Positions 1 through 41,915 of a stretch of 41,915 nt of DNA are shown here, piece by piece. The stretch spans positions 1-41,915 of the forward strand of contig JALVUQ010000052.1 in assembly GCA_027035575.1 (NCBI GenBank), read 5' to 3'. Within the stretch, counting starts at the first letter, position 1; each line of letters starts with the position of its first letter. This DNA comes from Desulfurellales bacterium. GTDB taxonomy: Bacteria > Campylobacterota_A > Desulfurellia > Desulfurellales > Hippeaceae. Position numbers and translations under genes: made by a program. Below the pieces are notes generated by a model. The model was not told where the DNA came from. It ran no database searches and saw nothing but the letters and a program-made list of their open reading frames with translations.

Positions 1-112
1 ATTGTGTAAAAATCAAATCGTTCATTTGTTTTTCCTCCTTTGAAGGGTTATTTTTTTCTCAAAGAGGGGTTATAACATATAACCCCTCTTTCCTTCAAAG
101 GGGTGACACAAT
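1..112. repeat. Nested inverted repeat upstream of the helicase-Tat gene
   Basis: Three concentric pairs of arms are visible. The core is a perfect 13-bp inverted repeat, AAAGAGGGGTTAT (61-73) and ATAACCCCTCTTT (79-91), around a 5-nt loop. Outside it CCTTTGAAGG (37-46) pairs with CCTTCAAAGG (92-101), and ATTGTGT (1-7) pairs with ACACAAT (106-112). A second partial copy of the core arm (AGGGTTAT, 44-51) could compete for the same partner. No T-run follows the core on either strand, so an ordinary intrinsic terminator is unlikely. It could be a mobile-element end, a recombination site or an RNA switch. The left arm starts at the window edge, so the structure may extend further. Confidence 0.6.
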
Positions 113-174
113 TTATTTTACACTACCAATATGGCTACGCTTGAACAAATCCACAGAAAAAGGCGGGTAAACAT

Positions 175-2919
175 ATGAATTCGTTTTACAAAAAAGCGAT
201 AGAGGCTTTGGAATGTAATTTAAAAGGAAGAGATGCGTTCGCAAGTAAAGGTATGGTAAAAGACATTGCAGATGAGTATGCTCAGCTTGCATCTCAATGG
301 CAAAACGGAGCGTTTGAATTAAGAGACAAGCAGCTTCTTTTTACCTATGAGTGCATATCAAGCACACTAAACCCAAACAAAGCACCCGTTGCTCTAAGCC
401 TTGCCTGCGGAGAGGGGAAGCAGGAGGGTTTTGCCGTTGCCATCAAACTCTCCTACAAGTTTCTAAAACAAAAAAAGAAAACCGCCAAACTCTTTTTTAT
501 TACCGCAACAACCGATTTGATGGAACAGATGAAAAATTCACTCCCTTTAAAAAACCTGCCCTATGTATATAGAGTCGGAAAAGATATAAGTTATAAGGAT
601 GCGAAGCAAGAAGGCATATACCTGTGCGACTTTGCAACATACCTGAAACTCTCACTTCTTCAAAAAAAGGGCGCATCCGTTAAGCTGTTTAAGAATCTTG
701 ACAGGATTTTTGCAGACGAGTTTCACGCCCTCCTATCCTCATCAAAACATATAATATCGAATGAGCCGAATGTAAACTACCACAATGCCGAAAAGAAAAG
801 AAAATACCTCTTAAAGTTTCTTGCATACAAAAGGATAATGAAAGATGTGGTCTCCCTTCAAGCGGAATTCCCAAAAGCCATAGCACACTCAAGAAAAAGA
901 AATCACGCTACGTTCAACCCTTATCGTTTAACAAAAGACGGTGTGGTTTTGCAAAGATACCTCTATAAAAAATACTTAAACACACAAGACGACAACCCGC
1001 TCAAAGCCCTCGGCATCGCCTCTTATTTTGAATTCCTTGCGCTGCTTGACAAAACAGCCGATGCCGTATCAAAGCAGCCAGGCAAAGACTACTACCTGTT
1101 CAAGGACAACGACATCATCACAGATTACTGCACAGCCCAGAGATTCACAGGCAAACCTATGAAAAACACGGTATTTTTGGACAAAGAATTTGCAACACTC
1201 GTTATGCTTAAACATACAAACGATTTCACCAAAGATGTGTATAAAAAAGAGTTTATGCTTCTTTCAAGAATCTACCTATCCGAAACCTTATATGAAATCT
1301 CACCGATTGAGGCGATATTGATGCACAATCCGAGCAACTTCACCGTTGCCTCGGCTACGCTTAAAGGCGTATCGAAACAGCTCGACTACCTAAACTTTAA
1401 AACCCTCTTTCTACAGGCAGAACCCGTATTGAGTTTGGATGATAAAAATGTAAGCATAACGCAGGCATCAAAAGAGAACACGCCCTTGGACATAGTCAAA
1501 AACCTTAACTTAAAAAACTCAACGTTTGAGGCAGTAGCAATAACAGCCCAAAGCTCAAAAACTCTCAGTGATTTGGCAGACCTTCTGGAAAAAGAAAACC
1601 TATACGGCTATGAGGTAATAAGGCTCTATCGAAACCCGATAAACCCGAATGACGAGCTGTTTGAAGATGAGATAGTAAACCTTCAGGAACAGATATACAA
1701 AGAACCGAATAAAAAACGGATAATACTTATTCAAGGGCTCGGCGAAGGCTCAAACATATTCAAAACCACCCCGAACAACAACTATTCGGCAAAGCTGATT
1801 AAACTTGACATAGATGCCATAGACAAGGTTACACACACAAGATACAGAATAGGCGCAAAAGGCAGGGCAAACGGAACGTTCTGCCACAGGTTTTCAACAA
1901 ACTTGACACACTCGTCTAATCTGAAACTTGAAGAGGTCGAGATATTAAATAAAAGTAAAAACAAAGCTAAAACGCTTATTGAGATACAGACAAAAATACT
2001 TGAGGATATGGACGATAGTGCCGTAGCCGTGAATATAAGCTCAAACCTTACCTCAGACAATAAATCCTCAAGAAGAAACTTCTTAAAAAAACTTGGATTA
2101 GGACTCGCAGCAACAGCAGCAGCTCCGGCAATAATTCCATCTCTAACAAAAGATGCTGAAGCATATTATAGCGTTTATAATTACAAAAATCTCCCGCCTG
2201 GAATAAAAAAATGTAGAGATAAAGAAATAATAAACGCATATGTTATGTATAGAGCATCAGAAGGTTTGAATAATACTGTTTTTTATAAAGGAGTTGATGT
2301 CGTAAGAATATTTTGTGGAATTATGAGAATTTCCAATACCCAATACTTTCCAATAGAATTCGGAGAAGTTAGAAGATCAACCCCATTCATTGAACCGGCA
2401 TATTGGTATCTCTGTGCTTGGGCAGATATGCCACACTTTCCTATTATGGACGAACTTGAAAAGAAAAATCCTAATTTAACAAATTTTGCTAGAGGTATCT
2501 ATGATTATTTTGATCAGTGGGTTTATTACAATAAAGGATATTATGGTATGAAAACAGAAGACCATCTATTATTGACGATTTTTGATGCCGCTGGTTATAA
2601 CAAAGAAAAAAAATTAGACGAGTATTATAAAGCCAATTTCAATGGAAAGAAAGAAATTATAATAGAAACCGCAGATGTTTTCAAAAATATGCATATCAAT
2701 CCAAAACCAGATAAAATAAACGATAATTACGACAAAGCACTAACAGCACAATGGGCATCATATTGGCTAACAAGACATTATAATAGAACTTATGGTTACA
2801 ATGGAAAAATGACAGTATTGATTTGGTCTGAATTGGAACAAGATGGTTTTAGAAAAATGAATAATGGAAAAATTGACTTGAGAATCAGAGGACCACCAAA
2901 TTATATAGAAAAATTTTAA
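175..2919 (+). CDS. SecA-like helicase fused in frame to an internal Tat signal and an unknown exported-type domain
   Basis: The 914-residue product has two halves. Residues about 1-600 resemble the SecA/superfamily-2 motor: a Walker A-like GEGKQ (79-83, with Gln where Thr is usual), a DEFH box (181-184), a GLGEGSN segment (521-527) and a motif VI-like R558-IGAKGRANG. Residues 632-639 then read SRRNFLKK, a consensus twin-arginine motif. A hydrophobic stretch follows (640-657), with a likely signal-peptidase site after AEA (661-663). The remaining roughly 250 residues are rich in Tyr, Trp and Asn and match nothing I recognise. The start is ATG 175 with an AGGCGG ribosome site about 8 nt upstream. 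An in-frame ATG at 2008 could produce a 303-residue Tat precursor by itself. Base composition falls after about 2150. The helicase assignment is from motifs only; the fused architecture is directly visible as one open frame. Confidence 0.75.
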   Translation: MNSFYKKAIEALECNLKGRDAFASKGMVKDIADEYAQLASQWQNGAFELRDKQLLFTYECISSTLNPNKAPVALSLACGEGKQEGFAVAIKLSYKFLKQKKKTAKLFFITATTDLMEQMKNSLPLKNLPYVYRVGKDISYKDAKQEGIYLCDFATYLKLSLLQKKGASVKLFKNLDRIFADEFHALLSSSKHIISNEPNVNYHNAEKKRKYLLKFLAYKRIMKDVVSLQAEFPKAIAHSRKRNHATFNPYRLTKDGVVLQRYLYKKYLNTQDDNPLKALGIASYFEFLALLDKTADAVSKQPGKDYYLFKDNDIITDYCTAQRFTGKPMKNTVFLDKEFATLVMLKHTNDFTKDVYKKEFMLLSRIYLSETLYEISPIEAILMHNPSNFTVASATLKGVSKQLDYLNFKTLFLQAEPVLSLDDKNVSITQASKENTPLDIVKNLNLKNSTFEAVAITAQSSKTLSDLADLLEKENLYGYEVIRLYRNPINPNDELFEDEIVNLQEQIYKEPNKKRIILIQGLGEGSNIFKTTPNNNYSAKLIKLDIDAIDKVTHTRYRIGAKGRANGTFCHRFSTNLTHSSNLKLEEVEILNKSKNKAKTLIEIQTKILEDMDDSAVAVNISSNLTSDNKSSRRNFLKKLGLGLAATAAAPAIIPSLTKDAEAYYSVYNYKNLPPGIKKCRDKEIINAYVMYRASEGLNNTVFYKGVDVVRIFCGIMRISNTQYFPIEFGEVRRSTPFIEPAYWYLCAWADMPHFPIMDELEKKNPNLTNFARGIYDYFDQWVYYNKGYYGMKTEDHLLLTIFDAAGYNKEKKLDEYYKANFNGKKEIIIETADVFKNMHINPKPDKINDNYDKALTAQWASYWLTRHYNRTYGYNGKMTVLIWSELEQDGFRKMNNGKIDLRIRGPPNYIEKF

Positions 2920-3025
2920 TCTTTTGGTTTAAATTTAACTTGATTTTCAATTTATTTTCATTATCCATCTCAAGGTTGACTTAAGCGGTGAATAAATCCG
3001 CATTCTTTTTCCATTTCCAATTATC

Positions 3026-3042
3026 GGGGTGTTTCACACCCC
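3026..3042. repeat. Short GC hairpin between convergent genes
   Basis: GGGGTGT (3026-3032) and ACACCCC (3036-3042) form a perfect 7-bp stem with a TTC loop. It lies between the convergent genes ending at 2919 and 3199. It is followed by C-rich rather than T-rich sequence, so any terminator role would be weak. The rest of 2920-3198 is AT-rich and contains the direct repeat listed at 3061; no gene was seen there. Confidence 0.45.
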
Positions 3043-3060
3043 CCCTTCCTATTTCCTGCA

Positions 3061-3104
3061 CCTTGTATGTTACTCCCATCAACCCATCATTTGCGAGGTG
3101 CAAA
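3061..3104. repeat. Direct repeat, copy 1 of 2
   Basis: These 44 bases match 4594-4637 at 42 positions in the same orientation. The repeat ends in the small hairpin TTTGC-GAGGT-GCAAA (3090-3104). The two copies lie on either side of the AT-rich gene at 3199-4269 and are about 1.5 kb apart, like scars around an inserted cassette. Confidence 0.85.
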
Positions 3105-3198
3105 CAATGCATAAAGTTTATACTTGAGCTTGGGACTATGGAATATTTATATCGCTTATTCCAAATATTTCTTAAATAATTCGTTATTCCGAGATTGT

Positions 3199-4269
3199 TT
3201 ATTTTTTCAGTAATTTTTCTAATTCTTTAATTCTTTGCTTTGTGTAATTATTAATTTCAGATGGAAAATTAATATCGGATGTCATTTCACTATAGTCTCC
3301 TTTTTCCCACTGGCTATACACTTTTTTATATCCATTAATATGAAATGATAATCTATGAGTGAGATCTTTCATTTTTTTATCTTCCACAAGATATCCTTTT
3401 TCTAAAATTAACTTTTCCATTCTTTCATGATAAGGTTTAAATACACTCAACATATAATTTATCCACCTCTCTTGTTTTTTAGATGATATATTTAAAAGAA
3501 AATACGAATTTTTATCTTGACTATGCAGAATAAATATTTGATTACTTAAAGACATGTTATTATTTTTCAAATAAATAGGGGCTATATACTTTATCATTTC
3601 AACATCACTGATTTTATGATCGAAAGATTTCTTAAAAGATAGCAAAGGATGTATAGGAGGTAATATTTTCCCATCATTGTTCGTTATCACAGATTCGAAA
3701 GTAATGTCTGGAAAGATCACATTTATGCCATAAATTGTGGGATCATCCCCTTTGGGTTGTTCTAAAGTAATATGTGGAAAGAATACCTCTATTTTATAAA
3801 GAAATTTTCCTGTTTTTAAAGAATCCTTTAAGAGGGTTTTTTTATATAAAAAAAATTGAGAATAAGCTCCTTCTCCAATAAAATTGTTATCCTCGTCTAA
3901 TATATTTATTTTTCCGTCAAAGTTAATTTTTTTATACTTGTCATGTATTAATTTAACTGTAGTATCTTTTATATTAAGTTTATATTTTTTATGTTTTTGT
4001 AGTTTTACGTTTATATGTTGTTTATCAACTTTATAAGTAATCCAATAACTACCATAAATCTTTTTAGTCAGAAACATACATTGATAGTTTGATTCTGTTA
4101 ATAATCTATCCAATGGGATGTAGAAATCATTCAACTTTTCTTGAATCAACTGAGTGTTTGCTTCTTTTTGTTTGAAAATATTATCGATTATATTGGTTAT
4201 AAAAGTTCTAGGGATATAGAGTATAAATGCTACAAACACAACAAAGATTGCAATTTCTAATTGATTCAA
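3199..4269 (-). CDS. Membrane-anchored protein of unknown function
   Basis: This is a 356-residue protein that I do not recognise. Residues about 5-26 form one hydrophobic helix. A long hydrophilic, Lys- and Ile-rich domain follows, suggesting a single-pass inner-membrane anchor. Two similar strands, FFPHITLE and IFPDITFE, lie about 20 residues apart and may be an internal repeat. No catalytic motif is apparent. The start is TTG at 4269, supported by GGGAG (4276-4280 on the complementary strand) with 6-nt spacing; the next in-frame Met is about 60 residues in, after the membrane helix. Composition is extreme: 10 G/C among the 60 bases at 3961-4020. Together with the flanking direct repeats this suggests horizontal acquisition. 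It stands alone, convergent with the helicase fusion gene. Confidence 0.7.
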   Translation of the reverse strand: MNQLEIAIFVVFVAFILYIPRTFITNIIDNIFKQKEANTQLIQEKLNDFYIPLDRLLTESNYQCMFLTKKIYGSYWITYKVDKQHINVKLQKHKKYKLNIKDTTVKLIHDKYKKINFDGKINILDEDNNFIGEGAYSQFFLYKKTLLKDSLKTGKFLYKIEVFFPHITLEQPKGDDPTIYGINVIFPDITFESVITNNDGKILPPIHPLLSFKKSFDHKISDVEMIKYIAPIYLKNNNMSLSNQIFILHSQDKNSYFLLNISSKKQERWINYMLSVFKPYHERMEKLILEKGYLVEDKKMKDLTHRLSFHINGYKKVYSQWEKGDYSEMTSDINFPSEINNYTKQRIKELEKLLKK

Positions 4270-4593
4270 GTTTAACTCCCGTACATAAAGTCATAGGTCA
4301 CTTACTGACAAAACACATAGTCAAATGTAGCAGCCGAATAGCAGTTAAGTTGAGCACCTTGTTAGATTTCAATCGAACCAAAATGAAATCTATATTCCAC
4401 TTGGCTGATAGTCGGCTCATTAATGCATTTTGCAGCAAGACTACCTATATTGCCTCAGTTTGTCAAGACAGTTTTTCTAATTTCTTATTCCCTCCCTTTA
4501 TCGTAATATAAAATTCAACACTCTTTATTGGGCAGCATCCATTTCATTTAATTCCTGGGTGCATATTTTTTCATAAGAGGTTAATTTTTCATA

Positions 4594-4637
4594 CCTTATA
4601 TGTTACTCCCATCAATCCATCATTTGCGAGGTGCAAA
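4594..4637. repeat. Direct repeat, copy 2 of 2
   Basis: This is the second copy of the 44-bp repeat at 3061-3104. It differs at two positions, G to A near the start and C to T in the middle, and ends in the same TTTGC-GAGGT-GCAAA hairpin. It lies upstream of the orphan membrane-protein gene, while copy 1 lies downstream of it. Confidence 0.85.
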
Positions 4638-4748
4638 GTTTGGGAGAAATTTATCCCCACAGCCACTAATCACTAATCACTATTCACTAACCACAAGTTA
4701 CCAACCACCAACTACCGCTCGCCCATTCGACAATTTAACCCTTAACCA

Positions 4749-4775
4749 TTTTTCACACCTACGAAGTGTGAAAAA
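4749..4775. repeat. Hairpin repeat, copy 1
   Basis: TTTTTCACAC (4749-4758) and GTGTGAAAAA (4766-4775) make a perfect 10-bp stem around the loop CTACGAA. The run of A after it gives T on the other strand, so it would read as a terminator for minus-strand transcripts. The same core recurs at 5035-5056. Confidence 0.6.
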
Positions 4776-4795
4776 AAGGGCGGCGGATTAAAACC

Positions 4796-4868
4796 TCAAA
4801 CAACGGGTTATGCTTAAAGCATTTAAAGAAAATGAATGACATTGCAAGAAGTATAATCCGTTGTTTGA
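4796..4868. repeat. 16-bp inverted repeat enclosing 41 nt
   Basis: The arms at 4796-4811 and 4853-4868 (core CAAACAACGG and CCGTTGTTTG) are complementary at 15 of 16 positions, and the odd position is a G-T pair. The interior contains a second palindrome, ATGCTT-A-AAGCAT (4810-4822). The 73-bp unit has no coding potential. It could be a miniature element or a structured RNA. Confidence 0.55.
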
Positions 4869-5034
4869 TAAAACCGGCAGCAATAGTTTTTATCGATTGA
4901 TTTTAAGATTTTTCCTCCACCCGTTCCCATTTCTTTTACCTGCGAGATGAAAAGTTTTGGTGTGGATTCAGATAATCTCATAAACCGATTATCCTCTATT
5001 CACTATTTACTAATCACCAACCACCACTCATCCG

Positions 5035-5056
5035 TTTTTCACACCTGCGAAGTGTG
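5035..5056. repeat. Hairpin repeat, copy 2
   Basis: TTTTTCACACCTGCGAAGTGTG repeats the hairpin at 4749 with one loop change (A to G). The stem is shorter here, CACAC (5040-5044) with GTGTG (5052-5056), because the 3' A-run is interrupted. Confidence 0.5.
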
Positions 5057-5185
5057 CAATTTGAGGTGGCGTCATGCGATTTACCATCCGCCATAACTAA
5101 TCATCGACCACTGTTTATCTATTCTAAATAATTTACTCTTATTAAAATTTGCAAAAACAGGCTTTTTTTATACAATTGAACCCCA

Positions 5186-5959
5186 ATGAAAGAACTCGTT
5201 GATGTTCAGTCGCAAAAGGACACAAGAAACATATCGATAGATAAAGTCGGCGTAAAGGGAGTCAGGTATCCGATTTCCCTTTTGGATAAGGCAAAAAAGA
5301 GACAGCATACAATTGCAAATATAAATATGTATGTTTTGCTTCCAAGCGATTTTAAAGGCACGCATATGAGCAGATTTATCGAAATACTCAACGAAAATAA
5401 AGACTGCATAGATATAAAAAATATTGACAACATACTTTCTCAGATGAGAGAAAAATTAAATGCCGAAAAAGCCTATATGGAGCTTAAATTTCCGTATTTT
5501 ATAGAAAAAAAAGCTCCTGTCAGCAAAATAGAGTCTTTAATGAGTTACGATTGCAGGGTTGAGGCAATCGGAGACGGGGTTAATAATACAACAATTTTGA
5601 GCGTTATTGTACCTATTACAAGCCTTTGTCCCTGTTCAAAAGAGATTAGTGATTACGGGGCTCATAATCAAAGGGGCAGGGCTACAATATCGGTCGAATT
5701 TAGAGAGATGGTTTGGATAGAAGAGTTGGTAGGTGTGGCTGAAGAGTCGGCAAGCTGCGAAATATATGCTTTATTAAAGAGACCGGATGAAAAGTTTGTA
5801 ACGGAAAAAGCCTACGATAATCCTGTTTTTGTCGAGGATATAGCCAGAAATATTGCGTTAAGGTTAAAGGATGACAACAGAATAAAGCACTACTGGATAG
5901 AGGTTGAAAACTTTGAAAGCATTCATAATCACAACGCTTATGCGTTTATAGAAAGATAA
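5186..5959 (+). CDS. folE2: GTP cyclohydrolase I, FolE2 (type IB)
   Basis: The enzyme converts GTP to 7,8-dihydroneopterin triphosphate, the entry step for folate and often for queuosine. The 257-residue length is normal for FolE2. Family signatures are present: a KGTHMSRF segment (the conserved THMSR-type region, about residues 57-64), the Cys-containing CPCSKEIS segment (about 149-156) that carries the catalytic Cys, the GAHNQR motif just after it, and a conserved HNHNAYA near the C-terminus. FolE2 is the less metal-selective alternative to zinc-dependent FolE. The ATG at 5186 has only a weak ribosome site. The gene is followed 24 nt later by the CoA-transferase pair in the same direction, so it probably heads a three-gene operon, although the functions have no obvious link. 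Confidence 0.92.
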   Translation: MKELVDVQSQKDTRNISIDKVGVKGVRYPISLLDKAKKRQHTIANINMYVLLPSDFKGTHMSRFIEILNENKDCIDIKNIDNILSQMREKLNAEKAYMELKFPYFIEKKAPVSKIESLMSYDCRVEAIGDGVNNTTILSVIVPITSLCPCSKEISDYGAHNQRGRATISVEFREMVWIEELVGVAEESASCEIYALLKRPDEKFVTEKAYDNPVFVEDIARNIALRLKDDNRIKHYWIEVENFESIHNHNAYAFIER

Positions 5960-5983
5960 TTTTATAAAAAAGGAGTTTACGGT

Positions 5984-6964
5984 ATGGATACGATAGGGGA
6001 GCTGCTTGGCTACGAAGACCCTGACAAAATGAGGGGATTTTTTAGAAAGAAATCAAAAAAGCTGGAAAACAAGATAAAAAAACTGCCGGATGCCGTTTCT
6101 GAGTTTGTTGCAGAGAGCGACTATATGGCGATAGGCGGTTTCGGTTTGGTAAGAATACCTACAGCCTTTCTGCACGAGGTTATAAAACAGCAGAAAAAGG
6201 TTGCCACCTGTGCTTTTTTTACTTCAAATTACGATACGGATTTGGTTTTGATAAACGGTATGATGAAAAGTGTCGATATGTCGTACGGCATAGCCCTTGA
6301 GGCTTTGGGCAGCCCCAAAGTTTTAAGGAAGTATTTTGAAAACGGAGGGATTAAGGTTACCGAATGGTCGAACGGCGCTTTGGCTTGGAGATATAAGGCT
6401 GCCGCTATGGGTCTGTCGTTTCTTCCCGTTCGCTCTATGCTTGGAACCGATACCGAGAGGTACAGCGCAGCAAAAGAAATAATATGCCCATTTAGCGGCA
6501 AAAAGTACCTTGCAGTACCTGCACTTTATCCTGATATTGCCGTAATACACGTCCACGAAGCCGATATGTACGGCAATGCCCACATAAAAGGAGTTCTCGT
6601 TGCGGATGTTGATATTGCAAAGGCTGCTAAAAAGGTGATTATAACAACAGAAAGGATGGTGGATACCGAGTATTTCAGAAACAATCCCCAAAACACGACA
6701 ATTCCTTTTTATCTTGTTGATGCCGTCGTCGAGATTCCATACGGCAGCTATCCTGCGGAGATGCCCTACGAATACCTTTTTGATATAGATTACTTTAAAA
6801 GATTTTTACAGGCAGCAGAATCCGACGAGACCTTTGATAGGTTTATAAAAGAAAACATTTACGAGTGTAAGGATTTTTATGAATTCATATCTTTAAACGG
6901 CGGAGTGGAAAGAATAAAAGAATTAAGAAACCTTGAGTTGGGATTAAAAGGGAGTTCATTATGA
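5984..6964 (+). CDS. Class I CoA-transferase, alpha subunit (glutaconate CoA-transferase type)
   Basis: This 326-residue protein has the family-I CoA-transferase alpha fold signature. It includes IGGFGLVRIPTAFLHE near residue 50, a repeated glycine-rich strand pattern, and the conserved VHEADMYGNAHIKG segment (about 190-203). The closest recognisable relatives are GctA of glutaconate CoA-transferase and the related IpdA steroid-ring hydrolase subunit; sequence reading cannot separate these. The start has a good ribosome site (GGAG). It overlaps the beta-subunit gene by an ATGA junction, so the two are translationally coupled, as expected for a heteromer. The likely role is moving CoA between organic acids in the cytoplasm during anaerobic acid catabolism. 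The substrate is unknown. Confidence 0.8.
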   Translation: MDTIGELLGYEDPDKMRGFFRKKSKKLENKIKKLPDAVSEFVAESDYMAIGGFGLVRIPTAFLHEVIKQQKKVATCAFFTSNYDTDLVLINGMMKSVDMSYGIALEALGSPKVLRKYFENGGIKVTEWSNGALAWRYKAAAMGLSFLPVRSMLGTDTERYSAAKEIICPFSGKKYLAVPALYPDIAVIHVHEADMYGNAHIKGVLVADVDIAKAAKKVIITTERMVDTEYFRNNPQNTTIPFYLVDAVVEIPYGSYPAEMPYEYLFDIDYFKRFLQAAESDETFDRFIKENIYECKDFYEFISLNGGVERIKELRNLELGLKGSSL

Positions 6965-7743
6965 ATGAAAAGTATTATAACGAGATGGAGTTAATGATAT
7001 GCGCGGCAGCGAGAATTTTCGAAGACGGTGTTTCCGTATCCGTTGGAACCGGTGTTCCCTGTGCTGCGGTAATGTTATCCCAAAAGCTGTATGCTCCTAA
7101 CATACTTATACTTTTTGAAGCCGGCGGAATTGCTCCGCTTTTGCCTTCTATGCCAATATCCGTTGGAGATAAGAATACTATGTATAAGGCTCTGCAAACA
7201 ACCTCGGTTTCAGATGCTATGGAAATGAATCAAAGAGGGCTTGTTGACTACTGTTTCTTGGGCGGTGCTCAAATTGATATGTACGGAAACTTGAATTCAA
7301 CAATAATAGGCTCTCACGACAATCCTAAGGTTAGATTTCCGGGAAGCGGAGGAGCCAACGATTTTGCATCTTCAGCCTGGAGGACAATAATTGTTTCTCC
7401 ACACTCAAGCAGACGATTTACAAATAATATCGATTTTATAACAACTCCGGGATATTTAAAAGGACCAAACGCAAGGGAGGAAGCCGGACTGCCTCAAGGT
7501 ACAGGACCTTACAAAATTATAACCAATCTTGCCGTTATGAATTTTGATAACGATGAGAGGAGAATGGCTCTTGAATCGGTTCATCCCGGTGTTAGTATTG
7601 ATGATGTCGTAAAAAATACAGGTTTTGAGCTGTTGATAGACGAACACATCAAACAGACCGAGCCGCCCGGTGAAGACGAATTGAAGATTTTAAGAAACGA
7701 AGTTGACCCATACAGGGTTGTCATAGGAAAGAAAGCGCAGTAA
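6961..7743 (+). CDS. Class I CoA-transferase, beta subunit (glutaconate CoA-transferase type)
   Basis: The 260-residue protein is the partner of the preceding alpha subunit. Residue Glu53 in the LFEAGGIAP segment falls where GctB-type enzymes carry the Glu that forms the acyl-CoA thioester intermediate, so the subunit looks catalytically competent as a transferase. A GSGGANDFASSAW segment (about 121-133) is also typical of the family. Start and stop codons of the two subunits overlap by 4 bases. The gene ends 27 bases before the convergent end of the TRAP permease gene, with no obvious terminator in between. An IpdB-like hydrolase is the main alternative. Confidence 0.8.
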   Translation: MNEKYYNEMELMICAAARIFEDGVSVSVGTGVPCAAVMLSQKLYAPNILILFEAGGIAPLLPSMPISVGDKNTMYKALQTTSVSDAMEMNQRGLVDYCFLGGAQIDMYGNLNSTIIGSHDNPKVRFPGSGGANDFASSAWRTIIVSPHSSRRFTNNIDFITTPGYLKGPNAREEAGLPQGTGPYKIITNLAVMNFDNDERRMALESVHPGVSIDDVVKNTGFELLIDEHIKQTEPPGEDELKILRNEVDPYRVVIGKKAQ

Positions 7744-7770
7744 AGGTTTGCTTGCTGACAAAGAGCTTAA

Positions 7771-9024
7771 CTATAAAAGCAAGGTCGTTATAGGTTGGAA
7801 AAAGGATATTATCAACAAGTCGATTATCATAACAAGAAGAAAAGGAAAGACTGCTTTTGAGAGTTTGACTATGCTGCTTTCCGCTATGGTAGAGGAAACA
7901 ATAAGGCAAATACCAAGCGGCGGCGTTAACATTCCTATGGCAAGGTTTGTAACAATCATTACACCGCTTGTTATGGGATTTATTCCAACTTGAGATAAAA
8001 TCGGTGCCACAACGGGCACAAACAGAACAAGTGATGCCGTTGTCTCAACAAATGTACCCATAATAAGCAAAAACAGGTTGACCATTAAAATAAGGAGCAG
8101 CTTATCGTTTGAAAAACTTAAAAATACCTTTTGGAGCATCACTTGAATGTTGTTCATAGAAAGATACCAGGAAAAAACCGTTGCTACGGCAATGATTATT
8201 AAAATAACAGAACTTGTTACGATGCTTTCTATGGCGGATTTGTACAGATTTTTAGGATTAATCTCTTTATAAACAAATATCCCGACAACAAGCGAATAAA
8301 AAACCGCGCAAGCGGCAGATTCGGTTGCAGTGAATACACCGCCAAGTATCCCGCCTATAACGATAAACGGTGTGCCGAGTGCCCAAATCGAGTCTTTTAA
8401 AGCCTCGATAAACTCTTTAAACTCAAATCGCCTCCTGCTTTTATGTGTATTATCCGCAAATATGACGGCTACAACAGAAAGAGATATACCTATCAACAAA
8501 CCCGGCAAAATGCCTGCTATAAAAAGTTTGCCTATGGATAAACCGGTTATAAAACCGTAGATTATCATAGGTATGCTTGGCGGAATAATAACGCCTATGG
8601 AGCCTCCGCTTGCAACTACCGATGCTGCAAAATCCCTATTGTAACCGCGTTTTATCATAGAAGGAATCAATATTGAACCTATTGCGGCAGTATCTGCTGC
8701 CGCAGAACCGCTGACTCCGGCAAACAGCATACTGGATAAAATAGCTGAAATAGCCAATCCTCCTCGCAAATGACCTACAAGAGATTCGGCTAACCTTACT
8801 ATTCTTCTGGATAATCCACCCTGATCCATCAGATTGCCGGCAAACATAAAAAGAGGAACTGCAAGCAGCATATAGGAATTAAGCCCGCTGAACATTCTTT
8901 GGTCAATCATATAAAGCGGCAGATGGGATTTAATAAATGCAAAAGTTGTTGCCACACCTATGGATAAGGATATTGGAAAAGAAAGCAGTATAAGAATGAT
9001 TAAAAGAAGCAGCAGAAGAATCAT
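7771..9024 (-). CDS. dctM: TRAP transporter large permease, DctM family
   Basis: This 417-residue protein is almost entirely membrane helices, about a dozen, as expected for the TRAP M subunit that carries the sodium-driven transport path. Family features include PLFMFAGNLMDQGG near residue 57, the SGSAAADTAAIGS segment (about 105-117) and the GGSIGVIIPPSIPMIIYG region (about 140-157). It is the last gene of a dctP-dctQ-dctM operon on the minus strand; its ATG overlaps the end of dctQ by 4 bases. TRAP systems import organic acids, especially dicarboxylates, keto acids or sialic acids. The substrate here is not evident. Confidence 0.92.
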   Translation of the reverse strand: MILLLLLLIILILLSFPISLSIGVATTFAFIKSHLPLYMIDQRMFSGLNSYMLLAVPLFMFAGNLMDQGGLSRRIVRLAESLVGHLRGGLAISAILSSMLFAGVSGSAAADTAAIGSILIPSMIKRGYNRDFAASVVASGGSIGVIIPPSIPMIIYGFITGLSIGKLFIAGILPGLLIGISLSVVAVIFADNTHKSRRRFEFKEFIEALKDSIWALGTPFIVIGGILGGVFTATESAACAVFYSLVVGIFVYKEINPKNLYKSAIESIVTSSVILIIIAVATVFSWYLSMNNIQVMLQKVFLSFSNDKLLLILMVNLFLLIMGTFVETTASLVLFVPVVAPILSQVGINPITSGVMIVTNLAIGMLTPPLGICLIVSSTIAESSIVKLSKAVFPFLLVMIIDLLIISFFQPITTLLL

Positions 9025-9509
9025 TTATTACCTGCTATTATGGAAAAAATATTGTTTATTATATGGATAATCCATAAAAGGGAGCTGATAGGAACAGCCG
9101 AAAAAAAGTAGGCGTATGGAATCTCAAGTGTAGCTGTTGTTTGCATTAGAAAAATTGGCATAAGTTTGAAGCTCTCAACAAAAACCAAAAGCCAAAACAG
9201 CAAAAAAAAGAGTTCAATCGTAAAATTTAAAGCCTTTTTGTTTCTGCCTGCTAATTTTTCGATAAAAATATCAATTCCTATATGGGCTTTATGTTTATAG
9301 GCTACGGTAGAACCCAAAAATGAGATAAAAACAAGCAGAATTCTTGATACTTCACCAGACCAGTAGATTGAGTTATTCAAAACGTATCTGTAAAAAACAG
9401 CTGTGACCATCAGGGTTGACAGAGTTAGAAGCAGGAATACAAGAATCGTTTCCGTCAACCTGTTAGCCGTATCGCTTACAAAAGACAAAACCCGTGAGAT
9501 GGTTTTCAT
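9021..9509 (-). CDS. dctQ: TRAP transporter small permease, DctQ family
   Basis: The 162-residue protein has four predicted membrane helices, the normal size and topology for the Q subunit that binds DctM. The segment YWSGEVSRILLVFISFLGS matches the conserved E-x2-R(x)4-F core of the family. It starts immediately after the dctP stop codon (TAGATG junction) and overlaps dctM by 4 bases, so all three subunits are translated in a coupled way. Confidence 0.88.
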   Translation of the reverse strand: MKTISRVLSFVSDTANRLTETILVFLLLTLSTLMVTAVFYRYVLNNSIYWSGEVSRILLVFISFLGSTVAYKHKAHIGIDIFIEKLAGRNKKALNFTIELFFLLFWLLVFVESFKLMPIFLMQTTATLEIPYAYFFSAVPISSLLWIIHIINNIFSIIAGNK

Positions 9510-10478
9510 CTATTCCGTACTTAAAATTTCATCCAAATATTTTCTTGCTATGCCTTTAAATTCACTTTTTAGGGGCATTACTTTAGCTTTGAAAGAAGCA
9601 ATATCAGGGTGTTCGTCAATAATCATACCCTTCTTTTTAAGCTCTTTTAAGAAAAAAGCCACCTGTTTTCTGTTGAGGTTTCTTTCATAAATAGAAGCCT
9701 CTTTTGCAGCTTTATAGAGCAGTTTTTGGTATTTCTTCGGCAGTGTGTCATAAAACTTTTTGCTTCCGACAAATACAAGGGCTGAATATACGTGTCTTGT
9801 TAAGGATAGATACTTTTGAACCTCGTAAAGTTTGTACTGATAGATAACGGCAAGAGGATTTTCTTGCCCGTCTATGACGTGTTCTGCAAGTTGAGTATAT
9901 ATTGGCCACGGCATAGGTGTCGGATTGGCGCCAAGCGCTCTCCAGATTTTTATCTGCAACTGGCTTTTCATAACTCTTATCTTTAAGCCCTTCACATCTT
10001 TAACGCTATGAACGGGACGTACGGAATTCGTTAAATTTCTAAAACCGTTTTCCAAAAAGTGAAACCCAATCAGGTCGGCTTTTTTAAATTGATTTAAAAT
10101 ACCTTGACCTATTTTCCCATCAAGAATCTCATCAACCTGTTTGTAACTGCTGAAAAGAAACGGGAACTCTATTGCTTTAATGGCAGGAACAAATTTATCG
10201 ATTGGTCCTGCCGTAATAACACCCATCTGCAGTGCTCCCATTTGAAGCTGCTGTAAAATACTTGTTTCATTTCCGACAGAGCCCGAATGATGTATAATTA
10301 CTTTAATTTGACCGTTACTCTCTTTTTCCACAATTTGCTTAAATTTCACGGCAGCCTTGTAGTGGAATGTTTTCGGTGTTGTAACTATACCGAGATTTAT
10401 TGTGTAGGTTTTTGAAAAAGCCGTGCCGTTAGAAAATAATATAAAGATTATCAAGACCGACAAAATAGTCTTTTTCAT
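9510..10478 (-). CDS. dctP: TRAP transporter solute-binding protein, DctP family
   Basis: The protein captures the substrate in the periplasm and delivers it to DctQM. I place the start at ATG 10478 because a G-rich ribosome site lies just upstream and it gives a clean signal peptide: MKK, a hydrophobic core, then cleavage near SNGTAFSKT. An extended frame to 10526 exists but would bury the signal. The product is about 322 residues, normal for DctP. The conserved LKIRVM segment, whose Arg usually binds the substrate carboxylate, and the following NPTPMPW region are present. A good promoter lies just upstream (10508-10536). Confidence 0.92.
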   Translation of the reverse strand: MKKTILSVLIIFILFSNGTAFSKTYTINLGIVTTPKTFHYKAAVKFKQIVEKESNGQIKVIIHHSGSVGNETSILQQLQMGALQMGVITAGPIDKFVPAIKAIEFPFLFSSYKQVDEILDGKIGQGILNQFKKADLIGFHFLENGFRNLTNSVRPVHSVKDVKGLKIRVMKSQLQIKIWRALGANPTPMPWPIYTQLAEHVIDGQENPLAVIYQYKLYEVQKYLSLTRHVYSALVFVGSKKFYDTLPKKYQKLLYKAAKEASIYERNLNRKQVAFFLKELKKKGMIIDEHPDIASFKAKVMPLKSEFKGIARKYLDEILSTE

Positions 10479-10507
10479 AACTTCCCCCCTAAAAATTAAT
10501 TTAGAAA

Positions 10508-10536
10508 AATATAGACCAAAGCACAAGTCAAGTCAA
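10508..10536 (-). promoter_or_regulatory. Sigma-70-type promoter for the TRAP operon
   Basis: On the minus strand TTGACT (10536-10531) and TATATT (10513-10508) are separated by 17 nt, about 30 nt upstream of the dctP start. A second TTGACT overlaps it 5 nt downstream, giving a TTGACTTGACTTG direct repeat. Confidence 0.7.
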
Positions 10537-10585
10537 GAAAAGAGGTAAAATTATAATACGTCTGCAATAGCCAACAGATTTATCC

Positions 10586-10613
10586 TTGCACTTACGGTTT
10601 TTTAGACTATAAT
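10586..10613 (+). promoter_or_regulatory. Sigma-70-type promoter for the TauE operon
   Basis: TTGCAC (10586-10591) and a perfect TATAAT (10608-10613) are spaced by 16 nt. The element lies 38 nt upstream of the GTG start at 10652 and diverges from the dctP promoter 50 nt away. Confidence 0.75.
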
Positions 10614-10651
10614 GCAGAGGTGTTTAAAATTGTGTTTATTTAAGGATTAAA

Positions 10652-11452
10652 GTGGAATACGCAGTTGCTTTTCTTGTTGGAATTATCTCAAGCATCGCAG
10701 GGGCTTTGCTCGGTATAGGCGGCGGGATAATAATTGTTCCCGCTCTTGTAATAATATTGAAACTGCCTATGCAAAATGCCATTGCGGTTAGCTTGGCGAC
10801 CATTGTATCGACAAGCATACTGGTTACGTCTAAAAATCTTAAAAATAACCTTATAAATATGGATATAGGCTTGCCTTTGGAACTTTCCACATCCGTCTTT
10901 GCCATAGCTGCAAGTTTTATTGCGGTTTTGATAAATCAAAATGTTTTAAAGGGTGCTTTCGGTGCTTTTTTGTTGTTTACAGCCTATTTTATGTATAAAA
11001 AACCGGAGGTTCAAAACTGTTTTGCAAAGGAAGGCGCTAAGTATTCCTATTTCGACCAGAAAATTAACAAAACGGTTTATTACAATATAGAAAATCCCAA
11101 GGCTGCCATAGCAATATCCTCAGCGGCAGGTTTTTTGTCGGGGCTGCTCGGTATAGGAGGCGGTGTCATTAAGGTTCCGATATTAAACGGGGTTTGCAGG
11201 ATTCCTATGAAGGTTGCAAGCGCCACAAGTTCAATGATGGTCGGCATAACGGCTGCTGCTGCATCCTTTGTCTATTTTAGGCACGGTTATATTATGCCAA
11301 GCCTCGTTCTTTTCACCTCTCTGGGTGCTGTTTTCGGCTCTAAAATTGGTTTGCATATCTCAAAAAATACAAAAAACGAAACGATTAAAAAGGTGTTTGT
11401 GGGTATTTTGATTGTCACGGCACTTGAGATGATTATAAAGGCTGTTTTATGA
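10652..11452 (+). CDS. TauE/SafE family membrane permease (anion or sulfite exporter type)
   Basis: This 266-residue integral membrane protein has the two-fold repeat of the TauE/SafE family. The motif LLGIGGGIIIVPAL (about residues 19-32) recurs as LLGIGGGVIKVPIL in the second half (about 168-181), each followed by helices. Members export sulfite, sulfoacetate or other small anions, or take up sulfur compounds; the substrate here is unknown. The GTG start is supported by AAGGA with 5-nt spacing. The next gene, a DUF1634 protein, overlaps by an ATGA junction and is a common partner of this family. Confidence 0.88.
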   Translation: MEYAVAFLVGIISSIAGALLGIGGGIIIVPALVIILKLPMQNAIAVSLATIVSTSILVTSKNLKNNLINMDIGLPLELSTSVFAIAASFIAVLINQNVLKGAFGAFLLFTAYFMYKKPEVQNCFAKEGAKYSYFDQKINKTVYYNIENPKAAIAISSAAGFLSGLLGIGGGVIKVPILNGVCRIPMKVASATSSMMVGITAAAASFVYFRHGYIMPSLVLFTSLGAVFGSKIGLHISKNTKNETIKKVFVGILIVTALEMIIKAVL

Positions 11453-11700
11453 AGGTTTTATCGGATTTACTGAGATTAAGCTTTTATTCGGCTATGGCTT
11501 TGTTGTTTGTAGGATTTTTACACAGATACCTCAATCTTTATTGTTGTAATTTCAGCCGAATAGGGATTTTACTGCTTCTTTGCATTCCTTTGGCTCTTGT
11601 TTTCTTTCTCGGAGTTTTTTTTGCATATAAAAAAGAGTTTAAAAAAAGCTTTGTTGCTCTTATTCTCCTTGCAGTTTTGATAGGCAATATCTTTCTTTAG
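11449..11700 (+). CDS. DUF1634 small membrane protein
   Basis: The 83-residue protein is predicted to have three membrane helices. Its RIGILLLLCIPLALVF segment fits the short DUF1634 family, typically encoded directly after TauE/SafE permeases and probably an accessory subunit. It overlaps the permease gene by 4 bases. The function has not been established for the family as far as I know. Confidence 0.75.
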   Translation: MKVLSDLLRLSFYSAMALLFVGFLHRYLNLYCCNFSRIGILLLLCIPLALVFFLGVFFAYKKEFKKSFVALILLAVLIGNIFL

Positions 11701-11709
11701 CGTTTGGTT

Positions 11710-12945
11710 ATGAAAAAACTGAAAATAGCGATAGTAGGCGGCGGTGCATCCGGTTTAATTGCAGCTGTTGTTGCAAAAAAGGAGCACACAACGGTTGATT
11801 TATACGAAAAAAATCAGTCTATTGGCAGAAAGATTTTGGCATCTGGAAACGGCAGGTGCAATATATTCAATACATCCGTATCAATTAATGACTATTACGG
11901 TGAGGATATATCTTTTGCCTCTAAAGTGCTGAAAAGATTGGATTTTAATCGATTTAGGGAATTTTGCTTGAATATGGGTTTGCTTCTTGATGTGAAAGAT
12001 GACGGCAGAGTCTATCCTCTGTCTGACGAAGCCAAATCCGTTGTGAATGTTTTTAGGGCGTATCTTGATAAACTTAATGTGAACATATTAACAAACACAC
12101 CGGTTTTAGAAATTGAAAAAACAGACGCTAAATTCACACTTTTTAACGATGACGGTATTCTTGGTGAATACGACAAGGTTTTAATAGCTTCGGGTTTGCT
12201 TGCGGCTCCTCAACTTGGGGCTTCAAAAGACGGAGCGAATATGGCTTTGTCTTTCGGTCATTTACTCAATCCTGTCTATCCGGCTTTGGTTCCTCTTGAG
12301 TTAGACGGCACTCTGTTTAGGCGTATGGAAGGCGTCAAAATGAAGGCTTCAATTGCTCTATACGTTGACAACAAGAAAAAAGGTGAGGTTTTGGGAGATA
12401 TTCTTTTTACCAAATACGGAGTTTCGGGGTTTGCGGTTTTGGATATATCCTCTCAAGCCTCGTTCTACCTTAAAAGCAGTAGAAAGGTTGAGATATCGAT
12501 TAATTTACTTCCGGGCATCGAGAAGCAGTATATAGGAAGCAGGCTTGCCTTTGCTCAAAAAAACCTGAAGGAGTATGATATATTAACGGTTTTATCGGGA
12601 ATGCTGCCTTTAAAGGTTGCAAAGGCTGTGCTTATAAAAATAGGAATTGATGCAAAAGAGACTGTTTCCTCTTTTAACTCTAAATCCATAAAGCAAATTG
12701 TTAATGAAATGTTTAATATGAGATTTGAAGTAACGGCAACACACGGATTTAAATATGCGGAAGCGTGCGGCGGAGGAGTTAAAACCGACGATATTTGTGT
12801 GAATACAATGGAATCAAAGCTTGCTAAAGGTCTCTATTTTGCCGGAGAGGTACTTGATATAGTGGGTGCAAGAGGTGGCTTTAATTTTGCCTTTGCTTTT
12901 GCAAGCGGATATGTTGCAGCATCAAATATGGCATTAAGTACCTAA
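11710..12945 (+). CDS. Flavoprotein of the HI0933/YhiN family (NAD(P)/FAD-dependent oxidoreductase)
   Basis: The roughly 411-residue protein begins with a Rossmann dinucleotide-binding motif, IVGGGASGLIAA, followed by an acidic end of strand 2 (LYEKN). It then has the family signature GRKILASGNGRCN (about residues 40-52) and a C-terminal FAD-binding segment, GLYFAGEVLDIVGARGG. This is the BaiN/HI0933 family, soluble flavoenzymes of largely unknown physiological reaction. The ATG at 11710 is preferred; an in-frame TTG two codons earlier is possible. The gene is 9 nt downstream of the DUF1634 gene and probably in the same operon. It ends close to the convergent ABC permease gene. Confidence 0.88.
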   Translation: MKKLKIAIVGGGASGLIAAVVAKKEHTTVDLYEKNQSIGRKILASGNGRCNIFNTSVSINDYYGEDISFASKVLKRLDFNRFREFCLNMGLLLDVKDDGRVYPLSDEAKSVVNVFRAYLDKLNVNILTNTPVLEIEKTDAKFTLFNDDGILGEYDKVLIASGLLAAPQLGASKDGANMALSFGHLLNPVYPALVPLELDGTLFRRMEGVKMKASIALYVDNKKKGEVLGDILFTKYGVSGFAVLDISSQASFYLKSSRKVEISINLLPGIEKQYIGSRLAFAQKNLKEYDILTVLSGMLPLKVAKAVLIKIGIDAKETVSSFNSKSIKQIVNEMFNMRFEVTATHGFKYAEACGGGVKTDDICVNTMESKLAKGLYFAGEVLDIVGARGGFNFAFAFASGYVAASNMALST

Positions 12946-12982
12946 AATTTATCTTTGTCATAAACTTAAAAAAAGAGTTTGG

Positions 12983-13927
12983 CTATTTTTCTTCTCTTGA
13001 ATAGGGTATCCCGAGTTCTTTGGGAGGTCTTATATGCTTGGCTTTGACAATAATACTTGTGAGCACAATTGCGATAAATGTAACAAGGTAGGGCAGCATA
13101 TTTAAGATTGCAGAAGGAATTGTCGTCCCCGTTGCCTGAAGTTGAAATTGCAGGGCGTTTATGCTTCCAAACAGGTATGCACCGACAACAGCTTTTAGAG
13201 GGTCCCACATAGCAAAAATAACAAGGGCAATGGCTATCCAACCCCTTCCTGCCGTGATTCCGTCAAGCCAGAACGGGGCATAACCTATGGTCAGATAAGC
13301 ACCGCCGGCTCCTGCCATCAATCCTCCGAAGAATGTCCAAATATATCTGACCCTGTAAACATTTATCCCCATTGCATTTGCGGCTTTTGCATTTTCTCCC
13401 ACAGCTCTTAGGTTTATCCCTATCATAGTTTTATAGAGAATAAACCACATAACAAATGCCAAAATATACGAAAAATAGACTATTATATCCTGATTAAATA
13501 AGATGCTGCCCACAACAGGTATGTTTGATAAAACGGGGAGCTTTAGATTTTCAAAAGAGGCGCTAAGATTCATATTTATCCATCTTTGACCGTAAAATGT
13601 CGTAAATCCGGCACCGAAAATTGTCAAAGCAAGACCGCTTACTATTTGATTTCCTCTTAAAGTTATGGATATGAATGCGTGTATTAAAGAAGCAATACCG
13701 CCGGCAAGCACTCCCGCAATAAATCCTAAGTAGGGGTTGTTTGTTAAACGGGTTACTATAAATCCGAAAAAAGCGCCGATTAACATCATACCCTCAACTC
13801 CCAAGTTTAAAATTCCGACTCTTTCTGCAAATATTTCACCTATTGTCGGAAAAAGCAGTATGGTTCCGGCTTTTATAGCGTTTGAAAGAAGGAGAATTAT
13901 GATTGTAGTGTGGTGTGATGCGCTCAT
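12983..13927 (-). CDS. ABC transporter permease 2 of a BMP-type nucleoside importer
   Basis: The roughly 314-residue hydrophobic protein belongs to the branched-chain/ribose-type permease family. It carries the characteristic motifs EIFAERVGILNLGVEGMM near residue 30 and AVGENAKAANAMGINV (about 183-198). Proteins of this kind (NupQ/YufQ type) pair with a longer permease and a double ATPase to import nucleosides. ATG 13927 is chosen because it overlaps the upstream stop in an ATGA junction and has a GGTGG-type ribosome site; an in-frame GTG lies 3 codons upstream. Confidence 0.88.
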   Translation of the reverse strand: MSASHHTTIIILLLSNAIKAGTILLFPTIGEIFAERVGILNLGVEGMMLIGAFFGFIVTRLTNNPYLGFIAGVLAGGIASLIHAFISITLRGNQIVSGLALTIFGAGFTTFYGQRWINMNLSASFENLKLPVLSNIPVVGSILFNQDIIVYFSYILAFVMWFILYKTMIGINLRAVGENAKAANAMGINVYRVRYIWTFFGGLMAGAGGAYLTIGYAPFWLDGITAGRGWIAIALVIFAMWDPLKAVVGAYLFGSINALQFQLQATGTTIPSAILNMLPYLVTFIAIVLTSIIVKAKHIRPPKELGIPYSREEK

Positions 13928-14982
13928 TTTTTCCACCTTAGTTTGTAATTTAAGAATATCTGTGCCCCCACTATGCTAAAAAGAGCAATACTTTCTATTA
14001 AGCCGACTATTCCGTAGGACACCCTCATACTTATCTGAATGGAATAACCTCCTGATTCAAGCCCGCCAAACAAAACCGAACTTAAAAGGCAAAGAGCCGG
14101 ATTCAGATATGAAATCCAAGCAACAATAATCGAAGTATAGCCGTAATTGGCGTTTATCTTAACCTGGAGAAAGTGAATTATTCCAGAAACCTGAACCATT
14201 CCGGCTATTCCTGCCAGCGCGCCGCTGATTGCCATTGCTATTATTATGTTTTTACCGACGCTTATTCCGGCATATTTTGCGGTTGTAGGATTATTGCCTA
14301 TAACTCTTACCTCATATCCGAAATTCGTTTTTTTAATGATAAACCATACTGCAATAATCGATATCAATGCAAAAGCCAAACCGAGATTAATGCGTGTATG
14401 TTCAAAAAGTACGGGCAGTTGAGCGGAAGATGGAAACGGCTTTGAGAGCGGGAACCCGAAACTTTTCGGATTTTTCCAGGGACCGTACATCAGAAATTTC
14501 AGAACATACAAAGCTATATAATTTAACAGCAGTGTCGTTATTACCTCGTTGACCTCCCAAAAAACCTTGAAAATTGCAGGAATTACAGCCCAGATAGCAC
14601 CACCGATTGCTCCGCCTGCAAACATTAAGATAAGCATCAGCGGTTTTGATATCTCAGGCGGCATAAAAATAGCAAAATAAGAGCTTAATATTGCACCCAT
14701 AATATATTGACCGTATGCGCCTATATTCCAGATACCCATCTTAAAGACCAAAATCAAACCGGCTGTTATAAGCATTAACGGTGTTGCCGCAACCAACGTT
14801 TCGGAGAACGCATACCAGCTTCCGAATGCATTTACAAACAGAGATTTATAGACGGCATACGGATTGATTCCAACAACAACAATAGCCAAAGCACCGAATA
14901 GAATGCCTATAAGCAGCGAGACAATCGGTATAACGATTTTTAATTTTGCGGATATGTTTTCCCTTTTTTCAAAGTATATCAT
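13924..14982 (-). CDS. ABC transporter permease 1 of a BMP-type nucleoside importer
   Basis: The 352-residue membrane protein is the longer permease of the pair. It contains FKMGIWNIGAYGQYIMGA (about residues 84-101) and RVIGNNPTTAKYAGISVGKN (about 232-251), both signatures of the family. It overlaps the ATPase gene upstream and the second permease downstream, each by 4 bases, so expression is tightly coupled. It is predicted to form the heterodimeric transmembrane channel with the product of the following gene. Confidence 0.88.
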   Translation of the reverse strand: MIYFEKRENISAKLKIVIPIVSLLIGILFGALAIVVVGINPYAVYKSLFVNAFGSWYAFSETLVAATPLMLITAGLILVFKMGIWNIGAYGQYIMGAILSSYFAIFMPPEISKPLMLILMFAGGAIGGAIWAVIPAIFKVFWEVNEVITTLLLNYIALYVLKFLMYGPWKNPKSFGFPLSKPFPSSAQLPVLFEHTRINLGLAFALISIIAVWFIIKKTNFGYEVRVIGNNPTTAKYAGISVGKNIIIAMAISGALAGIAGMVQVSGIIHFLQVKINANYGYTSIIVAWISYLNPALCLLSSVLFGGLESGGYSIQISMRVSYGIVGLIESIALFSIVGAQIFLNYKLRWKK

Positions 14983-16508
14983 AAAGCTATATCCTCTAAT
15001 CTTGTCCCTGCCATCATTAAGCCTATCGTGTTTTTATCAATATCTTTAGCATCGGCTATGCCCATAATTTTTCCTTTATACACAACGGCTATCCTGTCCG
15101 ATATGGAGAGTATTTCATCCAAATCCTCCGAAATCAGAATAACGGACATATCCTCATCTCTTATTTTAAGCATCTGTTTCCTTACAAATTCGGTTGAAGC
15201 AATGTCTAACCCCCTTGTCGGATATGATGCAATCAAGAGTTTGGGGTTTTCAAACAACTCCCTCGCAAACAGCAGTTTTTGCATATTGCCGCCGGATAGA
15301 AGTTTTATGGGGGCAAAAATGTCTGCTACTGCAATATTGAACATATCGACAATTCTTCTTGTATGCTCTTCCGATTTTTTATAATTTATTATCCTATTCG
15401 ATGATATGGGTTTTTTGTAGTAGTTTCTCATTATTGCGTTGTCTATACAGGATAAATCCGAGGCAAGTCCCATTCCTATCCTGTCTGCCGGTATGTAGTT
15501 TATTCCTATTTGCGCAACATACCTCGGCGTTTTGTTGGTTATGTTCTTACCCTCAAAAACAACACTGCCTCTTGTTGCCTTTCTTAATCCGGCAATGGTT
15601 TGAACGATAGCCTGCTGCCCGTTTCCTGAGATTCCTGCAATTCCTAGTATCTCTCCTTTTTTCACCGTAAAATTAACATCTTCTACAATATTTACGCCCT
15701 GCTGAGCCGAATATACATCGAGGTTTTCAACACTCAACAGTGTCTCTTTTGCTCTTTTCTCTTTCTTTTCAAAATCAAACAACACAGCTCTTCCGACCAT
15801 CATCTCCGCAAGTTGTTTTTTTGTTACACTCTCTTTATCAACCGTTTTTACGAGTCTTCCTTTCCTTAAAATCGATATTTTATCAGAAACCGCCATAACT
15901 TCATCGAGTTTGTGTGTTATGAAGATTATGGCTTTTCCGTCTTTTTTCATTTTTCTTAATATGTCGAAAAGCGGCTCGGTCTCCTGCGGTCTTAATACGG
16001 CTGTAGGCTCATCAAGTATGAGTATGTTTGCTCCCCTAAAGAGAACCTTTATTATTTCGACCTTCTGCTGTTCACCAACCGATAACTGCCATATTTTTTT
16101 ATCGGGATTGACCTCAAGCGAATAGAGATTTGCTATCTCTTTCAGTTTATCCTTTACGGCTTTTCTATCTATCACAATGCCCTGGTCTTTAAGCCCCAAA
16201 ACAATGTTTTCAAGAACGCTCAAAGGCTCAACGAGCATAAAATGTTGGTGAATCATCCCTATTCCGTTATTTATTGCATCAAGGGGAGTTTTTATTTGAA
16301 CGGGTTTGTCGTTTATTCGGATTTCTCCTTTTGTAGGCATATATATGCCGTAGAGTATGTTCATAAATGTGGTTTTGCCGGCTCCGTTTTCACCCAAAAG
16401 GGCATGAATTTCCCCTTTGTGTAAAGAGAAATTTATACCCTCGTTTGCAACGGTTTCCGGGAACTTTTTGGTTATATCTATCGCTTTCAGAACCGTAGCC
16501 GTATTCAT
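14979..16508 (-). CDS. ABC transporter ATPase with two nucleotide-binding domains (nucleoside/sugar type)
   Basis: The 509-residue protein contains two ATPase domains in tandem. The first has an intact Walker A (GENGAGKTT), a signature LSVGEQQK and Walker B ILILDEPTAV. The second has the altered P-loop GISGNGQQA, signature LSGGNMQK and a Walker B-like LIASYPTRGLD with no DE pair. This asymmetry is normal for the RbsA/NupO subgroup, where one site is degenerate. With the two permeases downstream and the BMP-family binding protein upstream it makes a complete importer. A stem-loop separates it from the binding-protein gene. Confidence 0.92.
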   Translation of the reverse strand: MNTATVLKAIDITKKFPETVANEGINFSLHKGEIHALLGENGAGKTTFMNILYGIYMPTKGEIRINDKPVQIKTPLDAINNGIGMIHQHFMLVEPLSVLENIVLGLKDQGIVIDRKAVKDKLKEIANLYSLEVNPDKKIWQLSVGEQQKVEIIKVLFRGANILILDEPTAVLRPQETEPLFDILRKMKKDGKAIIFITHKLDEVMAVSDKISILRKGRLVKTVDKESVTKKQLAEMMVGRAVLFDFEKKEKRAKETLLSVENLDVYSAQQGVNIVEDVNFTVKKGEILGIAGISGNGQQAIVQTIAGLRKATRGSVVFEGKNITNKTPRYVAQIGINYIPADRIGMGLASDLSCIDNAIMRNYYKKPISSNRIINYKKSEEHTRRIVDMFNIAVADIFAPIKLLSGGNMQKLLFARELFENPKLLIASYPTRGLDIASTEFVRKQMLKIRDEDMSVILISEDLDEILSISDRIAVVYKGKIMGIADAKDIDKNTIGLMMAGTRLEDIAL

Positions 16509-16535
16509 AACCTATATTTTCTTAATGAAAAGCAA

Positions 16536-16556
16536 GCCGGGACTACATATCCCGGC
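16536..16556 (-). other. Intercistronic stem-loop between binding protein and ATPase genes
   Basis: GCCGGGA (16536-16542) and TCCCGGC (16550-16556) form a perfect GC-rich 7-bp stem with a 7-nt loop inside the 73-nt gap of the importer operon. Such hairpins after binding-protein genes commonly stabilise the upstream message or partly terminate transcription, giving more binding protein than membrane components. The T-run after it is weak. Confidence 0.6.
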
Positions 16557-16581
16557 GTATGGATTTGTTTTTTGTTCATTT

Positions 16582-17661
16582 TTATTTATTTGGTATATTT
16601 CCAACAACCCCTTTAACAAACCACTGAAGTGAAAGTTTGTCTTTATCCGAGAGTTCTTGAGCTTTTTTAACCATTAACTTACCCTTGTTGTCATAAATAG
16701 GACCCTCAAATATCTTCAACTTGCCGTCGATTATCTCTTTTTCTCTCTTTAAAACATAATTTCTTACTTTTTTGGGAACCTTGTTGCCGAATTTGCCCAA
16801 TCCGACAATGCCGTCTTTTAATCCTCCCCAATATTGTGTTGCCTTCCACGTTCCGTTGTGTATTTCTTTCAGGGTTTTTGTGTAAAATACGCCCCAATGC
16901 CATATTCTTGAAGTTAAAAGAGTGTTTGGGAATTTTGCATAATTGTCCCTATCGTATCCTATTGCGAAGATGTGAGCTTTTTTTGCTCCCTCTATCGAAG
17001 CCGGTGAGTCGCAGCCGCTTGCAATTATATCGGCTTTGTTTGCTATGAACGTTTCCGCTGCCGAGCGCTCTTTAACCGGATTAAACCAGGAGTTTGTCCA
17101 GATTACGTGAACCTCGACTTTGGGATTAACCTCTCTTGCTCCGATAGTAAATGAGTCTATTTCTCTTATAACTTCAGGGATTGGGAAAGGAGCTACGAAA
17201 CCTATGTAGTTTGTTTTTGTCATCATACCGGCAACAAGACCCGAAAGGTAGTCAGCCTGGTACATCCTGCCGAAATAGGTTCCCATATTCTTTCTTGTCT
17301 TATACCCGGAGCAGTGTTCGAATATAACATTTGGGTAATCCTTTGCAACGTTATACATAGAATCCATAAAGCCGAAGCTTGTGCCAAAGATAACCTTGTA
17401 CCCTTTGTGTATGTAATCTCTGATGATTTTTTCGCAGGGAGCACCCTCAGGAACAGATTCGGAGTATGCCGTCTCAACGTAGGGCAGATGCTTTTGTAGA
17501 TAGATTCTTCCCTCATCGTGCGCCTGGCTCCAGCCACCGTCATTATGCGGTCCTACGTATAGAAATGCCACTTTTATCTTGGAGTTTTTTGCCTGAGACG
17601 TGTAGCCGATACCAAACATAACGATAAATACGACCAAAATCAAGCTTGCAAATTTTTTCAT
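16582..17661 (-). CDS. BMP-family (PnrA/Med-like) substrate-binding protein
   Basis: This protein of about 359 residues is the periplasmic receptor of the importer. The start is ATG 17661, set by a strong GGAGGTG ribosome site; the frame extends to 17766 but that part has no ribosome site. It begins with a signal peptide (MKKFASLILVVF...) ending near TSQAK, with no clear lipobox, so a soluble periplasmic protein is expected. BMP-family markers include VGPHNDGGWSQAHDEG near residue 36, VIFGTSFGFMD and ADIIASGCDSPASIEGAK. Characterised members bind purine nucleosides or other small ligands such as riboflavin. An adenine deaminase gene in the same window makes a purine ligand plausible. Confidence 0.88.
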   Translation of the reverse strand: MKKFASLILVVFIVMFGIGYTSQAKNSKIKVAFLYVGPHNDGGWSQAHDEGRIYLQKHLPYVETAYSESVPEGAPCEKIIRDYIHKGYKVIFGTSFGFMDSMYNVAKDYPNVIFEHCSGYKTRKNMGTYFGRMYQADYLSGLVAGMMTKTNYIGFVAPFPIPEVIREIDSFTIGAREVNPKVEVHVIWTNSWFNPVKERSAAETFIANKADIIASGCDSPASIEGAKKAHIFAIGYDRDNYAKFPNTLLTSRIWHWGVFYTKTLKEIHNGTWKATQYWGGLKDGIVGLGKFGNKVPKKVRNYVLKREKEIIDGKLKIFEGPIYDNKGKLMVKKAQELSDKDKLSLQWFVKGVVGNIPNK

Positions 17662-17686
17662 AACACCTCCTCTTAGGGTTAGTTTA

Positions 17687-17836
17687 CTTGATGGTTTTTT
17701 ATCAAGATAATGAGTAATGGTCAACAAAAAAAGATACAAAACGGATGCAAAAACAGAGTTATTCAAAATAAAAATTGTCCAAAAACAGCTTTGGAACAGG
17801 GAAAAGTCTTATAAAATTTTTTATAAAACCATCAAG
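17687..17836. promoter_or_regulatory. Inverted repeat in the divergent promoter region
   Basis: CTTGATGGTTTT (17687-17698) and AAAACCATCAAG (17825-17836) are perfect 12-bp reverse complements about 126 nt apart. They flank the region between the divergent bmp gene and the nucleotide-sugar dehydrogenase gene. The first arm also belongs to a local CTTGAT/ATCAAG hairpin (17687-17692 and 17701-17706) in the bmp leader. A paired operator for one regulator is a possible reading. Confidence 0.4.
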
Positions 17837-17918
17837 CAAATGAATTGTAGAGATTTTTCTTTAAAAAAAGCTCTAAAAAATGTATAAACTTGACTTAAAA
17901 AGCGTTTGGAGGAAAAAA

Positions 17919-19220
17919 GTGAACCTTGAGGATTTTAAGAAAAGAAAAGAGAAGATAGCCGTTGTCGGATTGGGATATGTAGGTATGCCGCTTCTTGCCC
18001 ATCTTTCGAGACATTTCGATACAATCGGTTTTGATGTAAACAAACAAAGAATTGAAGAGCTCAAAGCCGGAATAGACAAAACAAACGAATTAAGAGCCGA
18101 AGATTTTAAAGATAACAATATAGTGTTCAGCAGCGACCCAAAATCCTTACAGGATGCCGGTTTGATAATAGTTGCCGTTCCAACCCCCATAGATGAGCAT
18201 AAGCTGCCGGATTTAACTCCGGTAATTGAGGCTACCAAAACGGTTGCCCACAATATTAAAAAGGGTGGCTGCGTTGTTTACGAATCAACCGTTTATCCTA
18301 CAACAACCGAAGATATTTGTGTGCCCATAATTGAAGAGATTACAGGCTTCAAGTACTGCAAGGATTTTTTTGTGGGATATTCACCTGAGCGAATAAATCC
18401 CGGAGACAGGGTACACACCGTTGATAAAATCACAAAGATAGTAAGCGGCTGTAACAAGAAAACAGCAGAACTTTTGGCTGGAATTTACGGAGCGATTAAC
18501 AATAACAACATTTTTAAAGCTGAAAATATAAAAACCGCCGAAGCGGCAAAGGTTATAGAAAATACACAGAGGGATTTGAATATAGCTTTGATGAACGAAC
18601 TCTCTATGATTTTTGAGAAACTTGACATAGATACAAAAAGCGTTCTTGAAGCTGCAAAAACCAAGTGGAATTTTTTACCCTTTGAGCCGGGGCTTGTCGG
18701 AGGACACTGTATCGGTGTTGACCCGTATTATCTGACCTATAAAGCTCAGGAGCTCGGATATCATCCGGAGATAATACTTGCCGGCAGAAGGATTAACGAC
18801 TCCGTTGGCGAATATATAGTAAAACAGACGGTTAAAAAAATTATTAAAAGCGGCAGAGTTGTTTTGGGTGCAAATGCCCTGGTTTTGGGTATAACGTTTA
18901 AGGAAAATGTCGGTGATATAAGAAACTCAAAGGTTGTTGATGTTGTAAGAGAGTTGGAAGAATTCGGGGTTTTAGTCGATATTTACGACCCGCTTGCCGA
19001 TATAAACGAGGTTAAAGAGACCTACGGTCTTAATTTAAAGAAAAAAGAGGAGCTTTCAAAACAATACGGATGCGTTATACTTGCCGTGAAGCATAAAGAG
19101 TTTCTGCAAAACCCGGGTTCAGTGGTTGGTTTTGTTGAAAAAAACGGTGTGTTGATTGACATAAAATCTGTTTTTGATAAAAATAGCATAAGAAAAGACA
19201 TTACCTATTGGAGACCGTGA
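17919..19220 (+). CDS. UDP-sugar 6-dehydrogenase (UDP-GlcNAc/ManNAc type, TviB/WbpO-like)
   Basis: The enzyme oxidises the C6 hydroxyl of a UDP-(N-acetyl)hexosamine to a uronate with two NAD+, feeding surface polysaccharide synthesis. The 433-residue product starts at GTG 17919, with GGAGG at 6-nt spacing. It has an N-terminal Rossmann motif VVGLGYVGMP, the substrate/NAD segment VPTPIDEHKLPDLTPV, STVYPTTTED, FVGYSPERINPGD, and the catalytic Cys264 in GGHCIGVDPYY. The C-terminal domain has TFKENVGDIRNSKV. The pattern fits UDP-N-acetyl-hexosamine dehydrogenases of the TviB/WbpO branch better than Ugd, but the sugar is inferred. No other glycan genes are adjacent. Confidence 0.88.
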   Translation: MNLEDFKKRKEKIAVVGLGYVGMPLLAHLSRHFDTIGFDVNKQRIEELKAGIDKTNELRAEDFKDNNIVFSSDPKSLQDAGLIIVAVPTPIDEHKLPDLTPVIEATKTVAHNIKKGGCVVYESTVYPTTTEDICVPIIEEITGFKYCKDFFVGYSPERINPGDRVHTVDKITKIVSGCNKKTAELLAGIYGAINNNNIFKAENIKTAEAAKVIENTQRDLNIALMNELSMIFEKLDIDTKSVLEAAKTKWNFLPFEPGLVGGHCIGVDPYYLTYKAQELGYHPEIILAGRRINDSVGEYIVKQTVKKIIKSGRVVLGANALVLGITFKENVGDIRNSKVVDVVRELEEFGVLVDIYDPLADINEVKETYGLNLKKKEELSKQYGCVILAVKHKEFLQNPGSVVGFVEKNGVLIDIKSVFDKNSIRKDITYWRP

Positions 19221-19450
19221 TGAAGATAAAAACATTTGAAGAGGCACTTGCAAGGCTTGAGGTTATATCAAAGCGGCTTGAACAAGAGGATATTATGCTT
19301 GATGAGGCTGTTAATCTCTACGAAGAGGGAATGAAGCTTGTGAATTTTTGCTCCAAGAAACTTGAAGAGGCTGAAAACAGGGTAAGATTGATAACAGGGA
19401 TTAAAAATGGGGATATTGAGAGCGAAGAATTTGAAAGAGATGTTGAATAA
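19220..19450 (+). CDS. xseB: Exodeoxyribonuclease VII small subunit
   Basis: The 76-residue protein is the small helical subunit of exonuclease VII, which degrades single-stranded DNA. The conserved FEEALARLEVISKRLEQED start, the L-x-E-A-x2-LYEEGM motif and a second helix, CSKKLEEAENRV, are all present. Its ATG overlaps the preceding stop by one base (TGATG), with GGAG upstream. Its 3' end overlaps ispA, a neighbour pair (xseB-ispA) found in many bacteria. The large subunit gene xseA is not in the window. Confidence 0.92.
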   Translation: MKIKTFEEALARLEVISKRLEQEDIMLDEAVNLYEEGMKLVNFCSKKLEEAENRVRLITGIKNGDIESEEFERDVE

Positions 19451-20306
19451 CTACAAGGTTTTGGTGGATGATTTTATAGATAGGCTGTCGCTTAAAAGAA
19501 TTTTCCCATCATTATTTAACGAAGCGCTCTTTTATACGCCAAAAAGCGGGGGGAAACGCATAAGGGCTATGCTTGTAATGCTTGCTGCGAGTATGTTTGA
19601 TGCCAATATGGAGGATGCCGTATATGTTGCAGGGGCTGTTGAGCTGATACACGCCTACTCCTTAATTCACGACGATTTGCCGGCTATGGATAATGATGAT
19701 TTCAGAAGAGGAAAGCCTTCAAACCATAAGGTTTTTTCAGAGGCATTGGCAATACTTGCGGGTGACGGGTTGAATACTTATGCTTTCAATATTATCTTAA
19801 ACTCCAATCTTAACGATAAAAAAAAGGTAAACGTAGCGAAAATATTGAGCGATAACGCCGGGATTGGAGGGATGGTTACGGGTCAGGCAGCCGATATTTT
19901 ATCAAGCGAGAAGAAGTTGACACAATACAAAGATAAATTTCTTGTAAATTTTATACATAAGCATAAAACTGCAAAATTGATACAGGCAAGTGTCGTATGC
20001 GGTGCTTTGTGTGGAAATCCGAGTGAAGATGAACTTGAAAAAATAAAAAGATACGGTTTGTACAGCGGAGTTGCCTTTCAAATCATTGATGACTGTCTTG
20101 ATGTTGTCGGCGATGAGAAAAAAATGGGCAAAAAGAGGGTTGATAATATTAACGATACGCTCACATACCCCAAAGTTTACGGATTAAACAAATCGTACGA
20201 GCTGGCTGATAAACTGAAGGGTATGGCTGTTGAGCAGGTGAAAAATTTGAAAAACAGCGAGGGTTTAATTGAGATTGCAAAACTTATTATTGAGAGGGAC
20301 AGATGA
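19440..20306 (+). CDS. ispA: Polyprenyl (farnesyl/geranylgeranyl) diphosphate synthase
   Basis: The enzyme condenses isopentenyl diphosphate with allylic diphosphates in isoprenoid synthesis. The roughly 288-residue protein has the KSGGKRIRAMLV segment that binds IPP, the first Asp-rich motif HDDLPAMDNDDFRRGKPS, the GxxGQxxD-type stretch GMVTGQAADI and the second Asp-rich motif DDCLDVVGDEKKMGK. ATG 19440 is the more natural start; an in-frame ATG at 19407 would overlap xseB further. It overlaps hisB by 4 bases. Product chain length (C15 versus C20) cannot be read with confidence. Confidence 0.9.
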   Translation: MLNNYKVLVDDFIDRLSLKRIFPSLFNEALFYTPKSGGKRIRAMLVMLAASMFDANMEDAVYVAGAVELIHAYSLIHDDLPAMDNDDFRRGKPSNHKVFSEALAILAGDGLNTYAFNIILNSNLNDKKKVNVAKILSDNAGIGGMVTGQAADILSSEKKLTQYKDKFLVNFIHKHKTAKLIQASVVCGALCGNPSEDELEKIKRYGLYSGVAFQIIDDCLDVVGDEKKMGKKRVDNINDTLTYPKVYGLNKSYELADKLKGMAVEQVKNLKNSEGLIEIAKLIIERDR

Positions 20307-20872
20307 GTCGAGTAAATCTAAAGAGGATAACTAAAGAGACCGTCGTAAACGCTACTATGGATATTGACGGAATCGGGGACAGCGACATTGAAACAGGTGT
20401 AGGCTTTTTAAACCATATGCTTGAGAGTTTGTCCAAGCACTCCGGCATAGATATTTATGTTAAAGCAGACGGAGACCTGAATGTCGATTTTCATCATACG
20501 GTTGAGGATGTTGGAATAGTTTTGGGTGCTTTAGTGAAGAAATCTTTGGAAAACAGAAAGATAAAGAGATTCGGTTATGCTGCAATACCTATGGACGAAG
20601 CGTTAATATTAAGCAGTGTGGATATTTGTAACAGAATATACCTCAATTTTGACTGCGATTTATCCGGTAATATCGGTGATTTTGATGCCGAGCTGATTGA
20701 GGAATTTTTCAGAGCTTTTGTTGGTAACGCAAGGATTGTTCTGCACATAAAGCAGCTATCCGGTTCAAACAAACACCACATTGCAGAGGCTATATTCAAA
20801 TCCGTTGCGTATGCTCTAAAAGATGCTCTTATTAAAACAGACGAGACGCCTACGACAAAAGGGAGTCTATGA
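20303..20872 (+). CDS. hisB: Imidazoleglycerol-phosphate dehydratase
   Basis: HisB removes water from imidazole glycerol phosphate in histidine biosynthesis. The 189-residue monofunctional form has the family motifs: ETGVGFLNHMLESLSKHSG near residue 32, DFHHTVEDVGIVLG (about 56-69), and the second metal-binding repeat SGSNKHHIAEAIFK (about 152-165). There is no fused histidinol-phosphatase domain. It overlaps ispA upstream and the mtaB gene downstream by 4 bases each. It is detached from other his genes and embedded in a mixed housekeeping operon. Confidence 0.93.
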   Translation: MSRVNLKRITKETVVNATMDIDGIGDSDIETGVGFLNHMLESLSKHSGIDIYVKADGDLNVDFHHTVEDVGIVLGALVKKSLENRKIKRFGYAAIPMDEALILSSVDICNRIYLNFDCDLSGNIGDFDAELIEEFFRAFVGNARIVLHIKQLSGSNKHHIAEAIFKSVAYALKDALIKTDETPTTKGSL

Positions 20873-22086
20873 AAAAAGCTTCCGCTGCGACTTTCGGATG
20901 TAAGCTGAATCAGTATGAAACCCGATTGATGATTGAACAATTGAACAGTGAATACGAATTTGCCGATTTTAACAGTAGTTGTGATTTATATATAATAAAT
21001 TCCTGTGCGGTTACGGCAAAAGCAGCCAAAGAATCAAGACAAAAAGCAAAAAAAGCTCTAAAAATGAACCCGAATGCCACCGTTATCTATACGGGCTGCG
21101 ACAGTTATTTGGAAAGTGATTTAAATGCAATTGTCGTTGGAAACAGTTATAAACAAAACATAAAGAAAGCACTGGAAAACAGACAGACAGATATTGGTGA
21201 GAATACTAAAACATACCCGATAAACACAACCTTAAACGACTATGAAGGAAAAAGCAGAGCCTTTGTCAAAATTCAGGAAGGATGCAACAACCACTGTACC
21301 TATTGCATAATACCTAAATTGAGGGGCAAAGAGAGGGATAAAGAGCTCGAATTAGTTATAAAAGAGATAAATACTCTTGAAAAATTCCCGGAAATAGTTC
21401 TAACCGGCACCAATATCGGCTCTTACAAAAGATTAAAGGAGCTTTTAAAAAGGCTCGGTGATTTTAAGAGTGATATGAGAATAAGGATAAGCTCAATAGA
21501 GCCTATGTATGTTGACAGCGAGCTTATAGATATGATTGCTGACGGGAGATTTGCAAAACATCTTCACATACCTTTGCAGTCCGGCAGCGACAAAATTTTA
21601 AAGCTTATGGGCAGGGATTATACAACAAAAAAATTTGAGACAATAGTGAATGAGTGTGCAAAGAGGGGTATTTTTGTCGGTGTTGACGTTATAGTCGGTT
21701 TTTATGCGGAAGATGACAGAGAGTTTAAAAAAACATACGATTTCATAGACACCTTGCCCGTTAGTTTCGGGCACGTGTTCAGCTATTCCAAAAGACCTTT
21801 GACGTCGGCTGTAAATATAGGATGGAAACTTGAGCGAGGTCCTGTTGTAAAAGAAAGAAATGCAGCCCTGAAAGAGCTCTTTAAAAAGAAATTTAGAGAG
21901 TCTGTCAGAAATATGGTTGGTAAAAAAACAGGGATTATTATAGAGCCGACAACCATAAAGAGAAATTCAAAAACGTATTATAAAGCAGTAGCAAGTGAAT
22001 ATTTCACCGTCTTAACCCAAAAAAAGCAGCAAGGCATTGTTGAGGTTAAGATAAGCTCTTTTGACGGGGAGTATGCGTATATATGA
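20869..22086 (+). CDS. mtaB: tRNA t6A37 methylthiotransferase (MtaB type)
   Basis: This radical-SAM enzyme adds a methylthio group to t6A37 of tRNAs reading ANN codons. In the 405-residue protein the N-terminal UPF0004 domain supplies three cluster ligands (Cys11, Cys46, Cys77), and the radical-SAM cluster binds through Cys139-x3-Cys143-x2-Cys146 in GCNNHCTYCIIP. A C-terminal TRAM-like segment follows. The combination ATFGCKLNQYE plus PKLRGKERD favours MtaB over MiaB and RimO. It overlaps hisB and the MBL hydrolase gene by 4 bases each. Confidence 0.88.
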   Translation: MKKASAATFGCKLNQYETRLMIEQLNSEYEFADFNSSCDLYIINSCAVTAKAAKESRQKAKKALKMNPNATVIYTGCDSYLESDLNAIVVGNSYKQNIKKALENRQTDIGENTKTYPINTTLNDYEGKSRAFVKIQEGCNNHCTYCIIPKLRGKERDKELELVIKEINTLEKFPEIVLTGTNIGSYKRLKELLKRLGDFKSDMRIRISSIEPMYVDSELIDMIADGRFAKHLHIPLQSGSDKILKLMGRDYTTKKFETIVNECAKRGIFVGVDVIVGFYAEDDREFKKTYDFIDTLPVSFGHVFSYSKRPLTSAVNIGWKLERGPVVKERNAALKELFKKKFRESVRNMVGKKTGIIIEPTTIKRNSKTYYKAVASEYFTVLTQKKQQGIVEVKISSFDGEYAYI

Positions 22087-22841
22087 GGATAAATACTATC
22101 GCTAATAACCAACTCATTTTTTTGGGAACTGCCGGCGGAAGGTTTACGGTTTTTAATCAGTTGAGAAAGTCAGGCGGAATATGGTTTATGGTTAACAACA
22201 AGCTGTTTGCAATAGACCCGGGACCGGGGGCTTTGGTTGAATCCATCAAACATAAGGTACCTCCCAACAAACTCTCAGGTATATTTTTAAGCCACAGACA
22301 CTTAGACCATTGTGCTGATATCAACTCTGTCATTGAATCTATGACTGAGGGCGGTCATAAAAAACGGGGTGTTGTTTTGGCACCTTGGGATGCAACCGAA
22401 ACAGACCCGGTTATATTAAAATATAACAGGAAAAACTATACATTGATAAACACTAAGGAGTTTTATGATTACGATATTGACGGCGTTTTGATTCAAACAA
22501 AAGCAAAACACAAACATACGGTTGAAACATACGGCGGCATATTTGCAGACAGGTTTGCCTACATTGCAGACACAAGCTATTTTGAGGAACTTCCGTTGTA
22601 TTATAACGCGGGCATCGTTATAGCAAACGTTGTTTTCTGTCATCAAAGAAAGGGTTTTAAGCATATGAATGCCGACGACGTCTATAAGTTCATTGACGTT
22701 TACAAGCCGGATAAGTTCATAATAACGCACTTCGGACTATCTTTCTTAAAGGAAAAGCCGTGGGAGGTTGCAAAAAGAATTTCGCAAAAAACCGGCTGTG
22801 ATGTTATTGCTGCATACGACGGTATGGTGGTTGATTTATGA
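22083..22841 (+). CDS. MBL-fold metal-dependent hydrolase
   Basis: The 252-residue protein has the metallo-beta-lactamase fold ligands: an HRHLDH motif (H-x-H-x-D-H, about residues 76-81), an Asp in the FAYIADTSY segment and a terminal His in FIITHFGLS. There is no signal peptide, so it is cytoplasmic. An opening LIFLGTAGGR and a GGIWFMVNNKLFAIDPGPGA segment resemble the RNase Z/PhnP-like branch, but the substrate is unknown. It is coupled to both neighbours by ATGA overlaps. Confidence 0.85.
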   Translation: MRINTIANNQLIFLGTAGGRFTVFNQLRKSGGIWFMVNNKLFAIDPGPGALVESIKHKVPPNKLSGIFLSHRHLDHCADINSVIESMTEGGHKKRGVVLAPWDATETDPVILKYNRKNYTLINTKEFYDYDIDGVLIQTKAKHKHTVETYGGIFADRFAYIADTSYFEELPLYYNAGIVIANVVFCHQRKGFKHMNADDVYKFIDVYKPDKFIITHFGLSFLKEKPWEVAKRISQKTGCDVIAAYDGMVVDL

Positions 22842-23695
22842 TAGCGATAATTGCCAATCCGAACGCACTGCGTTTTAACATAAACGATTTAAAGCAGATA
22901 GCTGATATGCTTGAAAAAAGCGGCATCTGCGTTGATATATTTTTTACAAATCAAGCAGGTGACGGTACCGTTATCGCAAATAAAATATCATCCGCATACT
23001 CTATCATTGCGGCATACGGCGGTGACGGGATAATCAACGAAATAGTAAATGCCGACTTGGGAGATTCCGCTTTGGGTATATTGCCGGCAGGAACAACAAA
23101 TGTCCTTTCCATAGATTTGAGAATCAACAAAAACCCCGTAGAAGCTGCCGAGTTATTTAAAAAACCGAAAATTAAAAAGGCTTTTTTGGGGTGTTTAAAC
23201 GATAAAAAGTTCATTTTAATGGCAAGTGCCGGTTTTGATGCCGAAGCCGTAGGTTGCGTTAATCAACGCTTAAAAAAAATAAGCGGTAAGTTTGCTTATT
23301 TTTGGTCTGGCGTTGTGTCTTACTTTAAATCGAAAAACCGTATAATTGAAGTCAGAATCGGCAAAAATACGTTTAAGTCGAGATGGGTTATCGTAAGTAA
23401 AGCAAAGAAATATGCAGGAGAGTTTACCATCTCAAAATCCGTTGATATTTTTCAACCATATTTCGATGTATGCCTGTTTGAGCCGATTTTTAACAATATC
23501 TTAGATTTGCCCTATGATAATTTTCTGCTTTTTAGCTCTCTGCACAATTTTAAGATGCCCTTTGTAAAGCATATTATAACCGATGAGAATATATACATTC
23601 AAAAAAGCAATATACAAATTGACGGAGATTTTTTCGGATTAAAAGAGGTTGAAATACGGTTATGCCAAAAACCGATAAACATAGTAGTGCCTTGA
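22838..23695 (+). CDS. Diacylglycerol/lipid kinase (DagK_cat, LCB5 family)
   Basis: The 285-residue protein begins MIAIIANPNA and has the nucleotide-binding signature AAYGGDGIINEIVNA (about residues 53-67), followed by GILPAGTTNVLS, both hallmarks of the DgkB/YegS/BmrU-type lipid kinases. These phosphorylate diacylglycerol or related lipids at the membrane. Its last 34 bases overlap the start of a gene for a PAP2-type membrane enzyme. A kinase paired with a phosphatase or transferase acting on lipid phosphates suggests shared lipid or polyprenol metabolism. Confidence 0.88.
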   Translation: MIAIIANPNALRFNINDLKQIADMLEKSGICVDIFFTNQAGDGTVIANKISSAYSIIAAYGGDGIINEIVNADLGDSALGILPAGTTNVLSIDLRINKNPVEAAELFKKPKIKKAFLGCLNDKKFILMASAGFDAEAVGCVNQRLKKISGKFAYFWSGVVSYFKSKNRIIEVRIGKNTFKSRWVIVSKAKKYAGEFTISKSVDIFQPYFDVCLFEPIFNNILDLPYDNFLLFSSLHNFKMPFVKHIITDENIYIQKSNIQIDGDFFGLKEVEIRLCQKPINIVVP

Positions 23696-24552
23696 ATTTG
23701 CTTAACAACATAAGACTTTTTGATTACATAAACATAGGCTACTATCTGCTTATGCTTCTTATTGTGATTTATGATTATTCAAGCATCCCGAACCCCGTTT
23801 TTTTGATTATTGCGTATCTGTTTATAATATTTTCATCTTTATTTTTGATTGCCAAAGAAAACCATACCAGATTTACAAGGATGCTTAGATACTTCTATCC
23901 GTTTATTTTTATAGGTTTTGTTTTTGAATCTTTAGGATATATAATACCCTTTATAAACCCTCACAACAAAGATGCCCTACTTATTGCCGCCGACAGGGCA
24001 ATTTTCGGAAACGACGTAGCAAACATATTGAACTTTTTGAATATCAAATGGCTTACGGATTATCTGCAGCTGTCCTATTTATCCTATTATTTTTTACCGC
24101 TGATTTTGCTCTACTATTTTTATTCTAAAAAAGAGATAAAAAAACTCAACTATGCCCTGTTTGCCTTGTCTGTGGGTTACTATATTTCCTATATCGGTTA
24201 TATGGTTGTGCCTGCGATAGGTCCGAGATATTCACTTTGTTATCTTCAAAATATACCCATAAAAGGCGGATTTATCTATAATTTTGTTCATCCGGTATTG
24301 AATTCGCTTGAGCATATAAAACAGGACTGTTTTCCAAGCGGGCATACGGAAATTTCCGTTTTGGTTTTATTGATATTTAAGGATGAAAACAGAAAGATAG
24401 CTTTGATTATTCTACCTGTTGTGCTGTCTTTGGTAGCGGCTACGATGGTTTTAAGGTATCACTACGGCGTTGATGTTCTCTCCGGCTTGGTTATAGCTTT
24501 TTTTGTGTATGCATTCTCAAAATACATCTATTTTCACAAAAATAAAACCTGA
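23662..24552 (+). CDS. PAP2-type membrane phosphatase or phosphotransferase
   Basis: The 296-residue protein has about six membrane helices. Two of the three acid-phosphatase motifs are clear: CFPSGHTE (motif 2) and RYHYGVD (the C-terminal R...H-x3-D part of motif 3). The usual first motif KxxxxxxRP is not obvious. This pattern is seen in the PAP2_3 subgroup, which includes Aur1-like inositol phosphotransferases, so a transfer reaction is as likely as phosphate release. It overlaps the lipid kinase gene by 34 bases in another frame, the longest gene overlap in the window. Confidence 0.82.
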   Translation: MPKTDKHSSALNLLNNIRLFDYINIGYYLLMLLIVIYDYSSIPNPVFLIIAYLFIIFSSLFLIAKENHTRFTRMLRYFYPFIFIGFVFESLGYIIPFINPHNKDALLIAADRAIFGNDVANILNFLNIKWLTDYLQLSYLSYYFLPLILLYYFYSKKEIKKLNYALFALSVGYYISYIGYMVVPAIGPRYSLCYLQNIPIKGGFIYNFVHPVLNSLEHIKQDCFPSGHTEISVLVLLIFKDENRKIALIILPVVLSLVAATMVLRYHYGVDVLSGLVIAFFVYAFSKYIYFHKNKT

Positions 24553-24572
24553 TATTACAGGAGGGATTAAGG

Positions 24573-26177
24573 ATGGATATTGCAATAAACGGTGTTTATA
24601 TACCTGATTTTGAATTGATGCGCTTTATAAAAAAGAACGTAGGTATAAACAACAGGGTGATTGCTTCCATAAGCGATGAATATATACAGGCAAAAAAGAC
24701 CATAGATGCAAACGGGTTTTACCTCATTCCAGGCTTGATAGACAATCATTGTCATATAGAAAGCTCTCACTTGACTCCCTCAAACTTCGGCAATGAGATT
24801 GCAAAACACGGGACGCTGCACGCCGTTTGTGACTGTCACGAAATTGCGAATGTAAAAGGAAGAAGGGGGCTTGAGTTTTTCATAAAAGAGGCGAAAAACA
24901 GCGTCTGTAACCTGAAGTTTGCTGTTTCATCCTGTGTGCCTGCAACCGATTTTGCAACAAGCGGAGGCGGAATTGATGTTGAAGATGTTGATTATTTTAT
25001 GCAGTTTAAAGAGGTAGTTGCATTAGGTGAGTTGATGAATGTGCCTGGTGTTGTTAACAGAGATGAAAAATTTATGAAGATGATAGAGATTGCAAGGAAA
25101 TACAACAAGAGAGTAAACGGGCACGCTCCGCATTTAAGCGGCTGTATGTTATCTGAATATATTTCCGCAGGGGTTGAAGACGACCATGAAAGTGAAACCT
25201 ACGAGGAATTGAAAGAGAAGCTTGAAAAGGGTTTGAGGGTTTTTATTCGAGAGGGCAGTGCGGAACAAACTCAAGATGATGCCTATAGGATAATAAACGA
25301 ATATCCCGATAGGGTTATGTTTTGCTCGGATGATAAAACAGTAGGCGATATAATGAATTACGGGCATATGGACTACAACCTTAAAAAAGCCATATCGCTT
25401 GGTATTGACCCTATTCTTGCCGTGAAAGCTGCAACATATAACGGTCTTTTATACTACGGTTTGGATGAATACAGCGAAGTAAAACAGGGTAAAAAAGCCT
25501 ATCTTGTACTGCTTGATAAGGACTTTAATGTTGCAAATGTCATAGTTGACGGTGAAATTTATACAGGCAAAAACTCTTTCTCCTCCATATCCGATGAATT
25601 TTTAAATACCTTAAAGATAGAAAAAATTGACAGTGTTCCGTCAATTCAGAATAAAAAAATTGCAATGGAGGTTACATCCGGCAGTTTAATAACCGAAAGA
25701 ATTGATGTTTCAACAGATGTTGAATATGATTTGGATGCGGATTTACTGAAATTATGCGTCTTTGAAAGATACGGTCATAACAACAAAAGCGCTTGTTTAA
25801 TAAAAGGTTTCGGATTAAAAGTCGGTGCTATGGCTTCCTCTTTGGCTCACGATTGTCACAACATTGTTGCCGTAGGCGTTTCAGATGAGGATATTAAAAA
25901 GGCTGTTAATGCGGTCATTGAAAACAGGGGTGCAATGGCTCTGTTTGACGGTGAGAAAATATACTCGTTACCGCTTGGAGTCGGCGGTATAGTTTCCTCT
26001 GAAGATGCACAAACCGTGGCAAAAAAGGTTGATATGCTAAAGGATAGAGCCAAACAAATCGGATGTTCTTTAAAAGACCCTTTTGCAGCGCTGTCGTTTA
26101 TGGCGTTGGAGGTTATACCGCATTTGAAATTAACGGATAAGGGTTTGTTTAATGTTGATAAATTTCAATATGAGTGA
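24573..26177 (+). CDS. ade: Adenine deaminase
   Basis: The enzyme converts adenine to hypoxanthine and ammonia in purine salvage. The 534-residue protein has the amidohydrolase metal site NHCHIESSHLTPS (His59-x-His61), the family-specific CDCHEIANVKG, GHAPHLSG and a downstream CSDDK segment holding the metal-binding Asp. The C-terminal region with GVGGIVSSED is also typical of Ade. A ribosome site GGAGGG lies upstream. It is 20 nt after the PAP2 gene. A BMP-type importer elsewhere in the window could supply its substrate. Confidence 0.93.
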   Translation: MDIAINGVYIPDFELMRFIKKNVGINNRVIASISDEYIQAKKTIDANGFYLIPGLIDNHCHIESSHLTPSNFGNEIAKHGTLHAVCDCHEIANVKGRRGLEFFIKEAKNSVCNLKFAVSSCVPATDFATSGGGIDVEDVDYFMQFKEVVALGELMNVPGVVNRDEKFMKMIEIARKYNKRVNGHAPHLSGCMLSEYISAGVEDDHESETYEELKEKLEKGLRVFIREGSAEQTQDDAYRIINEYPDRVMFCSDDKTVGDIMNYGHMDYNLKKAISLGIDPILAVKAATYNGLLYYGLDEYSEVKQGKKAYLVLLDKDFNVANVIVDGEIYTGKNSFSSISDEFLNTLKIEKIDSVPSIQNKKIAMEVTSGSLITERIDVSTDVEYDLDADLLKLCVFERYGHNNKSACLIKGFGLKVGAMASSLAHDCHNIVAVGVSDEDIKKAVNAVIENRGAMALFDGEKIYSLPLGVGGIVSSEDAQTVAKKVDMLKDRAKQIGCSLKDPFAALSFMALEVIPHLKLTDKGLFNVDKFQYE

Positions 26178-26205
26178 TTGATTTTATTTGATAGGGAGGG
26201 CTGCA

Positions 26206-26583
26206 GTGAAGTTTTTGCTTGGCTTTATAACTATTTTGATGATTGTTACGGGAGTTTTTAGCTGCAAAAAGGCAGATGCCAAAGCTAAGATTGTTGCACC
26301 AAAAGCTAACGATGTCTGGATTGAGGGTAAAACCTATACGATAAGATGGAAAGGCTTTAAAGAGGGCGTTATATGCATTTCGGTATTGATAGGCGGACAC
26401 TACGCCGGCATTATAAATTCTTGCGATAGCTGCGCAGCCCAAAATAAGTACAGATGGACAATACCAGTTGGGTTTGTAAGCGGTTTCGGCGAGGATAGAG
26501 ATGATGCTGTCAGAATAGTACTTTATTATAAGGACAACGAGAGTAACCCGTATTTCAGTGATTACTTCACCATATCAAAATAG
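26206..26583 (+). CDS. Small secreted KNH/Kre9-like beta-sandwich protein, probable lipoprotein
   Basis: The protein has 125 residues from GTG 26206, which is set by GGGAGGG 5 nt upstream. A hydrophobic signal runs to Cys20 (VFSC), a plausible lipobox. The rest, starting IVAPKANDVWIEGKTYTIRWKG, follows the pattern of the Ser-Thr-rich/KNH domain: W-x2-G-x2-Y-x-I-x-W, then short strands, YRWTIP, and a final YF. Such domains are usually extracellular and fused to larger proteins; a stand-alone copy is less common. Four Cys in or near ICISVLIGG...NSCDSCAA could form disulfides. It follows ade by 28 nt. Confidence 0.65.
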   Translation: MKFLLGFITILMIVTGVFSCKKADAKAKIVAPKANDVWIEGKTYTIRWKGFKEGVICISVLIGGHYAGIINSCDSCAAQNKYRWTIPVGFVSGFGEDRDDAVRIVLYYKDNESNPYFSDYFTISK

Positions 26584-26721
26584 AAGTTTAACCTTTACAA
26601 ATTCAATCACACCTCATATCTCTTTTTTTGAATTTTATCAAATGTGTGGTAATTTTTTCTTGAATTGAGTTAAAATAAAGTTAATATATTTTCGTCAATA
26701 AAATGAAAGAGGTGACGTATT

Positions 26722-27942
26722 ATGATTTATCCGTACGAGGCACTTGAAAAGATATTTAATAAGGTTGAGCCTGAGGGAGAAGAGTTGATAAGCGTTTTTG
26801 ATTCCCTGCACAGGGTTGTTTCAAGGAAAATAGCATCAAACAGGTCGCTTCCTCCATACGATAATGCCGCAATGGACGGTTATGCCGTTAAATTTGAAGA
26901 TATAAAGGAAATTCCCGCCAAACTTAAACTTGCAGGAAACATCAAAGCCGGAGATTCTGTTGAGAGTATAGAGTTAAAAAATGGTGAATGTTACAGGATT
27001 ATGACAGGTGCTTTTATACCAAAAGGAGCCGATACCGTTGTTGAGTTTGAGGTAACAAGACAGAAAGACAGAGAGGTTGAAATATTAAAAAAGAAAAAAA
27101 AGTTTGCCAATGTAAGGTTTAAGGGTGAGGATATTGAAGCCGGCTCAGAAATAGATTTTGTCGGTAAACCGATAACACCTTATAAGCTTTCTCGACTTGT
27201 CTCAACCAACAATATTTTTGTCTATGCATACAAACAGCCGAGTGTTTGCATAATTTCAACCGGGGACGAGCTGTCCCATCCTGGAAGCTGCAATGAATTT
27301 GATACGATTGATTCAAACAGCTTCTTTTTGAAATCACTTCTAAAAAACACACTTAACATAGATGCCGCCTATTTGGGCATCAGCAAAGATAACAAGAACG
27401 ATTTAATAAACGTTATGAAATCTGCGCTAAATTATGATGTCATACTTACAAGTGCCGGTATATCGTTCGGAGATTTCGATGTAGTAACGAATGCGGAAAA
27501 AGATTTGGGAATAAATTGGGAGTTTAAATATGTAAAACAAAAGCCGGGAAAACCTTTTGCTTTTGGCCGGGTAAAAAATAGCCTAATTTTTTCATTTCCC
27601 GGAAATCCGGTTTCAACGGCATTTTGTTCGTTTTTCTATCTCATTCCGGCTCTAAAGAAGATGATGGGCTACAAAAAATACAGGCACATACCCATTGAAG
27701 CCGTTTTAACATCACCTATGCACAAAAGAAACGACAGGGTTCATTTCAATAGGGTTAAAGTTGAATTTAAAGATGACAATTTTTATGCCCAGCCCTTTGA
27801 AACGCAGGGCTCAAACATAATAGAGTCCATCTCAAAGTGCAACGGATTTGTAATGGTTGAAACGGAAAAAATTGGTGAAATACCCAAAGGTGAAAAGTTA
27901 AAGGTATTTTTATACGACTTTGAATCCGTATTTGACAAATAA
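26722..27942 (+). CDS. moeA: Molybdopterin molybdenumtransferase
   Basis: MoeA inserts molybdate (or tungstate) into adenylated molybdopterin in the cytoplasm. The 406-residue length is normal. Motifs include PYDNAAMDGYAV (about residues 38-49), the RIMTGAFIPKGADTVV region, the MoaB/MogA-like core STGDEL and TSAGISFGDFDVV, and FSFPGNPVSTAFC. The ATG is preceded by GAGGTGA with 7-nt spacing. It has its own upstream gap of 138 nt and a strong terminator after it, so it seems to be a single-gene unit. No molybdenum-cofactor riboswitch was seen in its leader. Confidence 0.93.
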   Translation: MIYPYEALEKIFNKVEPEGEELISVFDSLHRVVSRKIASNRSLPPYDNAAMDGYAVKFEDIKEIPAKLKLAGNIKAGDSVESIELKNGECYRIMTGAFIPKGADTVVEFEVTRQKDREVEILKKKKKFANVRFKGEDIEAGSEIDFVGKPITPYKLSRLVSTNNIFVYAYKQPSVCIISTGDELSHPGSCNEFDTIDSNSFFLKSLLKNTLNIDAAYLGISKDNKNDLINVMKSALNYDVILTSAGISFGDFDVVTNAEKDLGINWEFKYVKQKPGKPFAFGRVKNSLIFSFPGNPVSTAFCSFFYLIPALKKMMGYKKYRHIPIEAVLTSPMHKRNDRVHFNRVKVEFKDDNFYAQPFETQGSNIIESISKCNGFVMVETEKIGEIPKGEKLKVFLYDFESVFDK

Positions 27943-27943
27943 A

Positions 27944-27974
27944 ACAAAACGAAGCCAATGAAACTTCGTTTTGT
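27944..27974. terminator. Intrinsic terminator after moeA, possibly bidirectional
   Basis: ACAAAACGAAG (27944-27954) and CTTCGTTTTGT (27964-27974) form a perfect 11-bp stem with a 9-nt loop. A-rich sequence lies before it and T-rich sequence after it. It begins immediately after the moeA stop codon. Confidence 0.85.
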
Positions 27975-28050
27975 TATTTAACTATAAACGAGCTCAAATT
28001 GCTTTTGCCGATTCTTACTATCAAGTAAAAATCCAAATTTTTAGCCAAAC

Positions 28051-28064
28051 TTGATATAAATCAA
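28051..28064. promoter_or_regulatory. FNR/DNR-type operator
   Basis: TTGAT-ATAA-ATCAA is an exact match to the FNR-family consensus (TTGAT-N4-ATCAA). A TATA-like -10 candidate lies near 28090-28096, which places the operator near the -40 to -46 region of the promoter for the gene at 28138, as at activated FNR promoters. CRP/FNR paralogs such as DNR use the same site, so the signal could be oxygen, nitric oxide or another input. Confidence 0.7.
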
Positions 28065-28137
28065 AGAAAAATTTAGTAAAACAGTTACCTTTATACCGCA
28101 TCTTTGGTGTAAAAATTTTTGATTAAAGAGGTGTTTG

Positions 28138-30033
28138 ATGAGTAGATACAAAGTATCGGACGAATGTATAGGATGTAGGGCTTGCGTTGGGGTAGCCGAG
28201 GATAATTTCGGTATCAGAAACAATAAGGCATATGTCAAAAAGCAGCCGACAACTAAACAAGAAGAGGAGTTGTGTTCAAAAGCTTTGGAAGTATGTCCCG
28301 TAAATGCAATATCAAAAACTAAACTAAAAAAGGTTAAAAATGCAGAGGTTGTTTTGGCTTCCTCCAACATAAAGGAGACGCTTGACAGATACCCTGTTTT
28401 GAAGGATGTGCTGATGGAATTGTCACCGAAGTTTAAAAGAATGCAAAATCCTGTCTTATACAATACGCTTGCAAGATTTGCAGACTTCAACGACGCCGCA
28501 AAGGTAACAGGGCTTTCCATTTGTGAAATATTACACACAATAAACGACTATTTGGGAACTAAGGAGGAACTTTTGAAAATGATGCCGGAGTGTATAGAAG
28601 AAAACAAAGATGAAGAACTGCAAAGTGTTGATATAACCTGGACGGAGGACAAAGAGTTATACATATACAACAACGATACAATGGAGGAACTTATCGAGAG
28701 GGTAGCTCTTCTTAAACCGGGAGAAAATATTATTGTCATTTCGAGAGAAAAACCCGATGAACTGTTAAAAATGGCAAAAGGTCTTGAGTTCTTATTTAAT
28801 ATTGAAAAAAACAGGGAGTATAGAATCTCTATTTTTAACCCCAAAAAAGAACAACCGATTCTTTCCCGGAAGGAGAGGAAAGACACTTTTGATGTGCTGG
28901 ATGTAAGAAATGCAGACCGTGACCCGTTCGACATAATAATGAAAAAAGCATACGAAATTAAGGAGGAAGAAGGTTTTGCACTTGTCCAACGATTCGAACC
29001 GTATCCTATAATAAATATGTTAAGCGAAATGGGATTTGAGTATGAAACAGTCAAAAAAGGAGAATCCGAATTTTGGGTATATTTTTATAAAAAACCGAAT
29101 AATGAAGGCGAAAAAAGGTTAGAAAAAAAGAAGGTGGATGTCGTTATACAGTCGGCTACGCCTGTGGCATATCCTATTATTATGAGACTTTTGCAATCTG
29201 AAAATTTGAAAAATACAATTAACATAAAAGAGTTGAAGGTGTGGGAAGAAACGGAAAAACACCTTGCATGGATTACCAACAAAAAAGCAGATATCAGCTT
29301 TTCTGCCGTTATAACCGCCGTTAAACTAAAAAACAGCGACATAAAAATTCCTGGGCTCTTTGTTTGGGATAACTTCGTTTTGTTGAGCAGAAAGAATATA
29401 AGCGGGTTTAAAGATTTGATAGGAGACAAAATATACCTTCCTCTGTTTGAGGAGGCTCCTCCGGCTAAAATTACAAAATACCTGATTAAAACGGAGGGGT
29501 TGAATCCCGGTGATTTTGAATTTGTTTACGGAAAACCGTTTGGCAGACCCGAACAAATATATAAAGATTTTGTGGAATCGAAAGCAGAAACCGTTGTATT
29601 AAGAGAGCCTGAAGCAAGTTATGCCGTAAAGATTATGCGCGACAGGAAAGAGAAAATATCCGTTGTTTCCTATAACGAGTTATGGAATAAGGCTAACGAA
29701 GGATTTGGAAAATTCCCAAATGCCGGTATAGTGTTTAAAGGAGAGTTTGTAAGGCAGCATCCTGAAGCGGCTAAAATGTTTATAGATGAACTAAAAAAGG
29801 CAATAGTTTGGGTTAGGGAAAATAAAAAAGAGGCTGCAAAACTATCATTTGATATAATGCGTCAGCCGATTGACAGGGTAGAGCTGTTCTTGGAAATTGT
29901 AAATTTTGACTATATGGAAGGTGAAGAACTCATTGAAAAGGTTAAAAGCTACTTTGAAGTGTTAAATAAAAACGGTATCGCCGATGTTAAAATTAATGAT
30001 GAGTTGCTTGATATGTTTAGGTTAAACGTTTAA
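28138..30033 (+). CDS. Ferredoxin / DUF1858-like / DUF2249-like / periplasmic-binding-protein-like fusion
   Basis: The 631-residue cytoplasmic protein has four parts. Residues 1-60 are a single-cluster ferredoxin, Cys10-x2-Cys13-x2-Cys16 and Cys53-Pro. Residues about 76-140 resemble DUF1858 (YPVLKDVLMELSPKFK and AAKVTGL). Residues about 160-318 include a DUF2249-like unit (LDVRNADRDPFD, RFEPYPIINMLSEMGF), perhaps preceded by a degenerate copy. Residues about 333-631 resemble an ABC-type substrate-binding domain of the NMT1/SsuA kind (ADISFSAVITAVKL, AAKMFIDELKKA). There is no signal peptide or membrane helix, so the binding domain would work in the cytoplasm, which is unusual. The ATG is set by GAGG at 6-nt spacing. 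An FNR-type site lies upstream. I know of no characterised protein with this order. Confidence 0.75.
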   Translation: MSRYKVSDECIGCRACVGVAEDNFGIRNNKAYVKKQPTTKQEEELCSKALEVCPVNAISKTKLKKVKNAEVVLASSNIKETLDRYPVLKDVLMELSPKFKRMQNPVLYNTLARFADFNDAAKVTGLSICEILHTINDYLGTKEELLKMMPECIEENKDEELQSVDITWTEDKELYIYNNDTMEELIERVALLKPGENIIVISREKPDELLKMAKGLEFLFNIEKNREYRISIFNPKKEQPILSRKERKDTFDVLDVRNADRDPFDIIMKKAYEIKEEEGFALVQRFEPYPIINMLSEMGFEYETVKKGESEFWVYFYKKPNNEGEKRLEKKKVDVVIQSATPVAYPIIMRLLQSENLKNTINIKELKVWEETEKHLAWITNKKADISFSAVITAVKLKNSDIKIPGLFVWDNFVLLSRKNISGFKDLIGDKIYLPLFEEAPPAKITKYLIKTEGLNPGDFEFVYGKPFGRPEQIYKDFVESKAETVVLREPEASYAVKIMRDRKEKISVVSYNELWNKANEGFGKFPNAGIVFKGEFVRQHPEAAKMFIDELKKAIVWVRENKKEAAKLSFDIMRQPIDRVELFLEIVNFDYMEGEELIEKVKSYFEVLNKNGIADVKINDELLDMFRLNV

Positions 30034-30090
30034 AAGCTCAAGTTTTTATAAGCTTTGATTTAATCGACAGAAAGGTTGCGGATTATCAGC

Positions 30091-31308
30091 CTATTTGACG
30101 AGCTGGTTTATGTTGAACAGGGGCACCATTATTGACATAACTATAAACCCGACAACAAGTCCGAGCAGAAGTATGGCGAAAGGTTCGGCTAAAGCTACCG
30201 TAGTTTTTAGCAGGCTGCTCAATTTTCTATCGTAGTAGCGAGAAATTCTTTCAACAAAATCCGGCAGCCTTCCTGTTTTTGTACCCATAGTCAAACTGGC
30301 AATAAACATAGAATCAAACAGATTGGTTTCTTTAAATGCCGTATCAATTGCAACACCAGTGTTAATCTTTTGTGCAACTTCTTCCAATAATTCGATAAAG
30401 ACGCTGTTTTTTACAACATATGCGCTGTTTTTAATAGCTTCGACCAATTTTATGTCGGCATTCAATTGAAAAGCCAAAGAGGATGTGAACTGTGAGGTTG
30501 CGATTTTTCTGTAAATGGGAATAGTCAACAATATTTTATCCGCAGCCTTTTTGAAAGAGCCGTTCTTTTTGTACAATAAACGCAAAATTACCGCCAATAC
30601 AAGAATAGTTGCAACAATAAGTACAAAATAGTGTTTTAGAAAAATCCCGGATGCTATGAGTAATCTCGTTATAAAAGGCAGCTTTCTGTGAAATGATTCA
30701 AATATCTTTTCCATTTTCGGAACAACATACACCAAAAGAAAACTCACAATGCCCAAACCGAGTGTCAAAATAAATGCAGGGTATAAAATAACCGGAGCAA
30801 TTCTTTGGTTGAAGGAGTTTTTATTTTCCTCTTGAGATGCGATTTTAAACAAAATGTCGGATAGTTTGCCCGTTTTTTCCGCAATCTCTATCATTCTGAT
30901 ATAAGCAGTTGAAAAAATATCTTCATATTTTGAAAGTGCAACGGATAACTTAACACCTTCGCTAACCCTGTCTTTAACAGTTTTTAGGGCGTTTTTTATT
31001 CTTTTATTATCGGATTGTTCGGCTGTTATCTCCAAAGCCTCGGTAAGCGTTATGCCAGTATCAATCAAAGTTGCAAGCTGAAAAAACATATCGGCTCTGC
31101 TTTTTTGAGATATTCCTCCTATTGTATATTTTGATAAGAAAGAACCTGCAATGTGTTTATGTTCGGCAGATGAAATGCCCTCCAGCTTTTGAGGGTATAG
31201 CCCCTCTTTTTTTAAAGCAATGACAGCCGCATCTTTGCTTTGCGCCTCTATGGTTCCCTCTTTTTTTCTGCTTTTTATATCGTAAGCAATATATTTAAAT
31301 GTCGGCAT
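30091..31308 (-). CDS. gspF: Type II secretion inner-membrane platform protein GspF
   Basis: GspF is the polytopic platform protein that couples the GspE motor to the growing pseudopilus. The 405-residue product shows the usual two T2SSF repeats: FFQLATLIDTGITLTEALEI (about residues 71-90) and the second repeat with SLTMGTKTGRLPDFVERIS. Membrane helices fall near 170-195, 215-240 and 375-400. It is the last gene of the operon. Its ATG directly abuts the gspE stop codon. A weak AAAGCT/AGCTTT hairpin around 30033-30057 may end transcription from both sides. Confidence 0.93.
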   Translation of the reverse strand: MPTFKYIAYDIKSRKKEGTIEAQSKDAAVIALKKEGLYPQKLEGISSAEHKHIAGSFLSKYTIGGISQKSRADMFFQLATLIDTGITLTEALEITAEQSDNKRIKNALKTVKDRVSEGVKLSVALSKYEDIFSTAYIRMIEIAEKTGKLSDILFKIASQEENKNSFNQRIAPVILYPAFILTLGLGIVSFLLVYVVPKMEKIFESFHRKLPFITRLLIASGIFLKHYFVLIVATILVLAVILRLLYKKNGSFKKAADKILLTIPIYRKIATSQFTSSLAFQLNADIKLVEAIKNSAYVVKNSVFIELLEEVAQKINTGVAIDTAFKETNLFDSMFIASLTMGTKTGRLPDFVERISRYYDRKLSSLLKTTVALAEPFAILLLGLVVGFIVMSIMVPLFNINQLVK

Positions 31309-32784
31309 CTAAAGCCTCGTGGCAAGAAGCACCTCTTCGGGTGTTGTTATACCATTTCTTACCTTTTGCATACCGTCTGTAAGCATAGTTTTCATACCGT
31401 TTTTTACGGCTGTTTCTCTAATTGCTTTTGCATCGGCTTTTTTTATAATCATTCTCTTTATCTCTTCTTTTATGTCAAGAAGCTCAAATATGCCGACTCT
31501 TCCCGAAAAACCGCTGTTTTTACAGGCCTCACATCCTATACCTTGCTCATAAAACTCAACATCTTCACCGTATTGTCGTAAAATTTCTCTGATTTGTGCA
31601 GGTGTTTGTACTCTTGTTTTGCAATTATCACAAACCTTTCTCACAAGCCTTTGACCTATGACAAGCAGAAGTGATGATGCCAACAAAAACGGCTCTATAC
31701 CCATATCTATCAAGCGTGCAAGTGTGGTTGCAGCGTCGTTTGTATGAACGGTAGATAACACCAGATGTCCGGTTAAAGAGGCTGCTATGGCGGTTTTGGC
31801 AGTCTCTGAATCCCTGATTTCTCCAACCAAAACAATGTCCGGGTCCTGCCTTAAAAAGTATTTCAGAGCATTTGCAAATGTTAAATCGAGTTTAGGATTG
31901 ACCTGAACCTGAGTTATCCCGTCAATCCTGTATTCGATAGGGTCTTCTATCGTTATTATGTGCTTGTCTCTTGTTGCAACAGCCTTGAGTGCCGCATAGA
32001 GCGTTGTGGTTTTTCCAGAGCCCGTAGGTCCTGTTACAAGTATAATTCCGTTTGGATATTTGAGTTTACTCAAAAAAAGCTCTATGTCTTCTTTATCCAT
32101 ACCTATATCCGAAAGCCCTAAAAGCTCATTTGAGGTATCAAGTATTCTCAAAGCCGCTTTTTCACCTGTTATGCTCGGAACAATGGAAACCCTTATGTCT
32201 ATGCTTTTTGTTCCGACATTGACCCTGATAGCTCCGTCTTGTGGTCTTCTGGTTTCCGCAACATCAAGATTTGCCATAACCTTTATTCTGGAGATGACAG
32301 CCTCCTGAATTCTTTTTGCATACTTTTTGTAATCGAATAAAGCTCCGTCAACCCTTAATCTTATGACAAAATTATCCCTCAATCCCTCAAAGTGTATATC
32401 GCTCGCATTTTGCTGAACGGCTTTTACTATGGTTTGATTGACAAGTTTGACAATAGGGGCGTCGGTATATGAAGCACCTATGATGTTTTCTTCGTCGGTT
32501 ATATCTTCCTTTTCTTCCTCGTTTTGGGCTGTTTCTTCTTCAAGCATATCATATATATTCTCCATAGCCATCAAAAGGTCTTTTTTTGCTTTTATTTTGA
32601 CCTTCGGCTTCAATCCCAAGCTCAGAGCCATAAAATCTGCTTTTTTTATGCCGTTATCATTGACAGCCCAAAATCTTATAACACCGTCTTCATATCCTAC
32701 GGGAACAAATTCGCTTCTGTCTGTAAACTGCTTGTATGCGTTAATTATTCTACCGTCAAGGTTTCCAAACTCAATCTTTTCCAT
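31309..32784 (-). CDS. gspE: Type II secretion ATPase GspE
   Basis: GspE is the cytoplasmic hexameric ATPase that powers secretion. The roughly 491-residue protein has Walker A GPTGSGKTTT, an Asp box, Walker B DIVLVGEIRDSETA, a His box region GHLVLSTVHTNDA and the four-Cys zinc site CDNC...CEAC typical of GspE/PilB. The start is ATG 32784, with AGGA upstream; an in-frame ATG at 32805 is less well placed. It overlaps the end of gspD by 14 bases. The N1 domain (about residues 1-100) is short. Confidence 0.94.
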   Translation of the reverse strand: MEKIEFGNLDGRIINAYKQFTDRSEFVPVGYEDGVIRFWAVNDNGIKKADFMALSLGLKPKVKIKAKKDLLMAMENIYDMLEEETAQNEEEKEDITDEENIIGASYTDAPIVKLVNQTIVKAVQQNASDIHFEGLRDNFVIRLRVDGALFDYKKYAKRIQEAVISRIKVMANLDVAETRRPQDGAIRVNVGTKSIDIRVSIVPSITGEKAALRILDTSNELLGLSDIGMDKEDIELFLSKLKYPNGIILVTGPTGSGKTTTLYAALKAVATRDKHIITIEDPIEYRIDGITQVQVNPKLDLTFANALKYFLRQDPDIVLVGEIRDSETAKTAIAASLTGHLVLSTVHTNDAATTLARLIDMGIEPFLLASSLLLVIGQRLVRKVCDNCKTRVQTPAQIREILRQYGEDVEFYEQGIGCEACKNSGFSGRVGIFELLDIKEEIKRMIIKKADAKAIRETAVKNGMKTMLTDGMQKVRNGITTPEEVLLATRL

Positions 32785-34573
32785 TGTTTTTCCTATCAAA
32801 GGCATTAATGTCGCTTTGATTGTTTATAGTCTTTACGGATAAAAATATCAAAAGATTTGTTTTGGCAGTGCTGGTTTTATTGTATTTAAACAAACCGCCT
32901 AAAATCGGAATGGAAGATAAAACAGGAACTCTTTGCTCCTTTTTCTCTTTATCATTTTCAATCAATCCGCTTATTAAGATTTTATCCCCGTCATCCAAGG
33001 CTATTTTTGTCGTCGTGCTTCTTGTCAATGTTACGGGAGCCACGGAATTGCCGACCATAACGTTTTCCGTTACTTTTTTTACGTTTAGTGTTGTATCCAG
33101 TATGATTTTTTTACCGTTTACGTGCGGCAGAATGGTCAATTTGACACCTACGTCTTTGTAGTCGTATGTATAAATCGGGTTACCGTTTGAGTCGTATTTT
33201 TGGCTTGTTAGGTAAGGCCTGTTCTCACCGACAAAGATATTTGCTTTTTGGTTGTCCAAGGTTACGATTTTCGGGTTTGAAACGATGTTTATATCGTTTT
33301 TTGTTTTTAAAGCATTAAGCAAAGCGCCGAGTGTTGCAAATTTGACACCGTTATAGCTTACAACATTACCCAAAATTCCCAAGCTGAAACCGTTTGGCAG
33401 TGGAGCAAGCTCTCCTTTTCCTATTATTGTATTTTCCAGATTTCCCAAATTACCCGTGTTTGAGTTGCCAACATACCCTACAGAACCGCTTTTTTTTGCC
33501 AGTGCCGACCATTCAACACCAAACTCCGATAGATTGGAAAGCGATGTTTCTATAATCAGGGCTTCTATATAGACCTGTTTTCTCGGTACGTCCAACCTGT
33601 GAATCAAAGAGCTCACACGGTTATAGATAGAAGGCGTTCCTATTACAATAATGGAATTTGTTGCCTCGTCATAAGAGATAGAGGTATTCTTGAAAGTCGG
33701 CGTTTTGGACAGCAGTTTGACTATAACATTGTAAACATCCTTGGCAACGGCATTTTTCAAATAAAAAACCTTTTGGGATTTCTGGGATTCCGTCTTTTTG
33801 ATAATCTCATCAACAAGCGTTTGTATATATGAAAAATCACTTTTTCTTGCGGCTATAATCAAAGAGTTGCTTGCATTTTCACTTAAAACAACGGGTGAGT
33901 AGGAACTTCCTTTTTTTCTTTTAAGCTCCACAAAGAATTTATTTAGTTCGGATGCAACCGTACTGCTTGATGCGTTTTTGATAGATATCAGTTTGGTTAT
34001 TATTTTATTCGATGAATCCATAGTTCTAAGCAGTTTTTCCACCTGTTTTATTCTGTCCTTTGTATCGGTAACAACAATAACGTTTAAGGTAGGTATTATA
34101 TCGACGCTGCCGTAGGGAGAAACGAGGTGCCTGAGAGGTATGCCGAGCCTGTCTATGCTGATATTTTTAAGGCGAATAACAACAGTCGAGAGGGTGTTTG
34201 GTGGTTTGGATATATCCGTTGTGTATTTACCGCCTATTTCTCTAACAGAGGATGAGCGTATGATTAAAATCGTGCTGCCCTCTTTAACCGGCACAAGCCT
34301 GTTTTCTTTCAATACGGAATAAAATATTTTCATCAAATCGTTGTTGCTTAATTCATTAGGAGAGTATAGGGTAACCTTTGCGGACATAGGAATACTTCTT
34401 TGAGAGTAGGTTATGCTCTGTCCTGTTTTTGCCGAAACAAATTTAATGAAATCAATTAAACTTATGTTTTCAAAACGAGCACCGGGCACATTTGAGTTGT
34501 TTTGTGCAGCAGCGCTTCCAACAATAAGAAAAGCCAAAAGTGACAACACCGTAAAAGTTTTTAAATACCTCAT
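32771..34573 (-). CDS. gspD: Type II secretion outer-membrane secretin GspD
   Basis: GspD forms the gated outer-membrane channel. The 600-residue product has a signal peptide ending near VGSAAAQ. N0-N3 periplasmic domains follow (FENISLIDFIKFVSAKTGQ starts N0), then a secretin core with VYIEALIIETSLSNLSEFGVEW and the C-terminal VPVLSSIPILGGLFKY motif. ATG 34573 has AGGGG at 6-nt spacing and is preferred over an ATG two codons upstream that abuts the ribosome site. No pilotin (GspS) gene was recognised nearby. Confidence 0.93.
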   Translation of the reverse strand: MRYLKTFTVLSLLAFLIVGSAAAQNNSNVPGARFENISLIDFIKFVSAKTGQSITYSQRSIPMSAKVTLYSPNELSNNDLMKIFYSVLKENRLVPVKEGSTILIIRSSSVREIGGKYTTDISKPPNTLSTVVIRLKNISIDRLGIPLRHLVSPYGSVDIIPTLNVIVVTDTKDRIKQVEKLLRTMDSSNKIITKLISIKNASSSTVASELNKFFVELKRKKGSSYSPVVLSENASNSLIIAARKSDFSYIQTLVDEIIKKTESQKSQKVFYLKNAVAKDVYNVIVKLLSKTPTFKNTSISYDEATNSIIVIGTPSIYNRVSSLIHRLDVPRKQVYIEALIIETSLSNLSEFGVEWSALAKKSGSVGYVGNSNTGNLGNLENTIIGKGELAPLPNGFSLGILGNVVSYNGVKFATLGALLNALKTKNDINIVSNPKIVTLDNQKANIFVGENRPYLTSQKYDSNGNPIYTYDYKDVGVKLTILPHVNGKKIILDTTLNVKKVTENVMVGNSVAPVTLTRSTTTKIALDDGDKILISGLIENDKEKKEQRVPVLSSIPILGGLFKYNKTSTAKTNLLIFLSVKTINNQSDINAFDRKNNGKD

Positions 34574-34584
34574 TTTCATCCCCT

Positions 34585-35439
34585 CTATTTTATATCCACA
34601 AAAATGGTCTTTTTTCTGCCGTTTCTTATAATATCCAGATTAACATTTGTCATACTTCCGATTTGAGAATACAGGCTCATTATTTTTTGAGGGCTTGTCG
34701 TCGCCTCACCGTTAATACTGACCACAATGTCTCCTGTTCTTAAACCGATTTTTCTTAAAACGGAGTTTGGTGCAATATAGTTGATTCTGTAGCCTATTGC
34801 TTTTTTATTTCTGAATACCGGAACAATATTTATCTGCCTAAAAAGCGTATTTATATTTCCGACACGTTTTAAAATATTTTTTGAAACGGTAATTTTTTCA
34901 ACATTTGAGGAAATATATGAAGGTTTTGAGTAGGTCACAGACAGTTTTTTCCCAAATATCGACAACTGTTTGGTCATACTCGGAAACTCGAACTTTTTGA
35001 CCTCTTTTGTTTTCTTATTTTTCAGGTAAACACCGTCTTTCTTTATTTCATCAAGAATCCAAACACCGTCGATACCTTTGTTTTTGGTAACTATTGCAAC
35101 AGGCTTAGAACTCTTCTTAAAAAGAGCCATAGGAGAACTACCAGAAACAAAACCAACCAATTTGTAACCGTTTATACTGGAAGCAACCTTAACGTTTCTT
35201 TCTATTTTATTGCTTTTTCTGCCGGTTTCTATATCAAAAACGTTCTCGGATATAATAGTTTTTTTCATATTTTCGTATTTCGGTTTGGTGTTACAGCCTG
35301 TTTTAACTGCAGCAGGGATATTTTTTACTTGCACGGGTAGTTCATAACTTATCAATCCGCTTATAAAATAGGCAAAAGCAACACCCAGTAAAGCCGATAT
35401 TACATAGGCAATATATTTTTCAACGACGTCACTTTTCAT
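34585..35439 (-). CDS. gspC: Type II secretion connector GspC with PDZ domain
   Basis: GspC links the secretin to the inner-membrane platform and takes part in substrate choice. The 284-residue protein has a short cytoplasmic tail, one membrane helix (about residues 10-30), a homology region with SINGYKLVGFVSGSSPMALFKK (about 88-109) and a C-terminal PDZ domain (APNSVLRKIGLRTGDIVVSING, about 225-246). The HR region normally contacts GspD N0. The gene lies between gspN and gspD, a position seen in deltaproteobacterial-type clusters. Confidence 0.85.
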   Translation of the reverse strand: MKSDVVEKYIAYVISALLGVAFAYFISGLISYELPVQVKNIPAAVKTGCNTKPKYENMKKTIISENVFDIETGRKSNKIERNVKVASSINGYKLVGFVSGSSPMALFKKSSKPVAIVTKNKGIDGVWILDEIKKDGVYLKNKKTKEVKKFEFPSMTKQLSIFGKKLSVTYSKPSYISSNVEKITVSKNILKRVGNINTLFRQINIVPVFRNKKAIGYRINYIAPNSVLRKIGLRTGDIVVSINGEATTSPQKIMSLYSQIGSMTNVNLDIIRNGRKKTIFVDIK

Positions 35440-35454
35440 ATACTTTTTTTACCC

Positions 35455-36045
35455 CTATATAGAGAAGTTTTCTTTCATTTTGCCTATTTTAACAACACCC
35501 ATAAGCCTCAACACACCGGATTTTATGAATCCTTTGGCGTCCAGCTCAAAATCGCCTTTTATCTCAAGTTTATTTATGTCGATACGATTTTTTTTAAATG
35601 CAATATCAAGGTAAAGCTCGTCGGAACCGTTAAATCCTTTCAAAAACGATGCCACAGTATTATCCAAAAATTCGCTTAGCATATTTGTCTTAAACGTTCC
35701 GCTAATAAAATATCTGTCTTTATTTTTGCTAATGTCAAAAGCGGCGTTTTCATCGGCAATTTGAACCGTTATGCGTGCAAGTTTTGAGTTTAATAAAAAC
35801 CCCATAGGATAAAATTTTATTTTTAACTTATTAATATTAGCCGTCTTGTTCGGTAAAACAAGCTTTATACCGTCCAAATAAAGATTTAAAAGATTGGCTT
35901 TTTTAATGTTATATGCGAGTGTAACCTTATTTTGTAGAGCAAGTTTATCTATTGCCGTTTTGTATATTTTTTGATAAGGCAGAAAAACTATTAGAAAAAT
36001 CACAAAAAACAGAAGGAAAATTATTAGATTTGTGACTTTTTTCAT
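35455..36045 (-). CDS. gspN: Type II secretion protein GspN (AsmA-like)
   Basis: The 196-residue protein has one N-terminal membrane helix (LIIFLLFFVIFLIVFLPY) and then a beta-rich periplasmic domain with repeated amphipathic strands, the usual GspN layout. GspN is absent from many T2SS clusters and its role is poorly defined. It overlaps gspM by an ATGA junction. Assignment rests on position and general pattern more than on strict motifs. Confidence 0.7.
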   Translation of the reverse strand: MKKVTNLIIFLLFFVIFLIVFLPYQKIYKTAIDKLALQNKVTLAYNIKKANLLNLYLDGIKLVLPNKTANINKLKIKFYPMGFLLNSKLARITVQIADENAAFDISKNKDRYFISGTFKTNMLSEFLDNTVASFLKGFNGSDELYLDIAFKKNRIDINKLEIKGDFELDAKGFIKSGVLRLMGVVKIGKMKENFSI

Positions 36046-36500
36046 AGTTTTTTCCTTAACACCATACTTAAATCAACGAGGTTTGAATTTGAAAAATCCC
36101 TTTTAAGTGTAAATTTTACAATTTCAATATTGCCGTAATTTTCAACGGTTTTAAAAATTCCGATAAGTTGAGGCAGATTTAAGCCTACGATTCTTATTCG
36201 TGCACCGTTATCCACACCGCTTGAATTAACGGAGACTATTTTCGTTTTTATGCCGTTTAATGTCTCAAGACGTTGAACAAAAAGCAGTATATTGGAGTTG
36301 AATTTGTGTTTTGAGGAGTTGTTATGTTTGATTTTACCGTATAAAGCCAGAGCTTTTTCATACTCGGCTTTTTTATAGGATATTTTGGAGTTAATAGATT
36401 TTATGCTTGAGTTAAGTACAACAAGCATAATAAAAACCACAAAAACGGTTATGCCTACGGCAAAAATCAGAGCGTCTTTTTCTTTTGCTTCTATCCTCAT
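36042..36500 (-). CDS. gspM: Type II secretion platform protein GspM
   Basis: The 152-residue protein has a short cytoplasmic N-terminus, one membrane helix (about residues 11-30), a coiled-coil stretch (SSIKSINSKISYKKAEYEKA) and a ferredoxin-like periplasmic domain. This matches GspM/PilO. It pairs with GspL, whose gene ends one base before this one starts. Sequence similarity within the family is low, so gene order contributes to the call. Confidence 0.75.
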   Translation of the reverse strand: MRIEAKEKDALIFAVGITVFVVFIMLVVLNSSIKSINSKISYKKAEYEKALALYGKIKHNNSSKHKFNSNILLFVQRLETLNGIKTKIVSVNSSGVDNGARIRIVGLNLPQLIGIFKTVENYGNIEIVKFTLKRDFSNSNLVDLSMVLRKKL

Positions 36501-36501
36501 A

Positions 36502-37560
36502 TCACTCCACCGCCGAATATGTTAATGTAAACAGCAGTTTGCCGTTTTTGGAGGAACTGCTTTGTATTGTAAACTTTTTAGCAAGAAGGTTGTTGAGATT
36601 TTGAGCATATTTAACAAGAGATGCGTAGTTATCTATCTTGCCCCTTATCTTTATCCCGTTTCTGTCAAAAGAAAGGTAGTCTATCTTCACTTGACCACCG
36701 TCTTTGGATTTGCTGAGTGCATAGATAAGCTTCAAAGGGGAAATACCACCTGAGCTTGCCGAAGAAGATTCTGCTTTGTATAACAATACTCCGTAAGGGT
36801 CTGAGTAGTGCTTATTCCCAAGGGCTTTTTTGTACAAAACATCGATTTTTTTGTTTATGAGTTTCAGCTCGCTGCTGTAAGATGAATACCTTAAAATTCC
36901 TCCTGCAATAAATACGAGCAATGCTGCAGCAAGCAAAACAAACCGTGAAATTTTCCAACTTTCAAAACCTGTTTTTGAGCCCTTGCTTACCGGCAAATGA
37001 GTCTTATGTACCGACTTTGAAGCAGCCAATGAGTTTATATTGTTGATGGTCTCCTGCTTTGAATATTTGATTTTCTCAAATTTTTTGCTGTTTTCAATTC
37101 TTTCTTCAATCAGGCACTCGTCTCCGAGAGTGTAGTGCTTCAAGCCTGAATTATCATAAATTGCACATACGCTTTCGCCTTCGTATATGAAGCTCTTTTT
37201 TGAATTGATATGTAAATAAACGGCAAAAGGTGTGGTTATTACATCGGCTTTTTCAATAATATGTGCAAACTCTTCGGGTATTTTATCAGAAAAAAAGAAA
37301 TAGCCTATAAGCGGAAGAAAATCTGGTACATACCCGACAAAACCGTTATTTATAGGGAAGGTGCTTTTGGCGTAAGCCTCAATTGTTAAATAAGCCCTTC
37401 TTTTAGATACTATTTCACTTTGAAAAAAGAAAAAATACTCATCAGGAAGCAGGGCGTATATGTAACATTTGTCTAAATCGGAACAATCCGTTCTTTTGCC
37501 GTCTCTATCATAAAACTCAACACCGTCTTTATTTAAAAAGGCGATAACCTCTTTATTCAT
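36502..37560 (-). CDS. gspL: Type II secretion platform protein GspL
   Basis: The 352-residue protein has a cytoplasmic actin-like domain that recruits GspE (about residues 1-190), one membrane helix (FVLLAAALLVFIAGGIL, about 204-220) and a periplasmic ferredoxin-like domain. ATG 37560 lies in an ATGAATAA overlap with the gspK stop, and an AAAGGG ribosome site precedes it; an in-frame start 6 codons upstream is possible. The cytoplasmic domain is shorter than in enterobacterial GspL. Confidence 0.8.
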   Translation of the reverse strand: MNKEVIAFLNKDGVEFYDRDGKRTDCSDLDKCYIYALLPDEYFFFFQSEIVSKRRAYLTIEAYAKSTFPINNGFVGYVPDFLPLIGYFFFSDKIPEEFAHIIEKADVITTPFAVYLHINSKKSFIYEGESVCAIYDNSGLKHYTLGDECLIEERIENSKKFEKIKYSKQETINNINSLAASKSVHKTHLPVSKGSKTGFESWKISRFVLLAAALLVFIAGGILRYSSYSSELKLINKKIDVLYKKALGNKHYSDPYGVLLYKAESSSASSGGISPLKLIYALSKSKDGGQVKIDYLSFDRNGIKIRGKIDNYASLVKYAQNLNNLLAKKFTIQSSSSKNGKLLFTLTYSAVE

Positions 37561-38446
37561 AAAACCCTTTGCCCTCAAAATACTTAACCAACCCGGATTT
37601 TTTAGAAGCTCTCGATATCAGTGCGGTTGCATAACTATTTATATTGTTAATGACAACATTTATTCTAACGGCAAACAGATTGCTTGTTACGGTTATAAAA
37701 GGTTGAATTTTTAAATAATCTTTATCGCTTATGCAGCCGACCTTTCTGATTTGAGTTATATTCTCAAACGGCTTTTTTTCTCTGTATTTAATTATATCCT
37801 CCGCACAGTCGGCAATTTCAGGCAAATACGCCTCTATTACCTTTTTTGATGCGAAATTTATGTTAATTTTACCAGAAGTGTCCTCTACTGTAAAGAAATT
37901 GTGAAATCTGTCGGAAAACGTACTTAATCCGTAAACAAAATCAATCTCTTTTAAAGAAAAAAAGTCGCCTTTGACGGGTTGATAGCCAAATTCATAATCT
38001 CCGTAGCTTTTATCGCCTTTCATCCACAAAAGAAGCCTTTTGAAGTACTCAGGCACATCTACATTGGCGTCTTTAAAGATAGTGCTTACGGCAATTTGAG
38101 TTCTTGTGACGAGCTTAGAATTTTTGTTTTTAATGTTGTTGATGTCGATTTTGGCGTTTAAAGGAATAATTTTCATAGAAACAATCGTGGATTCGTTTAC
38201 TCTGAAAGGCGGAAGGTCTGCCCAATCGTCATTTATCGAATCGTATTTATTGTTATCGTTATCGAGCAGCTTCACAGCAACCTTTATAGCCGAGTGTATA
38301 TAAAAAGCGGATTGGTTGCTTACATAGAGTTGTTGAGAGTAATCGTAGTCTTTGGATGCCCATTGTTCTATACTTAGAACTCCGCCCACAACTACAGACA
38401 TTATCAAAAGAACCATTATGAGAACGGCACCCCTTTTTTTTATCAC
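37553..38446 (-). CDS. gspK: Type II secretion minor pseudopilin GspK
   Basis: GspK caps the pseudopilus tip. The 297-residue protein starts with a prepilin-like helix (KKRGAVLIMVLLIMSVVV) that lacks the Glu5 found in other pseudopilins, a normal feature of GspK. The large globular domain contains KININFASKKVIEAYLPE, the helix-hairpin-helix-like region of the family. The start is GTG 38446 in a GTGA overlap with the gspJ stop, with AGGGGA upstream. It should form the tip complex with GspI and GspJ. Confidence 0.88.
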   Translation of the reverse strand: MIKKRGAVLIMVLLIMSVVVGGVLSIEQWASKDYDYSQQLYVSNQSAFYIHSAIKVAVKLLDNDNNKYDSINDDWADLPPFRVNESTIVSMKIIPLNAKIDINNIKNKNSKLVTRTQIAVSTIFKDANVDVPEYFKRLLLWMKGDKSYGDYEFGYQPVKGDFFSLKEIDFVYGLSTFSDRFHNFFTVEDTSGKININFASKKVIEAYLPEIADCAEDIIKYREKKPFENITQIRKVGCISDKDYLKIQPFITVTSNLFAVRINVVINNINSYATALISRASKKSGLVKYFEGKGFYE

Positions 38447-38970
38447 ATCATTCCCCTGATAGTAAAAACATACTCTTTTGAGTTATTTGCGAATAGATAT
38501 ATGCGAATTATATTTGAAACCGAATCAACCCAATCACCTTTTGAATAAAACTTAAAGTCAATTTTCTTAAACATATCGGTTAAGTACATACTCATATCCA
38601 CATCTGCCGATTCATTTGTCTCCTCCCTGACAAGATACCGTTTGCTGCCTTTGGTCTTTATATAATAAGAAACAGTAACGGGGACGCTTCCGGCAAATTT
38701 TAGAGAGTCGGTCGTTTTGAATGTAAGTTTTTTTACGCCGAAGGCATTGCTGACGCTAAAACTGCCGATTTTGCATCGTATATCCCTATCCATAAGTGAT
38801 ATTGTTTTTGAAACAATTTGAGCGGATGAGCTATGCTTGAGCGCGTAACTCCTTGTGTCTATAACGTTTTTAAATATGTCAAACAGACCGACTATAATAA
38901 TGCTGCTGATAGCGACAGCAACAAGTATCTCAAGAAGTGTAAAGCCTTTTTTCTTAGTAATAAAAAACAT
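38443..38970 (-). CDS. gspJ: Type II secretion minor pseudopilin GspJ
   Basis: The roughly 175-residue protein has the prepilin peptidase site KKKG|FTLLE followed by a hydrophobic helix. The start is ATG 38970; an in-frame GTG at 38988 is the alternative. It overlaps gspI by 17 bases. The order H-I-J-K and the length support GspJ. Its globular domain ends in an alternating strand pattern (VFTIRG). Confidence 0.85.
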   Translation of the reverse strand: MFFITKKKGFTLLEILVAVAISSIIIVGLFDIFKNVIDTRSYALKHSSSAQIVSKTISLMDRDIRCKIGSFSVSNAFGVKKLTFKTTDSLKFAGSVPVTVSYYIKTKGSKRYLVREETNESADVDMSMYLTDMFKKIDFKFYSKGDWVDSVSNIIRIYLFANNSKEYVFTIRGMM

Positions 38971-39286
38971 ACTCAATCTTTGTAGCACCTTTTTTAAAAA
39001 CCCAGTTTACTCGTACAATATTGTGAAATCCAAGAGGGATTTTATCAACTTTATAAGAATCAATACCGCCGGATTCTATTTCCTTAAAGCCTACGGTTGC
39101 ATCAGGCGGATAATCCCAATTTAAATATATAAATCCCGTTGAAGCCAAAACCAGGTTAAACCTGTTTCTTGCATAATTTTCCATAAAAAGAGATTGATTT
39201 AAAAGGGTATATGCCCCGACAGAAACAATGGCAAAAACAACAAGAGCTATCAAGACCTCAAGCAGACTGAAGCCTTTTTTATTCAA
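38954..39286 (-). CDS. gspI: Type II secretion minor pseudopilin GspI
   Basis: The roughly 110-residue protein has the processing site NKKG|FSLLE and a membrane helix LIALVVFAIVSVGAYTLL. I favour TTG 39286, which has GAGG 7 nt upstream and forms a TTGAATAA overlap with the gspH stop; a TTG two codons earlier (39292) has only 1-nt spacing. No ATG is available in this part of the frame. The small size fits GspI. Confidence 0.82.
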   Translation of the reverse strand: MNKKGFSLLEVLIALVVFAIVSVGAYTLLNQSLFMENYARNRFNLVLASTGFIYLNWDYPPDATVGFKEIESGGIDSYKVDKIPLGFHNIVRVNWVFKKGATKIEYVFYY

Positions 39287-39683
39287 TTTCAAACCTCAAT
39301 AAAAGCGGCTGTGAAACAATTTTTTTATCACCGAAAAGGGTTAGAGAAACTTTATCCATAATGCCTGTCGGATAAACAAAAAATATATACTTTTCTCTGT
39401 CTTGATAGTGTGAATTTACTTTAACATCAAAAACGTCTTTTGAAATATAAAACAGCTTTTTATCAAAATGAATGTTGTTTGAGCCTTTTAATCCCCAAAT
39501 TACTTGAGGCAAACCGCTGTTTTTTGCTTTTTTATATGCAAGTTGAACAATGGAATTCAGCTTATCCAAATCTAAGTTTTTTTGTGATTTAAAAATATTA
39601 ACGCTAACGGGCGTTAAATAGAAAAAAACAATCGACAGAATTGCCAAAGCTATTAACAACTCGACCAGCACGAAGCCTCTCAA
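39279..39683 (-). CDS. gspH: Type II secretion minor pseudopilin GspH
   Basis: The protein begins with a very short leader and the prepilin site RG|FVLVE, then a hydrophobic helix. It has about 134 residues from TTG 39683. This start has GGGAG at 5-nt spacing and overlaps the gspG stop as TTGA; an upstream in-frame TTG at 39695 overlaps the ribosome site and is unlikely. The position directly after gspG is that of GspH. The body of the protein has no further diagnostic motif. Confidence 0.78.
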
Positions 39684-40108
39684 TGTATCTCCCAACTTTT
39701 TATGTCCGCATTAACACCGCTTCCGCCCTCTTTACCGTCTGCTCCAAGAGATATGATTTCATAAGGTCTTGAATTGTCTCCCGGAGAGCGGTAAATATAG
39801 GGATTGCCCCACGGGTCTTTCGGAACGCTGTTTGAGTCCAAATATCCCCCTTCCTTGTAGTGTTTGGGTATGGGCGGTATTGACGGCTTTTGGATAAGCG
39901 CCTTTAAACCCTGCATAGTTGTGGGATAGACACCGTTATCCATCTTATACATCTTCAAGGCGGTTTCTATTGCCATTATGTCGTTTTTAGCCTTTGCAAC
40001 CCTTGCCTCGTCAGGTTTTTGCATAATCTTAGGTACAAGAAATGTAGCTAAGATTCCTAGTATAACGATAACTATCAACAGCTCTATTAATGTAAAACCT
40101 TTTTTCAT
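39680..40108 (-). CDS. gspG: Type II secretion major pseudopilin GspG
   Basis: GspG builds the pseudopilus shaft. The 142-residue protein has [10 protein letters not shown] with Glu5, then the conserved [14 protein letters not shown] and [13 protein letters not shown] segments, [14 protein letters not shown], and the calcium-loop region [10 protein letters not shown] near the C-terminus. It is preceded by an AGGGG ribosome site and follows the C11 protease gene by only 17 nt. This makes it the first gsp gene of the operon, but not the first gene. Confidence 0.95.
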
Positions 40109-40125
40109 TTCTCACACCCCTTGTT

Positions 40126-41691
40126 TTAGTTATTTGAAACGTTATCGAGAAGCTCATCCCATTTTGTTGTTTTTGCAAAATTCAGTTGTTCATAATAATA
40201 ACTCTGCTCACCGTAAATAGTCGGATTGCAAAACCATATTGTCAAACCGTAAACTTTACCTGCATCGTACCCGTTATATCCGTTTGCTATGACGGTTTGG
40301 CTCAAATTGTCGAATACGCTTTGAGCGGCACCTTTTATATCGGATGTCATATTGTCATTTGCAGCAAGTGCGCTGCATAAATTACCCAAATCGGCATAGC
40401 TGTAATCAGAACTGCTAACACTAAATCTTTGCAGGAGAGTTTCACTGTCGGCGTAATTTTTAATCGTAGATGAAACAGAAGAGTTATCCCAGTTGTTCAA
40501 TATGCTTATTGCCAATTCGTCTATGCTTTTTGCCAAGCTGCTTATTTTTGATAAGTCAATTGCGGATTGCGTAGTAGGTTGAGAATAGTTTGAGTAGTAG
40601 TTTGCGTAATATTCAACTATCTTTGCTGCTATTGATTGCGAGCCCGAGTTTGGATAGTTTTCAATATAGGCAATAATATCATCATACGGCCATCCGTCAG
40701 CCGGTTCTGAATTTTCAGAAGATACAAATATATCAGCACAATCTTTTATTTCATAAGCTACCTCAACCATATTCATCAAACAGGCATCTATACCTAAAAT
40801 ATCTATTTTTTTACTCAAGATGCTTGAAATATTATCCATAGCAGAGGCAAAAGCAGGTACTGACATAATGTCATTATTTGTTTCATCCTGCAGCAAGTCC
40901 CTGCTCAAACTTTTCGGGTTTATAGATTCAAAGCCCAAGCCGTGATCCCAAATTACAATGACATAATTCTCAGCCGGAAAGTCATTTTTAACCCATTTTC
41001 CAAAGTCCACCAATGTTGATGCTTGAGCCATATCAAGCTCGCCAAGATTTTGAAGTTTTTCCTTTTCAAACCGCTTAATAAAATATCTTCCTGCCGAGCT
41101 GTATAATCCGTCTTGTTCAACAATAACGTTGACATCTTTATTGGAGCCAACGTTTTCCATTTGCGCTATGTTTAACCCGGCTATGCTGTTTAATGAGTTG
41201 TCCGCATCCATATAAACGGCAAACGTCCACAGCTTCTTTAAAATTATCGGGGAACTTGCAGCAGCCCAAGAGCTATCGGAGTTTGTTGATGCTTTAACGA
41301 TAATATAGTATTTTCCACCGTAATAGTTCATTATGTTTTGATATTCCTGAGTTTGATTATCCAATACCACTTCAACAGAGCCTCTCGAATTATCCACATA
41401 TGCCTGATAAAACTCATAGTCATCAGACGATAAGCTCGCATCTCTCGATAAAAACAGACCTATTTGATATTGAGGGGATTGAGTGCTGACATCAAAATTT
41501 ATTGTTATATTAGACGGTGGATTGGTTTCCGAGATTGTGTTGTTATCTAAAGAACCGTTAATCACAAAGTTTATAGACCTGTCGCTTATTGATATACCGT
41601 AGCTGCTTGAGCTTCCCGAACCTCCGCCGCCGCAAGAACTTAAAGTTAGAACCAAAGCTATTGAGAGAGTGTATAATAGAGTTTTTCTCAC
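40126..41691 (-). CDS. Clostripain-family (peptidase C11) surface lipoprotein
   Basis: The 521-residue protein starts at GTG 41691 after a G-rich ribosome site. A lipoprotein signal ends at LSSC (Cys20), followed by a Gly/Ser linker with no Asp at +2, so outer-membrane sorting is expected. Residues about 35-150 form a beta-rich domain. The rest matches peptidase C11: the FAVYMDADNSL opening, catalytic His250 in WDHGLGF and catalytic Cys304 in GIDACLMNMVEVAYE. Clostripain-type enzymes cut after Arg or Lys. The gene is 17 nt upstream of gspG on the same strand and appears to lead the T2SS operon, so it is a likely client of that system. Confidence 0.88.
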   Translation of the reverse strand: MRKTLLYTLSIALVLTLSSCGGGGSGSSSSYGISISDRSINFVINGSLDNNTISETNPPSNITINFDVSTQSPQYQIGLFLSRDASLSSDDYEFYQAYVDNSRGSVEVVLDNQTQEYQNIMNYYGGKYYIIVKASTNSDSSWAAASSPIILKKLWTFAVYMDADNSLNSIAGLNIAQMENVGSNKDVNVIVEQDGLYSSAGRYFIKRFEKEKLQNLGELDMAQASTLVDFGKWVKNDFPAENYVIVIWDHGLGFESINPKSLSRDLLQDETNNDIMSVPAFASAMDNISSILSKKIDILGIDACLMNMVEVAYEIKDCADIFVSSENSEPADGWPYDDIIAYIENYPNSGSQSIAAKIVEYYANYYSNYSQPTTQSAIDLSKISSLAKSIDELAISILNNWDNSSVSSTIKNYADSETLLQRFSVSSSDYSYADLGNLCSALAANDNMTSDIKGAAQSVFDNLSQTVIANGYNGYDAGKVYGLTIWFCNPTIYGEQSYYYEQLNFAKTTKWDELLDNVSNN

Positions 41692-41719
41692 TTCTACCCC
41701 TTTTTAAAAAATTCATAGT

Positions 41720-41748
41720 ATCCTACATTCAAAAATTAAAAAAATCAA
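41720..41748 (-). promoter_or_regulatory. Candidate promoter of the protease-T2SS operon
   Basis: On the minus strand TTGATT (41748-41743) and TAGGAT (41725-41720) are 17 nt apart, about 30 nt upstream of the GTG start. Each hexamer matches consensus at 4 of 6 positions, so this is tentative. Confidence 0.4.
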
Positions 41749-41798
41749 CGACAAATTAACACATAAATTTTGACACAGCTTACACAAATCAAATATTC

Positions 41799-41826
41799 TT
41801 GACAAAATTCAAATCTTTCTTAGAAT
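41799..41826 (+). promoter_or_regulatory. Sigma-70-type promoter of the tRNA gene
   Basis: A perfect TTGACA (41799-41804) and TAGAAT (41821-41826) are spaced by 16 nt, and the -10 ends 14 nt before the tRNA. A weaker TTGACA/TATTCT pair lies further upstream (41770-41799). Confidence 0.8.
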
Positions 41827-41840
41827 GCTTTCTGCAGTGC

Positions 41841-41915
41841 GCCAGCGTAGCTCAGGGGTAGAGCAGCTGATTCGTAATCAGCAGGTCGTAGGTTCAAATC
41901 CTATCGCTGGCTCCA
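41841..41915 (+). tRNA. tRNA-Thr (anticodon CGT)
   Basis: The cloverleaf is complete: acceptor GCCAGCG with CGCTGGC (41905-41911), a D arm GCTC...GAGC, an anticodon stem GCTGA/TCAGC with loop TTCGTAA (anticodon CGT, reading ACG), and a T arm with TTCAAAT. The discriminator is T, followed by an encoded CCA at the end of the window. Confidence 0.95.

Follow-up and report, generated by a model that had tools for sequence, protein, structure and literature searches.

How did a helicase and a Tat signal come to share one reading frame, and is the result one protein or two? This question is raised by the ORF at positions 175-2919 of the window, by which we mean the whole stretch of DNA that was analysed (41,915 nucleotides, the entire contig C52 of a draft genome of 1.72 Mb in 108 contigs). 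The initial annotation regarded a cytoplasmic motor and a Tat-exported domain in one chain as a contradiction, on the view that Tat signals act at the N-terminus. That objection falls away, because there are precedents for an internal Tat signal: actinobacterial Rieske proteins carry one (PMC4383559, PMC7317946), and a further example cited is E. coli FecR (PMC11533796). During transport the twin arginines remain at the cytoplasmic face, and a covalent link to TatC is tolerated (PMC7317946); a soluble domain in front of the signal is therefore topologically allowed. The features discussed below are the following, with the strand in brackets and the basis of each assignment at the end.

175..2919 (+): probable chimeric ORF, helicase plus Tat signal plus exported-type domain without known family; 914 aa, uninterrupted frame, coding score
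316..780 (+): superfamily 2 (SF2) helicase domain 1, ResIII, residues 48-202; Pfam ResIII, E = 1.1e-7, above the gathering cut-off, and motif positions
1489..2001 (+): putative helicase domain 2 with a helical tail, residues 439-609, with QGLGEGSN and IGAKGRANG; homology to P0002 (L008)
1942..2107 (no strand): compositional junction, given as a 2-unit support interval with best point 2083; GC3 change-point
2008..2010 (+): candidate internal start ATG; GAGG 2 nt upstream
2068..2163 (+): predicted Tat signal, residues 632-663, comprising SRRNFLKK, a hydrophobic stretch, a c-region Lys and AEA; TIGR01409 above cut-off, and sequence
2164..2916 (+): 251-aa domain downstream of the predicted cleavage site, GC3 0.21, of no known family; no match in the databases searched
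3199..4269 (-): orphan ORF of 356 aa, GC3 0.22, grouped with the Tat segment in one low-GC block; composition and segmentation

The reading frame

The ORF runs from ATG to TAA through 914 codons with no internal stop, so the single unbroken frame of 914 aa described earlier is real in the sequence as assembled. When codon scores trained on the 30 other genes of the window are applied, this frame beats the other five nearly throughout, the junction between the helicase and Tat parts included, and its score declines towards the 3' end. The ORF is known from one draft genome and lies near a contig end. A 15-codon ORF (MATLEQIHRKRRVNI) at 132-179 (+) shares ATATGA with the helicase start, an overlap compatible with translational coupling. 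The contig breaks off at its end (window 1-60, minus strand) within a divergent gene whose start shows a strong AGGAGG (ATGAACGATTTGATTTTTACACAAT...), and a perfect 14-bp inverted repeat at 61-91 adjoins this start.

The helicase half

The first half had been labelled SecA-like, and this label has to be given up. Profile searches return ResIII and a weak Pfam match to DEAD, and SecA models are absent even at E = 10. The match of PF04851 (ResIII) to residues 48-202 scores 31.6-35.2 bits against a cut-off of 22.5 (E = 1e-7 to 1e-8, Pfam), and helicase-type motifs follow one another in sequence order: within domain 1 a Walker-A-like CGEGKQ (78-83) and motif II as ADEFHALL (180-187), then VASATL (391-396), QGLGEGSN (520-527) and IGAKGRANG (559-567). 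The Walker-A-like motif has Q at the usual place of T/S, departing from the canonical GxGK[T/S], and ATPase activity of the helicase is uncertain for this reason. Judged by its sequence, residues 48-202 are an SF2-type helicase domain, and we do not claim an active ResIII enzyme.

Residues 366-612, the candidate second RecA-like domain, have no match in Pfam. A single-sequence structure model of the helicase half reached a pLDDT of 33 and was not used for fold searches; in this low-confidence model, residues 450-520 form alternating strands and helices, and the motif-like QGLGEGSN and IGAKGRANG also fall within 366-612. No restriction-modification partner was recognised among the neighbouring ORFs, and a defence-system search gave no match.

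The Tat signal and the segment that follows it

The Tat features reported in the initial annotation are all where it placed them: SRRNFLKK at residues 632-639 (window 2068-2091) and AEA at 661-663; MDDSA is at residue 612. The NCBIfam model TIGR01409 (Tat signal) matches residues 632-651 with 17.1 bits against a cut-off of 16.7, and at E <= 1e-3 this is its sole match in the whole genome. The pattern [STN]RRxF[LI] occurs once in the window, all six frames considered. Directly after the twin-arginine motif, at residue 640, begins the 17-residue stretch of highest hydrophobicity in the 914-aa protein. Thus the sequence features of a Tat substrate, namely a twin-arginine motif, a hydrophobic stretch and AxA, are all present, and residues 632-663 constitute a predicted Tat signal of textbook form. 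TatC is encoded in the same genome, as it is in all 25 genomes of the phylum.

The GAGG noted close to ATG 2008 indeed lies 2 nt upstream of it, a spacing tighter than at most gene starts in the window, with an ordinary pairing energy. The predicted product of this start has 303 residues and a signal of 52, and such a size is usual for Tat. No match to residues 664-914 came from Pfam, NCBIfam, PDB sequences, plasmids, phages or genome contigs, and a single-sequence structure model of them has a pLDDT of 37 and is unusable. Hence, of the proposed Tat signal followed by a cargo domain, the signal in front of the C-terminal part stands, whereas "cargo domain" is an interpretation placed on residues without any match.

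A compositional junction at the Tat signal

At codon 636 (window 2083) GC3 falls from 0.45 to 0.21. The log-likelihood gain of this change-point is 25.4, compared with at most 9.4 in 500 shuffles and at most 3.8 in the 30 other genes of the window. Segmentation of the DNA by raw GC, a separate analysis, puts a break at 2130 and unites the Tat segment with the ORF at 3199-4269 in one low-GC block. Host genes have GC3 values of 0.32-0.44; the helicase half lies above this range and the Tat half below it. Since the GC3 break falls at the Tat signal, two segments of different origin were joined there, and composition is the strongest evidence for the joining of two genes of different origin at this point. 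Of the options that the initial annotation had offered, a fusion of two genes is the one that this sharp change in codon composition directly supports.

Within the window, no significant repeat is seen at the junction, which lies outside any repeat that could account for recombination there; the genome contains no second copy of the Tat side. The ORF at 3199-4269 (-) has a membrane-like segment at its N-terminus, lacks a Pfam match and has no relatives among viral contigs.

Relatives of the two halves

Sequence searches found no relatives of either half elsewhere in the 25 genomes of the phylum. Among about 570 genomes the sole relative is P0002, a protein without a Tat signal from a genome of another phylum (G343). 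Its alignment with our ORF takes in the putative helicase domain 2 and the helical tail and ends near residue 609, just before ATG 2008 (48.5 bits, compared with at most 32.7 in 2000 shuffles); the C-terminus of P0002 differs from that of our ORF and has no Tat signal. A profile search with the helicase and P0002 in two further sets again returned G343 alone. The architecture of helicase plus Tat signal was found in no second genome among the roughly 570 searched, and a homolog in which the Tat part stands separately was found neither in these genomes nor in exact-peptide scans. On the proposed check, whether relatives encode the halves separately, a helicase relative without the Tat signal exists, and these searches gave neither a separate relative of the Tat part nor a homolog extending across the junction. 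Given that no separate homolog came to light, we infer the former independence of the Tat part only from composition and the position of the Tat signal.

Neither half had a relative in scans of viral contigs, genome contigs, plasmids and phages; the contig scans require exact 8-residue matches, and distant relatives would consequently be missed. Two further matches were treated as chance. One is in G002 of the same genus (L002, E = 2.5e-4), with surroundings that by eye resemble an anaerobic ribonucleotide reductase region; the other is in an Olleya phage (46% over 39 aa, E = 2), with genes of unknown function around it and no further similarity to the helicase. PDB matches at E 0.7-0.8 were likewise set aside as chance.

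The genomic setting

The sister species G002 is collinear with the window at 5141-12449 (88% identity), and 4700-4949 is also shared at 78%. In that genome folE2 and htpX lie side by side without any of the DNA from window 1 to about 4700, and miaA is next; in our genome htpX and miaA are on contig C72, beside a different insert of 5.8 kb (the names htpX and miaA were assigned by eye). As the DNA of window 1 to about 4700 is missing at the G002 site and a different insert occupies C72, we regard it as variable DNA; both halves of the ORF lie in this variable region, at a repeat-rich site adjoining folE2. The 5.8-kb insert beside htpX is bracketed by 279-bp direct repeats that are 98.6% identical (L038, 3081-3359 and 8887-9165), and its ORFs appear by eye to encode an ATP-grasp-like, a PLP-decarboxylase-like and a TPR-like protein, and a urea-transporter-like protein with a peptidase-like domain fused to it.

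Repeats at about 3041-3121 and at 4445-5060 flank the region and are dispersed across the genome. They are mosaic and intergenic, with hairpins such as TTTCACACCTACGAAGTGTGAAA, and occur also on contigs C8, C12, C33, C63, C72 and C79 of our genome (G000); there are many copies in this genome and in the sister species, and weak ones in other family members. One copy contains an ORF resembling an IS110-type transposase (L032, 5130-6077, minus strand), inserted between the bases equivalent to window 4626 and 4627, and this insertion suggests the dispersed repeat as an IS110-type target.

Origin of the ORF

We consider it likely that the ORF at 175-2919 is a fusion of two genes from different DNA, joined by recombination or deletion. 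The 5' part, approximately residues 1-610 with GC3 0.45, would derive from a superfamily 2 helicase gene, and the 3' part, from about the Tat signal onward with GC3 0.21, from a gene for a Tat-exported protein. Recombination or deletion may have brought the helicase end and the beginning of the Tat gene into one frame, near or at the Tat gene's own start, with the compositional break as the presumed recombination point. Such a fusion was probably accidental rather than a new export machine. The Tat protein, if it is made at all, is probably made mainly from the internal ATG 2008, and the full-length chain would be incidental. If full-length chains were made, the Tat signal could still work in them, because its twin arginines remain on the cytoplasmic side; signal peptidase would then release the C-terminal part outside while the helicase stays inside. 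The tight spacing at ATG 2008 counts against this reading, and misassembly can also produce a compositional break inside one ORF.

Indeed, an artefact of sequence or assembly, in which separate genes or molecules are joined by a misjoin or by a small indel near the junction, is the alternative that we take most seriously, although we think it rather unlikely. The locus is near a contig end in one draft genome of 108 contigs, a misjoin would likewise yield the break, and a stop in a shifted frame, TGA 2001, falls just before the GAGG and ATG 2008 next to a run of five A; a small indel between 1980 and 2001, real or erroneous, would therefore make two tightly spaced genes. This stop is unremarkable, since stops in the other frames are frequent here, and the frame of the ORF keeps the best coding score across the junction. 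The lack of a significant repeat at the junction within the window, and of a second genomic copy of the Tat side, also argues against a misjoin. The arrangement is then a fusion of two foreign genes in a single genome, or possibly an artefact.

A functional two-domain protein, in which a cytoplasmic helicase is tethered to or delivers a Tat-exported C-terminal domain, would by analogy have the topology of FecR. The frame is fully open, the Tat signal is intact, and natural internal Tat signals exist (PMC4383559, PMC11533796), but we judge this reading improbable: the architecture recurs in no second genome, the halves differ in composition and hence have probably not been together long, AEA predicts a cleavage that would part them, and GEGKQ lacks the usual T/S. 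The idea that the helicase stays attached as a targeting device found no support, and it seems very improbable that a helicase is fixed before an internal cleavable Tat signal as one precursor whose motor and exported protein are parted at the membrane. It is harder still to believe in a single cytoplasmic protein in which a hydrophobic segment resembles a Tat signal by chance. TIGR01409 is barely above its cut-off and residues 664-914 have no family, but the exact S-R-R-x-F-L-K consensus, hydrophobic stretch, basic c-region and AxA stand in the correct order, at the only place in the genome that TIGR01409 recognises (E <= 1e-3), and this segment falls at the compositional junction.

A real and expressed fusion would provide a young natural test of whether Tat tolerates a leading domain of 630 residues, and a helicase would join the short list of soluble domains that precede an internal Tat signal. 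The locus would also illustrate one route to a two-domain gene, through recombination within variable DNA rich in repeats. As an artefact, it would instead be a caution about fusions near contig ends in draft genomes.

Comparison with known systems

The helicase half shares GEGK at the P-loop with SecA, but it has no SecA model match in Pfam (E <= 10) or in NCBIfam, and the best blastp match to E. coli SecA, a single-sequence comparison, is not significant (20.4 bits, E = 0.35); we have accordingly rejected a SecA identity. With ResIII-type superfamily 2 helicases it has in common a domain 1 above the Pfam gathering cut-off and SF2-type motifs in order, and it differs from them in GEGKQ for GxGK[T/S].

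FecR has a soluble cytoplasmic N-terminal domain, then an internal signal, then a C-terminal domain across the membrane. The ORF matches none of the FecR families in Pfam or NCBIfam, and no sigma factor was recognised by eye among its neighbours. In layout, as predicted from sequence alone, it resembles FecR in having a soluble N-terminal domain before an internal Tat-type signal and a C-terminal part beyond it, but here the N-terminal part is a helicase and an AEA cleavage site is present. Actinobacterial Rieske proteins are alike in that other protein segments precede the internal Tat signal; those segments, in contrast, are Sec-inserted membrane helices, and the Rieske signal is uncleaved.

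Follow-up and report, generated by a model that had tools for sequence, protein, structure and literature searches.

A conserved fusion of ferredoxin, DUF1858, DUF2249, and a binding-protein domain with a probable link to the nitric oxide response of anaerobes

Introduction

What does a ligand-binding domain do when it is kept in the cytoplasm and joined to a redox cluster? The question is raised by one gene in a stretch of 41,915 nucleotides from a Desulfurellales bacterium (GenBank assembly GCA_027035575.1, contig JALVUQ010000052.1; hereafter the window), whose product carries an ABC-type binding domain behind a ferredoxin and two domains, DUF1858 and DUF2249, for which we know of no function. 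The initial annotation of this DNA knew of no described protein of such an order, and our search of open-access full texts, among which nine papers mention DUF2249 or DUF1858, likewise found none described with the order ferredoxin–DUF1858–DUF2249–binding domain. The Hcp-based nitric oxide defence of anaerobes has an incomplete parts list and an unsettled electron path. In this study, we analyzed the sequence, predicted structure, family, promoter, and gene neighborhoods of the fusion.

Results

Gene and domain organization

The coding sequence lies on the forward strand at 28138–30033, with an ATG start and a stop codon at 30031–30033, and encodes 631 amino acid residues that homologues match over the full length. 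A direct reading shows AGAGGTG, a likely ribosome-binding site, at 28127–28133 (+). The neighbors in the window were named by eye as a moeA-like gene and a type II secretion gene. A chimera or local assembly error was rejected as the origin of the gene, because many genomes have full-length homologues and a MAG of the same genus retains the downstream neighbor.

Pfam scored Fer4_13, DUF1858, DUF2249, and NMT1 in this order within the single 631-residue frame, all four above their curated cut-offs, whereas no NCBIfam model exceeded its cut-off for this protein. The four-part fusion read in the initial annotation is thus borne out, and none of its domain matches was lost in the profile searches. 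Residues 1–62 (28138–28323, +) form a single-cluster [4Fe-4S] ferredoxin domain, in which Fer4_13 matches residues 8–59 (E 6.5e-14) with its pattern of CxxCxxC plus a distant Cys-Pro; the domain also matches ferredoxin I in the PDB (1dax, E 5.5e-5). Cys10, Cys13, Cys16, and Cys53, previously proposed as the redox module, are Cys in 32/32 ferredoxin-bearing members of alignment A1. DUF1858 spans residues 76–131 (28363–28530, +; Pfam E 2.2e-11), has a sequence match to structure 2fi0, and contains Cys129. Together with Cys152, which lies beyond the domain, Cys129 is invariant in 39/39 sequences of A1, covering both subfamilies described below; beyond Cys152 the window protein contains no further Cys.

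DUF2249 was found at residues 253–314 (28894–29079, +; Pfam E 3.6e-9). It is preceded by a degenerate DUF2249-like unit at residues ~172–235 (28651–28842, +) that Pfam does not score in the window protein and that shares with the second unit, in structure models, the order beta-alpha-beta-alpha-beta-beta; in the ferredoxin-less sister subfamily, Pfam scored two DUF2249 stretches. BLASTP aligned DrpB of Thermus with the fusion over DUF1858 (E 1e-12) and DUF2249 (E 2e-9). Given the additional DUF2249-like unit and this alignment, the middle of the fusion is, by sequence, a DrpB-like DUF1858–DUF2249–DUF2249 module. DrpB of Thermus thermophilus has the same succession of DUF1858 and two DUF2249 and is found in nitrogen-oxide gene sets, but it has neither a ferredoxin nor a binding domain and lacks Cys129 and Cys152 (alignment A4). 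It is also described as membrane-bound (PMC6282519).

Fold of the binding domain and placement of its conserved residues

The NMT1 match (residues 378–566, E 1.5e-4) scored 22.2 bits against a cut-off of 20.5; the sequence evidence for the binding domain is therefore weak, and its identity was settled by fold search. An AlphaFold2 model built from 39 aligned family members had a mean pLDDT of 82.7 and a pTM of 0.59, indicating that the single domains are well predicted and their relative placing is not. Residues 332–629 of the model matched PqqT with a Z score of 26.8 (rmsd 2.6, 282 aligned). The other matches of the binding domain were SsuA (Z 23.8, rmsd 3.1, 278 aligned), Thi5 (Z 23.4, rmsd 4.3, 285 aligned), the cytoplasmic regulatory domains of CmpC (Z 22.4, rmsd 3.4, 279 aligned) and NrtC (Z 21.0, rmsd 3.6, 282 aligned), and NrtA, a match in fold only (Z 21.8, rmsd 3.5, 283 aligned, 12% identity). 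In the model, the C-terminal 300 residues are a type II binding-protein (NMT1/THI5-like) fold (residues 333–631; 29134–30030, +), with Z scores of 20 to 27 adding to the Pfam match. Inspection by eye showed no export signal in the 631-residue protein, which we judge on this reading to be cytoplasmic, in agreement with the earlier description of an ABC-type binding domain without a signal peptide. A secreted ABC substrate-binding protein was rejected, since the domain stands behind a ferredoxin, no export signal is visible, and by eye no permease or ATPase genes of a transporter adjoin it in the window.

The likeness to THI5 suggested in the initial annotation stands for the fold and fails for the chemistry. 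Thi5 (HMP-phosphate synthase) carries a CCCFC-type Cys cluster, the PLP lysine 62, and histidine 66, which we take to have active-site roles. In a HMMER alignment, K62 and H66 align with S and T of the window protein and the Cys cluster with its LPNAG region; a Thi5-type enzyme was rejected on these grounds. The DUF2249 fold is TusA/SirA-like (Z 9.7 to 8.0 in the best four rows; the first, against the TsuB part of 8k1r, with rmsd 2.0 and 73 aligned), but it lacks the sulfur-carrying Cys of the TusA/SirA carriers. A Foldseek search with model 2 gave no match at E ≤ 0.001.

Conservation is highest in the binding domain. Across the 39 sequences, 54/228 positions of residues 333–560 are invariant, compared with 14/78 in DUF1858 and 3/76 and 8/71 in the two DUF2249 units. 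The invariant polar residues include E373, K374, H375, D411, N412, R470, R489, E490, E492, and N528. In binding-protein folds the strand ends are the ligand-binding place, and 41/59 invariant positions of the domain lie at or just past strand ends, versus 127/299 of all its positions. The invariant polar residues are thus predicted, from the strand ends of the model, to be placed as cleft residues are.

Distribution of the family

A pattern scan of a genome collection found 18 loci, of which 17 encode proteins with 52 to 68% identity to the window protein and one, from a MAG labeled Desulfurellaceae (L001), a protein with 91%. The fusion is a conserved family and no oddity of one genome: proteins with 60 to 68% identity were found in Desulfurellaceae, Bacteroidales, spirochaetes, Fermentibacterota, Neomarinimicrobiota, and one archaeon. 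Whole-genome searches (E ≤ 1e-60) detected a member in 28/344 genomes of Bacteroidales, 5/199 of Neomarinimicrobiota, and 3/247 of the spirochaete phylum. The window's own family has a member in 5/16 genomes, two of these being contig-end pieces. Plasmid records held no full-length homologue, and seven of them gave partial matches.

Alignment A1 separates two subfamilies, one with the ferredoxin (32/39 sequences) and a sister without it (7/39), whose proteins have about 570 residues and are 39 to 45% identical to the window protein. In the tree, the archaeal protein pairs with Neomarinimicrobiota (support 0.98) among Bacteroidales, and a protein from the spirochaete phylum pairs with a Bacteroidales protein (0.999). 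This well-supported mixing of phyla in a sequence tree suggests that the fusion spread between phyla by transfer.

A promoter box shared with hcp

An exact match to a box of the Crp/Fnr-family (HcpR-like) type, TTGATATAAATCAA, lies at 28051–28064 (+), 87 bp before the ATG. Three genomes were compared: that of the window (G000), G002, and G004, which belongs to another genus of the window's family and carries the 68%-identical relative. The relative is preceded by TTGACATAAATCAA at −75. In all three genomes TTGACCTACATCAA lies upstream of hcp, and in G000 and G004 the region with this box is shared by hcp and a divergent Crp/Fnr gene. Each genome has one gene over the PF13545 cut-off; in G000, this sole Crp/Fnr gene is the one that diverges from hcp, and the region separating the two holds a TTGAY-N4-ATCAA box.

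We located 14 exact TTGAY-N4-ATCAA sites in G000, three of which are intergenic and at most 100 bp upstream of a start; they precede the fusion gene, hcp/crp, and a relA/spoT-like gene (9 bp before its start). Two of the 16 sites in G004 are so placed, before the fusion gene and hcp/crp. One further site in G004 overlaps the start of a frame. The exact palindrome is not over-represented in G000 (5 seen versus 5.5 expected from base composition); the case for the box therefore rests on the positions of the sites and on their recurrence in two genera. No exact box lies upstream of the main-subfamily members from Bacteroidales, the archaeon, and spirochaetes; a few of them have one with one or two mismatches.

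Published work describes HcpR as the Crp/Fnr-family regulator that controls hcp and frdX; its consensus site is TTGACnnnnGTCAA in delta-proteobacteria, and that of HcpR2 is GTAACnnnnGTTAC (PMC1274295). The window box departs from TTGACnnnnGTCAA by one base per half-site and the hcp box by one base in total. In Clostridioides difficile, hcpR is reported to protect against a nitric oxide donor, and expression of hcp and frdX is lower in the mutant (PMC12915319). The fusion gene thus has at its promoter a feature of HcpR regulons, a Crp/Fnr-family box of the same kind as that of hcp, and judging from these sites it apparently shares its control with hcp. Since a box of this kind stands at both genes and that of hcp adjoins the divergent regulator gene, nitric oxide would switch on both.

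Separate ferredoxin genes and nitric oxide genes near family members

In the ferredoxin-less sister subfamily, hcp lies within 2 kb in 4/7 loci (L109–L112), a Crp/Fnr gene is near in 3/7, and within 8 kb one locus also encodes a flavodiiron protein along with a rubredoxin-reductase-like protein. A separate gene for a 62-residue ferredoxin ends 35 to 74 bp before the start in three of the seven (L110, L111, and L112). Over 59 residues, the ferredoxin of L112 and the ferredoxin domain in the window are 42% identical. The parts are thus one gene in the window and two neighboring genes in these loci, a classical sign that they work together. Farther upstream in the same three loci, between the ferredoxin and regulator genes, lies GTAAC-N4-GTTAC, the HcpR2 consensus type of PMC1274295. 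No separate ferredoxin gene adjoins the sister gene within the available flanks of L118, L124, and L126; L109 has merely 238 bp of upstream DNA.

Neighbors were counted in 51 loci with seeds each taken from one of these loci themselves; flanks were short, with a median of 8.8 kb overall, and were often cut by contig ends. Several loci of the main subfamily hold nitric oxide genes. In L018 of Bacteroidales, the genes for Rrf2, NorB (COX1 plus the NorB cytochrome-c-like domain), a hemerythrin/PAS protein, the fusion, and a cupin stand in a row. A hemerythrin/PAS protein and a cupin are also described beside hcp in Desulfovibrio desulfuricans, where they are induced by nitric oxide (PMC5701242). 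Rrf2 and norB genes are near the fusion gene in L014 and L104, and a norB fragment lies at a contig end near it in L093; L014 encodes a PepSY_TM membrane protein and the fusion in a single frame, and in L104 and L093 the next gene encodes this membrane protein. FAD reductases occur nearby in 8/51 loci, and norB and hcp within 8 kb of the gene in 4/51 each. Genome-wide, hcp is present in 8/22 holders of the fusion and the NorB model matched in 5/17, none of the five from the window's family; accordingly, an obligatory partnership with either Hcp or NorB was rejected.

Relatives of the two halves in nitrogen-oxide gene sets

Tandem-DUF2249 proteins are encoded behind nar in Thermus, near norD, nirK, NnrS, and Crp/Fnr genes in Shinella, and in a Paracoccus region with a Crp/Fnr gene and a pseudoazurin gene. 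We take COG4309 to be equivalent to DUF2249. According to PMC1274295, COG4309 belongs to NsrR/NnrR regulons and is co-transcribed with nor genes. In denitrifying Haloferax mediterranei, induction of four DUF2249 genes is reported (PMC11218638). The genes with lowered expression in a Bradyrhizobium nnrR mutant include a DUF1858 gene (PMC6710368).

The closest stand-alone sequence relatives of the last domain, about 25% identical, are ABC binding proteins linked to NnrS. Twelve regions out of 59 + 7 records were examined, 11 of them annotated. The operon type is [TonB receptor]–binding protein–permease–ATPase–NnrS: NnrS was present in 8/11 annotated regions, a Crp/Fnr gene in 5/11, a TonB receptor in 5/11, and genes for hcp, ferredoxin, and hemerythrin in 1/11. 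One relative has a FeoA-domain gene as neighbor (L040), and the gonococcal TonB-receptor gene adjoining another is presumably tdfF. Most of these binding proteins share the E-P-x-x-S/T-x-A and P-x-A-G motifs with the fusion; unlike it, they carry export sequences at the N terminus (by eye) and lie beside permease and ATPase genes, and the invariant cleft residues of the fusion (TEKH, WDNF, FGRP, and REPE) were not found in them. The DUF2249 contexts and the NnrS operons indicate that each half of the fusion, taken by itself, is part of nitrogen-oxide gene sets. With the ferredoxins, three parts of the fusion, namely the ferredoxin, the DrpB-like module, and the binding domain, each occur alone in such sets, as far as sequence relationships tell.

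Discussion

We consider with good confidence that the fusion belongs to the nitric oxide response. The initial annotation had connected its domains with nitric oxide-related systems, a link that now rests on gene neighborhoods, a shared control site, and the literature. It had also offered two readings, a redox-gated ligand sensor or an enzyme built on a binding-protein fold, and both are still candidates. The best explanation, which we hold with even confidence, is that the fusion serves strict anaerobes as a cytoplasmic effector in their response to nitrosative stress. Nitric oxide would act through the Crp/Fnr (HcpR-like) regulator to switch on hcp and the fusion gene together, and the protein would be made together with Hcp. 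The cluster could be reduced by the NAD(P)H-linked flavoprotein that recurs as a neighbor or by the anaerobic ferredoxin pool, and the DUF1858/DUF2249 part may connect the cluster with either the binding domain or a partner. The near-invariant polar cleft might hold a small ligand that is produced or set free during nitric oxide stress and that would be reduced or handed on. The TonB receptors and the single FeoA-domain gene beside relatives of the binding domain give a faint hint that this ligand is a metal complex. That the protein is specifically a ferredoxin-fed redox effector acting on a cleft-held ligand is a slightly more tentative proposal. A precedent for its first domain is FrdX, likewise a ferredoxin under HcpR control beside hcp (PMC1274295, PMC12915319), but described there as a separate protein, whereas in the fusion the ferredoxin is joined to further modules; the exact function of FrdX is called unclear in PMC12915319.

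The main rival, which we regard as rather unlikely, is a cytoplasmic sensor or regulator, in which the binding domain would detect a ligand such as nitrate or nitrite, the cluster would respond to nitric oxide or to the redox state, and a partner would receive the signal through the DUF1858/DUF2249 part. Precedents exist for the binding domain and for the middle module. NasS is described as a binding protein without an export signal that senses nitrate and nitrite (PMC3795266). It signals to NasT, and like the fusion (whose lack of a signal was judged by eye) it keeps this fold in the cytoplasm. The regulatory domains at the C-termini of NrtC and CmpC are also cytoplasmic and share the fold (Z 21–22). 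DrpB, with the same middle module, is described as needed for nitrate-dependent dnr and nar expression, which becomes nitrate-independent without DrpA and DrpB, and the two proteins were proposed as nitrate sensors (PMC6282519). NasS, NrtC, and CmpC belong to another branch of binding proteins, and the fusion adds redox and DUF modules and has no NasT-like or ATPase part. Against a sensor, a regulator box precedes the fusion gene itself, Pfam scored no DNA-binding, RNA-binding, or ANTAR domain in the 631-residue protein, and no response regulator or antiterminator gene adjoins it in the window (by eye). Its position downstream of a regulator and the lack of a DNA- or RNA-binding output domain favor an effector over a primary sensor.

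Within the effector reading, a bolder version, which we put forward as improbable but worth stating, is that the binding protein of an ABC importer stayed in the cytoplasm, was coupled by a DrpB-like module to a ferredoxin, and became a new nitrosative-stress enzyme that spread between phyla. With the same reserve, this enzyme could be a reductase for a ligand derived from nitrogen oxides or for an iron-nitrosyl ligand, serving strict anaerobes as a partner of Hcp or NorB or as a stand-in for them.

The TonB receptors and the FeoA-domain gene near the relatives could also speak for a protein of iron or iron-sulfur repair or handling, which would take up iron or nitrosylated iron liberated by nitric oxide and return it, with the ferredoxin as reductant; we think this unlikely. 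Mrp-type ATPase and NifX genes lie nearby in 8/51 loci each, a context for which we know of no nitric oxide meaning, and the invariant Cys129 and Cys152 would suit such a role. The hemerythrin/PAS neighbor in L018 also resembles Ddes_1165, described as YtfE-like and induced by nitric oxide (PMC5701242). On the other side, the cleft has no demonstrable metal-binding motif, and TonB receptors carry many other cargoes. Least probable is a general anaerobic redox protein whose nitric oxide neighbors reflect chance or shared FNR-type anaerobic control: the box also fits an FNR-type sequence, many loci lack any nitric oxide gene, and in G004 the gene follows genes for a tungsten-enzyme-like protein (AOR, by eye) and a flavoprotein, but the sole PF13545 gene over the cut-off in G000 adjoins hcp, and the family itself, its sister subfamily, and the relatives of each half give three independent lines to nitrogen oxides.

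We regard the fusion as a new architecture inside the known nitrosative-stress response. The joining of a DrpB-like and an NnrS-linked family in one chain suggests that both act on the same thing. Because one soluble protein unites a ferredoxin, both DUFs, and a ligand-binding domain, apparently under hcp-like control, a single purification could reveal the binding partners of these domains and the destination of the electrons.

Genomic neighbors of the fusion-protein gene

In the window, the gene immediately 5′ of the fusion-protein gene is moeA-like, and in a second genus of the same family (G004; locus L042, 243–13155) the region upstream of the fusion-protein gene contains a moeA-like gene, two aldehyde-ferredoxin-oxidoreductase-like genes, and ThiS/ThiF-like, radical SAM, and ferredoxin genes; all of these names were assigned by eye. 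Genes for an Mrp-type ATPase and a NifX-like protein adjoin members of the fusion-protein family in 8 of 51 loci (L094, L095, L097, L099, L010, L011, L006, and L101), a context that nitric oxide does not explain. At locus L014 (5058–8549), a single open frame joins a PepSY_TM membrane protein to a family member, and at L104 and L093 the PepSY_TM protein is encoded by a separate, adjoining gene. Two genomes from the genus of the window also carry an exact Crp/Fnr-like palindrome (TTGAY-N4-ATCAA) 9 bp upstream of a relA/spoT-like gene (position 1501 in both L049 and L054).

Related gene sets in other bacteria

At two loci (L035, 1258–3251; L038, 1264–3254), a tandem-DUF2249 protein is followed directly downstream by a many-helix membrane protein whose match to COX1 is weak at most. 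In Shinella (L147), a hypothetical gene of comparable size lies 5′ of the tandem-DUF2249 protein, beside nor and nirK genes. A Paraclostridium plasmid region (L129, 3017–9318) encodes a 1282-aa acyl-CoA dehydratase activase-like protein, flanked by a Crp/Fnr gene on one side and binding-protein, permease, and ATPase genes on the other, with hcp, ferredoxin, hemerythrin, NifU, and DUF1858 genes nearby.

Plasmids from Campylobacterota and Proteobacteria repeatedly carry an ABC gene set comprising a binding protein, a permease, an ATPase, and NnrS (L136, 1872–6969; L137, 3863–10112; L138, 5998–9699; L141, 5917–9648; L142, 3760–9653; L143, 5887–12182; L144, 5878–9680), often accompanied by a TonB receptor. 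To our knowledge, no cargo has been described for this set, which may connect NnrS with the uptake of a metal complex.
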